64,000 nucleotides of DNA, from positions 1 to 64,000 of the forward strand of contig CALLPI010000026.1 in NCBI GenBank assembly GCA_938015595.1, read 5' to 3'. Within the stretch, counting starts at the first letter, position 1. Every line of letters starts with the position of its first letter. The position numbers and the translations under genes are program-made. This stretch comes from an uncultured Saprospiraceae bacterium (lineage in GTDB: Bacteria > Bacteroidota > Bacteroidia > Chitinophagales > Saprospiraceae). The notes beneath the pieces are model-generated. The model was not told the DNA's origin. It saw only the letters and a program-made list of their open reading frames with translations, and searched no databases. Shown here one piece after another: positions 1 to 64,000 of the stretch.

Positions 1-8
1 AAAGATAT

Positions 9-121
<113 letters not shown>

Positions 122-190
122 TTTTTTAGACTTTAGTACAAAGTGCCGATGGCACCATCCATGTATAATGCAATGTAATGTGCTGCGGTG

Positions 191-230
191 AAAGCCCGCC
201 TTGCGCGTAAGTGCAAAGTGGGCTTTTTGT
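191..230 (+). terminator. Intrinsic terminator after the rRNA operon
   Basis: AAAGCCCgccTTGCGC pairs with GTGCAAagtGGGCTTT around a GTAA loop at 207-210, and a T-run (224-228) follows. It lies about 70 nt past the 5S gene and in the same orientation, so it probably ends the rRNA transcript. Confidence 0.8.
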
Positions 231-309
231 TGGTAGAGCAAGAAATTGCTCTATACGGCACAAAAAAGGTCCGGGGGGCAGACCAAGTCTCTTTTTCAGT
301 GGCTTGCCA

Positions 310-456
310 TCAAAGGAAAGCTCGTTTCCCCACCTTTTGTGTCAGTACATTAGCGGCGCTGATTATCCCTATACCGGCCGCAAAAGCTCCCAAAGCAATG
401 TAAAGCATCATCATAGCCCAACGCGTTTTAAATCGGTTTAAGAAAAAAAATTGCAT
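310..456 (-). CDS. Small single-pass membrane protein, 48 aa
   Basis: I do not recognise a named family. The 48-codon frame starts with ATG at 456 and ends with TGA at 310-312. The product has a short basic head (NRFKTRWAMMM), one hydrophobic helix rich in Ala, Gly and Ile (about residues 14-35) and a basic tail ending KRAFL, so it should sit in the inner membrane with positively charged ends. A second frame at 640-765 encodes a clearly similar protein, which is the main argument that both are genes. No in-frame start lies upstream before a stop codon, though the codons just before the ATG also read plausibly. Confidence 0.6.
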   Translation of the reverse strand: MQFFFLNRFKTRWAMMMLYIALGAFAAGIGIISAANVLTQKVGKRAFL

Positions 457-639
457 GACCTGCTCGTTGGCTTCACCACGAGCACTGCGTTGTTCAGGCG
501 TTTGTAGGAACTACTTAAAGTTGATCACGCACCCGGCATAGGATGGCGCGACAACTTGATGCTATGTCCGCTGGGAATGGAAATTGCGTTTTTGGGAAAA
601 TGAACGGAAGATGGGTGTCTAACCGGGGCTGAGAGTAGG

Positions 640-765
640 TTAAAAAATGGCCTTGCGACGAAGAGTATGGCTAGCCATTAGAATACCTCCACCTACAAGG
701 AAGGCTGCAGAAACGATGTACACAATGAGCATGGCCCGATATTTGAAGTTGAACAAAAGATTCAT
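640..765 (-). CDS. Small single-pass membrane protein, 41 aa, paralog of the gene at 310-456
   Basis: ATG at 765, TAA at 640-642, 41 residues. It shares the pattern FKxR...M..xYI...AF..GxGI..A...L with the neighbour at 310-456: short N-terminal stretch with an aromatic-Lys-x-Arg, one transmembrane helix with Gly residues, and a basic end (TLRRKAIF). The two genes are in tandem on the minus strand, 183 nt apart. Function is unknown. The shared layout points to duplication and to selection on the protein, but no database comparison was possible. Confidence 0.6.
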   Translation of the reverse strand: MNLLFNFKYRAMLIVYIVSAAFLVGGGILMASHTLRRKAIF

Positions 766-844
766 TCTGTACTTCGTTCATGGGCGACGCTAAGATATGA
801 CGAGTTTTGGAAATTCCAAATGGGAAAGCGAATTTTTTTAAACA

Positions 845-889
845 AACCGACGCATTTTTTTACCTAGGTGGGCCTAAAATGCGTCGGTT
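845..889 (-). terminator. Perfect 14-bp inverted repeat, terminator of the RRM gene
   Basis: AACCGACGCATTTT (845-858) pairs perfectly with AAAATGCGTCGGTT (876-889) around a 17-nt loop. It lies 20 nt past the stop codon of the RRM gene (909). The A/T ends of the stem give a U-run on both strands, so it may work in both directions. Confidence 0.8.
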
Positions 890-908
890 GTGCGTATTTA
901 ATGAGTGA

Positions 909-1379
909 TTAGTCGTTGTCGTCGTAACGAGACTTGCGGTCGTAGCGATCGCTGCTACCGTAGCGGTTGCTGCTACCGTAGCGATCGGTGCTACCGTAGC
1001 GATCGCTGCTACCGTAGCGATTGCCGCCGCCATAGCTGCCACCGCCGCGATTGCCGCTGCCGTAGCCACCGCCGCGATTACCACTACCATAACCGCCACC
1101 GCCGCGATTGCTGCTGCCGTAGCCGCCGCTGTTGCGTGGGCGGTCTTCGGCTTCCTTCACTACAATGGTGCTGCCATCCAACTCGGATTCGTTGAGATTG
1201 GAAATGGCTGAACGAGCCTCGTCATCATTAGGCATTTCCACGAAGCCAAAGCCTTTAGAACGGTTGGTGGCGTGGTCCATGATAACCTTTGCGGAACTTA
1301 CCTCGCCGAAAGCTTCGAATGCAGAGCGTAGCCCTTCGCTTTCGGTTTTGAAGTTCAACTTTGCAACAAAAATGTTCAT
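909..1379 (-). CDS. RRM-domain RNA-binding protein with Gly/Arg-rich tail
   Basis: 156 aa. Residues 1 to about 80 form one RNA recognition motif: RNP2 is IFVAKL near the start and RNP1 is KGFGFVEM. The rest is a low-complexity tail of Gly/Ser/Asn/Arg units (YGSGNRGGG type), then YGSSDR-type units and an acidic end (YDDND). Proteins of this kind in Bacteroidota and cyanobacteria bind single-stranded RNA and are often cold-induced; this role is inferred. The ATG at 1379 is chosen because the RRM begins there at once. The frame stays open up to 1574 but the extra N-terminus is not RRM-like and lies within the leader that follows the promoter at 1577-1608. Confidence 0.93.
   Translation of the reverse strand: MNIFVAKLNFKTESEGLRSAFEAFGEVSSAKVIMDHATNRSKGFGFVEMPNDDEARSAISNLNESELDGSTIVVKEAEDRPRNSGGYGSSNRGGGGYGSGNRGGGYGSGNRGGGSYGGGNRYGSSDRYGSTDRYGSSNRYGSSDRYDRKSRYDDND
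941..1128 (-). repeat. In-frame tandem repeats encoding the RRM protein tail
   Basis: Four 18-bp units with the core CGTAGCGATCGCTGCTAC run head to tail from 941 to 1012, each coding a six-residue YGSS(D/N)R-type unit. From about 1013 to 1128 they pass into longer Gly-rich units. All changes keep the reading frame. The DNA-level similarity suggests recent expansion by slippage or recombination. Confidence 0.85.
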
Positions 1380-1576
1380 AAAAAAATGTTGAAGAATGAA
1401 AAAAAGAAAAAACAAAAAAACGCTTGTAATTGCACTGAAATCCGATGAACCTAGCGAGGAAAAGTTCCTGCATGAGGAAGGACCAGGCGACAAATCAACC
1501 CGGAAAGCGTAGCAGGAACAAAGACGAACTACAAAAACAGCGACACAAACCGCTAAACTTCCTGGAAAACTCAATA

Positions 1577-1608
1577 CAAAGATAAGACAGTTTTAGTGAA
1601 TGTGTCAA
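1577..1608 (-). promoter_or_regulatory. Promoter of the RRM gene with a long 5' leader
   Basis: On the minus strand TTG (1608-1606) is followed after 21 nt by TATCTTTG (1584-1577), a full match to the Bacteroidota TTG-N17-23-TAnnTTTG promoter. Transcription would start near 1570, leaving a leader of about 190 nt before the ATG at 1379. A long leader is also a hallmark of cold-shock mRNAs, so regulation at the RNA level is possible (inference). Confidence 0.75.
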
Positions 1609-1654
1609 GTTTTTTTATCGCTAGTGCGAAAACCCAGGCAGCACATTACACTTT

Positions 1655-3235
1655 TCAGCGTTTGCGCAGCAATTTATACTGGCCGATATACACCGTTCGG
1701 CCGGGTGCAGCCTTGCTTTCTACATGGGTGCGGTTGAGTGCCGTGACGCTGTACGTGTAGGTTCGGTCGGGTTCGGCTTCGAGGTCATGGTAACTGAAGG
1801 TTTTGTGCGTGGTGCCGCGCGGTGTGATGTAGAGTATATTGCGTCCGTGTTCAAAATCACTGGGTTCTTGGCCGCTGAAACGGTAGAGTACATAATAGAG
1901 TGGGGGTGACTTACGGTCCAGCCGATTGGGCTTCCAGCGAATAAGCGGCTTGAGTTTTTTTTCTCTGATGGGTAGCAGTTGGGGGGGCTGGTGCGGGGCG
2001 AGCGCTCGGTCGGGTGCTACGGGCAGTAGGGAGGGCATAGCGTAGTACCAACTGATGGAGTCGCGCACTCTTAATGGGTTGTTAACTAAAGACCTAGAGC
2101 TAAAATAGATACTGCCCATGGCTACGAGATTGCGGCGGTTGAGGTCTATTTGTCGGGGTATTTCGGCGGGGTCATGCCAGGCGGCTTCGGCATTGTTGGC
2201 CACCTTGTAGGCGGCATGGCCTATATAGAGCAGCCGGCCGTAGCTGTGTTGTTCCCACCACTTGAGTAAGGTGTAGTAGTCGGCGGGGCGAAAGCCAATA
2301 TGCCAATACAACTGAGGCGCCACATAGTCAATCCAGCCCAGGCGACACCACTTGAGTACGTCGGCATAGAGGTCGTCGTAGCAAGTAGCGCCGGCGCGGG
2401 TGTCGGAGCCCATTACGGGGTCGCGGTCGCGGTTGCGCCACACGCCAAATGGGCTTATGCCAAACTGTACGTATGGCTTGATGCTGCGTATGCGCTCTGA
2501 CACCATTTGTATGAGCGCATCTACGTTGGAGCGGCGCCAGTCGTCAATGTTGTTGAAGGCGCGGCCCAGCGCCAGGTATTCCAGGCTGTCGGGGAAGTCT
2601 TCGCCCTGTATCTTGTAAGGATAAAAGTAGTCATCAAAGTGCACCGCATCTACATCGTATTTTTCTACAACTTCAGCTACTACATCTACCAGGTGCTCGC
2701 GCACCTCAGGCAGGGCAGGATTAAAGTAAAACCGCGTGCCATAGCGTACCATCCAGTGTCGGTAGCGATTGAAGGCGTGCATGGACGACAGGCTGAGAGT
2801 ATCCAGGTCGGGCGTAGCGCGGTAGGGGTTAAACCAGGCGTGAAACTCCATACCATATTGGTGGGTTTCTTCAATCATATAGGCCAGGGGGTCAAAGGTA
2901 GTGTCAAGAGGGGGCAGCCCTTGCCGGCCAGTCAGATATTTCGACCAGGGTACCAGGTTGGAGGGGTAAATTGCATCGCCGGCAGGCCGTACTTGCACAA
3001 TTACAGCATTTAGCCCCATAGCTTTGTACATATCTAATAATTGTTTCCACTGCTCGCGCAAGGCCACTGGGCGGGTATCTGGTTTTTGGGGGTAGTCAAT
3101 ATTGGCCACCGTAGCTACCCATACGCCGCGAAACTCGCGCTTAGGTGCTGCTGGCGTATTTTGTGCCTGACCACTTAGAGAAGAGAGGGGGAGAAGATTA
3201 GCAGCGAGGAGAGACGCCAGGGCGATGTGTCGCAT
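1655..3235 (-). CDS. GHL10 / DUF187 family glycoside hydrolase-like protein
   Basis: 526 aa, exported (signal peptide ending about residue 25 at SGQAQ). The body begins with the family signature REFRGVWVATVANIDYP, then VQVRPAGDAIYPS, EFHAWFNPYR and the acidic motif VHFDDYFYPY, as expected for the TIM-barrel GHL10 family, thought to act on glycans or peptidoglycan. The last 90 residues look like a fibronectin-III domain (LIRWKPN...YYVLYRF...YSVTALN). The ATG at 3235 is preferred over one 18 codons upstream because it starts directly with the signal peptide. It is the last gene of a minus-strand run with lgt and mscS. Confidence 0.88.
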   Translation of the reverse strand: MRHIALASLLAANLLPLSSLSGQAQNTPAAPKREFRGVWVATVANIDYPQKPDTRPVALREQWKQLLDMYKAMGLNAVIVQVRPAGDAIYPSNLVPWSKYLTGRQGLPPLDTTFDPLAYMIEETHQYGMEFHAWFNPYRATPDLDTLSLSSMHAFNRYRHWMVRYGTRFYFNPALPEVREHLVDVVAEVVEKYDVDAVHFDDYFYPYKIQGEDFPDSLEYLALGRAFNNIDDWRRSNVDALIQMVSERIRSIKPYVQFGISPFGVWRNRDRDPVMGSDTRAGATCYDDLYADVLKWCRLGWIDYVAPQLYWHIGFRPADYYTLLKWWEQHSYGRLLYIGHAAYKVANNAEAAWHDPAEIPRQIDLNRRNLVAMGSIYFSSRSLVNNPLRVRDSISWYYAMPSLLPVAPDRALAPHQPPQLLPIREKKLKPLIRWKPNRLDRKSPPLYYVLYRFSGQEPSDFEHGRNILYITPRGTTHKTFSYHDLEAEPDRTYTYSVTALNRTHVESKAAPGRTVYIGQYKLLRKR

Positions 3236-3295
3236 AGGGCAATATATTTTTTGCACAAATATACACGCAGCCAATAACTTGCGCATCATCAGGCG

Positions 3296-4126
3296 CTACT
3301 TTTGTACAACATGGACGGGATGGGCAAAATGCAGAGTGTGCTGCGGGAAGGGTATAGTAATACCATGTGCCTTGAACTTTCTCCATATCGCTATGCGAAT
3401 TTCGCTCTTTATGTTTTCGATGCGAAATACTTCATCCGACCAAAACAGCAGCATGAAATCCATGAAGAAGTCGCCGTAGTGGATAAGCCGGATAAACGGC
3501 TCTGGCTTTTGCTTGACCTTGGGATGCTCGCGTGCTGCTTGGCGAAGCAATTCCATGACTAGGTCAATATCAGAGTGGTAGTCTACCCGGACAGTTATTT
3601 CGAAACGAGACGTGACGTGCTCGTGCGTCCAGTTGCTGAGCTGGTTGCCAGTAATGTAGGAGTTGGGCAATATAATGTAGGTGTCGTCGCGGGTCATTAC
3701 GGTGGTAGTGCGTAGTTCAATGTGCATGACTTTGCCCACCACGCCGTTCACCTCTATAACATCACCCACTTTGACAGTGCTGTCTAATAGGATAATGATA
3801 CCCGAAATAAAATCGTTAAATAAGTTTTGTACGCCCAGCCCCAAGCCCACCAATATGGCTGCTGAGCCAGCGACAAACACCGTGACGTTAATGCCCATGA
3901 GTTGTAGTCCCAGTGCTACAGCTATCACGATGAGGATGTACTTGAGCACTTGGTAAAAAGCGTATTTCTTGCCTTCGTTTAAACGGTTGGAGCTGTAAAT
4001 GGACTTCTTGAGCACCCACAGTACAAATGTGGTAGCTAGTGTCACTACGGTTAGGCCAACGAGGTGGTAGACCAGCAAAGTATAACTCCCGATCTGTAGA
4101 ATTTTGTAGTTGAGAAACTGTTCCAT
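3296..4126 (-). CDS. MscS-family mechanosensitive ion channel
   Basis: 276 aa. Three hydrophobic helices (about 15-40, 60-78, 84-105) lead into the pore helix and the conserved MscS beta domain: GSAAILVGLGLGVQNLF, ISGIIILLDSTVKVGD and ILPNSYI. It is a small MscS protein of the inner membrane that should open under membrane tension and release solutes in osmotic downshock. It starts 6 nt after the lgt stop, so the two are co-transcribed. The C-terminal part is the usual alpha/beta vestibule domain. Confidence 0.93.
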   Translation of the reverse strand: MEQFLNYKILQIGSYTLLVYHLVGLTVVTLATTFVLWVLKKSIYSSNRLNEGKKYAFYQVLKYILIVIAVALGLQLMGINVTVFVAGSAAILVGLGLGVQNLFNDFISGIIILLDSTVKVGDVIEVNGVVGKVMHIELRTTTVMTRDDTYIILPNSYITGNQLSNWTHEHVTSRFEITVRVDYHSDIDLVMELLRQAAREHPKVKQKPEPFIRLIHYGDFFMDFMLLFWSDEVFRIENIKSEIRIAIWRKFKAHGITIPFPQHTLHFAHPVHVVQK

Positions 4127-4132
4127 GCTCTT

Positions 4133-5275
4133 TTAGCGCTTGGATTTAATGCGCAAATATAGCACTCCAGCCAAGCCTATGAGGAAAAGCAACACAGCAA
4201 TTAGCTCAGCTTGGGTAAATTGTACTCCAGCCCAGTGATACTTTTCGTTAATGCGTATTTTTTCGATCCAGAACCTCTCAAAGCCATTGAATATGAGGTA
4301 GATGAAAAATAGCATGCCCGGAATGGCTATCCTATGGCGCAGCGCCCAGAGTATCCCCCCAAAACCAAAGGCCATTGCGGCTTCATATACGGAGGTGGGA
4401 TAGACCGGCGCCACCAGGCGGCTGCAATACTTACCCGCGCATTGGCTCATGGTTATGCCTTCGTTGATGATGTTGCGCGGGTAGTCCATACTCCAAAGCC
4501 AGGAGGGTAGAAACCACCAATTGGGCTGTGCACTGGCGGGAATGCCCCAATCGCCGTCACCTGAGAAGTGGCAGCCCAAACGCCCCACTCCATAAGCAAT
4601 CATTAGTGCAGGGGCTACGGCATCCAGTACGTGTATAGGCGCAATGTGCTTGCGGCGCAAGTACAGCCATACAGCCACAAAACCACCGATAAGCCCACCG
4701 TAAATAGTCAGGCCGGCACCAGAGAAAATGGTGCGCCAGGGGTTTTGAAAAAAAGGTCCAGGGTCTTCGAGAATGGAAAACAACTTGGCGCCGGCCACGC
4801 CAGCTAATGCGGCAATGATGGTGATTTCGCCAATGCGCTGGTGTGGATACACTGACAGGGTTTTCTCTACCAGTACTTTGTTGCGGTTGGTGTACCAGGT
4901 GTAGCCCGCGTAAAGCACCATACCGATCAATCCCGACCACCACCAGCCGTTGAGCGAGAAGAGCGTTCGGGCGGCATCAGCCTGAAACTCCGCAAAGTGT
5001 ACGGCTATCCAGGGTATTTTAAACCCCAGGAAAAAACCCCAAGCTGCTGCTTCCGCTATGGCGCGGTAAGTGGTCGGGCCGCCTTCTTTGAAGGTTTCCA
5101 GCACAGGCACAAACTTGCCTTCCTGCGCTTTGCGACGCAACTCCGCGTAAAGGATACGAGCAGCCACCAGAATGGCTAGCACTAGGAAGATGCCATACAC
5201 TTTGAAGATGGAGGTCCAGTTATCAGCAGGAGTGCCAAAGAGGTCATGAAAAACGTAGGACAGATCGGGATACAT
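4133..5275 (-). CDS. lgt: Prolipoprotein diacylglyceryl transferase
   Basis: 380 aa, inner-membrane enzyme with about seven helices. It transfers diacylglycerol from phosphatidylglycerol to the lipobox Cys of prolipoproteins, the first step of lipoprotein maturation. The Lgt signature is present as YGVGRLGCHFSGDGDWG, with the conserved Arg and Gly of the family. Further support comes from GAGLTIYGGLIGG and the late NGFERFWIEKIR segment. It is longer than the E. coli protein (about 290 aa) because of an extended N-terminal region, common in Bacteroidota. It heads the lgt-mscS-GHL10 run and has its own promoter at 5307-5338. Confidence 0.95.
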   Translation of the reverse strand: MYPDLSYVFHDLFGTPADNWTSIFKVYGIFLVLAILVAARILYAELRRKAQEGKFVPVLETFKEGGPTTYRAIAEAAAWGFFLGFKIPWIAVHFAEFQADAARTLFSLNGWWWSGLIGMVLYAGYTWYTNRNKVLVEKTLSVYPHQRIGEITIIAALAGVAGAKLFSILEDPGPFFQNPWRTIFSGAGLTIYGGLIGGFVAVWLYLRRKHIAPIHVLDAVAPALMIAYGVGRLGCHFSGDGDWGIPASAQPNWWFLPSWLWSMDYPRNIINEGITMSQCAGKYCSRLVAPVYPTSVYEAAMAFGFGGILWALRHRIAIPGMLFFIYLIFNGFERFWIEKIRINEKYHWAGVQFTQAELIAVLLFLIGLAGVLYLRIKSKR

Positions 5276-5306
5276 GGGCAGATGGTATGGCTTCTGAAGA
5301 CTACTA

Positions 5307-5351
5307 CAAACTTACGCCGGATTCTTTGTTTATCCAAATGTACTAACTTTG
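5307..5351. promoter_or_regulatory. Overlapping divergent promoters for lgt and the CHAT gene
   Basis: Minus strand, for lgt: TTTG (5338-5335), 20 nt, TAAGTTTG (5314-5307). Plus strand, for the CHAT gene: TTTG (5325-5328), 15 nt, TAACTTTG (5344-5351), ending 9 nt before the ATG at 5361. The two promoters share about 27 nt, so RNA polymerase could not occupy both at once. The plus-strand spacer is shorter than usual, which makes that call less sure. Confidence 0.55.
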
Positions 5352-5360
5352 CCGCTGTAT

Positions 5361-7997
5361 ATGACAAAGGCCTGCCAATTTACAGTCAACACTTTGAAGC
5401 TATACTTCTTTACTATTGTACGCGCTACTTGCCAACTTGTTGCGCTGCTTTCCGTGAGCTACAACACCGGCTATACCCAGATGCTGGAATCGGCCAGCGC
5501 CCGGCTGAGTGAAGGGCAATACCGGGCAGCAATAACCGACTTCGAGCAGTTTATTCAACAAAACCCCCGCCGTAGTTATGACCAATCGGTAGCTTGGTTG
5601 GGCATTAGCCAGGCATGGCTCCAGCTAGGCGACTACGAGCAGGCGCTGGCTGCTAATAGCCGCTCGCTGGCCATTCGGCAGCAAATACACGCCGACGACC
5701 AAGCTGAAAATCATCTTCAGTACGCCTTCATTCACCTTCAAACAGGCGCGTATGAGCACGCGCTAAGCTACTTGCGAATAGCCAAAGCCATGCCCGTGCT
5801 GGTAAACCCAGCCTTATTTGCCCAGATGGACCTATGCGCCGCTGAAGCCTGGAAAGGCCTGGAAAATCATGCTGAAGCTGAACGCTACTACCTCAGCGCT
5901 CTGGAAGGACTGAGCGCCGAGCTGGGCGACTTTCACCCTGATGTAGCCGAGGCCTTGTATCGCCTGGGCTTACTCTATCAGCGGATGCGCCGCCATAACG
6001 ATGCCAAAGAAACCCTGCTGCGCGCGCTGCGCGCTGCCGATAGCCATGATACCCCAAGCACTGCCGGGCGCGTAGCACTGGCGCTGGGCGAAACCCTGTG
6101 GGCTGAGACTGGACAAGCCACCTCTGCCCGAGCATATTTTTATGCAGCACTGCACGACGCCGAGGCTGCCCCACAGGGCTTGCGCCAGATCCAGATAGCT
6201 CGTGCACGCTTGTGGCTGAGCCGCGCGGCTTGGGCTGCAGGCGAGTACACTGATGCGGCTGCGCACATCCAGCAGGCTCAGTATGCTCTGTGCCCTGGCT
6301 TTACCGCTGACGACTTTGCCGCTCATCCAGCATCCCAGCAGCCGTGGCTCGATCCCTTGCTTGGCGCAGAAGTACTAGCGCAGAAAGCTCGCTGCATTAC
6401 ATCGCAACGTTTGCCGGGCGCCTTGCAGTGCTATGAAAATATGCTGCAACTATTAGAGCAGGAATGCACGCGCTACCGCGATGATGCCACCCGCCTACAT
6501 CTGCTACGTCTGTTGCCACCAGTAGCAGAGGCTGCCATAGCTGTTGCCATGCAAGCCGACGCGCCGCAGCAGGCCTTCGTTTGGGCAGAGCGGGCCAAGG
6601 CCGCCTGGCAGCGCGCACAACTGGCGGCGCCGGCCCAGAAATCTGTGGAGAAATCGCTGCTCCTTAATTGGCGCGAAGCCGAGTTGGACTTCCGGTTGGC
6701 CCCTCAAGATACCATTCTGCAACGCCGCTGGCTGATGCAGCAACAGGCCTATACTGATTGGAGCACCCAGCAGCAAATCCGACAGAGTATAGTTCAAACC
6801 ACTCGGGTAGAAGATGTACAAACTAGGCTTGACCCGCAGACAGTCCTGCTAGCCTACTTCCTAGGTGAACAGGCGCTGTACATTTTTGGAGTAAGTCGGG
6901 AGGCCTTTCAGGCCCGTACATTGCCCCTCAAACAGGCGCAAAGCCATGCAGACCACCTCGCATACGGCCGTCACTCCGCTGCGACTACGACCCGCCTTGA
7001 GGAGGATATTGCAGCCTGCCTCCATGCCATAGAGCAATCTGATCCTGCCGCTTTTGTCTTGAGTGCACAAGCGCTATACCAACAACTGGTGCAGCCAGTA
7101 AGTGCCTTGCTATCCCGAAAAAAACGGCTCATCATTGCGCCGCATGGGGCATTGGTGCAGCTGCCCTTTGAGGTGCTCTTACACAAGCCGGCAGGTAATA
7201 AAGTAGGGAGGCCGTCTTTTCATCGCATGGCTTACTTAGCCAAAAACTATACCGTGACTTACCGGCTATCGGCTGGCAAGTGGGCTTCGCCGCCTTCTCG
7301 CGCTACATGGCCAATATCCTTGGCGGCATTTGCACCGGTACTGGACTATGACATCAGCACCCAGCAGGACGGTGCAGTATGGCTGGATACGCTTTTTCGA
7401 CGTGCAGTAGACCCAAGTGCTGTGCACCCGGCAACTCTTCGGTTTACGGCCTTGCCCGGCTCCGACGCCGAGGTGGAGCGCATCGCGGCATCATGGTTGC
7501 GCCCTGGTGAGGGGCGACGGGTATTTTTGCGCCAAGAAGCTACCGAGGAGGCCGTACGACAGGTGGCTGGCCATACACGCATCTTGTACCTGGCTACGCA
7601 TGGCTTTCGGCATCCTTTCAATACACAGTATTCTGGTCTGTGGCTTCGTCCACAAGGCTTGGACGACGGCTTCCTAACACTAGGCGAAATACAGGCGATG
7701 GACTGGCAAGACGCGCTGTGTGTATGGCATCTTGCTGAAAGTGGTGCCAGCCACAAAGCTCAAAGCGAAACGGCACAACTGTTAGCGGCTTCGTTCCTAG
7801 GAGCGGGCGCAGGTGCCGTAGTAGGCAATCTATTGCCCGAACCCTATCCCAGCCAGTTGTTCAGTTTATGGCATGGCCTGTTGGCTGGAGGCGAGTCGGC
7901 TGAGGAGGCCTTGAGATTAGCCCAGCGCGTGTTGCTGAAAGACAAGGCTACAGCTGTGCCGCGCCGCTGGGCAGCACTAAGGGTGTATGTTCGTTGA
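5361..7997 (+). CDS. TPR-CHAT protein with catalytic Cys replaced by Ala
   Basis: 878 aa. The first half is built of TPR-like helical repeats (AAITDFEQFIQQNP, QALAANSRSLAIRQQ, AEALYRLGLLYQRM). The last 300 residues are a CHAT domain of the caspase clan: LIIAPHGALVQLPFEVLL, then the His motif YLATHG (His747), and AGAGAVVGNLL. Where active members read ACETG, this one reads LAESG, with Ala at residue 792. The protease is therefore probably inactive and may act as a scaffold or pseudoenzyme. The ATG at 5361 is preferred to a TTG at 5349 that overlaps the -7 promoter element. A hydrophobic stretch near residues 10-40 may be a signal or anchor. Confidence 0.88.
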   Translation: MTKACQFTVNTLKLYFFTIVRATCQLVALLSVSYNTGYTQMLESASARLSEGQYRAAITDFEQFIQQNPRRSYDQSVAWLGISQAWLQLGDYEQALAANSRSLAIRQQIHADDQAENHLQYAFIHLQTGAYEHALSYLRIAKAMPVLVNPALFAQMDLCAAEAWKGLENHAEAERYYLSALEGLSAELGDFHPDVAEALYRLGLLYQRMRRHNDAKETLLRALRAADSHDTPSTAGRVALALGETLWAETGQATSARAYFYAALHDAEAAPQGLRQIQIARARLWLSRAAWAAGEYTDAAAHIQQAQYALCPGFTADDFAAHPASQQPWLDPLLGAEVLAQKARCITSQRLPGALQCYENMLQLLEQECTRYRDDATRLHLLRLLPPVAEAAIAVAMQADAPQQAFVWAERAKAAWQRAQLAAPAQKSVEKSLLLNWREAELDFRLAPQDTILQRRWLMQQQAYTDWSTQQQIRQSIVQTTRVEDVQTRLDPQTVLLAYFLGEQALYIFGVSREAFQARTLPLKQAQSHADHLAYGRHSAATTTRLEEDIAACLHAIEQSDPAAFVLSAQALYQQLVQPVSALLSRKKRLIIAPHGALVQLPFEVLLHKPAGNKVGRPSFHRMAYLAKNYTVTYRLSAGKWASPPSRATWPISLAAFAPVLDYDISTQQDGAVWLDTLFRRAVDPSAVHPATLRFTALPGSDAEVERIAASWLRPGEGRRVFLRQEATEEAVRQVAGHTRILYLATHGFRHPFNTQYSGLWLRPQGLDDGFLTLGEIQAMDWQDALCVWHLAESGASHKAQSETAQLLAASFLGAGAGAVVGNLLPEPYPSQLFSLWHGLLAGGESAEEALRLAQRVLLKDKATAVPRRWAALRVYVR

Positions 7998-8191
7998 GTT
8001 TCATCAGCCATGGGTTGCAAGTTGCGGGTTTTAGGGGCTGATTGTAGAGAGTGTTCTCCGCTAAGGAAGCAAACTCTGAATTTTCTACGTGGACGAGCTT
8101 TTAAGCTCAAAAACGCCTCTTCTACTCAAAACTCGCAGTTTGAAAACTTGTGGCTGTCTGAATAGTTGCCAAATTCTTAAAAACGATACAA

Positions 8192-8680
8192 ATGACCACA
8201 CCCAAGCCTACTTATGTCACCGACGACGTCATTGACTGGGTGATTGAACAACTGGATGCCGATGTACAAGTTGCCCAGCAGGCCATGTTAGATATGGAAA
8301 AGGAACAGCCTGTGCTTTGGGCCTGGTTCTTTTCTGAAAACTTCGACCTGTTTACTCCCGACGAGCGTGCCTATTTACAGTACTTGGCGCTGGTTATTTG
8401 GAAGTCCTCCCGCCAGGTGCTCGGCCTCCAGGCAACGGTGAACGAAGAACAAATCAGCCAAGCGGAAGACCGCAACTGGGAAATGCTGGAGGGTGTGAAA
8501 TCACATATCTTCCGCGAGCGCGTGACTGTATTTTTTGAGCACTATCCTCAGGAAGACCTTCTGGCCTTTGTGGAAGATGCCTTGCTGGATGACGAAGATA
8601 CTATTGTGACTGCCGAAGGCCGCGAAGCGCTGTTTGTAACGCTCAAAACTGTGATTGACCTGCTGGCTGTAGCAACTTGA
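8192..8680 (+). CDS. Acidic hypothetical protein, 162 aa
   Basis: I do not recognise the family. The protein is acidic, apparently all helical and has no signal peptide or membrane segment, so it should be cytoplasmic. Trp-rich stretches (PVLWAWFFSENFDLF) and a run of acidic residues (DALLDDEDTI) stand out. It lies 194 nt after the CHAT gene in the same direction, too far to assume one operon. The codon pattern matches its neighbours, which supports it as a real gene. Confidence 0.75.
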   Translation: MTTPKPTYVTDDVIDWVIEQLDADVQVAQQAMLDMEKEQPVLWAWFFSENFDLFTPDERAYLQYLALVIWKSSRQVLGLQATVNEEQISQAEDRNWEMLEGVKSHIFRERVTVFFEHYPQEDLLAFVEDALLDDEDTIVTAEGREALFVTLKTVIDLLAVAT

Positions 8681-8749
8681 GATATCAGGGTGTTTTGTGC
8701 TGCCTGGAGGCTGCCCCTTTACCGGAGGTAGGATGAGCATGGTTTTGCG

Positions 8750-8932
8750 ATGCGCCGAAATAAAGGTTTTCTGCCTGTTTGTGCATTATCTGTCTTCGTC
8801 TGGAGGAGTAGCGGTCATGAGGCTGAACAGGGCGGAGTACCCTTCACTGTTCTGGCAACTAATGGTCAGGCGGTATGCTTAAGTTTTTATTTTGCTTCAG
8901 TAAAAGGAACGCATAAAAATCATTTGTTGTAA
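8750..8932 (+). CDS. Doubtful small frame, 60 aa, possible gene remnant
   Basis: ATG at 8750 opens 60 codons with a signal-peptide-like start (MRRNKGFLPVCALSVFVW) and a body including VPFTVLATNGQAV. No family is recognised. It fills the gap between the hypothetical protein and the diacylglycerol kinase. It could be a small exported protein, a decayed fragment or chance. Confidence 0.25.
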   Translation: MRRNKGFLPVCALSVFVWRSSGHEAEQGGVPFTVLATNGQAVCLSFYFASVKGTHKNHLL

Positions 8933-9043
8933 TAGCTCTGACGTACTTGAATGAAGTACTTTTCGGCAACCAAACTTTCATAGGCGATTGGCCGTAGACT
9001 ACTCGGAGATCTTCTCTGCGGCGGGCACTAAATATTGACTATC

Positions 9044-9406
9044 ATGAAGAACCGACTCAACAGTTTTGTCTTTGCTGCCCGCGGCCTGGTAGAGGTGTGG
9101 CGCTCGCAGCCCAACATGCGCATCCATCTGGTGGCGGCGGCATTGGCCATTGGCTTGGGCGCATGGCTTCAACTATCTGTTACAGAGTGGTGCATTCTGG
9201 CGCTTGCCATTGGCACGGTACTGGCTGCCGAGTGCTTCAATACAGCACTAGAACACCTCACTGACTTAGCATCGCCTGGATTTCATCCACTGGCTGGCAA
9301 AGCCAAAGATGCAGCAGCAGCGGCAGTATTGGCGGCGGCCATAGCCGCAGCCTGTGTAGGGGTGGGCCTTTTTCTGCCCCGATTGTGGCGCTTGCTAAAT
9401 GCGTAG
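9044..9406 (+). CDS. dgkA: Diacylglycerol kinase family protein
   Basis: 120 aa, the normal DgkA size. Three membrane helices and the family signature AECFNTALEHLTDL followed by KAKDAAAAAV are clear; the Glu and Asn of that motif bind metal-ATP. The E. coli enzyme phosphorylates diacylglycerol; Gram-positive relatives act on undecaprenol, and the true lipid here is not settled by sequence. The ATG at 9044 is chosen over a TTG 9 nt upstream. It stands 124 nt ahead of an outer-membrane protein gene. Confidence 0.92.
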   Translation: MKNRLNSFVFAARGLVEVWRSQPNMRIHLVAAALAIGLGAWLQLSVTEWCILALAIGTVLAAECFNTALEHLTDLASPGFHPLAGKAKDAAAAAVLAAAIAAACVGVGLFLPRLWRLLNA

Positions 9407-9530
9407 CGCCGTTTTCTAATGTAGCAGGCATATCTTGCTGCTTTTGGTGCTTTGTATGTACATTTGTTTGGTGGCAGCAAATCATTGCTGTTGCAAGCGC
9501 CATTTATCCCAAAAACAAAGCAACTGTCTC

Positions 9531-11030
9531 ATGAAGGCACTCTCGCTATTTCTTTGCATCTTCATTATTTTGGCTTTATCGGATGCATACGCCCAGGAGC
9601 AAGCAGGTCTGCGCTTCGGCAACTTCGCCGGCGTCAATGGTTGGGCTATAAACCCCTCGGCACATACCACTACGCCATACCGTTGGGAATTAAACTTGGC
9701 AGAAAGTGCCGCGTTTTTTGACAACAACTACGCCTACTTTCGCCAGACTCGCTTGCTGAGTTTTGCCCGAAAGCCTAGCACCCTGCAGTTTGCCTTCGCA
9801 CCCGATCACGACAAGGAAAACCCTGCGCCGTCGGGCAGTATTGTGCTCGATTTTTTTGATGACAGCAGCAAGCGCTATGCCTTTGGGCAGGTCAGCATAA
9901 TGGGGCCCGCTTTCTTTGTGCGCCTCAATCTCAATCATACCCTGGGGCTGTTCACCCGGGCCAGGGCATTTGCTTCCGGCACAGGATTGGTCAATGATTT
10001 TAGCTATTACCGATACTTCAATCGGCCTTTTTATGAGCCATTTCGGGTGCAGCCTTTTCGCATGGGTATGGCCGCCTGGGCAGAACTGGGGCTGAACTAC
10101 CTGTATCAAGCTGAAACAGCTAACGGCCACCTGGGCATTGGCGTCAGCGGGCGTTATTTGCAATCCTGGGAGGGCATTTACTGGCGCAACCATACTGCTT
10201 TTCCGCTAGCCAAACTTCCTGGCGATACCCTGCGAGGTGGCCCTATTCATTTTGAGTATGCCCACACTACCTCCAACTTAGCCGAAGAAGGCCGCAGGAT
10301 ACAGTCCAACGGTGGAGGTTGGGCTTTTGACCTGGGTATGACCTATACTATAGGAGAGCCAAGCGACTACGAATGGCGCCTGGGTTTCAGTTTGTTGGAC
10401 ATAGGCCGTCTGAATTTCAGCCAGTTAGCCCGCACACACCGAGTGCGCACCACCGGCAGTGAATCCGTCATTGGCTTTGACGACTATGACAGTTTGGTCA
10501 TGCCGCAAGAGCTGGAACCAATGTTACAGCTGTTCAGTACCCATACGTTGGGCGATCCTTCGGCTTCTGTAACTGGCACGCGCTTCGGCCTATGGCTACC
10601 GGCGGCGTTTAGCGTGCAGGCAGACCGCAAGTTGGCTCAAGGGCTATATATGCAAGCCTTGTGGGTGCAGGGCTTACCTTTGCCGGGCGCTGCATTGCAA
10701 CGCGGCAGCCTGCTGGCTATAACGCCCCGATGGGAAAAACGCTGGTTCGAACTGGCTATACCAGTATCATTGTATCAGGTAAGGCGTTTACAAATGGGGC
10801 TTGCTGGGCGGCTCGGCCCACTTACCCTGGGTACTGACCGCCTGGGCAGTATTTTTGCGCCTTCTCGTTTTAGCGGCACAGACGTCTATTTTGCATTCAA
10901 AATCGCGCCCTTTAAAGTCCAAAGCGCCGGTAAATACAAGGACCCGCGCGATGGAGGAGGAAGCTACCGTCATGCCCGGGCAGCGCGCGTTAGGGTAGGC
11001 GGTGGCACAGTCAGGTGTTATCGGTTTTGA
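9531..11030 (+). CDS. Predicted outer-membrane beta-barrel protein (DUF5723-like)
   Basis: 499 aa with a clean signal peptide (MKALSLFLCIFIILALSDAYAQ). The rest alternates aromatic and small residues as in outer-membrane barrels. The segment ARAFASGTGLVNDFSYYRYF and the opening 'GxNGWAINPS' layout resemble the large Bacteroidota DUF5723-type family; that assignment is from memory and not checked. The function of this family is unknown. The start at 9531 is chosen because it begins the signal peptide. The C-terminal 30 residues are unusually basic and Gly/Arg-rich. Confidence 0.75.
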   Translation: MKALSLFLCIFIILALSDAYAQEQAGLRFGNFAGVNGWAINPSAHTTTPYRWELNLAESAAFFDNNYAYFRQTRLLSFARKPSTLQFAFAPDHDKENPAPSGSIVLDFFDDSSKRYAFGQVSIMGPAFFVRLNLNHTLGLFTRARAFASGTGLVNDFSYYRYFNRPFYEPFRVQPFRMGMAAWAELGLNYLYQAETANGHLGIGVSGRYLQSWEGIYWRNHTAFPLAKLPGDTLRGGPIHFEYAHTTSNLAEEGRRIQSNGGGWAFDLGMTYTIGEPSDYEWRLGFSLLDIGRLNFSQLARTHRVRTTGSESVIGFDDYDSLVMPQELEPMLQLFSTHTLGDPSASVTGTRFGLWLPAAFSVQADRKLAQGLYMQALWVQGLPLPGAALQRGSLLAITPRWEKRWFELAIPVSLYQVRRLQMGLAGRLGPLTLGTDRLGSIFAPSRFSGTDVYFAFKIAPFKVQSAGKYKDPRDGGGSYRHARAARVRVGGGTVRCYRF

Positions 11031-11224
11031 TTTTTTCGTGAAAACTCACATGCAGGCGTTGTACCTGAGTGTTTGCATCTAAGAGTTAATAAGTTGAGAA
11101 GAGGCGCCCATCTTTCTCCAAACTATCGTACAAGCGCTACTTCGATGGGCTATTGGCGAATTTGAGGAAGTTCTTGGATCTGGATGGCGTTGGCGAGCCC
11201 AGTGCGAAGCATAGCTTCCTCTCT

Positions 11225-12307
11225 CTACAAAAATCCCTCGAGCGTTGTATCCTCTGAGGAGAAGTTCCATGACCAGGTATCCAAAAAGCGAAGTGCCAGG
11301 CTGAGCAGATCAATACAGTGACGGATATCCTGCTTGTGCGCCAGCTCAATGGTTTGGTGTATGTGGCGTAAGGGGATGGAGATAGCTCCAGCAATGGCGC
11401 CTTTTTTGCCGGAGCGCTGTACTCCGGCGGTGTCGGTGCCACCGGTGTGCAGTATTTCTAGTTGCCAGGGTATCTGGTGAGTGTTGGCCAGATGCTTGAG
11501 ATAGCTTACCATGCGATAGTCGCAAATGACCGAGCCGTCGAGCATTTTGATAGCAGCGCCCTTTCCCAGTCGGGTCACCATTTCGTGAGGTTGTGCACCT
11601 GGCACGTCAAAGGCAATGGTGACGTCGAGGCCAAAGCCAAAGTCGGGGTCAATGAGGTGTGCCGCCGACATGGCGCCGCGCAGGCCTACTTCTTCTTGTA
11701 CAGTGAAGACGGCATATACATCATAGGGTAGGGCTTGCCCTTGGAGGGCTCGCAGTGCTTCAATGAGGATGAACACAGATACGCGGTTGTCGAGCGACTT
11801 GCTGTTCACACAGCTGCCCATTTCGATGAGTTCGCGTTCGCGGGTCACGGGGTCGCCTATGGAGACAATTTCCAACACTTCCGCCTTGCTCATGCCTACA
11901 TCAATGAAGTATTCATGGATGGGGACGGTTTTGGTGCGCTCTTCAGGTTTCATAAGGTGTACAGGCTTGGAGCCCATGACGCCGATAATGTCGCGGCGGC
12001 CGTGTATGATGACGCGCTGGGAGGTGAGAGTTTTGGGGTCGAATCCCCCCAGGGGGTGAAAGCGCAGGAAGCCGTCGTCGTCAATGTGGGTAATGATGAA
12101 GGAGATTTCATCCATGTGGGCGGCTACCATAACCCTTTTGCGTTGTTGGCCACGCCTAATGGCAATGACGTTGCCCATATTGTCCACCTGAAGTTCGTCG
12201 GCCAGGGGGCGCACCTCCTTGATAACCAGCTCCCGGATGCGTTGTTCAAAGCCCGGCGCACCGGGGGTCTCACATATTTTTTTGAGAAGCGCTACGTGAA
12301 TGCTCAT
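11225..12307 (-). CDS. M42 family metallo-aminopeptidase
   Basis: 360 aa, cytoplasmic. Motifs of the M42 (FrvX/PepA/TET) family are in order: VAAHMDEISF (His and Asp metal ligands), SLDNRV (bridging Asp), VQEEVGLRG (catalytic Glu and metal Glu), AFDVPG and TGGTDTAG. Such enzymes are large tetrahedral dimetal aminopeptidases that trim peptides released by proteases. It is transcribed alone on the minus strand, divergent from the flippase gene with 99 nt between starts. Confidence 0.95.
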   Translation of the reverse strand: MSIHVALLKKICETPGAPGFEQRIRELVIKEVRPLADELQVDNMGNVIAIRRGQQRKRVMVAAHMDEISFIITHIDDDGFLRFHPLGGFDPKTLTSQRVIIHGRRDIIGVMGSKPVHLMKPEERTKTVPIHEYFIDVGMSKAEVLEIVSIGDPVTRERELIEMGSCVNSKSLDNRVSVFILIEALRALQGQALPYDVYAVFTVQEEVGLRGAMSAAHLIDPDFGFGLDVTIAFDVPGAQPHEMVTRLGKGAAIKMLDGSVICDYRMVSYLKHLANTHQIPWQLEILHTGGTDTAGVQRSGKKGAIAGAISIPLRHIHQTIELAHKQDIRHCIDLLSLALRFLDTWSWNFSSEDTTLEGFL

Positions 12308-12406
12308 TCCATTAAAAGGTTTTACATTTTGCGCGGCTAAAATACCACTATTTCCGGCGCTGCTGCCGTATTCTTGTTAAAATTGCATCTGCAAGAGAGA
12401 AGCACC

Positions 12407-13912
12407 ATGTCAGTGCTCAGAAAATTAGCCGGCGAAACGGCCATCTATGGCATCAGTAGCATCTTGACCCGGATGGTCAACTGGGTGCTGCTCACGCCTT
12501 ATTTTACGCGGCGTGTTTTTGCCGATACCCCGGCGGAGTATGGCCAAATCAACGAGCTGTACGTATGGGTAGCCTTGCTGATGGTGCTGACCACCTATCG
12601 CATGGAGACAGCCCTTTTTCGCTTTGGCCGCCGGCAGGAGGATATGCCCAGAGCATTTAGTACGGCGTCGTGGTCGTTGTTGGGCAGTACAGCCTTCATC
12701 ACGGCTTTACTGTTGTTGTTTTTGCAGCCATTGGCGCGGGTGTTGCGATACGGCGACCGGCCCGACTATGTGTTGTGGTTTATCCTTATCGTGGCTGCCG
12801 ATACGCTGTGCGCCCTACCGTTTGCTCGGCTTAGGCTGCGGGGGCACCCCATGCGATTTGCCTTGTTGAAGGTGGGCAGCATCGGCCTCAACATGATGTT
12901 CATTTTCTTCTTCTTTGAGTTGGCACCCTGGATGGTGGCAAAAGACTGGGGCTGGGTCAAGGCCTGGTATCACCCCGAAGACAGGGTGGCGTACGTATTC
13001 ATTGCCAATTTCCTGGCCAGCGCCTCGCTATTGCTTTATTTCCTGCCCTTGTATGGGCGTCTGTGGCGCGAGGGGTTCGATCGGGCGCTGTGGCAGCGCA
13101 TGTTGGCCTATGGCTTGCCTTTGGTACCTTCAGGGGTGGCTGGAGTGGTCAACCAACTCATTGGTGTGCCTATGATCAAAGAACTGGCCTCGCCCGACTT
13201 GGCGTACAACTTTGCTCTGGCAGGTATTTATTCGGCAGCGGCCAAGTTTGCTGTAATGATGAATCTCTTCACCCAGGCTTACAACTACGCGGCTGAGCCG
13301 TTTTTCTTTCGGCATTCAGGTGCTTCTGATGATCGCAAGGTGTATGGTATTGCTACCCAGGCTTTTGCCCTTGTGGGGTGCGTTGCCTTTCTGGTCATCA
13401 TGTTGTACATAGACGTCATACAGCACCTGCTGGGCAAAAACTACCGCGAAGGGCTGGGGGTCGTGCCCGTACTCTTGGCTGCCAACCTGATGCTAGGCTT
13501 GTACTACAATTTTTCCATCTGGTTTAAACTAGCCGACCGTACCCACTACGGCAGCTACATTTCGTTGGCGGGTATGGGCATCACGCTGGGGTTAAATGCT
13601 TGGCTCATTCCACACCCCCAGGTGGGATACTATGCGCCGGCATGGGCTTCGCTGGCTTGCTACACCTTCATGACGACAGCTGCTTGGCATACTGGTCGCC
13701 GGCACTATCCCATCCCTTTCCCCGTAGTTCGCATCGGGCTGTACATGCTGCTCACAGGAGTTTTTTACCTGGCAGCACGGGGGGTTGAGCGATCTCTGCC
13801 AAATGCTTCTGAGGGTCTTTTGTTGGTGGTCAAAACGCTGTGGTTGCTGCTTTACCTGGTTAGCATCGGTTGGTTGGAGCGCAAGCACCTGAAGGCATGG
13901 AGGCGGAAGTAG
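12407..13912 (+). CDS. Polysaccharide/O-antigen flippase-like membrane protein
   Basis: 501 aa with about 12-14 hydrophobic helices, typical of the MOP/PST transporters (Wzx-like) that flip lipid-linked oligosaccharides. The N-terminal segment KLAGETAIYGISSILTRMVNWVL resembles other members. No glycosyltransferase or capsule genes are nearby, so the substrate is unknown. The ATG at 12407 is chosen over a TTG at 12374, as homologous proteins start with the short basic segment just before the first helix. Confidence 0.85.
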   Translation: MSVLRKLAGETAIYGISSILTRMVNWVLLTPYFTRRVFADTPAEYGQINELYVWVALLMVLTTYRMETALFRFGRRQEDMPRAFSTASWSLLGSTAFITALLLLFLQPLARVLRYGDRPDYVLWFILIVAADTLCALPFARLRLRGHPMRFALLKVGSIGLNMMFIFFFFELAPWMVAKDWGWVKAWYHPEDRVAYVFIANFLASASLLLYFLPLYGRLWREGFDRALWQRMLAYGLPLVPSGVAGVVNQLIGVPMIKELASPDLAYNFALAGIYSAAAKFAVMMNLFTQAYNYAAEPFFFRHSGASDDRKVYGIATQAFALVGCVAFLVIMLYIDVIQHLLGKNYREGLGVVPVLLAANLMLGLYYNFSIWFKLADRTHYGSYISLAGMGITLGLNAWLIPHPQVGYYAPAWASLACYTFMTTAAWHTGRRHYPIPFPVVRIGLYMLLTGVFYLAARGVERSLPNASEGLLLVVKTLWLLLYLVSIGWLERKHLKAWRRK

Positions 13913-14095
13913 GGCACTAGGGGTGATGGCGGCAAGGCACAGGGGTTATGTCTGGTGTACCTACTACGTGCATACGGGCAAATTTTGTATGCAGAAGAGA
14001 CATACGAGCCCTTCATGCTTTTGGGGCTTGATAATGCATTGGATGAGACCGTAGATTTATGCAATTGCTTCATGTATCTCTTGAGCAAACTTCAA

Positions 14096-16039
14096 TCACT
14101 GCCGCCTTGTGGCGCGGGTTGGTGTACCAGTCTGTGCTTCGGCTTCCGGCAGATTGGAGACAGGCACAGGCGATGAGGGAGTTGCTGGCGCCAGCCGCAA
14201 AGAGCAAGGTTGGCTAAAGAGGGCATCCAGGGTGAGTGGGCGGCAGGGCTTTATCTCGTCCCATTGAAAGCCCTCCAGGCGCATTTTGCGGTGGTCGGCC
14301 TGTTGCATGGGTTCCAGCCTAGACTTTGGCTCGGCCAGGAATTTGATGCGTTCAATGCGGTTGCTGCCGAAGTACAGTACCATATCGCTGCATACGGTTT
14401 TGTTGACGCCGATGTAGGCGCCGTCGTCGTCGCGGGCATAGTAAACAGACTGTGCGTTGCCCGACACATCCATCACGCGTAGTTCTTGTTCGCGGAAGTA
14501 AGCGGTGATTTGCCGGCCTTTGATTTGGTTGAAGAACTGTTCGTCGGGCGAGTTAATGATGAAGCTGTTGTTTTGCAATAGTATGGTGTGAATTTTACTG
14601 TTGCGCAGGGTCAGCAAGATGGTATCGGCAGAAAATTGGCTGGTGTCTGACCAGATGAGGGGCATGTGATACAGACGGAAGATGCTGTCTTGGGTGTGAT
14701 AGGCTAGAGAGTCGCATATGGCCTGGAGGTTGTTTTTGAGGATGCGTACATCGCGAAAGGCCAGCAGGAGGCGGCTGCTATCAGTTTCGGAAGATTGTAT
14801 GCGTAGGGAAACCAGGGTGTCGGCGGTCATGAAGAGGGTATCGCCGTCGAGAAGTGTAGTAAGCATGGGGCGGCCGGCCTTGCCTCCGGAGGCCTTGATG
14901 AAACCGGATTCGCGGTCGTATGCAGCCTGGGTGCAGGTTATGGAGAGTTGGGCGGCAGTGTCTTGCCATATTACGTTGCCGACGGCCAGGCTAAGACCAG
15001 AGGCTTCGTCGGTGTCCATCTCATCGGCTTCCAGAATTTGGGGTGGGTCGCTGACGCGGCTTCTGCCGCGGGTTTTGAATGTTTTGTTTTTGGCGTCATA
15101 GATGATTTCCTGAGACGATATTTCTTTAGCGTCGTAGCGCAGGTAGGCGTTGCCTTTGAGGAAGGTTTTGTTGGCACGTTGATCGTGCTGGATGAGTTCA
15201 GCAGTGGCACGGCGCTCGCCTTCTTCAAACCAGGCGTTCTGTTGGAGGGTAAACACCTCAAACTTGCCGTCGTAGCGGATGGTGTCGGCAGTAGCTTTCT
15301 GAATACCTCTTACAAACTGGGCATTGCGGTTAAACTCGGCAAAATTGGTTTCTGTATTGTAAAAGCCGCTTTCAGTGTAAATTTTTGACTCTCCAGTGGC
15401 AATGATAGTCGGGCCAAGGAAGTAGGCAGTTTTGGTGTCTATATTAAACTTGAGAGTATCAGATTTAAGGCTAAACTCTGGGTCGGTCACTTCCACACCG
15501 TTGCGGAAATATACCTCCTTTTGCTCTATGTAGAAATAGCCGCGTCTGCTTTTGAGGCGACTTTGGCCGTTGGTCAGCAAGGCACCATCGGCGTAGGTGG
15601 CCAGTTTGGTATTGAGGTCATATTGGAGCCGGTTGGTGTAGAGTTTCTGCTCGCCATTGACAAGTACCACATTGCCAAAGAGTTCGGCCTGGCGGGTTTG
15701 AATGTAGTACGTCAGTGAATCGGCAAAGATGACGGCAGTGTCGCCTTGCTGTATAGTGACGTTGCCAAAGGCTTGTACACGGTATCGGTCTTCGATGATG
15801 GCTGAGTCACAATACATATACACGCTGTCTTGGTGTAATTGCACATCGCCCACGAGTTTTTGTAGCGTCTTGCCTTTGTATTGAATGAAGTTGAAGGTCT
15901 GGGCGAAGTCCACTTCTACCGTCCGAGGCGTCTTGGTGCTTTGAGCCTGGAGCGGCATGGCGCCAATCATAACCCATAGGGCTGACAATAGCCCAAGCAC
16001 AAACGCCGCCTTGAACCTCTGGTGCCTGCGTAACTTCAT
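14096..16039 (-). CDS. OstA/LptA-like exported protein
   Basis: 647 aa with a signal peptide ending near residue 33 (LQAQ). The sequence is made of repeated beta-strand units such as VGDVQLHQDSVYMYCDSA and FGNVVLVNGEQKLYTNRL, the OstA_2 fold related to LptA and to the N-terminus of LptD. In Bacteroidota this long OstA-like protein is thought to help carry LPS across the periplasm; that is inference from the family. The C-terminal 60 residues are Pro/Thr-rich and not part of the repeat. Upstream lie the DUF1573 gene and its terminator, so transcription is probably independent. Confidence 0.85.
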   Translation of the reverse strand: MKLRRHQRFKAAFVLGLLSALWVMIGAMPLQAQSTKTPRTVEVDFAQTFNFIQYKGKTLQKLVGDVQLHQDSVYMYCDSAIIEDRYRVQAFGNVTIQQGDTAVIFADSLTYYIQTRQAELFGNVVLVNGEQKLYTNRLQYDLNTKLATYADGALLTNGQSRLKSRRGYFYIEQKEVYFRNGVEVTDPEFSLKSDTLKFNIDTKTAYFLGPTIIATGESKIYTESGFYNTETNFAEFNRNAQFVRGIQKATADTIRYDGKFEVFTLQQNAWFEEGERRATAELIQHDQRANKTFLKGNAYLRYDAKEISSQEIIYDAKNKTFKTRGRSRVSDPPQILEADEMDTDEASGLSLAVGNVIWQDTAAQLSITCTQAAYDRESGFIKASGGKAGRPMLTTLLDGDTLFMTADTLVSLRIQSSETDSSRLLLAFRDVRILKNNLQAICDSLAYHTQDSIFRLYHMPLIWSDTSQFSADTILLTLRNSKIHTILLQNNSFIINSPDEQFFNQIKGRQITAYFREQELRVMDVSGNAQSVYYARDDDGAYIGVNKTVCSDMVLYFGSNRIERIKFLAEPKSRLEPMQQADHRKMRLEGFQWDEIKPCRPLTLDALFSQPCSLRLAPATPSSPVPVSNLPEAEAQTGTPTRATRRQ

Positions 16040-16072
16040 AACTACTTCTCTGCAAGGTGCCTACAAGCAAAA

Positions 16073-16099
16073 GCCACCCTGAAATGCGGACAGGGTGGC
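16073..16099 (-). terminator. Intrinsic terminator after the DUF1573 gene
   Basis: GCCACCCTG (16073-16081) pairs perfectly with CAGGGTGGC (16091-16099) around a 9-nt loop. On the minus strand it is followed by TTTTGCTT. It is 29 nt past the stop codon of the DUF1573 gene. Confidence 0.85.
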
Positions 16100-16127
16100 C
16101 TTTGCTTAAGCAGGAGTGAATTATGGA

Positions 16128-16592
16128 TTACTGGTTGTTTTTGAACATGTTATTTTGGCCTTCTGGCACAGCCGGCAACTCGGCGGGCTTGGGCTTCACA
16201 GTGCCCGTAATGGTGAGGATGACATCAGCCGGGTCTGCGTTAGTCGTTACTGTGATAGTCTTGTTGATGGGGCCAGGGCGGTCAGTGGCGTAACGTACTG
16301 TGAGCGTACCGGTGCCATTTACAGGAATCGGCTCTTTCGGCCATTCAGGTACAGTGCATCCGCAAGAGCTACGAGCGCTTTTGATGATGAGCGGCTCGGT
16401 GCCTACATTGGTAAATTTGAAGGTGCGGAACGGATCAGAGTTGTACTCCACGGTGCCGTAATCAATGGTGTACTTCTCGAATTTGATGGCTGGGCCATTC
16501 ACCTTTTCAACATTTTGACCTTGGGCTTGCTGTGCTTGGGCCACAGCAACGAAGGCAAAAGCCATGATCAGGATAGAAAAAAACTTCTTCAT
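16128..16592 (-). CDS. Exported DUF1573 domain protein
   Basis: 154 aa with a signal peptide (MKKFFSILIMAFAFVAVAQAQ). The mature part is one DUF1573 domain, an immunoglobulin-like beta sandwich: IDYGTVEYNSDPFRTFKFTN, IKSARSSCGCTVPEW with the characteristic CGC, and a final TITGTVK strand. The family is abundant in Bacteroidota envelopes and its role is unknown. The ATG at 16592 starts the signal peptide; an upstream ATG 20 codons earlier adds a non-signal stretch. A TAAATTTG element lies upstream. Confidence 0.92.
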   Translation of the reverse strand: MKKFFSILIMAFAFVAVAQAQQAQGQNVEKVNGPAIKFEKYTIDYGTVEYNSDPFRTFKFTNVGTEPLIIKSARSSCGCTVPEWPKEPIPVNGTGTLTVRYATDRPGPINKTITVTTNADPADVILTITGTVKPKPAELPAVPEGQNNMFKNNQ

Positions 16593-16747
16593 CAGTTTTC
16601 GATTTTTATTTCCAGAAATTAATGCAAATTTAGGAATTAAATTGTTTGACATAGCTGGTGAGGCGCCTCTAACGAGGTTAACGTTTGGTTAAACATGTTT
16701 TTGCGCATTCCGTTGATATGGTCAGCATTATTGTCAGCGTTTTGAGC

Positions 16748-16755
16748 TATATTTG
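16748..16755 (+). promoter_or_regulatory. -7 promoter element upstream of the E1 gene
   Basis: TATATTTG fits TAnnTTTG, about 90 nt before the E1 start codon. A TTG sits 14 nt upstream of it (16731-16733), closer than the usual spacing, so the -33 box is not certain. Confidence 0.4.
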
Positions 16756-16845
16756 CGCTCGAAAAGAGAGGAGTAAAATAAAATTCTTTATGACTGGGCC
16801 TTAAGCCAGCTCAATCAGTACAATAAACCAAGTAAAGCCAAAAAA

Positions 16846-19305
16846 ATGATAGGAAATTCTATGCTTGATACGCTTGTTCAAAGTGTCGAAATAGATGGCC
16901 GTGTATTTCACCGCGAAGAGGTACTCGCTGATTTCGAGCTGTGTTGTGTCAGCCGGGAAGCCAGCCTGCTGGGCAGAAAGGAAGTACTGAGCGGCAAAGC
17001 CAAATTTGGCATCCTGGGCGACGGCAAAGAGACACCGCAGGTAGCGCTGGCCAAAGCTTTTCGTCATGGCGACTTCAGGGCGGGCTATTACCGCGACCAA
17101 ACCCTTATGTTCGCCCTGGGGGTTTCTACCGTAGAGCAGTATTTTGCTCAGATTTATGCTGACGCCGAGAACGACCCATTCTCCGGTGGCCGCCAGATGA
17201 ACAACCACTTTGCTACGCCGCTTATTGACCCCCGTACCGGCCAATGGACCGCGCACTTGGAGCGGTACAACGTCAGTTCTTGCCTCTCTTCCACCGGCGG
17301 GCAGATGGCGCGCGCTCTGGGGCTGGCCCTCGCTTCGCAAAAATACAGGCAATCCGACCTCCTGCGTCAGGGTACTACCTTTTCAGATCAAGGCAACGAA
17401 GTGTGCTTTTGCACCATCGGTGATGCCAGCACTTCTGAAGGGGTGTTTTGGGAAACCGTAAATGCCGCTGGCGTGCTACAAGTTCCGCTGGCTATCTTTG
17501 TATGGGACGACGGCTACGGCATATCTGTGCCCATTGAGTATCAAACTACCAAAGGCAGCATATCTGAAGTGTTGGAGGGTTTCCGCTACTGCGCTGATAA
17601 AAAGCAGGGGCTGGATATTTACACCGTCAAAGGCTGGGACTACCCCGCTATGGTGACGCTTTTTCAGAGCGCTATTGAAAGAATGCGCGAAACCCACATC
17701 CCAGCAATTTTTCACGTGCAGGAAGTCACCCAGCCTCAAGGGCACTCTACCTCCGGCTCGCACGAGCGCTATAAAAGCCCCGAACGCCTGAGTTGGGAGC
17801 GCGACTACGACGGTATCCTGCGCATGGAGCAGTGGATAATAGAAACCGGCTTAGCCTCCGGAGAAGAGTGCAGGGCCATACGCGAGCGCGCCAAAAAATA
17901 TGCCCAGGAATGCAAGCAACGGGCCTGGAAAGCCTACAGGAGCCCAATGGAAACAAAACGCCAGGAGTTGGCTGCCATATTGCAGCATGCTCTTGCCGAT
18001 GTGCCACAACTCCAACATGCGCTGGATGAGCTTGCCCAGATGACCACCCCGTTGCTCTCTGATCTTGCACAACATGCACGCCGCGTATACTATGCCCATG
18101 CCAGCCTGAATACCGATTGGGCAGAACACCTCAAACGTTGGATAGACGACCTGTATCACACCGCCTTCGCGCGATATCATACGCGCCTGTACAGCGACTC
18201 CCCCCGCGCCGCGCTGCGCGTACCGCCCGTACCGGCAAGGTATTCTGAGGCTTCGCCCGTGGTCAATGGCTTTGAGGTGCTCAATCGGTATTTTGACCAG
18301 GCTTTTGCTGCCAATCCGGCTCTATTTGCCTTCGGCGAAGATGTAGGCCACATCGGCGATGTCAACCAGGGATTTGCAGGTCTGCAAAAGAAATATGGCG
18401 AGCACCGCATATTTGATACCGGTATCCGAGAGTGGACTATCGTAGGGCAAGCCATTGGCATGGCCATGCGAGGCTTGCGCCCCATTGCCGAAATCCAGTA
18501 CCTCGACTACCTGGTGTATGGCCTCACACCTATGACCGATGATGTGTCCACCTTGCGCTATCGCAGCAACGGCCAGCAGCAAGTGCCCCTTATTATTCGT
18601 ACTAGGGGCCACCGCCTTGAAGGCATATGGCACTCTGGTTCTCAACTGGGCATGATTTTGCATGCGCTGCGCGGCATGTATGTGCTCACGCCGCGCAATA
18701 TGACCCAGGCTGCTGGATTTTACAATACCATGCTTCAAAGTGACGACCCAGCTCTCATCATCGAATGTCTTAATGGCTATCGCCTCAAGGAGCGCCTGCC
18801 TGACAACCTGGCTGAGTTTACCGTGCCGCTGGGCATACCAGAAGTACTACGCGAAGGCAGCGACATTACTATTGTGACTTACGGCTCTTGCGTGCGTGTG
18901 GCACAGGCGGCCTTGCCCATGCTGGAACAGCACGGCATCTCGGCAGAACTCATTGACGTACAAACGCTATTGCCTTTTGACCTTGAGCATCGCATCGCGC
19001 AGTCTTTGCAAAAGACCAATCGCGTCCTCTTCCTCGACGAAGACGTGCCAGGTGGTGCTTCGGCCTACATGATGCAGCAGGTACTGGAGGTACAAGACGG
19101 ATATCGCTACCTCGACTCAGCACCCGCCACCCTCACCGCACATGCCCACAGGCCGCCCTATGGCAGCGATGGTGACTACTTCACCAAGCCCAATCCAGAG
19201 GATGTGTTTGAGGCGGCATTCCAGATGGTATTTGAGGCTGAGCCTCATCGCTTCAGAAACATTTCGTTGATCACCAAAGCCTACAGGCGCCGGCCAGCAT
19301 GGTAA
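16846..19305 (+). CDS. Fused alpha/beta E1 of a branched-chain 2-oxoacid dehydrogenase complex
   Basis: 819 aa. Residues 1 to about 430 form the E1-alpha thiamine-diphosphate domain, with GDASTSEGVFWETVNAAG and VWDDGYG as the TPP/Mg motif. From about 460 the E1-beta part follows: FGEDVGHIGDVNQGF, FDTGIREWTIVGQAIG and AEIQYLDYLVYGL, then the transketolase C-terminal domain. It decarboxylates 2-oxo acids, most likely those from Val, Leu and Ile, and passes the acyl group to an E2 not in this window. Fused E1 proteins are common in Bacteroidota. Its last 7 nt overlap the HD gene. Confidence 0.93.
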   Translation: MIGNSMLDTLVQSVEIDGRVFHREEVLADFELCCVSREASLLGRKEVLSGKAKFGILGDGKETPQVALAKAFRHGDFRAGYYRDQTLMFALGVSTVEQYFAQIYADAENDPFSGGRQMNNHFATPLIDPRTGQWTAHLERYNVSSCLSSTGGQMARALGLALASQKYRQSDLLRQGTTFSDQGNEVCFCTIGDASTSEGVFWETVNAAGVLQVPLAIFVWDDGYGISVPIEYQTTKGSISEVLEGFRYCADKKQGLDIYTVKGWDYPAMVTLFQSAIERMRETHIPAIFHVQEVTQPQGHSTSGSHERYKSPERLSWERDYDGILRMEQWIIETGLASGEECRAIRERAKKYAQECKQRAWKAYRSPMETKRQELAAILQHALADVPQLQHALDELAQMTTPLLSDLAQHARRVYYAHASLNTDWAEHLKRWIDDLYHTAFARYHTRLYSDSPRAALRVPPVPARYSEASPVVNGFEVLNRYFDQAFAANPALFAFGEDVGHIGDVNQGFAGLQKKYGEHRIFDTGIREWTIVGQAIGMAMRGLRPIAEIQYLDYLVYGLTPMTDDVSTLRYRSNGQQQVPLIIRTRGHRLEGIWHSGSQLGMILHALRGMYVLTPRNMTQAAGFYNTMLQSDDPALIIECLNGYRLKERLPDNLAEFTVPLGIPEVLREGSDITIVTYGSCVRVAQAALPMLEQHGISAELIDVQTLLPFDLEHRIAQSLQKTNRVLFLDEDVPGGASAYMMQQVLEVQDGYRYLDSAPATLTAHAHRPPYGSDGDYFTKPNPEDVFEAAFQMVFEAEPHRFRNISLITKAYRRRPAW

Positions 19306-20531
19306 AGAAAAGCAAAATATTCAACGACCCAGTGTACGGCTTTGTACACGTGCCCTATGGATTGCTTTTCGACCTGGTAGAACACCCCTACTTTCAGCGC
19401 CTGCGCCGCATCAAGCAGATGAGCCTGGCACATTATGTATATCCTGGTGCCTTGCATACTCGTTTCCATCACGCTCTGGGTGCCTTGCATCTCATGGGGC
19501 AAGCGGTGGAGGTGCTCCGCAACAAAGGCGTGGATATTAGCCCCGAAGAAGCCGAAGCCGTACAAGCCGCTATTCTTCTGCACGACATCGGGCACGGTCC
19601 TTTTTCGCATACCCTGGAGCACAGCCTCATTGATGTGCATCACGAGGTGATTTCCGAGTTGTTCATGGAGGCGCTGGATACAATTTTTGATGGACGGCTG
19701 GGCATGGCGCGAGCCATTTTCAAGGGCACTTACCCCAAGAAATTTCTCCATCAGTTGATCTCCGGCCAGTTAGATATGGATCGCATGGACTATCTCAATC
19801 GCGACAGCTTCTTCACCGGTGTGTACGAGGGCGTCATTGGCTATGATCGCATCATCAAAATGCTGGATGTACGCAGCGGAGATCTGGTGCTGGAAGAGAA
19901 GGGTATTTATTCGGTAGAGAAGTTTCTCATAGCACGCCGGCTAATGTACTGGCAAGTCTACCTACACAAAACCGTGCTGGCCGTAGAGCAAATGCTCATT
20001 AAGGTCATTCAGCGAGCTAAATACCTGGCGCTGCAGGGTCGTACACCGGAGGCATCGCGTGCACTGACGTACTTTCTGGAACATCACCTCCAGGCAGAGC
20101 AATTCCTGGCAGATAGAGAAGTATGGCTGCCCCGGTTTGCCCAGCTGGATGACTTCGATATAGTACAAGCCCTCAAAGCCTGGACGGCCTCCGATGATGC
20201 CTTGCTAGCTTTTTTGTCAGGCAGTATCTTGAATCGAAAACTCTTCAAACTGGAGCTCCGTAGTCAACCCTTTGACGAAGCATACGTCCAACTGATACAG
20301 CAGCGCGTAAAGCAGTGGAATGCATTTGGGTATGAAGCCATGGACTTCCTGCTGATACAAGGCCGTGAAACCAATCGCGCTTACGATATTACCAAAGACG
20401 AGATCAAGATCCTGCATAAAAACGAAGAGGTACTGCCCATGTCGTTGAGCGCCGATTACCGCATCCAGTCGCAAGTCGTCACCAAATACTACCTTTGTTA
20501 TCCCAAGCAAGCAGTGCAAGGCTATCAATGA
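19299..20531 (+). CDS. HD-domain phosphohydrolase, SAMHD1/dGTPase-like
   Basis: 410 aa, cytoplasmic. The HD metal site is clear: TRFHHALG (His58), LLHDIGHGPFSHTLEH (His-Asp pair) and the later Asp in QLDMDRMDYLNRD. This arrangement matches the SAMHD1/YdhJ-like branch, whose members hydrolyse dNTPs or other nucleotides; the exact substrate is unknown. The start codon lies inside the last codons of the E1 gene (7-nt overlap), which suggests translational coupling, although no metabolic link is obvious. Confidence 0.92.
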   Translation: MVKKSKIFNDPVYGFVHVPYGLLFDLVEHPYFQRLRRIKQMSLAHYVYPGALHTRFHHALGALHLMGQAVEVLRNKGVDISPEEAEAVQAAILLHDIGHGPFSHTLEHSLIDVHHEVISELFMEALDTIFDGRLGMARAIFKGTYPKKFLHQLISGQLDMDRMDYLNRDSFFTGVYEGVIGYDRIIKMLDVRSGDLVLEEKGIYSVEKFLIARRLMYWQVYLHKTVLAVEQMLIKVIQRAKYLALQGRTPEASRALTYFLEHHLQAEQFLADREVWLPRFAQLDDFDIVQALKAWTASDDALLAFLSGSILNRKLFKLELRSQPFDEAYVQLIQQRVKQWNAFGYEAMDFLLIQGRETNRAYDITKDEIKILHKNEEVLPMSLSADYRIQSQVVTKYYLCYPKQAVQGYQ

Positions 20532-20684
20532 GGTGTGTTCGCTGCCCCCGACTTTGGTCATACACACAGGTATGGGCGGCCGTGTCGGGATATTTTCAGA
20601 TCTTCCGTTTGCAGGTGTTCTTTCAACTGCGCATAGGCTTCCTTGGCTTTGGTAGCAGCTCAGCTTCAGATTTTTTAAGGTATT

Positions 20685-22454
20685 TCAGCGCTTGGCTTCG
20701 ACTTTCAGCCCTAGTTCATCCAGTTGCTCCTGTGCTACTGGCGAGGGGGCGTCAATCATCATATCACGGCCCATGTTGTTCTTAGGGAAGGCGATGAAGT
20801 CGCGTATGGAGTTCTGGCCATTCATCACGGCGCAAAGGCGGTCAAAGCCAAAAGCGATGCCGCCATGTGGAGGCGCACCATACTCAAAAGCACCCAGCAG
20901 GAAGCCAAACTGGGCTTCGGCCTGCTCAGGCGTAAAGCCCAGCAGTTTGAAGTTTTTGGACTGCAGCTCGCGGTCGTGTATGCGTATAGAGCCGCCGCCG
21001 ATTTCCACACCATTGAGTACCAGGTCGTAAGCGTCAGCGCGCAGGCTCTTGAGGGTTTCAAAGTCATCGGTCATCATACGGGGAATGTCCGTGCTTTTGG
21101 GAGAAGTAAAAGGGTGGTGCATGGCAAAGAAGCGGCCAGCTTCTTCGTCCCACTCCAGCAGGGGGAAGTCGAGTACCCATAGGGGTTTGAAATCACCTGG
21201 CTGCATGAGGCCGAGGCGACGGCCTAGCTCGAGGCGCAGTTCACTGAGTTGCTTGCGGGTTTTATCGGTTTCGCCGCTGAGCACGAACAGGATGTCGCCA
21301 GTTTCTGCTCCCATAGCTTGGCCCCACTGGCGTAGGTCATCGTCGCTGAAAAACTTGCCCACTGTGCTTTTGATGTTGCCGTCGGCATTGAACTTGACGT
21401 ACACTAAACCCTTGGCTCCAATTTGCGGGCGTTTTACCCACTCGGTGAGGTCGTTGAGGTCTTTATTGGAGTATTGATCCGCAATGCCTTTGGCGCAGAT
21501 GCCCACCACAAGCTCAGCAGTATCAAATACAGAAAACCCTTTGCCTTGCGCCAGGTGGTTGAGTTCGGTAAACTCCATGCCAAAGCGCAGGTCGGGTTTG
21601 TCAGAGCCAAATCGGCGCAGCGCTTCGTCGTAAGACATGCGTGGGAAGTCGGGCAGTTCCAGCCCCAGCATGCTACGAAAGAGGTGCTTGGTAAGGCTTT
21701 CAAAGGTTTGCAGGATGTCTTCGCGGGTCACGAATGCCATCTCGCAGTCAATCTGAGTAAATTCAGGCTGGCGATCGGCGCGTAGGTCTTCATCGCGAAA
21801 GCAGCGTACAATCTGAAAGTAGCGGTCGTAGCCAGCCACCATGAGAATTTGTTTGAATGTTTGAGGTGACTGCGGCAGGGCGTAAAACTGCCCGGGGTTC
21901 ATGCGCGAAGGTACGATGAAATCGCGTGCGCCCTCTGGAGTGCTTTTGATGAGGAAGGGGGTCTCAATTTCTAAAAAGTTGAGACCAGCCAGAAACTTGC
22001 GCGTTTCCAGCGCCAATTGGCTGCGGAAAATGATATTGCGCTGTACAGGTGCTCGGCGAAGATCAAGGTAGCGATACTTCATGCGCAGGTCGTCGCCGCC
22101 GTCGCTATTATCTTCTATGGTGAAAGGCGGTACTTTAGCCGGATTGAGTATCTGCAGGGTTTTGGCTTCGATTTCAATATCGCCGGTGGCTCGATTGGGG
22201 TTTTTATTGATGCGCTCTCGCACCAGGCCTTCCACTGTAATGACGTACTCACGACCTAATTTGCGGGCTTGTTCGCACAGGGCGGCGTTTTCTTCAGCGT
22301 CGAATACGAGTTGGGTGATACCGTATCGGTCGCGCAAGTCAATGAAAGTGAGGCTGCCAAAGTCGCGGGAGGCTTGTACCCAGCCGCTGAGTTTCACAGT
22401 TTGGCCAGCGTGGCTGAGGCGTAGCTCGCCGCAATGGTGTGTACGGTAAGACAT
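20685..22454 (-). CDS. aspS: Aspartyl-tRNA synthetase
   Basis: 589 aa, the bacterial type with an N-terminal OB-fold anticodon domain ([20 protein letters not shown]), class II motif 2 ([16 protein letters not shown]), a bacterial insertion domain around 290-410 and motif 3 ([11 protein letters not shown]). It charges tRNA-Asp (or, in organisms lacking AsnRS, also tRNA-Asn; not decidable here). The ATG at 22454 ([12 protein letters not shown]) matches the usual start of the family; a frame open to 22529 includes the promoter and is rejected. Confidence 0.97.
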
Positions 22455-22485
22455 GCGATAGACTGTTTTTTGAAAAATGGAAGCG

Positions 22486-22512
22486 CAAAGATAGGGGATT
22501 TCAGTTGGCAAA
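22486..22512 (-). promoter_or_regulatory. aspS promoter
   Basis: On the minus strand TTTG (22512-22509) is followed after 15 nt by TATCTTTG (22493-22486), 31 nt before the aspS ATG. The -7 match is complete; the spacer is a little short. Confidence 0.6.
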
Positions 22513-22585
22513 AGTGGGGTTATGTACATGCGTGGCGCAGGATATTTTTGGGGGCAGGCTAAATCAGGCCAAAGTACTCAGAGAA

Positions 22586-22690
22586 TAAAAAAAAACTTCC
22601 GGTGGCCAGATTGGAACCTGCCGAATAGCCGGTGCGAGGCAAAAATCCTCACCTCAGCGCTTTACGGCTCGTACGTCAGCATAGCCGCTA
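22586..22690 (-). other. tRNA-like relic, not a functional tRNA
   Basis: Read on the minus strand, 22652-22634 forms an anticodon-like arm, GTGAGG / CCTCGC around the 7-nt loop ATTTTTG. 22621-22605 forms a T-arm-like hairpin with the loop TTCCAAT (canonical TTCGAAT) and one mismatch in the stem. A T-run follows the would-be 3' end. I cannot find a pairing 5' acceptor strand or a normal D-arm, so this is at best a decayed tRNA. The wider stretch 22455-22930 holds no convincing gene. Confidence 0.25.
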
Positions 22691-22929
22691 TTACTCTGTT
22701 GGAATGAGGGCAACAAAGAAGAACATGTATATACAATAATTTTACAGAAAAGACCTTACAGGAGTTGCTGTATTTCCGGAAAAGGTAAGTGCTTCGATAG
22801 TTCAACCAGAGCTGGCAAGTCATCAGGGGGCCGAAGAATGAGTTGATCCAAGCTCTAAGCCCTATAGTTTAGCGTCTTGCGACAGGCGAATGTATGTTGC
22901 GTATCCAGGCGCTAATGCGTATGCCAGCC

Positions 22930-23229
22930 CTACTGACGCAGTGAAAAAGTACTACCTACACTGATGCTGATGCAGGGAATGCCGGCCAAAGTGGCCAAAC
23001 GCCTAGCTGACGAATTCATAATCAGCTTGCCTTGGGGGTACCGTAGCTCATGCTCAAAGATACCTTGGGTGGGCGTGCTGCAAATATTGCAGCCCACGGC
23101 CGGCGTCCTAATGCCCGCACTGGCTTTGTACCAGTACAGCCGGTACAATGACAGCATCAGCAGCTTCGGGGGGCTTTCAGTGTAGTCTTTGTACATAAAG
23201 CACGTCTGGCCTTTGGCGTTGTGGGCCAT
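22930..23229 (-). CDS. Hypothetical small protein, 99 aa, doubtful
   Basis: A frame with two Cys pairs (GCNICSTPTQG) and a basic C-terminal half (NSSARRLATLAGI). It lies 76 nt after the PorP/SprF gene on the same strand. I recognise no family. The frame is open upstream of the ATG without another start. It may be a real small gene or a decayed one in a stretch that also contains a tRNA-like relic and a short orphan frame (about 22755-22850, minus) reading like a protein tail. Confidence 0.35.
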   Translation of the reverse strand: MAHNAKGQTCFMYKDYTESPPKLLMLSLYRLYWYKASAGIRTPAVGCNICSTPTQGIFEHELRYPQGKLIMNSSARRLATLAGIPCISISVGSTFSLRQ

Positions 23230-23305
23230 TTCTCCTGCCAGAGGTCTTTGCTCAAAAGAGACGCTTGAAGCATGTTGCCATGAGCCAGTGGCGGCTTGCA
23301 GCAGT

Positions 23306-24373
23306 TCAGAATCTTGGGCAATTCACCCGGAACCTCAACTTGGAGGGTTGCACATAAATAAACGACACCTCGAATGCACCGCGAGCGTTATTGGCTGTAG
23401 CAAGGACTGAACTGGTCAGGTCATAAGACAGCCCCAACACCCAGCGCTCCATTTCGAGCATGGTAGTTACGGCTATGGCATCCAGGTGAGTGCCTTTTTC
23501 CAGCCGATTGGACACATGCGCCCAGGCACCGGCGCGTATGGCTATTTCCTTCCAGTCGCGGTTGGTGTAGCGCACGTTGGCGCCGCCCGTGATGCTCATG
23601 CCCTTGTTTTGCCCCATGACGGCCACTGCCGGCAGCAGGCTAAGTTGTTGGCTAAAGGGGAGTTCGCCGCCAGCATGGCCTACCCATTTAGTGTCGAGTA
23701 TTTCCACGCGGCTTTCCACAAAAGAAATATTAGGGCGATTGAGGTGGTACATGGCACCGCCGGCATAGACGGAGGCATTGTCATCGAGGATGGCATACCA
23801 TAGTACGCCGGCGTTGAAGTCCATAAATAAGTTGGTTTCGCGGCGGCTGAAGCCCTCGCCGTTGTCGCGGCTATAGTCAATGATGGCTTGTGCTGTGTTA
23901 AACTGATTGGAAAACCAAAGCCGCCCCCAGTCAAAGCTACGCTGTCCGGCACCGATCTGCGCCCCTGCAATCAGGTATTGATCGCTGGAGCGATAGCGGT
24001 TGCTGCTGAGTTGCTTGAGGTACGAGCCTCCGATGTATGCATGAAAGCGGTTGAAGTCTGAGATGCCTACCACATCTCGCAATGCTGAAAAACTCAGGCT
24101 GTAGAAATCGCTGCTTCGGCCTACCTTGTTGCGAAACTCTGCCCCTGCTGCCATGGTGCGGAAGGCATCGCTGCCCAGGATGCTAGCGTACAGTTCGCGG
24201 TAGTTGGCCGTCAGCCGAAAAGAACCCTCAAACACCCCGTTCATGGCCGGGTTGAGTTGATGAGGCGCTGCGTAAAATTGCGAAAAGCGTGGATCTTGAG
24301 CCTGGGCTTGCCCCCAGAAGCTCAGCATAAAAAGCCCTGTAGCCCAGAGGTAAAAGGTAAATTTGGTATGCAT
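23306..24373 (-). CDS. PorP/SprF family type IX secretion outer-membrane protein
   Basis: 355 aa with a signal peptide ending at AQAQ. The family signature follows at once: DPRFSQFYAAPHQLNPAMNG. The remainder is a beta-barrel with alternating strands, and the protein ends CPRF, the typical PorP/SprF C-terminus. In Flavobacterium SprF is needed to secrete the adhesin SprB. Here the gene lies 138 nt downstream of a giant SprB-like adhesin with a type-B sorting domain, so the two probably work as cargo and dedicated outer-membrane partner. Confidence 0.94.
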   Translation of the reverse strand: MHTKFTFYLWATGLFMLSFWGQAQAQDPRFSQFYAAPHQLNPAMNGVFEGSFRLTANYRELYASILGSDAFRTMAAGAEFRNKVGRSSDFYSLSFSALRDVVGISDFNRFHAYIGGSYLKQLSSNRYRSSDQYLIAGAQIGAGQRSFDWGRLWFSNQFNTAQAIIDYSRDNGEGFSRRETNLFMDFNAGVLWYAILDDNASVYAGGAMYHLNRPNISFVESRVEILDTKWVGHAGGELPFSQQLSLLPAVAVMGQNKGMSITGGANVRYTNRDWKEIAIRAGAWAHVSNRLEKGTHLDAIAVTTMLEMERWVLGLSYDLTSSVLATANNARGAFEVSFIYVQPSKLRFRVNCPRF

Positions 24374-24511
24374 ATCTTTTTAGGTTTGCATGTTGCAGTT
24401 TTCACATTTTATTTCAACTTCAACAAGCGAAAGAGCATAGAGGCCGTTTTTGTGCCAGTTCTCGTAAAGACGGCAAAGCGTGCAAAGCCCTTTCTACTTG
24501 CCTTTTGCTCC

Positions 24512-27500
24512 TTATCGTATTAGTGTCGTTTGTCCTTGTCTTGTCTCTTTTACCCCGTCGGGGTACTCTACCTCCAGATGCCAGATGTACGTACCCGAAG
24601 GTGCTGGACTGCCGCGGAAGTAGCCATCCCAGCCAAAGGCCTCGTCATTTACTTCAAAACTTCCGCCCTGATATACCAACTGCCCCCATCGGTCGAATAT
24701 GCGGAAGAACAGCACGCGCGTGCCTTCGCGACCATGTACCAGTAGGCGGTCATTTGTGCCGTCATTATTGGGCGAGAAGCCGGTGGGTACTAGCGCAATG
24801 CGTTCTTTTTCTACGAAAATCGCGACTTGATCGCGTGCCTCGCAGCCTTTGTCATCAATGCCGTATAGCTCGTAGTGAATCTGGTCGGTAGGGCGGGCTA
24901 CGGTCACAGGGCACTCCGTGCAGCTAAGCGTGTTGCCATAGGAAGCCGACCACAGAAAGCGTACATTGCCCTGTGCATTTACTGCAGCAGCGCTTAACGT
25001 CACGCTGTCGCCTAGGCGGATGATGTGAGAAGCTGGGCCAGCATCCACTTGAAATTTATCAGGCTGATTAACAGTTGCTTGAGTAAAAAAAATGCAATTG
25101 TTCGCATCCTTTACGTAGAGGGAGTAGTTGCCCGCTTTCAAGCCAATGAGTACATTGTTGCCGTTAAAGTTGCGGTTGTCTGTACTGAATTGGTACGGCA
25201 GTGTGCCGCCGGTCATCTGCAAGGTGATGATGCCGTTTCGCCCACCGTGGCAACTTACATCTTGTACGCTGGTCTGTCCGCTAAGCTGCTCAGGCTGTGT
25301 AATGACGGCGTCTATGGTTTTTCGGCATCCTTTCGAGTCGGTCACCGTAGCGGTGTAGGTGCCAGCAGGCAAGGCAGATATTTCTGCACCGGTGCGGTTG
25401 TCAGGCCAGGTGAAAGTATATCCGGGCGTGCCACCTCGCGCGCTGATCCTGGCTGCACCTTTGGCATCGCCGAAACAGGGATTTGGCGTTAATTCCAGGC
25501 TTAGTACAATGTCTTCCGGTTGACCGATGACAACTTCACCTTCGCTGAAGCAGCCGTCGTTGTCTGTCACAGTTACTCGGTAGCGCCCTGCCGACAAGCC
25601 GTCGGCGGTAGGTGTGGTTTGATTCCGGGCGGCAGCATCCCACTGAATGCTAAAGCGAGTATTATCGCCCTGTATATTGGATACGGTGGCGGTGCCGTCC
25701 GCATTGCCGAAGCAGCGGGCATCTACAGGAGTCAGGTCAAAGGTGATGCGCGAAGGCTGCGTGAGCAATCGGGTAAACACACCTGTACAGCCTTGGCGGT
25801 CGGTGATGGTCAGCGAGTACATTATACCACCGAGCAGGTTCAGCGCTACAGGGCCGGAGGCGCCGTTGCTCCATTGGAATGTGTATTCCGAAGCCGTGCC
25901 GCCCGCTCCGCCAGTGATGATGTTTACGCCCAGCGCGCCGTCAGCAGCGCCAAAGCAGGTAGGCATGTCGGCAATGATGTTAGCTTGTAGCGAGTTCAGG
26001 TCGGTCAGTATCACTTGACTTACAACAGTGCAATTATTGGCATCGGTAACGGTGAGCGAATGTACGCCGGGTAGCATGTCTATGGCTGGGTTGCCAATGC
26101 GGCCATTGCTCCACTGGTAGCTGTAAGGCGCAGTGCCGCCACTGACAGTGGCTGTGGCTTCGTTGTCGGATAAGCCAAAACACCCCTGGAACGACTGCGA
26201 TACAGAGAGCGTTAGCGGCATAGGTGCTACGAGTGTAGCTTGGGTTTCCAGGCGGCAGCCGTTGCCGTCGGTCACGGTCAGGTAATATACGCCTTCATTG
26301 AGGTTGCCCACTGAGTTCATGGTTTGCCCATTGTCCCATCGGTAAGCATAGGGGGCTGTACCGCCTTGAATTTGTGCAGTGATGGTGCCTGAGTTTTCGC
26401 CGCCACAGCGCGGGTGGCTCAGTTGGAAGGTGGCGTTGAGGGGTGATGGTTCTGGTACACTGACGCTTCGGTCGCGGTTGCAGCCATTGTTGTCGGTCAC
26501 CACTACTCTGAAGTTGCCAGCAGTCAGGAACACAGCCGTGCGGCTAGTCTGCTGTGCGGGGTCGTCCCAACGGTAGGCATAGGGCTGTGAGCCGCCTGAA
26601 GCAAATACTGTGGCTTCGCCGTTGTTGCCGCCAAAGCAAGAAACTGCCTTGACGGAGACTGAGTCAATCTGGATGGGCGTGGGCTCGGTCAGGGTAGTGC
26701 AGTCAGAAACGGAGCACCCGTTGGCGTCGGCTACAGTTACGCAGTATGTGCCAGGGCCAAGGTTGGTGCGTTGTGCCGAGCCGGGGCCGCCGGGATTCCA
26801 GTTGTAGGTAAAGCCGCCCACACCGCCTATGGCCACTGCCTCAACGGTACCATCGGCTATGCCCTGGCATCGTATAGGGCTGACGTTGAGCTGCAGTGTC
26901 ACTTGGCTAGGCTGGGTAATGGTGATGTTGCTGCGCGCCTCACAGCCGCGGCTGTCACGCACTATCAGTTCATAATTGCCGGCGGGTTGGTTGGATAGCG
27001 TCGGTGTCGTCTGGAACATTCCGCCGTTCCAGGCGTACTGGTAGCCGCCGTTTCCGCCTTGTGCTACGGCTGTAAGCGCGCCATTGCTGCCCTGGAAGCA
27101 ACTGATGGCCTGGGTTTGCACAATATTTGCCTGGAGTACAGGTGGCTCATTGATGGTAAAGTTCACCGTCACTCGGCACTGGCGGGCGTCTTCCACTACT
27201 ACGCTGTGTGGTCCCACGCTCAGGTTGGTTAGTGCGCCTGAACTCAATGCCGTAGTACTGCCGTCCAGGAAATATTGATAAGGGGCTGAGCCGCCACTGG
27301 CGACTACCGTAGCGGTGCCATCTGACTGGCCGTTGCACGATACATCTGTGGTAGAGCCGCTCAGCGCAGCGCTCAAGGTACACCATTCGTACTGGCAGGT
27401 GGCGTTGCCCACGCCAATCTGGCAGGAAGATGTACTGGGGTCGAGGTAAGCTCTGACTTCTAGCCTTATCTCATCGCCGGTGCTGAAGGCATTGCCCAGG

Positions 27501-30040
27501 TCAAGGCTTTGCGCAATTATCGGCCCTTGCCAGGCGCCGGATGTCCCATTTAGGATTACGCGATATTCGTACTGAGTGAAAGTGTCCACTGGATTCCAGG
27601 TGAACACCATCCTATCCTGATTTTGGAAGCAGACTACTGTGGGTGCGGGTATGTCATTGGCTACGCGCACTGTTACTTGTCGAGAGAAGGAGCAGTTGTA
27701 GCTGTCTAGTGTTTGTACGGTGTAAGTAGTGGTGGTAGTAGGCGTAGCCACAGGGTTGGGGCAGTTGGTGCAAGATAGCCCTGCCGTCGGCGACCAAGTG
27801 TAGGTCACATTGTTCTGAGAGTTGAAAGTAATAGACCACCAGTTGATGCGGCCCATATCATTAATACCAAAGCCGTCAGAGGCCACCAATGTCCAGTTGC
27901 CGTTGATGGGGGTGTTGTTGAGCACGCTCCACATACCTTCAGGGCGGAAAAAGCCGGTGAAAGGCGGCGTACCAGCTTGAATGAAGGTGGTGGCCGTGGG
28001 CGAAAAACACGTATTGGTGTAGTTGTCGCCGCTGCCGCCGTTGTTGGTGCTCAGTTCCAGCAGAGCGCCATTGGGTGCTCGCAGGAAAATGCGTAGGTCG
28101 GAGCACCAGTCAGTTTCTATGTCAATACACACGGAGAGGATTTGCGTCGTAGGGTCGGTCAGGGTCAGGGGTCGAATGTTGTTGACAGCAATGGTAGAGT
28201 TGAAGGGGTTGGCTGGCGGGTGGTTGGAGAAGCCGAATGGAGCGTAGGGCTGTGCTTCAAACCGCACCTCGATATCATTAGTGGCTGCTGGGCGTGCGTT
28301 AAGGGGAGCGCTCTGGCCAGCGCATAGCAGCGTATCGTTCATGGGGGCAATGTTGTCTGCACAGTTGTAGCAGTTGGGGTGGGTAGGCGGCAGCACGGTG
28401 ATATTCAGGGCGGAGTCGGTAGTGCAGCCGAAGTTGTCCGTTACTCTGAAGGTGTATCTAGCTGTACCGGCATTGACTGGCACAGCAGCAATGGAATCCG
28501 AGCTGTGGTGTATGATGGTGGGATTGGCTCGCCAGCTGAAGTCTACAATTTGGGGGGTAAAGGTTTCCAGTCGGGGGTATAGGTTGGGGTTGAAGTTGAT
28601 GCTCCAGTTGAAGATGAAGCCATTGTCGGCAGCCCAGCGGTCAATCACGCGCAGCGTCCACTCGCCGTTGAGGGGGCAGCCGAGAAGGTTGGTCAGCGGC
28701 TGAAAAGAGTTGTAATTGCCAGAGGGTAGCCTGCCGGGCTGGTTGGCAGTGGCGTACTGGCGCCAGGTACCCCGTGTAGCGTTGGGCGTCCAGCAGTAAT
28801 CCCATCCTGTGCCGGGTACAATGACACCCCAGGGCGTCTGTATGGCGTTGGGATGGCCAGGCGGGTCGGGGTCTACCGGAATGCCCAGGTGGGTTTCGCC
28901 GGCACCGCCGGTAGTAGGCGGAGAAATGAAGTTGTGCAGGATGACTGTCTGACCGGAGGGGCAAATGATGCTTACCTCCAGGTCGTGCAGCCAGGAGTGC
29001 TCCATGTTCACGCAAATGCTTTGTAGGTCATTGATGTTGGTGAGTACTTGCCCTGGCGAAAAGTCGGTGAAGTTGATGGACGTTTGAAAAGCTACGCCAG
29101 TGCCGTCGGGCAGCGGCAGCGAATCTGAGCGAATGCCCCCTGACTGAAAGGAACCCTGGTTAGTGCGCACTGAGAAAGAACGGCTAGGCAGGAGGGTATC
29201 CACTGAGGCAGTGAGCGTTATGGTATCTCCTGCGCATACGGGCGAGGGCAGATTGTTGCCTATCTGGAAGGTAGGCGGCGGCGATACCCGTACGCGCTTT
29301 TTGAGGAAGTTGGTGTTTTTACAACCAAATTGATCGGTAATGGTCAATTGTACCACGTAGCCGCCGGGCCGATTGAACACATAGGATACGTTAGGCCCCA
29401 CGGCATTGCCTCCGTCGCCGAAGTTCCACTGAAAAGTGGAGGTCAGATCGGAGTGGTTGTACACCAGGCCGTTTTGTGGATAGCTACCCGCACCATTGAA
29501 GAATACGCGCTGCCCGGGGCAAATGTCGATGTAGCCTGTGTCGGCGGGCATCAACGGAGGGTCTGAACTGACCAGGTTGGCCTGGATAATCTGACAAGCA
29601 GGCACACATTTTATATTGGCACTCCAGCCAGCGCCCTGGTTAGTGGCGTCAGAAATAAAAGTGATGGTGATGCAGCCGCTGGCATTGGTAGCAGTAGCCT
29701 GAACGACAAAGGGCTGCCCAGGCTCGAAGTCGGCAGCGCATGCCAGCAGCGGCGCCGCTGCGGAGTTGCCGTCGTAAAAGCAGAGCTGGTCGCTGGGGTG
29801 GATATCCGGCGCTGAAAAAATTAATTGTACGTGCGTACCGCTTGTACCCTGAGGGCATATCCGAGTGGTAAAGTTTTGGTTCGGACCGTAATTGCCGGAC
29901 GCACCGCCTGAGTCGTAAAAAAAGCCGCTACAACTGTTGATGGGCGCATTGCTCATGTTGAATGACTGGGCTCGGATCTGCCAAACTGCCAGCAGGTTGA
30001 CCACTAACGAAAAGCATAACGACGGATACATGTACTTCAT
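24512..30040 (-). CDS. Giant SprB-like surface adhesin with type-B T9SS sorting domain
   Basis: 1842 aa, exported. Domains in order: signal peptide (to about 25), a CUB-like domain with DSGGASGNYGPN (about 35-145), a PKD domain with FQWNFGDGG (about 170-255), a proprotein-convertase P-type domain (about 340-483), a second P-type domain (about 637-737), a fibronectin-III-like segment, ten SprB-type repeats of about 75 residues (about 900-1657, e.g. SCFGGNNGEATVFASGG), an Ig-like part and a C-terminal gliding-motility-type domain (PTGFSPNNDGTND ... IFDRWGQLVYQG). Such proteins are moved to the cell surface by the T9SS and act in adhesion or gliding. The ATG at 30040 is chosen because the signal peptide starts there. 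Confidence 0.93.
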   Translation of the reverse strand: MKYMYPSLCFSLVVNLLAVWQIRAQSFNMSNAPINSCSGFFYDSGGASGNYGPNQNFTTRICPQGTSGTHVQLIFSAPDIHPSDQLCFYDGNSAAAPLLACAADFEPGQPFVVQATATNASGCITITFISDATNQGAGWSANIKCVPACQIIQANLVSSDPPLMPADTGYIDICPGQRVFFNGAGSYPQNGLVYNHSDLTSTFQWNFGDGGNAVGPNVSYVFNRPGGYVVQLTITDQFGCKNTNFLKKRVRVSPPPTFQIGNNLPSPVCAGDTITLTASVDTLLPSRSFSVRTNQGSFQSGGIRSDSLPLPDGTGVAFQTSINFTDFSPGQVLTNINDLQSICVNMEHSWLHDLEVSIICPSGQTVILHNFISPPTTGGAGETHLGIPVDPDPPGHPNAIQTPWGVIVPGTGWDYCWTPNATRGTWRQYATANQPGRLPSGNYNSFQPLTNLLGCPLNGEWTLRVIDRWAADNGFIFNWSINFNPNLYPRLETFTPQIVDFSWRANPTIIHHSSDSIAAVPVNAGTARYTFRVTDNFGCTTDSALNITVLPPTHPNCYNCADNIAPMNDTLLCAGQSAPLNARPAATNDIEVRFEAQPYAPFGFSNHPPANPFNSTIAVNNIRPLTLTDPTTQILSVCIDIETDWCSDLRIFLRAPNGALLELSTNNGGSGDNYTNTCFSPTATTFIQAGTPPFTGFFRPEGMWSVLNNTPINGNWTLVASDGFGINDMGRINWWSITFNSQNNVTYTWSPTAGLSCTNCPNPVATPTTTTTYTVQTLDSYNCSFSRQVTVRVANDIPAPTVVCFQNQDRMVFTWNPVDTFTQYEYRVILNGTSGAWQGPIIAQSLDLGNAFSTGDEIRLEVRAYLDPSTSSCQIGVGNATCQYEWCTLSAALSGSTTDVSCNGQSDGTATVVASGGSAPYQYFLDGSTTALSSGALTNLSVGPHSVVVEDARQCRVTVNFTINEPPVLQANIVQTQAISCFQGSNGALTAVAQGGNGGYQYAWNGGMFQTTPTLSNQPAGNYELIVRDSRGCEARSNITITQPSQVTLQLNVSPIRCQGIADGTVEAVAIGGVGGFTYNWNPGGPGSAQRTNLGPGTYCVTVADANGCSVSDCTTLTEPTPIQIDSVSVKAVSCFGGNNGEATVFASGGSQPYAYRWDDPAQQTSRTAVFLTAGNFRVVVTDNNGCNRDRSVSVPEPSPLNATFQLSHPRCGGENSGTITAQIQGGTAPYAYRWDNGQTMNSVGNLNEGVYYLTVTDGNGCRLETQATLVAPMPLTLSVSQSFQGCFGLSDNEATATVSGGTAPYSYQWSNGRIGNPAIDMLPGVHSLTVTDANNCTVVSQVILTDLNSLQANIIADMPTCFGAADGALGVNIITGGAGGTASEYTFQWSNGASGPVALNLLGGIMYSLTITDRQGCTGVFTRLLTQPSRITFDLTPVDARCFGNADGTATVSNIQGDNTRFSIQWDAAARNQTTPTADGLSAGRYRVTVTDNDGCFSEGEVVIGQPEDIVLSLELTPNPCFGDAKGAARISARGGTPGYTFTWPDNRTGAEISALPAGTYTATVTDSKGCRKTIDAVITQPEQLSGQTSVQDVSCHGGRNGIITLQMTGGTLPYQFSTDNRNFNGNNVLIGLKAGNYSLYVKDANNCIFFTQATVNQPDKFQVDAGPASHIIRLGDSVTLSAAAVNAQGNVRFLWSASYGNTLSCTECPVTVARPTDQIHYELYGIDDKGCEARDQVAIFVEKERIALVPTGFSPNNDGTNDRLLVHGREGTRVLFFRIFDRWGQLVYQGGSFEVNDEAFGWDGYFRGSPAPSGTYIWHLEVEYPDGVKETRQGQTTLIR

Positions 30041-30437
30041 GGACCGCATATTTTTTGAAAATGTGATTTCGAGATTACAACCTGTTGAATGACAAATACT
30101 TAGACGAGATTGGCGCATAGTTACTGAATTTTTGCGCCGGTCGGATTTATCATAGCAGGGAGCAAGCAGATAAGTTGCAAGGCAAAATTAGGCAAATAAT
30201 CTTGCCATCCAAGCATTATGAACGGCTTCCGCAGCAAAATATTGAAAATTAGAAAAAAATTTTGAAAAAACAAGCTGATGGTAGTGCTGAAAACAGTTAA
30301 TTAAACGCGAATTTGGAATAATATTTTGCATATTCTTTTCTTTTTAGTTGCTTATTGCTGGTAAGACGTCTTTTTGCCCTGTCTGGCCAACATTTCTTTT
30401 GTTTTGCCGCTCGAAGGTGCAGGCTTTCTGCAATTGC

Positions 30438-30445
30438 TATCTTTG
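30438..30445 (+). promoter_or_regulatory. -7 element upstream of folD
   Basis: TATCTTTG fits TAnnTTTG, 59 nt before the folD ATG. No well-placed TTG lies upstream, so only the -7 half is supported. Confidence 0.35.
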
Positions 30446-30504
30446 CTCCGGCTTCTAGCAGATTGCTCCACTGGAGAGCTGCACTCACCACAATCCATAT
30501 CACT

Positions 30505-31386
30505 ATGACGCTTATAGACGGCAAAAAACTGGCACAGGACATCAAGGCCGAAATCAGAGCCGAAGTAGATCAGATACTGGCCTCCGGCGGTAGAGCGCCC
30601 CACCTGGCTGCTGTACTTGTGGGTGACGATCCCGCCAGCCAGGTGTATGTGCGCAATAAAGTGAAATCTTGCCACGAAGTAGGTTTTCTGTCCACGCTGA
30701 TTCAGCGACCAGCCGACATTGCCCAGGCAGAACTGGAGGGCATCGTAGCCGGACTGAATCAAAACCCGGAAGTAGATGGCTTCATCGTGCAACTGCCTTT
30801 ACCCCAGCATCTTAACGAAGAAGCCATCACCCTGGCTATTGATCCCCGCAAAGACGTGGACGGCTTCCATCCAGTCAATTTCGGGCGTATGGCTCAGGGG
30901 CTGCCCTGCTACCTGCCAGCTACGCCTTTTGGCATAATGGAAATGCTGAAGCGATACAATATTCCCACTGCTGGCAAGGAAGTAGTGGTGGTAGGGCGCA
31001 GCAGTATTGTGGGTACGCCTATGAGCATACTGCTGTCGCGCAAGGCACAGCCCGGCGACGCCACCGTAACAATATGCCACAGCCGTACCCAAGACCTGGC
31101 TGCCCACACGCGCCGTGCCGACATTCTGGTGGCTGCCATAGGTCGCGCCGACTTCATCAAAGGCGATATGGTGAAGCCCGGCGCGGTAGTCATAGACGTA
31201 GGCATGAACCGAGTGGAAGACCCTCGCGCCAAAAACGGCTATCGTCTCACCGGCGATGTGGACTTCGCTTCAGTAGCGCCGTTGGCTTCTTACATCACGC
31301 CTGTGCCTGGTGGCGTAGGACAAATGACGGTGGTGTCTCTCCTGCTGAACACCCTGAAAGCTGGCAAGCAGGAGGTGTACGGCTAA
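30505..31386 (+). CDS. folD: Methylenetetrahydrofolate dehydrogenase/cyclohydrolase
   Basis: 293 aa, the usual FolD size. It oxidises 5,10-methylene-THF to 10-formyl-THF in two steps, supplying one-carbon units for purines and formyl-Met. Motifs: YVRNKVKSCHEVG (catalytic Lys), IVQLPLP, PATPFGIMEML, the NADP site VVVGRSSIVGTP and the closing PVPGGVGQMTV. The ATG at 30505 (MTLIDGKKLAQ) matches the family start; the open frame extends 50 codons upstream but covers the promoter. Confidence 0.97.
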   Translation: MTLIDGKKLAQDIKAEIRAEVDQILASGGRAPHLAAVLVGDDPASQVYVRNKVKSCHEVGFLSTLIQRPADIAQAELEGIVAGLNQNPEVDGFIVQLPLPQHLNEEAITLAIDPRKDVDGFHPVNFGRMAQGLPCYLPATPFGIMEMLKRYNIPTAGKEVVVVGRSSIVGTPMSILLSRKAQPGDATVTICHSRTQDLAAHTRRADILVAAIGRADFIKGDMVKPGAVVIDVGMNRVEDPRAKNGYRLTGDVDFASVAPLASYITPVPGGVGQMTVVSLLLNTLKAGKQEVYG

Positions 31387-31403
31387 AAGATTGCTGGCGA
31401 GTA

Positions 31404-31706
31404 CTACCGCCCGAAGGCCTCTTGCCAAGCTAGTATGCCGCCCGTTAAGTTGCGCACATTGCTGAAGCCGGCTTGCTGTAGCATGTATTGCACTGTGGCG
31501 CTGCGCCTGCCGGAGCGGCAATACACCACGATTTCTTCGTCTTTGTGTAAGACCAGGTGGTCGGCTGCTTCAGGGAAGTGCCCCATCGGGATGAGGTGCC
31601 CGCCGATGTTGAATTCGGCGTGCTCTACGGGTTCGCGCACATCAATAAGGATGAAGTGGTCGCCGCGTGCTTGCTTGGCTTTGAGTTCTTGTACATCTAT
31701 GTCCAT
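31404..31706 (-). CDS. Single-domain rhodanese-like protein
   Basis: 100 aa, one rhodanese domain. The active-site loop is CRSGRRS, with the Cys that carries persulfide in sulfurtransferases; ILIDVREPVEHAEFNIGG is the other typical motif. It resembles small cytoplasmic GlpE/PspE-like sulfurtransferases. It follows the GWxTD gene by 14 nt on the minus strand and is convergent with folD (17 nt between ends). Confidence 0.93.
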   Translation of the reverse strand: MDIDVQELKAKQARGDHFILIDVREPVEHAEFNIGGHLIPMGHFPEAADHLVLHKDEEIVVYCRSGRRSATVQYMLQQAGFSNVRNLTGGILAWQEAFGR

Positions 31707-31720
31707 TGCGGTGTTTTTTG

Positions 31721-33175
31721 TTAATTATCCCTTAACACCCGTTTGGCATTTCGGTTGAAGTTGTCGAGGATGTCATTGCCGTCAATGGGGTTGCTGTCCC
31801 ATTCGGCGGGGGCGTGGCGATAGAGTTCTCGAATCCACTGAGGGTTCTGACGCTCGCCAATAGCCTCGGAGTGCAGGAGCACGTAGTCGCCCGGTGCCAG
31901 GGAGGGGTTGTAGAAAATAAACTTGACGTTGTTTTGGCTGGTGGCCGGAAACTGGTAGTACGACCAGATTTCGTAGGGTGGGGCGGAGGGTTCCTGTTCG
32001 CGGGTTTCCACGTCGTCGGGAGCGCCGTATTTGAGATAGATATATCCTCGGTCGGTTTCAAAGCCACGCCGGAAGCCGGAGATGAAGGCTTGATCTACGG
32101 CTTCCACTACTTTCATGTAGCGCCGGTAGGCCATTTCAGGAGCGTTGGGATGCTGGGAGGCCCAGTAGCTAAATAGGTATCGGCGCTGGGCTTGGAGGCT
32201 GTCGCTTTTGATGAGGGCATTGAGGGCCTCCTGCGCTTTGCCGGGCAACTTGGGGGTGAGGGCGCGCAGGCTGGTGCGCAGTTCATCGGCGCTGAGGGTG
32301 GCTACAAATTCTTCGTCGAGATTGACTTGGCTGAGGTCCAGTGCGTTCATGCGCAGAAAGGGGTTCTCCCTGCGGAAAGTAACGCTGCGCATGCTGAGCA
32401 ATTCCTGCAGGCGGTTTCGGATTTCCACCACCAGGCGATACTCTCCGTCAGGCAGAGTGCTGATATCCATTTGCAACAGAAAGGGCTGTACTTGGGCTGG
32501 GGGGCGTCGTTTGTGTGCGATCAACCCTGTAGGTTTGGCTGAAGCCTCCATTAATTCGATGCGATAGCTGAGCAGGAAGTCGTCGCCGGGCCACACATCC
32601 GTATCATACACCTCGTGATAAAACAGCAATGTGCTGGCGTGCTTGCCATAGGTGCGTTGAGTCAGGGGCTCCATAAAAAAGCCGTTTTTGCAAAAAGCGC
32701 AGGCACTGCTGTCGGGGCGCGCCATGGCCAGTAGCTGGATGTCAGACTGAAGGACGCAAGGGCCTTCTGCCGCCGGCAGTTCAATCGGGAGCTCTAGTAC
32801 CGTAGCCGGAGCATCGGGGCGGCGCAAGTCGCGCAGTTCTATGGTGAGTGTCTGGGCTTGTGGTGGCAAGGTGTATCGCTTCACGTCCACAAAGTCGGCA
32901 GGGCGGGGCACGATCGGGCTGTGCAGGGCAAATTTATCGTAGCGCAGAATCTGTTCCTGATGTTTGAAATAGAGGATTACCTCCACCGAAGCCTGGCTTC
33001 TGTCTGTGCCGGCTACGGGTTCGAATTGTACTGATTGGCCAGCAATACGCAAGCAAAGCTCAGCATAGGGGCTGCGCTCACTTTTGAACAGGCTTAGCGA
33101 CGCGTCGGCCTGCACTGCATAGCCGCATACGGCCAGGTAGCAAAGCCCCCACAAGGTGATTGGTATGGATTTCAT
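31721..33175 (-). CDS. Exported GWxTD-domain protein (variant motif)
   Basis: 484 aa with a signal peptide (MKSIPITLWGLCYLAVCGYA). The C-terminal third is a GWxTD domain: FRRGFETDRGYIYLKYG, where the motif Gly-Trp-x-Thr-Asp reads Gly-Phe-Glu-Thr-Asp, then PDDVETRE and YEIWSYYQF. The role of this Bacteroidota/Acidobacteriota domain is unknown; it occurs in secreted or periplasmic proteins. The middle of the protein looks like beta-sandwich material. Probably co-transcribed with the rhodanese gene. Confidence 0.85.
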   Translation of the reverse strand: MKSIPITLWGLCYLAVCGYAVQADASLSLFKSERSPYAELCLRIAGQSVQFEPVAGTDRSQASVEVILYFKHQEQILRYDKFALHSPIVPRPADFVDVKRYTLPPQAQTLTIELRDLRRPDAPATVLELPIELPAAEGPCVLQSDIQLLAMARPDSSACAFCKNGFFMEPLTQRTYGKHASTLLFYHEVYDTDVWPGDDFLLSYRIELMEASAKPTGLIAHKRRPPAQVQPFLLQMDISTLPDGEYRLVVEIRNRLQELLSMRSVTFRRENPFLRMNALDLSQVNLDEEFVATLSADELRTSLRALTPKLPGKAQEALNALIKSDSLQAQRRYLFSYWASQHPNAPEMAYRRYMKVVEAVDQAFISGFRRGFETDRGYIYLKYGAPDDVETREQEPSAPPYEIWSYYQFPATSQNNVKFIFYNPSLAPGDYVLLHSEAIGERQNPQWIRELYRHAPAEWDSNPIDGNDILDNFNRNAKRVLRDN

Positions 33176-33430
33176 AGCCTGTATTTTGGCAGCAAGATAC
33201 GATTTAACAGAGAACTGAGCAAAAAACAGCGCCCGGCCGATGCCCCTAAACTATGGACTTTAAGCCTGCTTGTGCCTCCACGTCATTTAGGCACGAATAT
33301 GTTTAAATATTTGAAAACGAGCATTGTGCTATTGTTTCAGTAGCGCTCGACTTTGCTTGGGCGCCAAAATCTAACGGTAGTGTCTTTTATGCGATGTCAA
33401 TTTTTTTTAAAAAAACCTTGTATGGAATGA

Positions 33431-33460
33431 TTGATGTTTCAACATACTATTCTACTTTTG
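33431..33460 (+). promoter_or_regulatory. Consensus promoter of a candidate small RNA
   Basis: TTG (33431-33433), 19 nt, TACTTTTG (33453-33460): a full match to the Bacteroidota promoter. No protein gene follows for almost 700 nt, but an intrinsic terminator lies 95 nt downstream. Confidence 0.7.
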
Positions 33461-33464
33461 CAGT

Positions 33465-33588
33465 ATTATGCAAGATAAAACCTATGCTTGCCTATTGGCA
33501 AGGCTACTGAGATAGCGAAAAATTGTTTTCATTTGGTTTTTTGGGGTTATACAAGAGGCAATTCAACGAGGGATTGCCTCCTTTTTTT
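33465..33588 (+). ncRNA. Candidate structured small RNA, about 125 nt
   Basis: The segment lies between a consensus promoter (33431-33460) and an intrinsic terminator (33555-33588). It folds on paper as follows: AAAACC (33477-33482) pairs with GGTTTT (33535-33540), enclosing two adjacent hairpins, CTTGCC-TATT-GGCAAG (33487-33502) and GCTA-CTGAGA-TAGC (33503-33516), then the terminator hairpin. No start codon opens a useful frame. The family is not recognised; 6S-like or a trans-acting regulator are open options. It sits in the 960-nt gap between the GWxTD gene and mreB, which holds no convincing protein gene. Confidence 0.5.
33555..33588 (+). terminator. Intrinsic terminator of the candidate small RNA
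   Basis: GAGGCAAT (33555-33562) pairs with ATTGCCTC (33573-33580), loop of 10 nt, then a C and seven T (33582-33588). Confidence 0.85.
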
Positions 33589-33815
33589 GGAGAGGTTGAT
33601 TTAGTCTCTATTGGAACACCGCAGTTCCTTTACTAGGAGAAAGACGCCATTTCACAAGTTGACCCCAATAATTGGTTATTTACCGGCTTCCGAACTTCCT
33701 GTTGGCGCCAATTAGTTTTCCATATAAGAGGCGATGTAAGAGACAGTGCGTTTTGAATCAACAGCGCGCTGTGCCTCATCAGGTTGGGGTTAGGGCTATC
33801 GTCGAAAAGAAAATA

Positions 33816-33893
33816 CTACACTTCGACTTGCCAAGTTTTGTGCACAATATCTGCAAATCATGCATAAAACATGGCGTTGCTCAGTATAAAGCA
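33816..33893. repeat. Dispersed intergenic repeat, copy 1
   Basis: About 78 nt closely similar to 49961-50030: shared blocks include TACACTTCG, CTTGCCA/CTCGCCA, AAATCATGCA and TGGCGTTG followed by TCAG and ATAAA. Differences are scattered substitutions and a few short gaps. Both copies are intergenic. No inverted ends or target duplication were seen. Confidence 0.6.
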
Positions 33894-34138
33894 TTTCTGA
33901 GCCACTGCGCTTGACATTGAATGGACCGAACCCACACTCACAGCTCACAACTTGTAGTTCACAGCCCATAGCTATCTAAATAGTTGTCTTTAAGCCATAC
34001 CATAATCCAAACTTTTTCCGTTCTTTTGCGCCGGAATTGGTCGGCAGACGTTTGCTCAGCCCTCCAATGCCCGATATCGTGTTATTTAGCAATCGGCCTC
34101 AGCGCCGTGCGAGACCAAAAACAGGCAACGAACCTTCA

Positions 34139-35170
34139 ATGGGATTATTCAGTTTTTTTCGCCAGGAACTGGCTATTGACCTGGGCACCGCGAATACGCT
34201 CATCATCCAGGACGACAAAGTGGTAGTGGACGAACCCTCCATTGTAGCCATAGATCGCAAGACCAATACCACCATTGCAGTGGGTAAACGCGCTATGCAA
34301 ATGCACGAGAAAACGCACGAGGATATCAAAACTGTGCGCCCACTCAAAGATGGCGTTATTGCAGACTTCCAGGCTGCCGAGAGTATGATCGAAGGTCTCA
34401 TTGGTATGATAGGCAAGCGCCGCCGCTTTTTTTCCCATCTCAAGATGGTCATTTGTATCCCCTCTGGCATTACTGAAGTGGAGAAACGCGCCGTGTTTGA
34501 CTCTGCTGACCACGTGGACTCCAAAGAAACCTATCTCATCCATGAGCCTATGGCCGCTGCTCTGGGTATCGGCTTGAATGTGGAGGAACCCGTGGGCAAT
34601 ATGATTATTGACATTGGGGGCGGCACCACAGAGATTGCCGTCATTGCCCTTTCTGGTATTGTGTGTGACCAGAGCATACGCATAGCTGGTGATGAACTCA
34701 CCAACGACATCGTCAGCTACATGAAGCGCCAGCACAACATCCTCATTGGCGAACGCACCGCCGAGCAAATTAAGATCCATGTAGGCTCCGCTTTGACCGA
34801 ATTGGACAATCCACCAGAAGATTACCCCGTGAATGGCCGCGACCTGATGACTGGCATTCCCAAGCAGATCAAGGTAAACTACATGGAGATAGCTCATGCA
34901 TTGGATAAGTCTATCTCCAAAATTGAGGACGCTATTCTCAAAGCGCTGGAGCTGACACCGCCCGAACTGGCTGCCGACATATACCGCACCGGCCTGTATC
35001 TGACTGGGGGCGGGGCCCTCTTGCGAGGCCTGGACAAGCGCATTGCCACTAAAACCAAACTCAACGTCCACATTCCTGAAGACCCACTCCGAGCAGTGGT
35101 GCGCGGCACTGGTATTGCACTTAAGAATACAGACCGCTTTGCGTTTCTCATTGACCGTCGGAGCGTTTAA
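34139..35170 (+). CDS. mreB: Rod-shape actin homolog MreB
   Basis: 343 aa. Actin-fold motifs are clear: phosphate 1 AIDLGTANTLI, connect/phosphate 2 IIDIGGGTTEIAVIAL and adenosine LTGGGALLRGLD. MreB forms membrane-bound filaments that guide lateral peptidoglycan synthesis. The ATG at 34139 (MGLFSFFRQELAIDLG) is the usual Bacteroidota start; the frame is open 34 codons further up without similarity. It heads mreB-mreC-mreD-mrdA. Confidence 0.98.
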   Translation: MGLFSFFRQELAIDLGTANTLIIQDDKVVVDEPSIVAIDRKTNTTIAVGKRAMQMHEKTHEDIKTVRPLKDGVIADFQAAESMIEGLIGMIGKRRRFFSHLKMVICIPSGITEVEKRAVFDSADHVDSKETYLIHEPMAAALGIGLNVEEPVGNMIIDIGGGTTEIAVIALSGIVCDQSIRIAGDELTNDIVSYMKRQHNILIGERTAEQIKIHVGSALTELDNPPEDYPVNGRDLMTGIPKQIKVNYMEIAHALDKSISKIEDAILKALELTPPELAADIYRTGLYLTGGGALLRGLDKRIATKTKLNVHIPEDPLRAVVRGTGIALKNTDRFAFLIDRRSV

Positions 35171-35218
35171 CCATCGGAGTGCGCCTTGGTGCGCCTTCGG
35201 CGTAAAACCAGCTATGTC

Positions 35219-36115
35219 ATGCGCAACCTGCTCGAATTTCTGACCAGGTTTGGTACGTTCTTCATCTTCATCCTACTGGAGGCACTCTCGTTTTTCCTCA
35301 TTGTGCGATTTGACGACGACAAGAATCGCAGCTTCTTGAGTTCTGCTAGCGCAATAGCTGGCTATACGCTCAAGCAATACGATGCCATTGTAGATTTTTT
35401 TAATGCTCCGCGCGAGATGGCGTTGCTCCAGCAGGAGAACAAGCAATTGCGCGAGCAACTCTCCAGCGCCTATTATAGCTTTAGCGCACCTGTTGACACT
35501 GTGGTAGAGTGGGTGCGCCGCCCTGACTCCGTGTATTCGAAGGCTATACGCCAAGACAGCCTGGCCCTGCGCGATACCTCACTACGCCAAGTTTATACCT
35601 TTATTCCGGCCAATATTATTTCCAGTACCGTTACACTGCGCCACAACACCCTGACCATAGACAAGGGCAGCCTACAAGGCGTAGCGCCACGTATGGGGGT
35701 CATCGGACCAACTGGCGTAGTGGGCGTGGTGCGCAGTGTATCGGAGCATTATGCAGCGGTATTGTCGGTATTACACGCCGATGTAGCCATCTCGGCCAGT
35801 ATCAAGGGCAAGGGGTATTTTGGCTCGCTGGTGTGGCGTGGTTCCAATCCTCGCCTGATGTATCTAGATGCCGTGCCTAACCACTCCGAGATTGTCAAGG
35901 GCGATACAGTGGTCACTAGCGGATTTTCAGGCGTATTTCCGGCAGGTATTCTTGTGGGAGTGGTGGAATACGCCAAGCGCAACCCCTCTACCAATTTTCA
36001 GGACATTCAGGTGCGCCTGGCTGCCGATCTCTCCAAAGTAGGACATGTGTATGTGGTACAGCACCAGTGGAGAGAGGAGTTGAACCAATTGGATAAACAA
36101 GTCAAAAGTAGATAA
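35219..36115 (+). CDS. mreC: Rod-shape protein MreC
   Basis: 298 aa. One N-terminal membrane helix (about 10-30) is followed by a coiled coil (MALLQQENKQLREQL) and the periplasmic beta domain with DKGSLQGVAPRMGVIGPTG and the late VTSGFSGVFPAGILVG. MreC links MreB to the elongation synthases. The ATG at 35219 is chosen over a TTG at 35186. The stop codon overlaps the mreD start (TAATG). Confidence 0.96.
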   Translation: MRNLLEFLTRFGTFFIFILLEALSFFLIVRFDDDKNRSFLSSASAIAGYTLKQYDAIVDFFNAPREMALLQQENKQLREQLSSAYYSFSAPVDTVVEWVRRPDSVYSKAIRQDSLALRDTSLRQVYTFIPANIISSTVTLRHNTLTIDKGSLQGVAPRMGVIGPTGVVGVVRSVSEHYAAVLSVLHADVAISASIKGKGYFGSLVWRGSNPRLMYLDAVPNHSEIVKGDTVVTSGFSGVFPAGILVGVVEYAKRNPSTNFQDIQVRLAADLSKVGHVYVVQHQWREELNQLDKQVKSR

Positions 36116-36636
36116 TGAGCGGGCTGGTACTCATCAACGGCATGCGATTTTTGGTACTACTGCTGGTGCAGGTGCTGATATTCAAGCGCCTGAATCCAGG
36201 CATTGAGTCTTTCAACTACTTGCAAGTGTTGTTGTACCCGCTGTTCATCATGTTGCTGCCGTTGCGCACACCCAGCAGCCTGGTGCTATTGCTGTCTTTT
36301 GTATTGGGGCTTTCGGTAGACGTTTTCTACGACTCTCCCGGCGTGCATGCTGGCGCCTCGGTATTCACGGGTTTTTTGAGAGGCATAGTGCTGCACCAGA
36401 TGGAGCCTCGCGGCGGGTACAGCATCAACTTCAGCCCGACTAAGGCTCGCATGGGGGCGAGGAGGTTTGCTCTATATTCAGGATTGTTGCTGACAGGGCA
36501 TTTAATCTTTTATTTTTCGCTGGAAGCCTTTAGTTTTGCACAGTTTGGCGCTTTGGCGCTCAGCGTGTTAGTAAGCGCTGTGGTCACCTGGGCGTTCATA
36601 CAGGCTGTCATGTTGGTGTTTAATCCAGAAACGTAA
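36115..36636 (+). CDS. mreD: Rod-shape protein MreD-like membrane protein
   Basis: 173 aa with five or six hydrophobic helices and little else, as usual for MreD. The segment LSFVLGLSVDVFYDSPGVHAG corresponds to the conserved MreD region. It overlaps mreC by one nucleotide and precedes mrdA by 19 nt, which fixes the assignment through context. Confidence 0.92.
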   Translation: MSGLVLINGMRFLVLLLVQVLIFKRLNPGIESFNYLQVLLYPLFIMLLPLRTPSSLVLLLSFVLGLSVDVFYDSPGVHAGASVFTGFLRGIVLHQMEPRGGYSINFSPTKARMGARRFALYSGLLLTGHLIFYFSLEAFSFAQFGALALSVLVSAVVTWAFIQAVMLVFNPET

Positions 36637-36655
36637 TCCAAAAAATACGCTGCTA

Positions 36656-38521
36656 GTGTCTGATACGCTGAAAAATCGGCAAAAAGTCATCCAGGCTATC
36701 TTCATTGCAGCTACGCTGGCGCTGTTGGGCAAGGCACTGCATTTGCAGGTGCTGGATAGCGAGTTTCGTCAGAAAGCCGGCGCAGCAGCCGTGGAGCGTA
36801 CCTACCAGCATCCTGCGCGGGGGCTGATCTACGACCGCAAAGGGCGGCTGCTCATTTACAACAACCCCATTTACGACATCATGGTCACCTACAACCAGAT
36901 CAAGCCAGGTATGGACACGGCGCGATTCTGCGAGTTGTTGGGTATCACGCGCGAGTATTTTGAGGAAAACTTGCGCAAGGACTGGCGCAGCGGCCGTTTC
37001 TCCAAAAACGTGCCGTTTGTATTCCTCAGTAAGGTAAGTCCTGAAACCTATGCCCGCTACCAGGAATACCGCTTTGAGTTCCCTGGCTTTGAGCCAGTAC
37101 TGCGCAACATTCGGGGCTACCCCCACCGCCATGCGGCCAACGTGTTGGGCTATATCCGCGAGGTGGATGCCCGCGATATTGAGAAGTACGCTGGTGAGTA
37201 CGCTCCGGGCGACTACATCGGCGCCTCCGGCCTGGAGGCTGCCTACGAACCCATGCTCCGAGGTATAAAAGGCGTCAAGTACATTCTCAAAGATCACGCT
37301 GGCCGCAACATGGGGTCGTACAAAAATGGTGCGCTGGACTCTGCCGCCATCGCCGGGACTGACATCATTATCGGTCTAGACCTGGATTTACAGGCCTACG
37401 GCGAGTTGCTCATGCAAAACAAAATTGGCGGTATCATTGCCATTGAACCCCAAACTGGCGAAATCCTGGCCATGGTCAGTTCTGTTGGCTATGATCCTAA
37501 TCTTTTGATCATCAACCAGAAGCGCGGCGAAGCCTTTGCTGCGCTCAACCGAGACCCCCTCAAGCCCTTGTTCGACCGCACCATTATGGCGCAGTACCCG
37601 CCTGGTTCGGTGTTCAAGTCTATCCTGGGCCTCATTGCCATACAGGAGGGCGTGTGGGATGCCAATCGCGGTGTGGGCTGTGGTGGTGCTTACTATCTCG
37701 GTGGCCAGCGCCTGGTAGGCTGCCACGGCCATCCTTATTGCGGCAACTTGGAGTCGGCCATCCAGTACTCCTGCAATGCTTACTTTGTGACCGTCTATCG
37801 CGAAATGGTGGACAAGTACGGTTTTCATAATCCCAATAAAGGGCTGGATGAGTTTAACGCCTATCTTGAAAAATTTGGCCTGGGCAAGCCGCTGGGCATT
37901 GATGTCCCTGGCGAGCGCGGCGGCAATGTGCCTAAATCGGCCTACTACGACAAGGTGTTTGCTAATAGCGGCGGCAAGTGGAACTCCGTGTGGATTCGTT
38001 CTAACGGTATTGGCCAAGGCGAAATGCTCATGACCAACATACAAATGGCCAACCTGGCCGCTATCCTGGCTAACCGAGGCTACTACATTACTCCACACCT
38101 CATCAAAGGCTACAAAAACAGCAAGGAGCCCATACCGGCTCAATATCGCGAGAAGAAGTACATTGGCATTGATGCGAAGTTTTATGAGCCAGTAGTCAAC
38201 GGAATGGAAAAAGTAACTATTGCCGGTACGGCCCGCTCGGCTTACATACCAGGTATCCCTATTTGCGGCAAAACGGGCACGGCAGAAAACCCGCATGGCA
38301 AAGACCACTCCGTATTTTTTGGTTTTGCACCTAAGGAAAATCCTAAAATTGCTTTTGCCGTGTACGTCGAGAACTCCGGCTTTGGCGGCACATATGCCGC
38401 GCCCATTGCCAGCCTCATGGTAGAAAAATACCTCACCGACACCATCAGCGCGCCGCGCAAGTTTTTGGAAAAGCGCATGTTGGATGCCAATTTACTTCAA
38501 TTCCAAAAGGTAAAACCCTGA
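36656..38521 (+). CDS. mrdA: Penicillin-binding protein 2 (elongation transpeptidase)
   Basis: 621 aa, starting with GTG. One N-terminal membrane helix, a PBP dimerisation domain (GLIYDRKGRLLIYN), and the transpeptidase domain with the three catalytic motifs PPGSVFKSI (SxxK), YSCNAYF (SxN) and CGKTGTAE (KTG). It cross-links peptidoglycan in the elongasome with MreBCD and RodA. In most Bacteroidota rodA comes next; here a CapA-like gene follows 7 nt later. Confidence 0.97.
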   Translation: MSDTLKNRQKVIQAIFIAATLALLGKALHLQVLDSEFRQKAGAAAVERTYQHPARGLIYDRKGRLLIYNNPIYDIMVTYNQIKPGMDTARFCELLGITREYFEENLRKDWRSGRFSKNVPFVFLSKVSPETYARYQEYRFEFPGFEPVLRNIRGYPHRHAANVLGYIREVDARDIEKYAGEYAPGDYIGASGLEAAYEPMLRGIKGVKYILKDHAGRNMGSYKNGALDSAAIAGTDIIIGLDLDLQAYGELLMQNKIGGIIAIEPQTGEILAMVSSVGYDPNLLIINQKRGEAFAALNRDPLKPLFDRTIMAQYPPGSVFKSILGLIAIQEGVWDANRGVGCGGAYYLGGQRLVGCHGHPYCGNLESAIQYSCNAYFVTVYREMVDKYGFHNPNKGLDEFNAYLEKFGLGKPLGIDVPGERGGNVPKSAYYDKVFANSGGKWNSVWIRSNGIGQGEMLMTNIQMANLAAILANRGYYITPHLIKGYKNSKEPIPAQYREKKYIGIDAKFYEPVVNGMEKVTIAGTARSAYIPGIPICGKTGTAENPHGKDHSVFFGFAPKENPKIAFAVYVENSGFGGTYAAPIASLMVEKYLTDTISAPRKFLEKRMLDANLLQFQKVKP

Positions 38522-38528
38522 TGCCTCC

Positions 38529-39683
38529 ATGATGACGACCAGGCTTCTTTTCCTGTTGGCCTTCCTATGGCTGCGCAATGCGCTACCTGCACAAGATGAA
38601 TACCTGCGCCAACTGCGCCTCATCTTCACTGGCGATATCATGGGGCACGAATCTCAGATTCGTGCTGCTGAGGTAGAAAAAGATAAGCTCTACGACTACT
38701 CGCCCTGCTTTGAGTATGTGGCGCCCCTGCTCAAGCGCGCCGATCTGGCCATTGGCAACCTCGAACTTACGCTGCCCGGTAAGCCACCCTATACCGGTTA
38801 TCCCATGTTCAAAAGCCCAGAAGACCTGGCGCTGGCCCTTCGCTACTCTGGCTTCGACCTGCTGCTTACCTCCAATAACCACTCCAATGATGCCGGCCCA
38901 GCGGGTGTCATCAGCACACTCGACATACTGGACAACTACGGCTTTTATCACACCGGTACTTTTCGTAGCGCTACTGAGCGGCAGGTATTCTACCCACTCA
39001 TTGTGTATAAAAATGACTTCAAGATAGCCTGGCTCAACTACACCTACGGCACCAATGGCATACCTACCAAAGCGCCCGTAGTAGTCAATGAGATCAATGA
39101 GCAACTCATTGCCGCTGACCTGCAAATGGCGCGCCAAATGGAGCCAGACTTTATCATTGTGGTCATGCACTGGGGCGACGAATACCAGCTCAACGAAAAT
39201 GCCCGCCAGCGCGAAATCGCCACTAAGATGGCCGGTTGGGGTGCTGATCTCATCATCGGTGCGCACCCGCACGTGGTACAACCCATTAAGCAAGTGACTG
39301 GCTACACCGCTGATAGTACCGCTCGTACGGTGTGGACGGCCTTCTCCCTAGGCAACTTCGTATCTGGCCAGCGCAAGCCTCATACCGATGGCGGCATGAT
39401 GCTGGAAGCCGTGCTACAAAAAGATATCCGCACTGGCTTCACTGCCCTGCAAGAACTAGCCTGGATACCCACCTGGGTGTGGATTGAAACCGCCGCCAAC
39501 GGCAAGAAAACCTACCGCGTGCTGCCGATAGCTCCTTTTGAGCAACCCGACCCTACTCTGCCCAAGCTGTCAGAAACTGATCGCGCCCTGCTCAAACGCC
39601 ACGGTACCGCTCTGCGCAAACATCTGGCTAATGTGCCCGAGCGGGCAGTTACTGCCGCCGAAATACAAAACCAGCAGAAGTGA
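38529..39683 (+). CDS. CapA-family (PGA_cap) metallophosphatase-like exported protein
   Basis: 384 aa with a signal peptide ending near LPAQ. The CapA fold is shown by FTGDIMGHESQ, IGNLELTLPG, LTSNNHSNDAG, VVMHWGDEYQ and IGAHPHVVQP, in which His, Asp and Asn residues line a metallophosphoesterase-like site. The founding member takes part in poly-gamma-glutamate capsule formation, but lone homologs may act on other envelope substrates. It is probably co-transcribed with mrdA (7-nt gap), suggesting a role in cell-wall or surface polymer handling. Confidence 0.9.
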   Translation: MMTTRLLFLLAFLWLRNALPAQDEYLRQLRLIFTGDIMGHESQIRAAEVEKDKLYDYSPCFEYVAPLLKRADLAIGNLELTLPGKPPYTGYPMFKSPEDLALALRYSGFDLLLTSNNHSNDAGPAGVISTLDILDNYGFYHTGTFRSATERQVFYPLIVYKNDFKIAWLNYTYGTNGIPTKAPVVVNEINEQLIAADLQMARQMEPDFIIVVMHWGDEYQLNENARQREIATKMAGWGADLIIGAHPHVVQPIKQVTGYTADSTARTVWTAFSLGNFVSGQRKPHTDGGMMLEAVLQKDIRTGFTALQELAWIPTWVWIETAANGKKTYRVLPIAPFEQPDPTLPKLSETDRALLKRHGTALRKHLANVPERAVTAAEIQNQQK

Positions 39684-39833
39684 TAGCTCATGGGGGAAAT
39701 TCTTGACGATGTGGCTTCTGTGTGAAACACTTTCCTTTCAAGCTCAGAAAAATTTTCTTTCTTTGCAGAGCACAATCCGCTAGGGCTTTCGGTGCCACGA
39801 GCCATTTCACCATCTATCAACCTTAATCACCGC

Positions 39834-40757
39834 ATGAGCTTTTTCGTCTATAAACCGGAAGGACAAGGGCAATTGCCTCCCTTTGAACCCAACCTTAAGC
39901 TCAACAATCCAGCATTGTATCGCCCTTCGCCAGAACTGACAGACGCCGTAAACGTAGCCCTGGCACTGGGGCGCCCCTTGCTACTGACCGGAGAACCTGG
40001 CACTGGCAAAACCCAACTGGCTTGGCACGTAGCCTGGTTTTTCAACCTGGGGCGGCCCTTGGTAGTCAATATTCAAACCACTGCCACTGCTACCGACCTT
40101 TTCTACAAGTACGATGCGCTAAGTCATTTTCAGTATTCTCAGAACAATGCCGAAATCCTCAGCCCCGACGAAGTAGAGCGCCGCTTCATTCGATACCAGG
40201 GTCTGGGTGCGGCTATTCGCTCTGATACGCGCCAGGTGGTGCTCATTGACGAAATTGACAAAGCCCCCCGCGATCTGCCCAACGATGTACTGGCTGCCAT
40301 TGAAGACCTAGAGTTTCAAGTGCCCGAAATCGGCAAGTCGTTTCGCACTACTGCCGAAAACCGCCCCATCATCATCCTAACCTCCAACTCAGAGAAAAAC
40401 CTGCCCGACCCTTTCTTGCGCCGAGTGGTCTATTACCACATTCCGTTCCCCAGCGGTGAGGTGTTGTTGCAAATACTCCACAGCAAAATAGACGGCTATG
40501 CACCAGAGCAACTCAAACTGCTGGTAGCGCACTTTGAGCAAATACGCAACGACCGCAACCTCAAGCTGCGCAAGCTGCCTGCCACCGCCGAACTCATCTA
40601 TTGGGTAATGCTGCTACACAAGCTTGGCTTTGACCCGGCCAGCCTTGCCTCTGGTAAGCGCCCCAGTGGCCAAGCGCGCCAGTTGTTACTTGCCAGCTAT
40701 CCGGTGTTGGCCAAAACCCGCGAAGACTTGGAGGCCATTCGGGAGTGGGATTATTGA
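39834..40757 (+). CDS. MoxR-type AAA+ ATPase
   Basis: 307 aa. Walker A is GEPGTGKT, Walker B VVLIDEIDKA, sensor 1 IILTSNSEKNLPD and the Arg finger FLRR. MoxR ATPases usually work with a von Willebrand A protein as chaperones for metal insertion or complex assembly, yet no vWA gene is adjacent: the next gene is convergent. The ATG at 39834 is chosen over a GTG at 39792 because the conserved part starts shortly after it. Confidence 0.88.
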   Translation: MSFFVYKPEGQGQLPPFEPNLKLNNPALYRPSPELTDAVNVALALGRPLLLTGEPGTGKTQLAWHVAWFFNLGRPLVVNIQTTATATDLFYKYDALSHFQYSQNNAEILSPDEVERRFIRYQGLGAAIRSDTRQVVLIDEIDKAPRDLPNDVLAAIEDLEFQVPEIGKSFRTTAENRPIIILTSNSEKNLPDPFLRRVVYYHIPFPSGEVLLQILHSKIDGYAPEQLKLLVAHFEQIRNDRNLKLRKLPATAELIYWVMLLHKLGFDPASLASGKRPSGQARQLLLASYPVLAKTREDLEAIREWDY

Positions 40758-40778
40758 GTAGTAAGAAGCAAACCCCTG

Positions 40779-43772
40779 CTACTCCACGCTGATTTCATCG
40801 GCAAAGAGCCAGGCTTTGCCCCCGGCGCCCTTGTGCCAGGGTGGGCATAGGCCTCGGTTCTGACCCACTACGCGGATGTACCGAGCCTTGGTATTGGGCT
40901 GTGCAGCGAAGGTCTCTACCCGTGCGCCTTTGTCTTCGGGGAGGGTGGTTGGTTGTCGCTGTGCAGCTAGCTGGAAGTTTTGCCCGTCTATAGAGAGGTA
41001 AAACTCCACGCGTAGCGGCATGAAAATCCAGGAGTTTTCATCCTGAAGGAAGCGGATGCGTACCTGGCGAATGTTTTGCACGGTGCCCAGGTCTATGGTG
41101 GCGTCTAGGTTGACCCCCTCAAAGCCCTGCCACTCGCCTGTGCGAAAATCCAGCCCGCCTTCCAGCAGATCGATCAGGGCATTGGGGCCGGAGGCGGCAT
41201 ATTGTGGGGCATATGGGTGTGCCAGGCGGACGCTTCGTTCGGCAGGGATGCGTCTGAAGTTGGCGGTGAGTGTCTTGCTTTGCCCGTAGCGGATATGGAT
41301 GGCCATGAACTTCAGCTGGGTGTTTGACTGGATGACGAGGGGCTGGGTATATTTCGGGCTGGTAAAGTCAGGATCTTTGCCATCGGTAGTGTAGTGTATG
41401 CTGGCACCGGGCAGTGGGTGGTCAAGTTCAATAGTGTCTTGACCTGCGAAGACTTGCCGGCCTTTGGCCACTACTGGCAGGGGCATGATGCGGTTTTGTA
41501 TGATGATACGACTGGGCGGCAGATGCGCCCGCTCGGTAGTAGCCCAGTGGGTGTTGGGCTTTGACCCCATGACAAGCTCCAGCATGCCGCCAGCCAGGAT
41601 GTCTTCATGACGGAGGTAAGACCGCTCCAGCGGTTTGCCGTTCAAAGTCAGCGATTGGATGTAGGGCGAGCGGGGGCCACTGTTGCGCGCATGTATGTGG
41701 AAGACTTTGCCATTGGGCAGGAATATCTTGGCTGATCTTACTAGTGGCGAGCCAATGGCGTAGGTGTTGCTGCCTGGCGTGACGGGGTAAAATCCCAGCG
41801 CGCTGAAGATGTACCAGGCCGACATCTGGCCGCAGTCTTCGTTGCCGGCCAGTCCTTCGGGGCTGTTGGCGTATTGGGAGCGCATGATCTGCTGCACGCG
41901 CTCCTGGGTTTTCCAGGGTTGGCCGCAATAATTGTACAAGTAGGCGATGTGGTGGCTAGGTTCGTTACCATGGGCGTATTGACCTATGAGGCCAGTGATG
42001 TCGGCCTGCTCGCGGCCGGTGGTGCGAGGGTCGGCAGTAAAGAGCGCATCCAGGTGCCGAGCGGCTTTGTCAGGGCCACCCATGAGTTCTATCCAGGTCT
42101 CCAAGTCATGTGGTACCGAGAAGCCATACTGCCAGGCATTAGCCTCAGTGAAGTGGAAGTTGACTTCGGCAGGATCAAACGGTTCTGTCCAGCGTTGGTT
42201 TTGGCGCGCCCGGAAAAAACCTGTTCGGTGGTCAAAGAGGTTTTTATAGTACTGCGCCCGCTGGATGTAGGTTTCGTAAATATCTTGCTGATCCAGGTCA
42301 GCGGCGAGTTGGGCAATGCACCAGTCATCGTAGGCGTATTCTAGGGTTTTGGATACCGATTCGGCTTCTTTTTCTGCTGGTATGAAGCCATGTTCGCGGT
42401 AGGCCTTTTGGCCGAAGAGGTCCCGCTCGGCAGTGGCCATCATGGCTTTTATGGCCAGGTTGGGGTCAAAATCGCGAACGCCTTTTCGCCAGGCATCAGT
42501 AATGACTGAGGCAGCGTGGTATCCAATCATGCAGTAGGTTTCGTTGCCGGCCAGTTCCCACATGGGTAGTTCGCCACTTTGCTGGTACATGTGCAGCATG
42601 GTGTGTACAAAGTCGCGGTTGCGCTCCGGTGCCACGAGGTTGTACAGAGGGTGCGTGGCTCGGTAGGTATCCCACAGAGAGAACACTGTATAGTGGGTGT
42701 GGTCTTCGGTGCGATGTATCTTCTTGTCCAGGCCTCGATAACGGCCATCGGAATCGGTAAAAAGATTGGGCTGCAAAAAAGCATGATATAGTGCGGTGTA
42801 GAAAATGGTGCGTTCGTCGCGGGAGGTAAAACTGGCATGAATTTTATGCAAATGTTCGTTCCATGTAGCACGTGCAGCCTGGCGGGTGGCTTCAAAGTCG
42901 AATCTAGCAAACTCGGCGTCCAGGTTCTGGCGGGCACCCTGTGCATCCACCGGCGAGATGGCTACCTGCACCACAAGGGGTTCTTTTGAGGGGGCGAAGT
43001 AAAAGGCGGCTTTGACGTACTTGTTCGTGAGAGAATCTGCGCCGGATAGGGGTTCAACTTCTGTATGTATCACGGGTCTTGAAAATCTTGCAGCAAAATA
43101 CACATGCTGTTCTTGCGCCCAGGCGCGCGATATGCGATAGCCTTCCACGGTTGTATTGCTGCGCAACCAAAGCCCAGCGTCTAGTACTTCATCGCGGTGG
43201 GTGAGGTCGAGTATGAGCCCTACCGTATCTTTGGCTGGGAAGGTGTAGCGGTGTAAGCCTGTGCGCAAGGTGGCTGTCATTTCAGCCTTGATGTTATGTG
43301 GTTGTAAGTGTACTGTGTAGTAGCCAGGAGAGGCGTACTCGCTTGTTTTATCCATGAGTAGCCGGTAGCCGGGCTGGCCGTCGGCGCCCGACTGAAACCT
43401 GTGCTGTCCTACAAAAGGCGTCAGCAACACATCGCAATAGTCAGGTACGCCTGTGCCACTGAGATGAGTGTGGCTGAACCCATAAAGTAAAGTATCGGTG
43501 AAGTGATAGCCTGAGCAGCCATCCCAGCCTTCTAGCCGCGTATCGGGACTGAGCTGCACCATGCCAAAGGGAAGTGCCGCACCTGGATAGGTATGGCCAT
43601 GGGCGCCTGTGCCAATAAAAGGATTGACAAAAGAGGCCAGGTCAGTATTGGCATCGGGAAGTTGGGGGGCACAAGCTTGGAGCAATAGCCCTGTGCAGAG
43701 TATCCACAGCACGGATCTACCCCATAAGGACGGAGGCAAGGGATTACCTAAACGACGAACAAAAACTGACAT
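40779..43772 (-). CDS. GH92 family alpha-mannosidase-like lipoprotein
   Basis: 997 aa. A lipoprotein signal with the lipobox LLQAC anchors it in a membrane. The GH92 catalytic region runs from VNPFIGTGAHGHTYPGA to about 750 and includes GNEDCGQMSAWY. GH92 enzymes are Ca-dependent exo-alpha-mannosidases that trim N-glycans. Then come a chitobiase-C-like domain (IHYTTDGKDPD) and an F5/8 type C (discoidin) sugar-binding domain (IDLGTVQNIRQVRI ... ARYIRVVGQNRG). No SusC/SusD pair is near, so it is not in a standard PUL. A TATTTTTG element lies just upstream (43803-43796, minus). Confidence 0.94.
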   Translation of the reverse strand: MSVFVRRLGNPLPPSLWGRSVLWILCTGLLLQACAPQLPDANTDLASFVNPFIGTGAHGHTYPGAALPFGMVQLSPDTRLEGWDGCSGYHFTDTLLYGFSHTHLSGTGVPDYCDVLLTPFVGQHRFQSGADGQPGYRLLMDKTSEYASPGYYTVHLQPHNIKAEMTATLRTGLHRYTFPAKDTVGLILDLTHRDEVLDAGLWLRSNTTVEGYRISRAWAQEQHVYFAARFSRPVIHTEVEPLSGADSLTNKYVKAAFYFAPSKEPLVVQVAISPVDAQGARQNLDAEFARFDFEATRQAARATWNEHLHKIHASFTSRDERTIFYTALYHAFLQPNLFTDSDGRYRGLDKKIHRTEDHTHYTVFSLWDTYRATHPLYNLVAPERNRDFVHTMLHMYQQSGELPMWELAGNETYCMIGYHAASVITDAWRKGVRDFDPNLAIKAMMATAERDLFGQKAYREHGFIPAEKEAESVSKTLEYAYDDWCIAQLAADLDQQDIYETYIQRAQYYKNLFDHRTGFFRARQNQRWTEPFDPAEVNFHFTEANAWQYGFSVPHDLETWIELMGGPDKAARHLDALFTADPRTTGREQADITGLIGQYAHGNEPSHHIAYLYNYCGQPWKTQERVQQIMRSQYANSPEGLAGNEDCGQMSAWYIFSALGFYPVTPGSNTYAIGSPLVRSAKIFLPNGKVFHIHARNSGPRSPYIQSLTLNGKPLERSYLRHEDILAGGMLELVMGSKPNTHWATTERAHLPPSRIIIQNRIMPLPVVAKGRQVFAGQDTIELDHPLPGASIHYTTDGKDPDFTSPKYTQPLVIQSNTQLKFMAIHIRYGQSKTLTANFRRIPAERSVRLAHPYAPQYAASGPNALIDLLEGGLDFRTGEWQGFEGVNLDATIDLGTVQNIRQVRIRFLQDENSWIFMPLRVEFYLSIDGQNFQLAAQRQPTTLPEDKGARVETFAAQPNTKARYIRVVGQNRGLCPPWHKGAGGKAWLFADEISVE

Positions 43773-43960
43773 AGGCTCGGTGATTTTTTAGGCAGCAAAA
43801 ATAGGTAAAGCGCGCTTACCGGAGGAGTAGCGAGGTGTAAGTTCAAGGTGTATCTGCTTGTTTTTTCGGTTTTTCTGCTGTATTCAATTCTTCTACCTCA
43901 AAACTTTGTATATGTTTTATTTTGAATATAAATTCCTGTTTTTTTCCTTGATTAAACATG

Positions 43961-43968
43961 TAATTTTG
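43961..43968 (+). promoter_or_regulatory. -7 promoter element of the metalloprotease gene
   Basis: TAATTTTG, 24 nt before the ATG at 43993, in an AT-rich stretch. A clear -33 box is not seen. Confidence 0.45.
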
Positions 43969-43992
43969 TCTTTGTTGTAAAACCCTTCAATC

Positions 43993-46545
43993 ATGTCACA
44001 CGAAATTAAATGCCTGCTGGCAAGTACTCTTCTTGCTTTTGTCATAAGTTATTATTCGTTTGCCCAGATATGGACATCAAACAGCGCGGGTAATTTGCCT
44101 TTTTTGCCTGAGAAGTGGCGGGCTATTTCACCGGAGGCCTACCATTTATGCACTGTTGACGCGGCGGAGTTGTTCAAGATATTATCCCTAGCGCCGCATG
44201 AAACAGAGACGAGCGTTCGCCCTGGTGGTCAACCCCTTGTCGTACCCCTGCCTGATGGCATTCTGGATACTTTTCTTGTGGTGCGCTACAATATGATGGA
44301 GCCTGCTCTGGCTGCGCGCTATTCCGATATATATACCTTGTGGGGACTAAGCGCTACCCATACATACAGGGCTATCCGATGTAGCTGGACGCCGCAAGGT
44401 TTTCATGCAGTCGTTTACGGCCTGGGGCAAAAGAGTGTCTATGTAGAGCCGCTGCCAAGTAGCAATGGGCTTCACTACTATGTGGCCTACTATATAGAAG
44501 ATGCGGATGAAGAGCCAGGAACTTATGGTGCACCCTGTCTTACCCTGGAATCGTTATGGCGCAGTACAGGGGTGGCGGCAAGAGTCAAAGTGCCTGATTG
44601 CAGATTCCGTCAGTACAGGCTGGCTGTAGCTGCTACTGGTGAGTACTCTAATTTTCACGGTGCTACCGGGCCGGCGCAGTCTGGCTTGGTGCTGGGGGCT
44701 ATTACTATTGCCGTTAATTACGTAAATGCTATTTTTGAGCAGGATCTGGGGGTGCGCATGCAATTGGTAGCTAATACAGATACCGTGTTTTATTACAACC
44801 CCAGCACAGACCCTTACACCGGGAGTAATATCGTGACCATGTTGCCGGAAAATCAGGCCGTAATAGACAGTTTTATTGGCGCTGCCAACTACGATGTAGG
44901 TCATGTATTCCATCAATCGAGTCAAGGAGGTGTAGCCTACATTGGAGTGGTATGTTGGTGGTACACCTGCCCTGAATGGTACTGCAAACTCAAAGCGCAG
45001 GGTGTCTCTAGCACCAGTAGCCCTAATAACATCAGTTTCTATAAGTTGGCTGCGCACGAATTTGCCCACATGTTTAATGCCCGGCATTCATTTAACGGCA
45101 ATGCAGGCCCGTGCATGAGCAATCGCTCAGCTTCATCGGCCTATGAGCCTGGTAGCGGCAGCACGTTGATGTCTTACGCAGGTGTATGTAGCCCTCAAAA
45201 TGTACAAGGTAGTGCTGATCCCTACCTTCATACTCATAATATTACAGAAGTCTTTGACGAGTTTTTGACCACCAGTAAAAATACTTGTGAAACAGTGCTC
45301 TCCACCAGTAATGCCGCCCCTGTGGTGAGTCCATTGTCCAATTACACTATTCCCCATAGTACGCCTTTTATACTGACGGCCACGGCCAGTGACCCCAACG
45401 GGCATCCGCTTAGCTACACCTGGGAACAATTAGACCTGGGGCCAGCCGGCGTGCCAGCGCCAAGCAATACTCAAGGCCCTATGTTCAGGAGCTATCTGCC
45501 CTCCACTTCTCCCGTGCGATATTTCCCGTCGCTCAGCAGCGTCATTAACAATACCTCCTCCCCCTGGGAGGTACTGCCCAATGTGGCGCGTACGCTCAAC
45601 TTTACTTTAACTGTGCGCGACTGGACTGGTACGTATGGTTGTGTCAAGCAGGCTAATACCACGATTACCACTACAAACAGCGGGCCATTTAAGGTGACGC
45701 ATCCTAACACCAGCGCTGTGAGTTGGCAAGGTGGGCAGACTTACACCGTAACCTGGGACGTGGTTGGCTCCAACACCTATTGCCCCCTGGTAGATATCTT
45801 GCTCTCCCAGGATGGGGGATATACCTATCCCATTACGCTAGCTTTGGGTACGCCCAATGATGGTACTCAAAATGTGACTATTCCTACCATTACTTCACCT
45901 GTGTCCACTGCCCGTGTCATGGTGCGCGGGCACAACTACATTTTTTACGACATCTCTGATGCCAACTTCACTCTTCTGGAAGGGGTGATGCCCGTAGAAT
46001 GGCTCTACTTTGAAACCAAACTTCTCGAAGATATACCTGCTGCAATACTCGAATGGGCCACAGCTACTGAACGGAATAATGCGGGATTCTTTATAGAACG
46101 AAGCATAGATGACGAGTTGGTATTTAAGACCATTGACTGGCTGCAAGGTCAAGGAGATGCTGCCTCCGCTACTTATTATACCTACACAGACCGCCAACTC
46201 AAGGCCGGACATACTTATTACTACCGCTTAAAGCAGGTAGATTATGACGGTACGAGTAGCTACTCGCCGGTTAGAGCGCTTCAGGTGGGTGAAAGTGGGG
46301 CCGTGCTGCTTAAAGCGTACTGCCTCAGTAGTAGCCAAGAAGTGATTGTCGAGGGCATGATGCTCAACTTTGATAGCGGCATACTTGAGGTATTTGATGT
46401 ACAAGGGCAAAAACTCCAGACACTGCGCAAAGAAAAGGGTGAACATATGCTTCGCATTACTACACGAGGTTGGCCTCCGGGCGTATATATGCTCAGGATG
46501 CAGGCGGGCAGCAAGATGGCCACGGCGCGCGTTGTATTGTTTTGA
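43993..46545 (+). CDS. Secreted reprolysin-like zinc metalloprotease with type-A T9SS domain
   Basis: 850 aa with a signal peptide ending near SFAQ. A propeptide-like region of about 200 residues precedes a metzincin domain: zinc motif HEFAHMFNARHSF and Met-turn TLMSYAGVC. The usual Gly of HExxHxxGxxH is Asn here. After it come an Ig-like domain, a Ser/Thr-rich anchor-like domain (GGQTYTVTWDVVG) and a type-A sorting domain (VFDVQGQKLQTL ... GVYMLRM), by which the T9SS exports and anchors or releases it. The layout matches known Bacteroidota reprolysin-family proteases. Confidence 0.92.
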   Translation: MSHEIKCLLASTLLAFVISYYSFAQIWTSNSAGNLPFLPEKWRAISPEAYHLCTVDAAELFKILSLAPHETETSVRPGGQPLVVPLPDGILDTFLVVRYNMMEPALAARYSDIYTLWGLSATHTYRAIRCSWTPQGFHAVVYGLGQKSVYVEPLPSSNGLHYYVAYYIEDADEEPGTYGAPCLTLESLWRSTGVAARVKVPDCRFRQYRLAVAATGEYSNFHGATGPAQSGLVLGAITIAVNYVNAIFEQDLGVRMQLVANTDTVFYYNPSTDPYTGSNIVTMLPENQAVIDSFIGAANYDVGHVFHQSSQGGVAYIGVVCWWYTCPEWYCKLKAQGVSSTSSPNNISFYKLAAHEFAHMFNARHSFNGNAGPCMSNRSASSAYEPGSGSTLMSYAGVCSPQNVQGSADPYLHTHNITEVFDEFLTTSKNTCETVLSTSNAAPVVSPLSNYTIPHSTPFILTATASDPNGHPLSYTWEQLDLGPAGVPAPSNTQGPMFRSYLPSTSPVRYFPSLSSVINNTSSPWEVLPNVARTLNFTLTVRDWTGTYGCVKQANTTITTTNSGPFKVTHPNTSAVSWQGGQTYTVTWDVVGSNTYCPLVDILLSQDGGYTYPITLALGTPNDGTQNVTIPTITSPVSTARVMVRGHNYIFYDISDANFTLLEGVMPVEWLYFETKLLEDIPAAILEWATATERNNAGFFIERSIDDELVFKTIDWLQGQGDAASATYYTYTDRQLKAGHTYYYRLKQVDYDGTSSYSPVRALQVGESGAVLLKAYCLSSSQEVIVEGMMLNFDSGILEVFDVQGQKLQTLRKEKGEHMLRITTRGWPPGVYMLRMQAGSKMATARVVLF

Positions 46546-46585
46546 GCATTGTGCATAAAACAGACCGAGATTGCCGTGTTCTTCC

Positions 46586-46593
46586 TATCTTTG
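46586..46593 (+). promoter_or_regulatory. -7 promoter element of ybaB
   Basis: TATCTTTG, 20 nt before the ATG at 46614, which suggests a short leader and separate transcription from the protease gene. Confidence 0.5.
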
Positions 46594-46613
46594 CGGCCAC
46601 AATTCTTGCCTCT

Positions 46614-46922
46614 ATGTTCGGAAACCTAATGCAGCAGATGCAGGAGCGCCAACAGCAAATGCGCGAAGCCTTGGCACAAATAGAAGTAGAAACTGAAGCA
46701 GGCAACGGCGCCGTCAAGGTACGTGCCAATGCCAACCGCCAAATATTGAACATCCGCATTGAGCCAGACTTGCTGCAGGACGCAAATCGCGAGCAACTGG
46801 AAGACTTACTGGTAGTAGCTGTCAATCGCGCGCTTGAGGCCGCTGGCCAAAAAGAAGCCGAAGCCGCTCAAGATATGGTGCAGTCCATGCTGCCGCCAGG
46901 CCTGGGTAAATTATTTGGCTAA
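46614..46922 (+). CDS. ybaB: YbaB/EbfC family nucleoid-associated protein
   Basis: 102 aa. The N-terminus (MFGNLMQQMQERQQQM) and the central VKVRANANRQILNIRIEP are typical of YbaB. The protein is a small dimer with helical tweezers that binds DNA. It is often near dnaX and recR, but not here. The ATG at 46614 is supported by the promoter element just upstream and by the family start. Confidence 0.95.
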   Translation: MFGNLMQQMQERQQQMREALAQIEVETEAGNGAVKVRANANRQILNIRIEPDLLQDANREQLEDLLVVAVNRALEAAGQKEAEAAQDMVQSMLPPGLGKLFG

Positions 46923-46998
46923 AAAATATACCGCTGTCACCTTGCTTTAGCGTTCTTGCATTTGCCGACCGTTTCGGGCGGATAACTCTCTTACAAGC

Positions 46999-48225
46999 AT
47001 GAAATTGTTCCTTTTTCTTTTTCTAATGGTAGGGGCAGCGCTGGCAGCAGCCCAACCCACCATTGGCCTGGTGGCCTACTATACCTTTGAAGATAACGCC
47101 CAGGACGTAACCGGAAACACGGCGAATGGTGGCCTGCTGATCGGTGCACCAGTCTATAGATGTGGCATACGTAATACCCGCGCCATACAACTACGCGGCG
47201 GCGACGACGCCGTGCGCATACTAGGGCCAGTCAAAGGTGAGTTTGACCGCGAGGACTTCACCGTGAGCCTGTTTTTCAAGGCTACTGCTACAGGCGGCAC
47301 GCAGTATCTCGTATCCAAACGCAGAACAGACTGTACCAACAACAACGTATTCTACATACGCTATGCACCAGCTACGCGCACCATCAACATCCTGCTGAGC
47401 GAAACGCCCAACAAGAGCGCTTCCTGGGTATATCGCGTAGAGCCAGGTACTTGCTGGCATCATGTGGCGGTAGCACGCCAGGCCGGACAAACCCGCTTCT
47501 ACTTCAACGGCGAGCGCCAGCAAGTATCGCTCCAGGCCAGCCGCATAGACCTCACCAACGATGGCGACCTGCTGCTGGGCACAAGCGATTGCATGGGGCC
47601 CAACGAAGCACCTTTCGTGGGTTTGCTCGACGAAGTGCGCATCTACAACCGCGCGCTCGACGACCGCGATATCCGTGCCTTGTACTTTCTGCAAGACAAA
47701 ATTGCCTCCCGCGACACGCTCATCTACCTGGGGCAATCCGTCAGTATTAACATCTCGCCCACATGTGCCACCCAGTTTGCCTGGTTGCCACAAACTGGTG
47801 TAGCCGCGCCCAACCAGGCTGAAACCACTATCACCCCGCCGCGCGCTGGCGTATTTTCTTATCGCCTCAACATGGCCGACAATCTCTCTGCCTGTGTAGC
47901 CACCGACAGCATCCGCATCACTGTGGTGGATCCCGACGAACTCGACTGCACAGCCGTATTCCTTCCTAGTGCTTTCACACCCAACGGCGACGGCCTCAAC
48001 GACGATTTCGGCATCAGTAACCCCTTTGCCGTGCCTGACCTCATCTCCTTTGAAATATTTGACCGATGGGGCGGGCGCGTATTCTTTACCCAGAATCCCT
48101 TTGATAAATGGGACGGCTACTTTGACGGCAGCCCTGTCAATCCGGGTGTCATGCTCTACCGCGTGCGCTATCGTTGCAGAGGCGAAGAACGCTCCAAATC
48201 CGGCAGTGTAACCATCATTCGATGA
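46999..48225 (+). CDS. LamG-domain surface protein with type-B T9SS sorting domain
   Basis: 408 aa. Signal peptide (MKLFLFLFLMVGAALAAAQ), then a concanavalin-like LamG domain (about 25-225; LVAYYTFEDNAQD, GLLDEVRIYNRAL), an Ig/PKD-like segment and a gliding-motility-type C-terminal domain (PSAFTPNGDGLNDDF ... FDRWGGRVFF). LamG domains bind sugars or proteins; the C-terminal domain sends it through the T9SS. It overlaps the next gene by ATGA. Confidence 0.92.
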   Translation: MKLFLFLFLMVGAALAAAQPTIGLVAYYTFEDNAQDVTGNTANGGLLIGAPVYRCGIRNTRAIQLRGGDDAVRILGPVKGEFDREDFTVSLFFKATATGGTQYLVSKRRTDCTNNNVFYIRYAPATRTINILLSETPNKSASWVYRVEPGTCWHHVAVARQAGQTRFYFNGERQQVSLQASRIDLTNDGDLLLGTSDCMGPNEAPFVGLLDEVRIYNRALDDRDIRALYFLQDKIASRDTLIYLGQSVSINISPTCATQFAWLPQTGVAAPNQAETTITPPRAGVFSYRLNMADNLSACVATDSIRITVVDPDELDCTAVFLPSAFTPNGDGLNDDFGISNPFAVPDLISFEIFDRWGGRVFFTQNPFDKWDGYFDGSPVNPGVMLYRVRYRCRGEERSKSGSVTIIR

Positions 48226-49868
48226 GTTGGCGTTTTCTAGGGCTGGTATTCGCATGGGGGATAACTGGGCTTTGGCTTTGGCCGTCCTGCGCTACCATTC
48301 AGCCCATACAAGGCGGCCCTAAAGACGAAACACCACCTCAGATTGTGCCCGAACTAAGCACTCCCAACGAACAGGTTAACTTCCGCCCTTCCCGTATTGA
48401 ACTTACCTTCGACGAGTGGGTCACGCTCAACGACGTGTTTAACCAGGTGGTCATTTCGCCACCGCTCGAGTACCGCCCAGAAATCACCCTTAAGAAGCGC
48501 ACCATCATTGTACAGTTTGACCCACGCGAGCAACTCCGCCCCAACGCTACCTACACCATCAACTTCGGCTCGGCGGTGCGAGACTTTACTGAGCAAAATG
48601 TGCCCGACGACCTCCGCTTTACCTTTGCCACTGGCCCTGCCATTGACTCTCTGCCCGTAGAGGGCATCATCGTTAATGCCTGGACGGGTGAACCTGTAGA
48701 AAAAGCCCTCTTCATGCTGTACGATAACCTTGCCGATTCGGTAGTGCGTACTGAGCGCCCCCTATACTTTGGCCGTACTGGCAAAGACGGTCGCTTTCGC
48801 ATACCCAATGTACGTGCTGATACACTCAAGGGCTTTGCCTTGTTAGATGCCGACCTCAACTACCGCTTCAACCAGAGCAGGGAACCTATCGGCTTTCCCG
48901 AAGGGCTGGTAATCACTACTGACAATGCAGCCCGCAACCTGCGCATACGTCTACACGAAGAAGCCCGCCCTACTCGCCTGGTGGATAGGGACGTCGCCCA
49001 GTTTGGTCGCATCCGGCTCACCTATAATCAAAAACCTGCCTACTGGGATATATCGGCCTCTGATACTGCTCAAACCTGGCTTACAGAATGGGCCGGCGAC
49101 ACCCTCAAACTCTGGTACGACCGCCACGATACCAGTATCTGGCGCTTGTACGTGCGCGCCGACTCTATGCCTACCGATACCATTGTAGTAAAACCTACTA
49201 TCTCGCGCGAGGCTTCTCTGGCATCTGATAGGCTGAGCCTAGCTTCGCCTGCGCCAGGCACTACTGCCCTACTGCATCCCGACAAGCCCGCCATGCTTAC
49301 CTTCACCCGGCCTGTAGCCGCCATAGATACCTCGCTTATCTCCTGGCGCAAAGATACCCTACGCCTGCCGCTGCTACAGCCTGTCGTCTGGCACCCCGAC
49401 ACCGTCATGCCCCGTACCTGGAGTGCTTTCGCCCCTTGGGAGGAGACCCTCCTCTACGAAATGGAGGCGCTGCCCGGCGCCTTCACCGACCACCATGGCC
49501 TGCGCAATACCGATACCCTGCGCGTGCGCTGGCGCATAGAGCAGCGCAAAAACTTTTCTACCTTGCACCTGCTGCTGGAAGACCTCCTGCCCGAGGAGCA
49601 ATATGTGATCATACTGCTCAACAGCGCCAATGCCGAGGCGATGCGCCAAACTGTACAGGGCATCACAACACAGAAATTTACACTCAACGCCTTGCAGCCC
49701 GGGCAGTACAGCCTGCGAGTGATACAAGATATCAACCGCAATGGCCGATGGGATGCCGGCTCATACGACGCTGCCCGCCAACCTGAGCCAGTTTTTCTGT
49801 TTTCGCTGGAACAACTGCGCGCCAACTGGGAGCTAGAGAGCAAGGTGAGCCTGAAGCCGAAGGAGTAG
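48222..49868 (+). CDS. Lipoprotein with bacterial Ig-like (Big_5-type) domain
   Basis: 548 aa. The lipobox LWPSC marks a lipoprotein. Directly after lies IQGGPKDETPPQIV and an Ig-like domain (IELTFDEWVTLNDVFNQVVISPP ... YTINFGSAVRD), a layout seen in many Bacteroidota lipoproteins of unknown role. The rest holds carboxypeptidase-regulatory-like strands (KDGRFRIPNVRAD) and a final domain ending IQDINRNGRWDAG. Its start overlaps the stop of the LamG gene by 4 nt, so translation is probably coupled and the two may work together. Confidence 0.87.
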   Translation: MSWRFLGLVFAWGITGLWLWPSCATIQPIQGGPKDETPPQIVPELSTPNEQVNFRPSRIELTFDEWVTLNDVFNQVVISPPLEYRPEITLKKRTIIVQFDPREQLRPNATYTINFGSAVRDFTEQNVPDDLRFTFATGPAIDSLPVEGIIVNAWTGEPVEKALFMLYDNLADSVVRTERPLYFGRTGKDGRFRIPNVRADTLKGFALLDADLNYRFNQSREPIGFPEGLVITTDNAARNLRIRLHEEARPTRLVDRDVAQFGRIRLTYNQKPAYWDISASDTAQTWLTEWAGDTLKLWYDRHDTSIWRLYVRADSMPTDTIVVKPTISREASLASDRLSLASPAPGTTALLHPDKPAMLTFTRPVAAIDTSLISWRKDTLRLPLLQPVVWHPDTVMPRTWSAFAPWEETLLYEMEALPGAFTDHHGLRNTDTLRVRWRIEQRKNFSTLHLLLEDLLPEEQYVIILLNSANAEAMRQTVQGITTQKFTLNALQPGQYSLRVIQDINRNGRWDAGSYDAARQPEPVFLFSLEQLRANWELESKVSLKPKE

Positions 49869-49960
49869 CTATTGACACGTCATAGCCTCGCTCTGCGGTA
49901 GCAAGCGCTGTGCTGACAAGGGAGCCGGACTGGTGGCTAATCCCGCTTTGCATTTCAGAA

Positions 49961-50030
49961 TACACTTCGGCTCGCCAGGTATTATGCACACAATAAATCA
50001 TGCACAAAACTTGGCGTTGTTCAGCATAAA
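49961..50030. repeat. Dispersed intergenic repeat, copy 2
   Basis: Counterpart of 33816-33893. It lies between the Ig-like lipoprotein and coaE (convergent ends). The best block, from TACACTTCGG to CAGCATAAA, keeps order and spacing with copy 1; similarity fades upstream, though both have GCGCTGTGC further up (49917 and about 33767). Confidence 0.6.
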
Positions 50031-50136
50031 AAGCCACGCAACTGTTCAGATGTGCCCAAGAGTTATAGGGCTTTCAAGCGCTGGCAAAGCCCTGAGGATT
50101 GTTCAGCATAGCCTGGGCTGCATTTGCAAGCTACAT

Positions 50137-50721
50137 TTACAACTTGCTGAGCACCTGGTGTAAGGCCAGTATCTGGGGTAGTAGCAGTGTTTGCCCATCA
50201 TTGTGGATGATGTAGTCGGCCAGTGCGGCTTTCTGCGATTCAGGCCATTGTTGTGCCATGCGCGCCAGTACGGCCTCGCGGCTTACGCTGTCACGTGCCA
50301 TTACTCTTTGAACGCGCAGTTCTTCTGGTGCGGTCACTACGATCATTTTATCCAGGAGCCGGTAGCCGCCGCTTTCGTAGAGCAGAGCGGCCTCGCGCAA
50401 GGTGTAGGATGCATGTTGCGCCAGGCTCCATTGCTCGGCGTCGCGGTGTACAGCTGGGTGCACGAGTTGGTTTAGGCTTTGCAGCTTGTCGGCATCCCGG
50501 AAGACGATTTCGGCAATGTAGGCGCGGTTCAGGCTACCGTCGGGTAGGTAGGCCTGCCAACCCAGCAGTTGCACAATAGCCTGTCGAAGCCCGGCATCGT
50601 GCTGCATGAGCCATTTGGCGCGTTCATCGGCATAATATACAGGAATGCCCAACCATTCAAATACTCGGCACACGGTGCTTTTGCCACTGCCAATACCTCC
50701 GGTAATGCCTATTTTCCACAT
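50137..50721 (-). CDS. coaE: Dephospho-CoA kinase
   Basis: 194 aa, normal CoaE length. P-loop GGIGSGKST near the start, then ADERAKWL and the lid segment RVMARDSVSREAVLARMA. It phosphorylates dephospho-CoA at the 3' hydroxyl, the last step of CoA synthesis. The ATG at 50721 (MWKIGITGG) is the family start; the frame is open 13 codons further up. A TACTTTTG element lies at 50765-50758 on the minus strand. Confidence 0.95.
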   Translation of the reverse strand: MWKIGITGGIGSGKSTVCRVFEWLGIPVYYADERAKWLMQHDAGLRQAIVQLLGWQAYLPDGSLNRAYIAEIVFRDADKLQSLNQLVHPAVHRDAEQWSLAQHASYTLREAALLYESGGYRLLDKMIVVTAPEELRVQRVMARDSVSREAVLARMAQQWPESQKAALADYIIHNDGQTLLLPQILALHQVLSKL

Positions 50722-50777
50722 GAGGGTAAGAGAAGGAAAAGTAAAAAGCGAGTGGAACAAAAGTAGGTAAGAAAAAG

Positions 50778-50807
50778 TTGATTGGCGAGCACTAAGGCGT
50801 ATATTTG
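50778..50807 (+). promoter_or_regulatory. Promoter of the second sprF/ompA pair
   Basis: TTG (50778-50780), 19 nt, TATATTTG (50800-50807): full consensus, about 50 nt before the ATG at 50857. It is divergent from and close to the coaE -7 element. Confidence 0.7.
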
Positions 50808-50856
50808 TTGCCAGGCGTAAAACTTATGCGGTCAATCATCAATTTGTGCCTTGCGA

Positions 50857-51900
50857 ATGAGCAAACAACGTTCGGTCCGGCTTTTATTCATGCGTTGGAG
50901 TTTATGCCTGTGCGCATGCGCGGCAGGGTGGGGTAGTAGGCCGTGGGCTCAAGATCTGCACTTCTCACAATTTTACCATCACCCGTTGCAACTCAACCCT
51001 GCACTTACCGGAATGTTTAGTGGGCATCAACGCGTCACGGCGGCGTACCGCAACCAGTGGACGTCAGTGCCGGTACCCTATCTCACTTTTTCGGTTGGCT
51101 ATGACCAAAAAATCAGTCTTCCACGCTTGAAGACCGGTGCATTTGGCATAGGCGCCTTGTTCAACTACGACCGCGCCGGTGATGCCAATTTGAGCTGGGC
51201 GCAGTTGGGTTTGAATTTATCTTACACCCAGAAACTGGCCGAAAGCCTGTTTCTGACCGCTGGTGCGCAGGTGCAAGGCAGCCAGCGCGCTTTTGACCCG
51301 CAGCGTCTGTATTTTGATGAGCAGTACAACGGCGACACTTTTGACCCTACACTGCCTAATTACGAAAGTTTCTTGCGCACTTCTACCGTGTATCTGGATT
51401 ATTCGGCAGGTATCAACGGCTTATTTCAGTCTCCACTTTCTCGCACACAAGTGCAGGTCGGTATGGCGTATCGGCACATCAATCGGCCCTCCATCAGTTT
51501 TTTTGGCGTATCGGATATTCGCCTGATGCCGCTGACCGCCGCATACCTAACAGGCGCTGTGGAGGTAGCCGAACTACTGGACTGGACACTGGCCGTCATG
51601 GGGCAGTTTCAGGGGGATGCGCGTGAGTGGGTCTTTGTCAGCGGATTGCGCTATCACCTCAAGCAAGAGCAGGGGCGAGCCATTGCTGTAGGCTTGGCTG
51701 GGGCATACCGATGGGGCGACGCAGTGATTCCCTCGGTAGAGTTTTATGTGCACAACTGGCGTTTAGGGCTGAGTTACGACGTCAATACATCTCCCTTCCG
51801 GATGGCTACCCTTCGCAACGGCGGCCCGGAAGTGACGCTGCAATATGTATTATATAAAGTGCAACCACCAGATACCTTCAAGGCATGTCCCATTTTTTGA
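50857..51900 (+). CDS. PorP/SprF family outer-membrane protein (second copy)
   Basis: 347 aa. Signal peptide ending at PWAQ, then the signature DLHFSQFYHHPLQLNPALTG and a barrel ending FKACPIF, much as in the copy at 23306-24373. It overlaps the following OmpA-like gene by 16 nt. Pairs of PorP/SprF and TPR-PD40-OmpA proteins are common in Bacteroidota and recall PorP-PorE of the T9SS. Its cargo is unknown; the nearby type-A propeller protein and type-B LamG protein are candidates. Confidence 0.94.
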   Translation: MSKQRSVRLLFMRWSLCLCACAAGWGSRPWAQDLHFSQFYHHPLQLNPALTGMFSGHQRVTAAYRNQWTSVPVPYLTFSVGYDQKISLPRLKTGAFGIGALFNYDRAGDANLSWAQLGLNLSYTQKLAESLFLTAGAQVQGSQRAFDPQRLYFDEQYNGDTFDPTLPNYESFLRTSTVYLDYSAGINGLFQSPLSRTQVQVGMAYRHINRPSISFFGVSDIRLMPLTAAYLTGAVEVAELLDWTLAVMGQFQGDAREWVFVSGLRYHLKQEQGRAIAVGLAGAYRWGDAVIPSVEFYVHNWRLGLSYDVNTSPFRMATLRNGGPEVTLQYVLYKVQPPDTFKACPIF

Positions 51901-53885
51901 TTCGATGGTTTTGGTTGTGCATTGGGCTGTGTAGTGGTGTTGATGTCGAAGCCCAATCGTGGCGCGCTTATGAAAAAGCCGGTGACAATGCTGCCGAAGT
52001 CAAGGATTATCACGCGGCTGTACAGCACTACGCCAAGGCGCTTAGCATACGCCCCGATCACGCTGGTCTGGGGTTCAAGTATGCCGGCATAGCCCAGCGG
52101 TTTCAGGCCTTTGAAATTGCCCGGGAGTGGTACAGCAAAGTCATCACCCATAAAGAGGCCGAGCGTTTTCCGCTGGCGTTGTTTCAACTTGGTATGGTAG
52201 AAAAATCTATGGGGTACTATCGGGAAGCCCGCCACCAATTTGAGCAATATCTGGAAAAGTACGGCGATACTGACCCAATACACGCGGCGCAAGCCAAAGA
52301 GCAAATAGCGCAGTGTGAATGGGCGTTGCAATTGCTGAGCCAACCTCCTATTGCCGACGTCACGCGTCTTGGCAAACAGGTCAATTCTGTTTATACTGAA
52401 TTTGGCCCCGTGCTCGTGGGCGATACCCTGTACTTTTCTTCCCTCCGCTTTGAAAACAAGAAAGACCAACACTTGCCCAAGCGATTGGTTGCCAAAGTAT
52501 TGAGTTGGAATCCTGCTAGTGCTACCGCCGGCCGGCCACTGCGCGACGACTTCAACTCCGATGCCCGGCACACGGCACATTTTGCCGTCAGTGAAATTAC
52601 CCGGCGGGTTTACTTCACACGCTGCGAGTACATCAGTGATGCCGAAATCCGCTGCGCCCTATATTATCGCGAGCCAGACAAACGCGGGCGCTTGCGTGGG
52701 GCAGATGTACGATTACCCGACCTCATCAACCTGCCTGGCTATACTGCTACTCAACCCAGCGTAGGCTATGATTCCATAGGCAAGGCGGAAGTCCTGTTCT
52801 TTGTGTCAGACCGCCCAGGAGGCAGTGGCGGCCTAGACATCTGGCAGTGCTTTATCCTGGGCGATGGCAAATTCAGCCCGCCTAAGCCAGTTTCGTCTAT
52901 CAACACTCCTGAAGACGATATCACGCCGTTCTTCCATACGCCCACTCAAACGCTATATTTTAGTACCAACGGGCGAAAATCCCTCGGCGGTTTGGATATT
53001 TATGCCTCTAAAAAAGGCCGCTTTTGGCAAGACCCAGTACATCTTTATCCTCCTATCAATAGCAGCTACAACGACCTTTACTTTTCCTTGAGCACCGACG
53101 GATTGAGCGGCTATCTGGCCTCTAACCGCCCTGGCTCCTTATACCTGGATGCAGCCAACAAAGCCTGCTGTAACGACATTTACTGGTTTCAGCTCAAGCT
53201 ACCCCCGCCGCCTGAAGTGCCGTATGCAGCAGAGCAAGCTCCTGTTGACCAGCTGGTTATTCCTCAACTTGCAGTATCTTCGCCTCCTCCCAAGATGCCC
53301 CAAACATTGGAGGAGTTTCTGCCCCTGACCCTTTACTTCGACAATGACGAACCCGATCCGCGCACCCGGCGCACCAGCACCCAACAGACCTATACCACAG
53401 CCTACAATCGCTACTTTTTGCGCAAAGCCGAGTATGTGCGCCAATACGCCGCTGGCCTGGAGGGCGACGCACTTGAAGACGCCGAAAACAGGATGATTGA
53501 CTTTTTTGACAAAGACATCCGCTCGGGCTATGAAAAGCTACTGCGCTTTTCCGAGATATTGCTCGCTCGGCTGCAGGCTGGCGATCAGGTAGAAATTTTC
53601 ATAAAGGGATTCACCAGCCCGCGCGCACAAAGCGATTACAACCTGGCGCTCGGCGCTCGGCGCATAAGCAGTGTGCGCAATCACTTCCAGTCTTGGCAAG
53701 AGGGCGTATTTTTGCCTCACCTGCGCAGCGGGCAGTTGAAAATCAGCGAGCGTTCCTTTGGCGAAGCCACTGCCGCCAAGGAGGTCAGCGATGCCCTGGA
53801 CGATCTGCGCGGCTCCATCTTCAGCATCGGCGCCATGCGCGAGCGCAGAGTGGAAATTGTAGAGATTGCAGTGGGTGGTAGGTAG
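51885..53885 (+). CDS. TPR-PD40-OmpA family protein (PorE-like)
   Basis: 666 aa. Signal peptide ending about residue 24, TPR repeats (about 25-150; AVQHYAKALSIRPDHAG), a PD40 propeller (about 155-430; LYFSSLRFENKKD, FVSDRPGGSGGLDIWQ, LYFSTNGRKSLGGLDIY) and an OmpA-like C-terminal domain (FIKGFTSPRAQSDYNLALG, RRISSVRNHF). The domain set is that of PorE, which is thought to tie the T9SS to peptidoglycan. The usual Asp of the OmpA motif (GHTD) is Ser here, as in a known Bacteroidota subfamily. Its start lies inside sprF. Confidence 0.92.
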   Translation: MSHFLIRWFWLCIGLCSGVDVEAQSWRAYEKAGDNAAEVKDYHAAVQHYAKALSIRPDHAGLGFKYAGIAQRFQAFEIAREWYSKVITHKEAERFPLALFQLGMVEKSMGYYREARHQFEQYLEKYGDTDPIHAAQAKEQIAQCEWALQLLSQPPIADVTRLGKQVNSVYTEFGPVLVGDTLYFSSLRFENKKDQHLPKRLVAKVLSWNPASATAGRPLRDDFNSDARHTAHFAVSEITRRVYFTRCEYISDAEIRCALYYREPDKRGRLRGADVRLPDLINLPGYTATQPSVGYDSIGKAEVLFFVSDRPGGSGGLDIWQCFILGDGKFSPPKPVSSINTPEDDITPFFHTPTQTLYFSTNGRKSLGGLDIYASKKGRFWQDPVHLYPPINSSYNDLYFSLSTDGLSGYLASNRPGSLYLDAANKACCNDIYWFQLKLPPPPEVPYAAEQAPVDQLVIPQLAVSSPPPKMPQTLEEFLPLTLYFDNDEPDPRTRRTSTQQTYTTAYNRYFLRKAEYVRQYAAGLEGDALEDAENRMIDFFDKDIRSGYEKLLRFSEILLARLQAGDQVEIFIKGFTSPRAQSDYNLALGARRISSVRNHFQSWQEGVFLPHLRSGQLKISERSFGEATAAKEVSDALDDLRGSIFSIGAMRERRVEIVEIAVGGR

Positions 53886-53970
53886 AGTCGGCACTGAGCC
53901 GCGCACCCTCTTTAGCTCTTTGTGTAAGACTTTTTTGTGTGCCAACAGGCAGAGCTTATGCTATGGGGGG

Positions 53971-55581
53971 TTAGTGGCCTGTCTTGAGAAAAGGCAGCGC
54001 CCTGCCCTTTGTGCAGAGATAGTACATACCTGGCGGCAAATAGCCTACATACAAGCGCTGAGCTGACATTGGACCTGCACAGCAGCGCCCGGCGGTGTCA
54101 GCTATCCAAAAAATTTGACCTTGTGCAGCGCCCTTCACTTCGATCCAATCACTGGCTGGGTTGGGTATTACACGCCAGCTTGCTGTAGTGAGTTCTGGTT
54201 CGTGTGTGCGTACCGGAGCGGCGGTGTATAAGAGAAAGCCATCGAAAGTACCTAAAGCAGTAGCTGAGCCGGTCGGAAAAGCCCCCTGCCCTCCGAAACT
54301 CCCCGCCACCCACAGACGCCCATCGGCATCCAGCTGTATGTGCTGAGGAAAAACACCACCGGTAGAAACAGCAGCCTGGGCGCTGATACCTTCCAACTGA
54401 GTATTGAAGCAAGCTACGAAACCGGCAAATGTACTGCCGGAGTGCAGTTGTAGGCCATCCCACTGCATGGCGCCCTGGAAATAGCCACACACGGCTACAT
54501 AGCCCCTACCTACCACTATACCGGTGGCTAGTTGAGATTGCATTCCGCCCAAGGCTCTGGCTCGCAGCGGTGTTCCGTCAGGGGCATATTGGAGGATAAA
54601 AAAATCAGGGTTGCCCGTAGCACTTTGTATACTGATGCCGTTGCCCAGGCTCATGACGCCTACCAGAAAGCCAGTGGCGTAGAGGTTGCCTTGCTCATCT
54701 GTAGCCAGGCTGGTGAGGTCGTCATCGTGTACGCCGCCGGCTTTCATGGCCCAGCGAGGCGAGCCATCGGTGCCATAGGCGGCGATGAAGGCATCGCGGT
54801 CAAAGGTGTTGGCATTGAGCATCTGGCTGGCCAGTCGGGTTTGGCCGTTGAAGTATCCGCCTACCCGAGGCTCGCCTTGGGCAGTAAGCACAAGGGCTGT
54901 GGCGCGGGTATCGCGTTGCCACCCTTCGCGCAAGGCCCAGAGCAACTGGCCGGCAGCATTGAACTTGGCCAGGAACATATCAGTATCGCCTGTGGCTTGG
55001 AGGGTGGTATCGCCCAGGGTCAGTTGGCCGCCAAAAAAGCCCGCTACCCACACATGCCCGAAGGCATCGCATTGCAGGCTGCTGAGGTCTTTGATGCCTG
55101 TGCCTTGCAGTGCCTGCCCCCACAGAAGGCTGCCCTTTGGAGAAATTTTGAGCAAGAATAGCCCCTTGGGATTGCCTCCGGCTTCCAGCAGCGCACCGCC
55201 GAAGCATGCCGAGAACCAAAAAGCTCCAGCTGCAAATATATTACCCTCGGAGTCGGCGCACAAGCCAGATAGTTCGTCGTCGAGCGGGCTGCCGCCAGCC
55301 ATAGCCCAGCCCACTCCAGTGGAGGAAGGTGTGCAGGCAATGTACACATCCCTGCCACCTTGCTCCGGCACCAGTTCGTGCCCGTGCAAGGAAAAAGCAT
55401 GATCAAATACCCCTGCGTAGGCGGCGCCTCCCTGGGGCAAAGGGGCACAACGGTCGGTAGTTTCCGTGCTGGCCCCCTGAGTTTGAGCAGCGAAAATCCA
55501 GCCCTGCCCGTGCGCATAGCACACCGGGCATACAACTATCAAAATACAGGCAATTGTGTTGATATATGGTATCACGTGCAA
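53971..55581 (-). CDS. Secreted propeller-like repeat protein with type-A T9SS domain
   Basis: 536 aa. After a signal peptide (to about 24) come repeats of about 50 residues with the pattern DxxGNIFAAGAF / LFLLKISPKGSLLWG / DLSSLQCDAFGHVWVAGFF, i.e. SBBP-type beta-propeller blades. The C-terminal 80 residues are a type-A sorting domain (WRVIPNPASDWIEVKG ... LPPGMYYL). The function is unknown; such proteins are secreted or surface bound. It stands alone on the minus strand between two plus-strand genes. Confidence 0.87.
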   Translation of the reverse strand: MHVIPYINTIACILIVVCPVCYAHGQGWIFAAQTQGASTETTDRCAPLPQGGAAYAGVFDHAFSLHGHELVPEQGGRDVYIACTPSSTGVGWAMAGGSPLDDELSGLCADSEGNIFAAGAFWFSACFGGALLEAGGNPKGLFLLKISPKGSLLWGQALQGTGIKDLSSLQCDAFGHVWVAGFFGGQLTLGDTTLQATGDTDMFLAKFNAAGQLLWALREGWQRDTRATALVLTAQGEPRVGGYFNGQTRLASQMLNANTFDRDAFIAAYGTDGSPRWAMKAGGVHDDDLTSLATDEQGNLYATGFLVGVMSLGNGISIQSATGNPDFFILQYAPDGTPLRARALGGMQSQLATGIVVGRGYVAVCGYFQGAMQWDGLQLHSGSTFAGFVACFNTQLEGISAQAAVSTGGVFPQHIQLDADGRLWVAGSFGGQGAFPTGSATALGTFDGFLLYTAAPVRTHEPELTTASWRVIPNPASDWIEVKGAAQGQIFWIADTAGRCCAGPMSAQRLYVGYLPPGMYYLCTKGRALPFLKTGH

Positions 55582-55604
55582 AATGTAAGCTTGGAGGGTT
55601 TTCG

Positions 55605-55612
55605 TACTTTTG
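55605..55612 (+). promoter_or_regulatory. -7 promoter element of the TPR lipoprotein gene
   Basis: TACTTTTG, 28 nt before the ATG at 55641. The -33 box is not clear. Confidence 0.45.
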
Positions 55613-55640
55613 TCAGGCTAAAAATAAAAAAGAGCGCTAC

Positions 55641-56657
55641 ATGAAGCAACACTATGTTAACATTGCCTGGGCGTTATGGTTGAGCCTTGCGCTGGCAACC
55701 TGCACCGGAAAATCTCACCAAAAGTCCGCACCCGACAAAAGCACCGGCAATCTAGCGCTGGATGCCATCAACCAAAAAATTGTGGCTCAGCCACGCAACC
55801 CGCAACTGTATGCTGAGCGAGCCGCGCTCTACCACGAAATGGCCAGTTATGACAACGCCTTACTTGACTTAGAAACGGCTATTTCGATGGACTCGCTGCA
55901 GCCCTCATTTTACCACCTGCTGACGGATGTATATATTAGCTATTTCAAGTCGTGGCAAGGGTTGCGCGCCATAAACAAGGCGGCGGAGATGTTCCCTCGG
56001 GATATCCCCACCCTGCTCAAGCTGGCCAAAACTCAGTTGTTGCTCAAGCTGTACACAGAATCCCTGCAAACCATTGACAAAATTCTGAATATAGACCCGC
56101 AGAATGCTGATGCCTACATGCTTATGGGGCTGGGGTTCAAGGAAAACGGCGATACGGCGCGTGCCATCAATAGCCTGCAAAAAGCCGTGAATGCTAACCC
56201 CGAACTCATTGACGCCTGGATTACGCTGGGGCAACTACACGAAGCTAAGGGCCACGCTATTGCTGGCAAATACTACACCTCCGCAGTGGAAATGGCACCA
56301 AATAATGTGCTAGCGCTCCATGCCAAGGCTGACTACCTGAGCCGCTTAAATGATTTGACAGGTGCTCTGCAACTGTACCACCAGATTATAGCACTGGATT
56401 CGACTTACCAAGATGCCTACTTCAACTCCGGCCTGCTGTACCTCGACCTGGACTCCATCTCGCAGGCTTACCGGCGGTTTGATCTTGCTATTAGGGAGTC
56501 ACCCTTGCACATACGAGCTTATTTCTATCGCGGATATAGCGCCGAGCGCATGGGCAATACAACCCAGGCAGTGGATGACTACAAGGCTGTGCTGCGTTTT
56601 GCTCCTGATTATCAGCCTGCTGTAGAAGGATTGCAGCGGCTGGGAGCTTCTCAGTGA
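55641..56657 (+). CDS. TPR lipoprotein
   Basis: 338 aa. Lipobox LALATC in the signal peptide (cleavage before Cys), then about eight tetratricopeptide repeats from about 45 to 330, for example AYMLMGLGFKENGDTARAINSLQKA read as successive helices. TPR lipoproteins serve as protein-protein scaffolds in the envelope; the partner is unknown. The start at 55641 is preferred because the signal peptide begins there. Convergent with the RNase G gene, 152 nt apart. Confidence 0.88.
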   Translation: MKQHYVNIAWALWLSLALATCTGKSHQKSAPDKSTGNLALDAINQKIVAQPRNPQLYAERAALYHEMASYDNALLDLETAISMDSLQPSFYHLLTDVYISYFKSWQGLRAINKAAEMFPRDIPTLLKLAKTQLLLKLYTESLQTIDKILNIDPQNADAYMLMGLGFKENGDTARAINSLQKAVNANPELIDAWITLGQLHEAKGHAIAGKYYTSAVEMAPNNVLALHAKADYLSRLNDLTGALQLYHQIIALDSTYQDAYFNSGLLYLDLDSISQAYRRFDLAIRESPLHIRAYFYRGYSAERMGNTTQAVDDYKAVLRFAPDYQPAVEGLQRLGASQ

Positions 56658-56809
56658 GCGTAGTGGGCAAATTTGTAGCGCCAGCCGGCAGCGTAGTTTT
56701 TGCTGCCCCTTTGCACGCCCTACCTTCTTGGCACAAACCCGATGAAAAGAACGGCTTGTACTGCTTTCGCACTAATAAGCCTGAAAACAGCCCTTGCCTT
56801 TACTTTGCA

Positions 56810-58360
56810 CTACCCCAGACGCACCTCGTCATTGTGCTCGTCAAAAAATTTGTACTGTGTAAGCGCCAGTTCGTTGGATGACTTTACTTTTATCCAGCGC
56901 AGATACTTGGCAAACCATCGCATCTGGGGGCTAGGCCATCCGCGCTTGATGAAGGCCTCCACATAGGGATGTACCACCAGGGTGAGCTTGGGTTTGCTGT
57001 GCGAGGTCATGATAAATTGCAGGTCGCGCTGGATGTCTTCCATAAGTAGTACAGAGGCGTTAATCTTACCGCTGCCATTACAGGTGGGGCACACTTCGGC
57101 GGTATTGATTTTGACCTCGGGGCGCACGCGCTGGCGGGTAATTTGCATGAGGCCAAACTTGCTCAGGGGCAACACCGTATGCTGGGCGCGGTCTTTTTTC
57201 ATAAACTCGCGCATCTTGAGGTGCAGTTCCTTCTTGTGTTCGGGGTTTTTCATATCAATGAAATCAATGATGATGATTCCCCCGATGTCGCGTAGGCGTA
57301 GTTGTCGGGCAATTTCCTCAGCGGCTTCCAGATTGACCCGAAGAATGGCGTCGTCGGCGGCGCCATTGGTCATTTTATGACCACTATTGACATCCACGAC
57401 GTGGAGCGCTTCAGTGGTTTCTATGACGATGTAGGCCCCGCTGCTCATGGTGGCCGTTTTACCGAATGAGGCCTTGATTTGGCGGTCAATACCGTAGGTT
57501 TCAAAGATGGGGCGGTTGCCTTTGTGCAAAGACAGGATCTTGACCTGCTCTGGCGATATGGTGGCCAGGTAGTTTTTGATATTCTGGTAGAGTTCTTTGT
57601 CGTTGACGACAATGCGGTTGAAGGAGTCCGAGAGTAGGTCGCGCAGGATGCTGGAGGTTTTGTCCAGTTCGCTCAGAAGCTTGGCTGGCGGTGTGGCTTT
57701 ATACATCTGCTGGAAGATGTCTTCCCACTTGGCCATCATAAAGGCCAATTCTTCGTGGAGGTCAGCAGCTTTTTTGCCTTCGGCGGCGGTGCGTACAATA
57801 ACGCCGAAGTTTTTGGGGCGGATGCTTTCAATGAGGTTTTGTAGGCGCTTGCGTTCTTCGCTGTTGGCAATTTTTTTGGATACGGCCACTACTTCGTTGA
57901 AGGGGGTGAGCACTAAGTATCGCCCTGGGATGGTGATTTCGCAACTGAGCCTGGGGCCTTTAGTAGAAATGGGCTCTTTGAGAATCTGCACCAGCACAGG
58001 CTGTTTTTTATCCAGTACTTGGTCCACTTTGCCAGTTTTGACAATATCTGGCTCGAGGACAAACTTGTCAAGTTTGTGCGTAGTGATGCTACCGGAAGTG
58101 GCCCCAGCAGTATATTTGAGCAGCGAGCGAAGTTTTGGCCCCAAGTCAGTGTAGTGGAGGAAGGCATCCTTCTTGTGGCCAATGTCCACAAAGGCGGCAT
58201 TGAGGCCGGGCATGAGGCGGCGAATCTGGCCTAGGAAGATATCGCCTACGCTGAAGTTGCTATTCGTTTTTTGGTTGTGCAACTCCACCAAGCGCCCGTC
58301 TTCCAGGAGCGCGATTTCTACTTCGGAAGGCGAGGCATTGATAATCAGTTCTTTTTCCAC
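56810..58360 (-). CDS. rng: Ribonuclease E/G family endoribonuclease
   Basis: 516 aa. S1 RNA-binding domain (about 35-125; NFSVGDIFLGQIRRLMPGL, AFVDIGHKKDAFLHY), the catalytic domain with metal-binding Asp residues in LHVVDVNSG and IIIIDFIDMKNPEHK, and the zinc-link CPTCNGSGK. It cuts single-stranded RNA, maturing rRNA and starting mRNA decay. The GTG at 58360 (VEKELIINASPSEV) is chosen because family members begin there; the frame stays open to 58573 but that part is not conserved-looking. It follows HU and the small bS22-like gene. Confidence 0.93.
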   Translation of the reverse strand: MEKELIINASPSEVEIALLEDGRLVELHNQKTNSNFSVGDIFLGQIRRLMPGLNAAFVDIGHKKDAFLHYTDLGPKLRSLLKYTAGATSGSITTHKLDKFVLEPDIVKTGKVDQVLDKKQPVLVQILKEPISTKGPRLSCEITIPGRYLVLTPFNEVVAVSKKIANSEERKRLQNLIESIRPKNFGVIVRTAAEGKKAADLHEELAFMMAKWEDIFQQMYKATPPAKLLSELDKTSSILRDLLSDSFNRIVVNDKELYQNIKNYLATISPEQVKILSLHKGNRPIFETYGIDRQIKASFGKTATMSSGAYIVIETTEALHVVDVNSGHKMTNGAADDAILRVNLEAAEEIARQLRLRDIGGIIIIDFIDMKNPEHKKELHLKMREFMKKDRAQHTVLPLSKFGLMQITRQRVRPEVKINTAEVCPTCNGSGKINASVLLMEDIQRDLQFIMTSHSKPKLTLVVHPYVEAFIKRGWPSPQMRWFAKYLRWIKVKSSNELALTQYKFFDEHNDEVRLG

Positions 58361-58754
58361 GGGGTGCAATATGTTTGCAGGCCTGGCCAGGCAGCCGGTT
58401 GCATTGAGTGCATCAGAGGTGGCAGAACACCGACTACAGGAGATTGACCTGGTGTACACTGCTGCGCGGTTGGGGGGAGGATGGTGCTTTGATGACGAGC
58501 CAGGGCTATACGCAAGTATTATTGGGGGGCAGTTGTCATCAAAGCAAAACATTTGTAACAGCATGCACAGCACGTGGGGCTGCGGTCAATATACCTGTTG
58601 GCGTCTGAAAAGAGTTATAGGCTACAGACTTCCGGGAAAAAGGATTCATCGTGTTGAGGTGATTTCCGCTCGTGGAAGCATATCCAGAAACCGGGAAAAT
58701 CAGGCAGCACGCAGTGCAAATGGCACACCACAGCAGGGCCAGGATGACGAATAC
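58361..58754 (-). other. Long untranslated stretch before RNase G
   Basis: 394 nt between the bS22-like stop and the RNase G start with no convincing gene and no clear TAnnTTTG promoter. If the genes share a transcript this is a long leader for RNase G. E. coli rne is autoregulated through a long leader; the same here is only a guess. Confidence 0.35.
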
Positions 58755-58847
58755 TTATTTCTTCTTTTTGTGGCGGTTTTTGCGCAGTCTCTTTTTGCGT
58801 TTGTGCGTTGCAATCTTGTGCCTTTTACGCTTTTTTCCACAAGGCAT
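58755..58847 (-). CDS. AURKAIP1/COX24-domain small ribosomal protein (bS22/mS38-like)
   Basis: A 30-residue protein, ATG at 58847, TAA at 58757-58755. It reads MPCGKKRKRHK, then a run rich in Lys, Arg and His with THKRKKRLRKNRHKKKK at the end. This matches the small basic Bacteroidota protein annotated as AURKAIP1/COX24 domain-containing, related to mitochondrial mS38 and actinobacterial bS22, which sits in the small ribosomal subunit. It lies between the TPR lipoprotein and RNase G genes. The short length makes it easy to miss, but the match is nearly residue for residue with what I recall of the family. Confidence 0.88.
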   Translation of the reverse strand: MPCGKKRKRHKIATHKRKKRLRKNRHKKKK

Positions 58848-58896
58848 GGCGAGTTTCTTTTTTTTGTTTCACAAAATGGTTATGGTCTTTTACAAA

Positions 58897-58931
58897 CCTT
58901 CCGGATGCTTTTTCTGCATTCATTCGGAAGG
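58897..58931 (-). terminator. Weak hairpin at the end of the TPR lipoprotein gene
   Basis: CCTTCCG (58897-58903) pairs with CGGAAGG (58925-58931), with an inner ATG/CAT pairing; the stop codon lies within it. Only a short T-run (TTTG) follows on the minus strand, so it may only attenuate. Confidence 0.35.
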
Positions 58932-59744
58932 AGAGTTGTTGTCTTTTTTTGCCTGGCTGCAAACTTCAGCAAACTGCCTGGCCTTGGCCTCGTCGCCGGC
59001 ACCTTGCCAGGCCTCGGCCAGCAGGCATATTGCCGTGGTGTTTTGGGCATCCAATTCCAGGGTGCGCTCCAGGCGTTGAATGGCGCGTTCGTATTGGCCG
59101 GTTTTCAGGGCAAGGCGCGCCAGGCTATTTAGCACCGACACATTGTCTGGGTATTGCCGGTTCAGATCTTGCAGCATTTTGACGCCTCGCATGACGTCTT
59201 CTTGCGGCGGATTTTCGGCATACACCAGCGCCAGATTGATGCGGTGCGATACATTGCCTGGGTTGAGCGAGATAGCCTGCTCAAAGGCCTCTACTGCCCG
59301 CTTGGTACAAAAAGCGCGCACTTTGTCGTCGGTTTCGCGCTGCAGGCAGATGGCATACGTGGCACCTGCGGTAGACCAAACTTCTTCTGTTTGTACCAAC
59401 TCAGCAATTTGCTGGGCATAGTGCCCCGATATGGCAGCATGGCCTGCATTGTACCACAATCCTGCCAGGCGCATGAGGCCGGAAACTAAGGCTGCTGTAT
59501 CGCTTTTAGACGCGCTCAGGTGCTGTTCGGCAGCGGTAATGGCGCTTGCTTCTTTGTCATCCAGTCTTTGTCGGGCTGCTTTGAGCAGCACGTTGATGTC
59601 AGTGCGCTCTGCAGCCAAAGCCCTCGTCTTTTCGAGAGCTTTTTGTGGGGTTGATTTCGTTTCACACCCTATGTACATTACTACCCAAAGGGCAATAGCC
59701 GAAAGCAATGCCACCAACTGGAATCTGGTCATAGAAGTGTGCAC
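58920..59744 (-). CDS. TPR lipoprotein of the HU-RNase G cluster
   Basis: 274 aa. N-terminal signal with lipobox MYIGC, then helical repeats; the clearest TPRs are AVEAFEQAISLNPGNVSHR and QYERAIQRLERTLELDAQN near 155-255. The C-terminal end is acidic and polar. It starts 9 nt after the HU stop, so the two are co-transcribed. The start could also be the ATG at 59732, four codons in. Confidence 0.85.
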   Translation of the reverse strand: MHTSMTRFQLVALLSAIALWVVMYIGCETKSTPQKALEKTRALAAERTDINVLLKAARQRLDDKEASAITAAEQHLSASKSDTAALVSGLMRLAGLWYNAGHAAISGHYAQQIAELVQTEEVWSTAGATYAICLQRETDDKVRAFCTKRAVEAFEQAISLNPGNVSHRINLALVYAENPPQEDVMRGVKMLQDLNRQYPDNVSVLNSLARLALKTGQYERAIQRLERTLELDAQNTTAICLLAEAWQGAGDEAKARQFAEVCSQAKKDNNSPSE

Positions 59745-59753
59745 TTAGGTCAA

Positions 59754-60062
59754 TCAATCTTCGTCTTCTTCCGGCATCTCCGTCACATTGTGCTTGACTT
59801 GGTCTATGAAGATCTTTGCCGGTTTGAAAGAAGGAATAAAGTGCTCAGGAATTTCAATGGATTCGTTGAGCTTTATGTGGCGGCCAATCTTCTTGGCGCG
59901 TTTTTTAATGACAAAGCTGCCAAAGCCTCGGATATATACGTTTTCGCCACCAGCCAAGGAGCCTTTGACTTCTTTGAAAAAGGTTTCCAAAGTGACCAGT
60001 ACATCTACTTTGGGCACGCCGGTTTTCTCAGAGATGGCATTTACCAGATCGGCCTTTCTCAT
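59754..60062 (-). CDS. HU/IHF family DNA-binding protein
   Basis: 102 aa. Begins MRKADLVNAISEKTGVPK, with the DNA-binding arm around RGFGSFVIKKRAKKIGRHIK, then a C-terminal extension ending in acidic residues (MPEEDED). HU-type dimers bend and compact DNA. HU upstream of an RNase E/G gene is a familiar Bacteroidota arrangement. Confidence 0.96.
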   Translation of the reverse strand: MRKADLVNAISEKTGVPKVDVLVTLETFFKEVKGSLAGGENVYIRGFGSFVIKKRAKKIGRHIKLNESIEIPEHFIPSFKPAKIFIDQVKHNVTEMPEEDED

Positions 60063-60179
60063 CGTTATAAATTGGTTTATAGTTAGTTATAAGAAAAAAT
60101 CATTGCTTCTGCAAAGCGAGACGCAAATGTCGGAATAATTCTGCGATTTCTGTATCCCTTATGGTGTTAATTTTCAATG

Positions 60180-60887
60180 CTATTGCAGTAAGTGATAGAC
60201 GAATGTGGCCAGGGCTGCACCTGCGAGGGGGGCGATTACGGGTGTCCAACTGTACGACCAGCCGCTGTCTTTTTTGTAGGGTATAGGTAGTAAGGCGTGC
60301 ATGATGCGCGGCCCCAGATCGCGGGCCGGATTGATGGCATACCCTGTGGGGCCGCCCAGGCTCAGGCCGATGCCCAGTACCAGCAAGGCTACCGGCAAGG
60401 CGTCCAAGGCACCCAAGCTAGTACCAGATGCGGTAATGTGCAGTACGCCAAATACGAGCACAAATGTGCCGATCAATTCCGTAAGCAGGTTGTAAGCCGG
60501 GTGCGCAATGGCCGGTGCCGTGCAAAAGGTGGCCTGTATGGCGCCAGCGTCAGTAGTGGTGTCGTAGTGCTTTTTGTAGGCTAGCCACACTAGGGTGGCT
60601 CCCAGCATGGCCCCTAGCAGTTGGGCTATGATGTATACGGGTGTTTGCGCCCAGGGCAAAGCCCCCTGAAATGCCATAGCCAGTGTCACTGCCGGGTTGA
60701 GATGTGCCCCGCTGTGAGGCGCCGCTGTGTAAACCCCTACAAATACGGCCATGGCCCAGCCAAAGGCCACTACAATCCAGCCCGAATGCTGGCCTTTGCT
60801 GTCTTGGAGTACCACATTAGCTACTGTGCCGTTGCCCAACAGAATGAGCAGCGCTGTACCAATGAGTTCGCTGATGAAGGGTGTCAT
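60180..60887 (-). CDS. Aquaglyceroporin (MIP family)
   Basis: 235 aa with six membrane helices and the two half-helix motifs NPAV (SGAHLNPAVTLA) and NPARD (GYAINPARDLGPR). The Asp after the second NPA-Arg is typical of glycerol facilitators rather than strict water channels. It passes glycerol or small neutral solutes through the inner membrane; no glpK or glpD is nearby. The ATG at 60887 (MTPFISELIGTALL) is the family start. Confidence 0.94.
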   Translation of the reverse strand: MTPFISELIGTALLILLGNGTVANVVLQDSKGQHSGWIVVAFGWAMAVFVGVYTAAPHSGAHLNPAVTLAMAFQGALPWAQTPVYIIAQLLGAMLGATLVWLAYKKHYDTTTDAGAIQATFCTAPAIAHPAYNLLTELIGTFVLVFGVLHITASGTSLGALDALPVALLVLGIGLSLGGPTGYAINPARDLGPRIMHALLPIPYKKDSGWSYSWTPVIAPLAGAALATFVYHLLQ

Positions 60888-61156
60888 AGGATGCGTGTTT
60901 TGAAATGAAAAATGACTGTTTATCGCGAGGCTATGAGCCGTGCGCAACGAGTCTCAGTGCTGTGAGTTAAAGAATTAAATTCTGATTTTATTTGAATAGC
61001 AATGCTTTATTCTTTAAGGCAAGTCTTTTAAGCGTAGCCCGCGGCTCGTAGCTCGCGCAATCTTTTTTCTGTATCCAAATACATCATGTGCAAAGTTAGA
61101 ATATCTAATGTAAACAAGCCACAGTTATTGTGTACGCTCAAATGTCAGAACATCAG

Positions 61157-61164
61157 TAAGTTTG
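61157..61164 (+). promoter_or_regulatory. -7 promoter element touching the tesB start
   Basis: TAAGTTTG ends only 4 nt before the tesB ATG (61169). If used, the transcript would be leaderless or nearly so. No ideally spaced TTG box is seen upstream. Confidence 0.4.
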
Positions 61165-61168
61165 CCTT

Positions 61169-62035
61169 ATGAAATCCATTGATGAGTTGATAAAATTGCT
61201 CCAATTGGAGCCAGTAGAAGAAAACCTGTTCAAAGGCTACAGCACTAACGTGGGAAGCGGGCGCGTATTTGGTGGGCAGGTACTGGCACAGTCGCTCTGG
61301 GCAGCTGCTCAAACTGTGCCCAACGAAAGGATGCTGCACTCCTTACACGCCTACTTTCTGCTGGCTGGCGACTTGGAGCGCCCCATCGTGTTTGAGGTAG
61401 ATCGCATCCGCGATGGCAATAGCTTCACCACCCGCCAGGTAAAAGCCATCCAGAAAGGCCGGCCTATTTTTCTGATGTCGGCTTCGTTCCACCAGCCAGA
61501 ACTTGGCTACGACCACCAGCTTGCCATGCCGGAGGTGGTGCCGCCGGAGTTGCTCACCAGTTGGGACGAACTGCTGGCCTGCCATGGCCATGCGCTGCCG
61601 GAAAACCTGCGTCGCTTCTTAGAAATTGATCGTCCCATTGAGTTCAGGCCAGTGGAGTTGTTCAACCCTCATGAACGCCGTGCCGCGCCCCCCTTGCGCC
61701 ACGTATGGATGAAAGTCAAAGGTGCCATGCCCGATACCCAGACCTGGCATCAGACGGTGTTAGCCTATGCAGTAGATTACAACCTGCTGACGACGGCGCT
61801 GTTGCCTCATGGACACGAGACCTCGTTGAGCGATTTCATGCTGGCCAGCCTCGACCATGCCATGTGGTTTCATCGCCCGTTTCGCATGGACGAGTGGCTG
61901 CTGTATGTTATTGACAGCCCCAGCGCATCAGGCGCGCGTGGTTTTGCGCGGGGTAGTGTGTTCACGCGCGAAGGGGTGCTGGCCGCCTCGGTGGTACAGG
62001 AGGGCTTAATGCGCCCGCTCCGATCCTTAGCCTGA
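61169..62035 (+). CDS. tesB: Acyl-CoA thioesterase II
   Basis: 288 aa, two fused hot-dog domains. FGGQVLAQSLWAAAQTV opens the first; the second carries the catalytic Asp (SLDHAMWFHR), and the Gln of ASVVQEGLMR. It hydrolyses medium- and long-chain acyl-CoA to free acid and CoA. The gene is convergent with the pyruvate-kinase-like gene and their ends overlap by 9 nt. Confidence 0.95.
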   Translation: MKSIDELIKLLQLEPVEENLFKGYSTNVGSGRVFGGQVLAQSLWAAAQTVPNERMLHSLHAYFLLAGDLERPIVFEVDRIRDGNSFTTRQVKAIQKGRPIFLMSASFHQPELGYDHQLAMPEVVPPELLTSWDELLACHGHALPENLRRFLEIDRPIEFRPVELFNPHERRAAPPLRHVWMKVKGAMPDTQTWHQTVLAYAVDYNLLTTALLPHGHETSLSDFMLASLDHAMWFHRPFRMDEWLLYVIDSPSASGARGFARGSVFTREGVLAASVVQEGLMRPLRSLA

Positions 62036-63574
62036 GGCCAGGAATCTGCGCGCCACCTGCAATGGTCGCAGGTTGTTCATGCGCTTGAACTGGTGGTGCT
62101 CCATGCGGCTGATGACGTTGCACAGAGTGTTCACGGCGTTTACAACATAGGGGCCTTTGTTGAGCATAACGCATTCGGCGCGGGCGGCCATAGCGGCGTC
62201 GGTGATCTCGGCGCGGGTAGCAGTGCCCTTGGAGGCTAGTTTTTCCAGCACCTGCGTAGCCCAGATACCCGGAATGTGCGCTGCTTCGCATATCCACAGG
62301 ATCTCCTCCTGCACCTCGGCAATGCGCTCAAAGCCTATCTCTACAGCCAGGTCGCCGCGGGCAATCATCACGCCCACCTTGGGGCTGCGCATAGCAGTAA
62401 GTAGCATCCTGGGTAGGTTTTCAAAAGCTTCCTTGGTTTCCACCTTGAGGATGATGCCCATGTCCCGCCGACTCAGGTCTTCCAATGCTTTCTGCAGGTG
62501 CGCTACATCGGCGGGAGTACGCACAAAGGAATAGCCCACAATGTCGGCGTACTGGGCAATGAAGTTCAGGTTGGCGCGGTCTTCCTCGGTGAGCGAGGGC
62601 AGGTGCAAGTGAGTGTCCGGCAGATTGATACCTTTATCGGCGCGGAGCTTGGCGCCGTTCAGCCCGGCGTACACGATTCGAACGTCCAACACCTGCGGGC
62701 GCTTGGCTATTACCTCGCCGTGTATTTTGCCGTCGTCAAAGAAGATGCGCTCGCCTGCGCGGGCATCTTCGAGTACCTGGGGCAAAGATACGGCTACGTA
62801 CACCTGCTCTTGCCCGTTGGTGTTTTCTTGCGAGGGCATGCGCGGCGGCAGGGTGTTGACCAGGCGGATGACGTCGCCAGTGTGTAGAAGTAGGTAGTCG
62901 CCTTTGTGGGAGTCGCTGATAGCATGAGCCGGGTCTATGGCCTCAGTGCGCAGTTTTGGACCAGACAAGTCCATGTACACCAGGCAACTCCGTCCGGTAG
63001 CGCGCTCTGCCTGGCGAATGTGTCGGATCATGGCCTCCCACTCCTTTGGTGTTTCGTGGCTGGTATTGATGCGAGCAATGCCCATGCCCGCCTGAACCAG
63101 GGCTTGCACCAGGTCGTAGTTGTAGGCAGCCTCTTTAGACATGGTGACCATAATGCGGGTAGCGCGTTCTTCGGGCGACTGGCCAAAGAGTTGCTCTGTA
63201 TTGTAAAGCAGTTGCTCTTTGCTGCGATAGTAGTTGAACGGCGATTGAAAATCTTCCTGGACGTTGAGGTCAAGGTCTCCCTGGACCATGCGCAGCAAGT
63301 GAATGATTTTTCTCAGATTGGTCAGGGTATAACCTTCTGAGTGCCCTAGCGAGGAAATGCTCATCATGGAGAGTTTCTCTTGGATGGGGCGCAAGTCAAA
63401 GGCGCGCAGGGTCATATAATGCACGAGGTTACGGGCGCTGTCGCGGTAGTGTGGCTGTACCTGAGCAATCAGGTCGGCCATCTTGACTTCTTCCGCTTCT
63501 ATCCGCTTTAGGATATCGCGAAGCTGGGCAATGAGTTCTTCTGTGGTATAATTATAAGGTGCAGTGGTTGTCAT
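62027..63574 (-). CDS. Pyruvate-kinase-like protein with N-terminal helical extension
   Basis: 515 aa. The first 150 residues are helical and not found in classic pyruvate kinase. Then the kinase barrel: RINTSHET, MDLSGPKLRTE, FVRTPADV, LKVETKEAFENL, VMIARGDLAVEIG, ATQVLEKLASKGTATRAEITD and CVMLNKG. The C-terminal allosteric domain is absent; the protein stops about 35 residues after the barrel. It may phosphorylate ADP from PEP or do a related reaction; activity is not proved by sequence. The ATG at 63574 is chosen since upstream codons lack similarity and contain non-coding-like sequence. Confidence 0.85.
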   Translation of the reverse strand: MTTTAPYNYTTEELIAQLRDILKRIEAEEVKMADLIAQVQPHYRDSARNLVHYMTLRAFDLRPIQEKLSMMSISSLGHSEGYTLTNLRKIIHLLRMVQGDLDLNVQEDFQSPFNYYRSKEQLLYNTEQLFGQSPEERATRIMVTMSKEAAYNYDLVQALVQAGMGIARINTSHETPKEWEAMIRHIRQAERATGRSCLVYMDLSGPKLRTEAIDPAHAISDSHKGDYLLLHTGDVIRLVNTLPPRMPSQENTNGQEQVYVAVSLPQVLEDARAGERIFFDDGKIHGEVIAKRPQVLDVRIVYAGLNGAKLRADKGINLPDTHLHLPSLTEEDRANLNFIAQYADIVGYSFVRTPADVAHLQKALEDLSRRDMGIILKVETKEAFENLPRMLLTAMRSPKVGVMIARGDLAVEIGFERIAEVQEEILWICEAAHIPGIWATQVLEKLASKGTATRAEITDAAMAARAECVMLNKGPYVVNAVNTLCNVISRMEHHQFKRMNNLRPLQVARRFLASG

Positions 63575-63745
63575 GGCGATATGGATTTGCGCTCTAAAAT
63601 TAAAAGGGCCATGTCCCAAAAGGGAATGATACAACTGCTGTACAAACCTGACATTTGTCACAGTGCGCAAACACACTTGCCCTGGCAAATGCCTTGCGGG
63701 CGGCATAGCTTACATTGCTGCCAGGGTTTTAAACCTGCATGGTTC

Positions 63746-64000
63746 TTACGCCTTGTGTTTCTTGCCCTTGCTCGGCGGAGTTGTTACCACTTTCATCTCA
63801 TTGACCAGATGACCAGCGCCGCCAAATTTATCCATTACAAAGAGGATGTAACGCACGTCTACGATGATGCTGCGGTTGATCTCCTCGCTGAAGTAGTAAT
63901 CGCTGATTACTCCTTCCCAGGCGCCATCAAAGAGCAGGCCGATGAGGTTGCCGCGCGCATCAAGGGTAGGGCTTCCAGAGTTGCCGCCTGTGGTATGGGC
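63746..64000 (-). CDS. S46 family dipeptidyl peptidase, C-terminal part (cut by window end)
   Basis: The last 84 codons of a gene that begins beyond position 64000. TTGGNSGSPTLDARGNLIGL contains the catalytic Ser of the S46 (DPP7/DPP11) family, and VISDYYF, SIIVDVRYILFVMDKFGGAGHL follow as in family members. S46 enzymes are periplasmic or surface serine peptidases that release dipeptides. The tail ends in a Lys-rich stretch (SKGKKHKA), TAA at 63748-63746. The 170 nt to the pyruvate-kinase-like start hold no gene. Confidence 0.92.
   Translation of the reverse strand, partial: AHTTGGNSGSPTLDARGNLIGLLFDGAWEGVISDYYFSEEINRSIIVDVRYILFVMDKFGGAGHLVNEMKVVTTPPSKGKKHKA

What the first reader, a model, noticed from the sequence alone, without database searches (positions are those of the whole stretch)
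33431..33588. Candidate new small RNA between the GWxTD gene and mreB
Seen: a full consensus promoter (TTG-N19-TACTTTTG), about 125 nt with two tight hairpins enclosed by an AAAACC/GGTTTT helix, and a strong intrinsic terminator, in a 960-nt region without a protein gene. This is the complete signature of a free-standing small RNA. I cannot place it in a known family; its size and multibranch fold allow a 6S-like or regulatory role.
Basis: partly seen in the sequence, partly recalled or inferred. Interest (0 to 1): 0.62.

Follow-up and report, generated by a model that had tools for sequence, protein, structure and literature searches.

The report
Family-wide Saprospiraceae small RNA, phage-borne too
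The spot holds what looks like a real small-RNA gene whose 24-letter heart and terminator recur almost unchanged across a family of environmental bacteria and in some viral contigs, often behind what looks like a stress promoter, so it is probably a widespread regulator for which we found no name.

Summary
Promoter TTG-N19-TACTTTTG (33431-33460) and terminator (33555-33588) are there. The two hairpins and their enclosing helix are not conserved, even in two species of the same genus at the same locus. Conserved instead is a G/U-rich core, 33522-33552 (ATTG-TTTTCATTTGGTTTTTTGGGGTTA-TAC), followed at once by the terminator hairpin. The core (<=3 mismatches) is in 291 of 398 genomes of the family; 67 of 80 listed public records with it are titled Saprospiraceae or members of it. 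Copies number one to several per genome, sometimes in tandem; 172 of 179 have a terminator right after the core. No Rfam family matches. Beyond the finding: (1) about a third of host copies (56 of 173) sit behind an ECF-sigma-type promoter, TGTGACY-N14/15-CGTCTTA, which also precedes MscS channels, outer-membrane proteins, an ECF sigma gene and other putative sRNAs; the window copy has the ordinary Bacteroidota promoter; (2) 21 viral contigs carry the core, mostly with a terminator. Most likely a trans-acting antisense sRNA working like Bacteroides FopS. Target evidence is weak; homology to FopS is not supported.

The parts
33431..33460 (+). Promoter: TTG (33431-33433), 19-nt spacer, TACTTTTG (33453-33460), Bacteroidota housekeeping type
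   Evidence: Sequence. TACTTTTG or TACATTTG aligned at the same place in two congeners. TANNTTTG enriched upstream of copies lacking the ECF-type promoter: 44 of 117, shuffled 15.7 +- 3.4.
33466..33588 (+). Predicted transcript, about 123 nt (start inferred, a few nt after the -7 box)
   Evidence: Inference from promoter and terminator; fold of exactly this stretch.
33487..33516 (+). Two small hairpins (33487-33502 and 33503-33516), specific to this species
   Evidence: First hairpin stable in the fold (pair probability 0.94-1.0); not conserved in two congeners.
33522..33552 (+). Conserved core ATTG-TTTTCATTTGGTTTTTTGGGGTTA-TAC; the near-invariant 24 nt are 33526-33549
   Evidence: 291 of 398 family genomes at <=3 mismatches; 20 invariant columns in 75 chosen copies. 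Model R2 (built from copies including this one) finds 33518-33588 at E 5e-12.
33555..33588 (+). Intrinsic terminator hairpin and U-tract, directly after the core
   Evidence: In 172 of 179 copies a hairpin plus T-run starts within 12 nt after the core (shuffled 36 of 895). The 6 outer stem pairs covary (89.6% of cells paired; 34-53% when slid; 5 of 6 pairs with changes on both sides).
31721..33175 (-). Divergent neighbour: GWxTD-domain protein
   Evidence: PF20094, 42.0 bits
34139..35170 (+). Downstream neighbour: mreB; same neighbour in congeners G001 and G002
   Evidence: PF06723, 408.9 bits; protein cluster F8

Best explanation
33466-33588 encodes a small RNA of a Saprospiraceae-wide family. 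SHOWN by comparison: the unit under selection is a G/U-rich 24-31-nt core plus the terminator hairpin that follows; the 5' part is free to vary; copies lie outside protein genes, most often divergent from radA (here upstream of mreB), are sometimes multiplied or tandem, and occur in viral contigs. About a third of host copies lie behind an ECF-sigma-type promoter shared with MscS channels, outer-membrane proteins, an ECF sigma gene and other putative sRNAs; many others, like this one, have the housekeeping promoter. INFERRED: the core is a seed that pairs in trans with A/C-rich translation starts (its complement reads ..CCCCAAAAAACCAAATGAAAAC..) and lowers translation, probably of envelope proteins under envelope or osmotic stress; the terminator hairpin and U-tail stabilise the RNA. 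In this species control would be by the housekeeping sigma factor.
For: Conservation of core and terminator. Context: in 18 of the 30 loci a protein of one family lies divergent, 84 to 1042 nt upstream; one of them scanned is RadA. Two promoter classes: ECF-type in 56 of 173 host copies (five array loci count one promoter twice); strict form 36 of 169 vs 18 of 5625 background windows, spacer only 14 or 15 among 10-19 tried. TANNTTTG in 44 of 117 other copies (shuffled 15.7) but 7 of 56 ECF copies (shuffled 9.5). Regulon: 115 exact promoter sites vs 24 backward controls in 199 genomes; of 102 sites read, 18 precede the core and 25 an ORF; 19 of those 25 were scanned: MscS in 4 plus one MscS-helix protein, an ECF sigma, OmpA, an OMP barrel, a START protein. 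Seed at translation starts: 27 TonB-receptor starts in G103, -12.5 vs shuffles -10.9 +- 0.6, 0 of 100 as low; internal regions 21 of 100; family starts (500 of 619), 2 of 40 shuffles as low, start-minus-internal 0 of 40. Apart from the sRNA itself, the only perfect 14-nt complement in the window's genome lies on the start codon of a TonB receptor.
Against: No transcript seen. Target signal is weak and partly generic (A-rich starts): strong duplexes are not in excess (<=-20 kcal/mol 4 vs 4.7 in shuffles, <=-22 0 vs 1.2). In the window's genome 31 TonB-receptor starts (the preselected perfect-match gene included) give -12.6, 1.3 SD below shuffles, no better than the reversed core (-12.5) or 42 other window genes (-13.4). 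Of 30 family loci with a 14-nt perfect complement, 3 have a long frame from that ATG. About 31% of copies read CAATTGG, which breaks pairing with the A of AUG. The core is not clearly single-stranded in predictions (mean unpaired probability about 0.2-0.66). 107 of 398 family genomes lack a match. 27 of 102 ECF-type sites have nothing recognised downstream, and other scanned ORFs are not envelope-specific: thioredoxin, two HTH regulators, M1 peptidase, DUF1573, two sorting-tail proteins, three without a family over its cut-off.
Confidence: 0.5

Rival explanations
1. The core plus hairpin is mainly a protein-binding element (for example for an RRM-domain protein or another RNA chaperone). The RNA acts as scaffold or sponge; tandem copies act like a CsrB-type multi-site sponge, and phages carry it to titrate the protein.
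For: The 24-nt near-invariance exceeds a usual multi-target seed (recalled); no long complementary target in the window's genome (13 sites at <=3 mismatches, the sRNA itself included, vs 9 backward controls); tandem core-hairpin units that by eye lack promoters of their own in L120 and L166; viral copies in unrelated 5' contexts keep only core plus hairpin; the RRM protein RbpB binds the FopS sRNAs (passages of PMC11697453); RRM_1 proteins in 48 of 60 relatives, one in this window.
Against: RRM_1 proteins also occur in 15 of 23 order-level genomes without the core (33 of 37 in the family), and G011 and G021 have the core without a detected RRM_1. No binding data.
Confidence: 0.3
2. A transcript-3'-end module: the core is an accessory element of a family-specific terminator or processing signal rather than part of a regulatory RNA.
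For: Core beside a hairpin in 172 of 179 copies with T-run; within 600 nt after tRNA or tRNA-like genes in 6 of 22 viral loci, three of which are near-identical.
Against: Only one to a few copies per genome, far fewer than a genome's terminators (recalled); 0 of 204 host copies follow a tRNA within 600 nt; many copies have a promoter of their own.
Confidence: 0.1
3. A 6S-like RNA.
For: Roughly fitting size (123 nt).
Against: No Rfam 6S match even at E<=10; multicopy and tandem; 5' part not conserved. The 6S-Flavo search of relatives was uninformative.
Confidence: 0.03

Closest known systems
FopS sRNAs of Bacteroides thetaiotaomicron (PMC11697453; abstract and passages seen)
   Same: Multicopy sRNAs of one Bacteroidota family, mostly intergenic (9 of 14); housekeeping promoter in FopS and in this copy; conserved seed region; also reported in a phage; seed containing UUUUCAU, complementary to AUGAAAA starts.
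   Different: No sequence similarity beyond chance (local 43%, global 61% of shuffles as good); one to several copies instead of 12-15; G/U-rich core directly before the terminator; many copies have ECF-type promoters; target class not shown.
Enterobacterial sigmaE-dependent sRNAs MicA, RybB, MicL (recalled)
   Same: sRNAs in an ECF envelope-stress regulon together with envelope genes, for about a third of copies.
   Different: Different phylum and sequence; no Hfq dependence shown; the window copy has a housekeeping promoter; targets unproven.
GcvB (recalled)
   Same: G/U-rich conserved seed pairing with C/A-rich mRNA sites near translation starts.
   Different: Here the seed abuts the terminator; no homology tested.
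CsrB/RsmZ-type protein sponges (recalled)
   Same: Tandem repeated core-plus-hairpin units in some loci.
   Different: Most copies seen are single; no binding protein known; CsrA-type motifs not tested.

Membership tests
FopS | Sequence match to the R1' seed (35-nt consensus) | tested here: not met
   local score 8 (43% of 2000 shuffles as good), global 5 (61%).
FopS | 12-15 paralogs per genome in Bacteroidaceae | tested here: not met
   Different family; one to several copies per genome; one in the window's genome.
FopS | Repression of SusC-like transporters through their translation start | tested here: inconclusive
   No signal in G000, signal in G103, weak general signal.
FopS | Binding by an RRM protein (RbpB) | not testable with these tools
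   An RRM_1 gene is in the window but binding cannot be tested.
ECF/sigmaE-dependent envelope-stress sRNA | ECF-type promoter | tested here: not met
   Not met by the window copy (TACTTTTG; 0 exact ECF-type sites in G000). Met by 56 of 173 host copies of the family.
ECF/sigmaE-dependent envelope-stress sRNA | Shared regulon with envelope genes and the sigma gene | tested here: met
   For the promoter class, not the window copy: MscS (4 of 19 scanned ORF sites), OmpA, OMP barrel and an ECF sigma behind the same motif; use of the motif by a sigma factor not tested.
6S RNA | Rfam covariance-model match | tested here: not met
   none.
Any Rfam 15 family | Score over gathering threshold | tested here: not met
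   only 5S rRNA at 9-122 in the whole window.
Small protein gene | Conserved reading frame through the core | tested here: not met
   ATG-to-stop ORF through the core in 7, 5 and 9 of 173 copies by frame.

The most novel reading that the evidence does not exclude
Saprospiraceae have an envelope-stress sRNA regulon driven by an ECF sigma factor, whose hub RNA carries a 24-nt near-invariant core recognised by an unknown RNA chaperone or a fixed set of mRNAs; their phages carry exact copies of the host core with its terminator, alone or behind tRNA genes, to enter this host circuit; tandem copies act as sponges.
Probability: 0.25. Interest if true: 0.82.

Novelty: new member of a known kind. Interest (0 to 1): 0.62.

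Why it matters
Post-transcriptional control in Bacteroidota outside the genus Bacteroides is, as far as I recall, little studied. A family-wide sRNA with a fixed core, viral copies and an ECF-type promoter in a third of copies gives a concrete, testable entry: which sigma factor, which partner, which mRNAs. A full-text search for three stretches of the core found 0 papers in the held library; of 134 papers holding at least three of the terms Saprospiraceae, small RNA, Bacteroidetes and noncoding RNA, none of the 15 listed mentions Saprospiraceae (listing only).

Tried and rejected
Simple start-codon antisense rule: 14-nt exact complements (pattern DCAAAAAACCAAATG) in 150 genomes gave 53 sites against 19 backward controls; of the 30 loci read only L235 (501 aa), L226 (219) and L212 (149, maybe in-frame internal) have a long frame from that ATG, and L215 is itself an sRNA variant; rejected as a general rule. 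The perfect site on a TonB-receptor start in G000 may therefore be chance.

TonB-receptor targeting in G000: no convincing enrichment. rRNA or other long complement in G000: nothing at <=3 mismatches in 18 nt clearly beyond controls.

Homology to FopS and a small peptide: not supported. Relatives outside the family: in 296 phylum genomes, 13 genomes outside the family had weak model hits (E 1e-4 to 1e-2) beside 6 family genomes with E <=5e-7 (257 of the unmatched genomes are not listed in the answer); the alignments shown have a U-rich stretch and mostly a terminator with partial core; not accepted. Named phages and plasmids: listed rows have E >=0.7 and >=2, no record covers 80% of the query, 25 and 109 further records not listed. 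RNAalifold on A2 chose a 5-pair helix between core GGGGU and the terminator 3' arm without two-sided changes; I replaced it by the hairpin seen by eye. 6S-Flavo search uninformative.

Dropped rows: two weak hits (G007, G027; E about 0.005) do not look like the core. One search left out one of 180 copies (too little sequence); one search used 75 of 135 non-redundant copies, without several array units and odd terminators. energies used 500 of 619 starts; one search used 27 of 30 fetched of 33 Plug matches; one search used 30 fetched of 38 plus the perfect-match gene. One search read 102 sites: those of the 11 genomes (chosen because their sRNA copy has the motif) and most of the 115, the left-out ones including several known to precede the core. 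Pfam scanned 19 of the 25 ORF sites (not L353, L354, L384, L422, L428, L429) plus L397. Three notebook figures are superseded by this report: about 117 vs 25 sites (115 vs 24), 'all named ones Saprospiraceae' (67 of 80) and '20 ORFs' (19 plus L397).

Full report
WHAT IS THERE. The promoter TTG-N19-TACTTTTG (33431-33460) and the terminator (33555-33588) exist as described; the fold is better than shuffles. Nothing in Rfam matches: over the gathering scores only a 5S rRNA in the window, and at E<=10 in the intergenic region only sub-threshold hits that I take as chance. The segment lies between a divergent GWxTD-domain gene and mreB. The predicted RNA is 33466-33588, about 123 nt; the start is inferred.

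WHAT IS CONSERVED. A search with 33431-33600 hit 29 of 60 relatives: 29 of the 37 family genomes (27 at E <=3e-6; two at about 0.005 that do not look like the core) and 0 of 23 other genomes of the order. At the same mreB locus in two congeners the -7 box (one letter differs in one) and the block from ATTG to the U-tract are conserved, and the 50-60 nt between them are not. The enclosing helix AAAACC/GGTTTT has pair probabilities of 0.40-0.59 in this sequence alone, and AAAACC lies upstream of 9 of 173 host copies (shuffled 4.5 +- 2.1).

FAMILY. The 25-nt core with at most 3 mismatches is in 291 of 398 genomes of the family, 90 of 112 genera; the backward control rang in 7 genomes (my count of its table). 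Of 179 copies, 172 have a hairpin and T-run starting within 12 nt after the core (shuffled 36 of 895), and the stem covaries. The core has 20 invariant columns in 75 chosen copies; one position is T in 69% and A in 31% of 180 copies (3 of them viral). These copies were found with core patterns, so invariance inside the pattern is partly by selection; the flanking ATTG and TAC columns are not. Arrays with 87-94-nt periods exist. In 18 of the 30 loci the copy is divergent from a protein of one family (one member named RadA); in 6 of 30 a DksA/TraR-like gene faces it from downstream (DksA models below their cut-offs), and ScpB-like genes follow in 6. In the window's genus it is upstream of mreB.

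PROMOTERS. Upstream of 169 host copies with at least 200 nt, TGTGAC[CT]-N14/15-CGTCTTA occurs in 36 (strict) or 56 (loose), against 18 and 49 of 5625 background windows. Counts are sequences, not independent events: related species recur, and five array loci count one promoter twice. TANNTTTG is enriched only in the copies without it (44 of 117 vs 15.7 expected; ECF copies 7 of 56 vs 9.5). The exact ECF-type motif is rare: 115 sites in 199 genomes, 24 for the backward control. Of 102 sites read, 18 precede the core, 25 an ORF of 80 aa or more within 250 nt, 32 a terminator within 200 nt with neither, and 27 nothing. For terminators, 32 of 84 non-core sites compare with 76 of 929 noncoding control positions; no such control was run for ORFs. 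Of 19 ORF sites scanned, four are MscS channels, one an MscS-helix protein, one an ECF sigma factor (70.6 bits to TIGR02937, cut-off 42.9), and others OmpA, an OMP barrel, START, DUF1573, thioredoxin, two HTH regulators, M1 peptidase, two sorting-tail proteins; three (L403, L357, L420) have no family over its cut-off; an acyltransferase (L397) lies behind a terminator. That this is an ECF promoter is inferred from its form and from these genes; the usual ECF layout is recalled. The window's genome has no exact site.

VIRAL CONTIGS. A 19-nt core occurs in 22 stretches of 21 IMG/VR contigs, some near-identical, and L303/L306 of one contig may show one site. Of the 22, 18 have a terminator directly after it and 4 a hairpin without T-run. 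Six of 22 (three near-identical) have a tRNA or tRNA-like gene within 600 nt upstream, against 0 of 204 host copies. L209 and L211 hold terminase large-subunit genes (285.7 and 142.2 bits), so these two at least are phage. TANNTTTG lies 15-60 nt upstream in 6 of 19 distinct viral copies (shuffled 0.34), which would give RNAs of core plus terminator with a short leader. FopS was also reported in a Caudovirales phage. Hosts of these contigs are not known; Saprospiraceae is inferred.

HOW IT MAY WORK. The complement of the core reads as an A/C-rich translation start with AUGAAAA. Tests: no convincing TonB-receptor signal in G000; a signal in G103, 0 of 100 shuffles as low, internal regions 21 of 100; a modest general signal over 500 of 619 starts, 2 of 40 shuffles as low and 0 of 40 for start minus internal, but no excess of the strongest duplexes; few 14-nt perfect sites at ORF starts. 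I commit to trans-acting antisense control of translation at about 0.5, with protein binding at 0.3. The stress link holds for the ECF-promoter third of copies and is extended to the window copy only by the shared core.

COMPARISON. It works most like FopS (passages seen) and the sigmaE sRNAs (recalled), but it is not a FopS member: the sequence test fails, and copy number and clade differ. It is not 6S by Rfam.

VERDICT. A well-supported sRNA gene family for which I found no name; ordinary in kind, unusual in the strictness of its core, its ECF-type promoters and its viral copies.

Noticed in passing
window 909-1379 (-): RRM_1 RNA-binding protein with a Gly/Arg/Tyr/Ser-rich tail, 156 aa, on the same contig as the sRNA; RbpB of Bacteroides is also an RRM-1 protein.
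   Followed up: partly
L360 (G079:C1:318091-318564): Three ECF-type promoters in tandem, each followed by about 70 nt holding AAGGTTTTCATGATATGAATATGGGTTTTAGG and a terminator: a different candidate sRNA family in the same apparent regulon, also with UUUUCAU.
   Followed up: no
L347/L348, L350/L351, L363/L364: Further ECF-type promoters followed by terminators without ORF or core, similar between two genomes of one genus each: other candidate sRNAs of the regulon.
   Followed up: partly
L308, L316, L318: Viral tRNA-like gene with an odd 4-base anticodon call (ataa) ending 13 nt before TTCA of the core; the three loci are near-identical.
   Followed up: no
L209:3826-3990: tRNA-like T-arm (GGGTTCGATTCCC) directly upstream of the core in a viral contig, not called by ARAGORN, downstream of a terminase gene.
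   Followed up: no
L061 (G000:C18:25351-25364): Perfect 14-nt complement of the core on the start codon of a TonB-dependent receptor gene in the window's genome; could be chance.
   Followed up: yes
L013 (G030:C38:33921-34130): RRM_1 gene about 0.5 kb upstream of the sRNA copy, between it and radA; seen in this one genome among those compared.
   Followed up: partly
window 9-122 (+): 5S rRNA at the very start of the window (97.4 bits).
   Followed up: no
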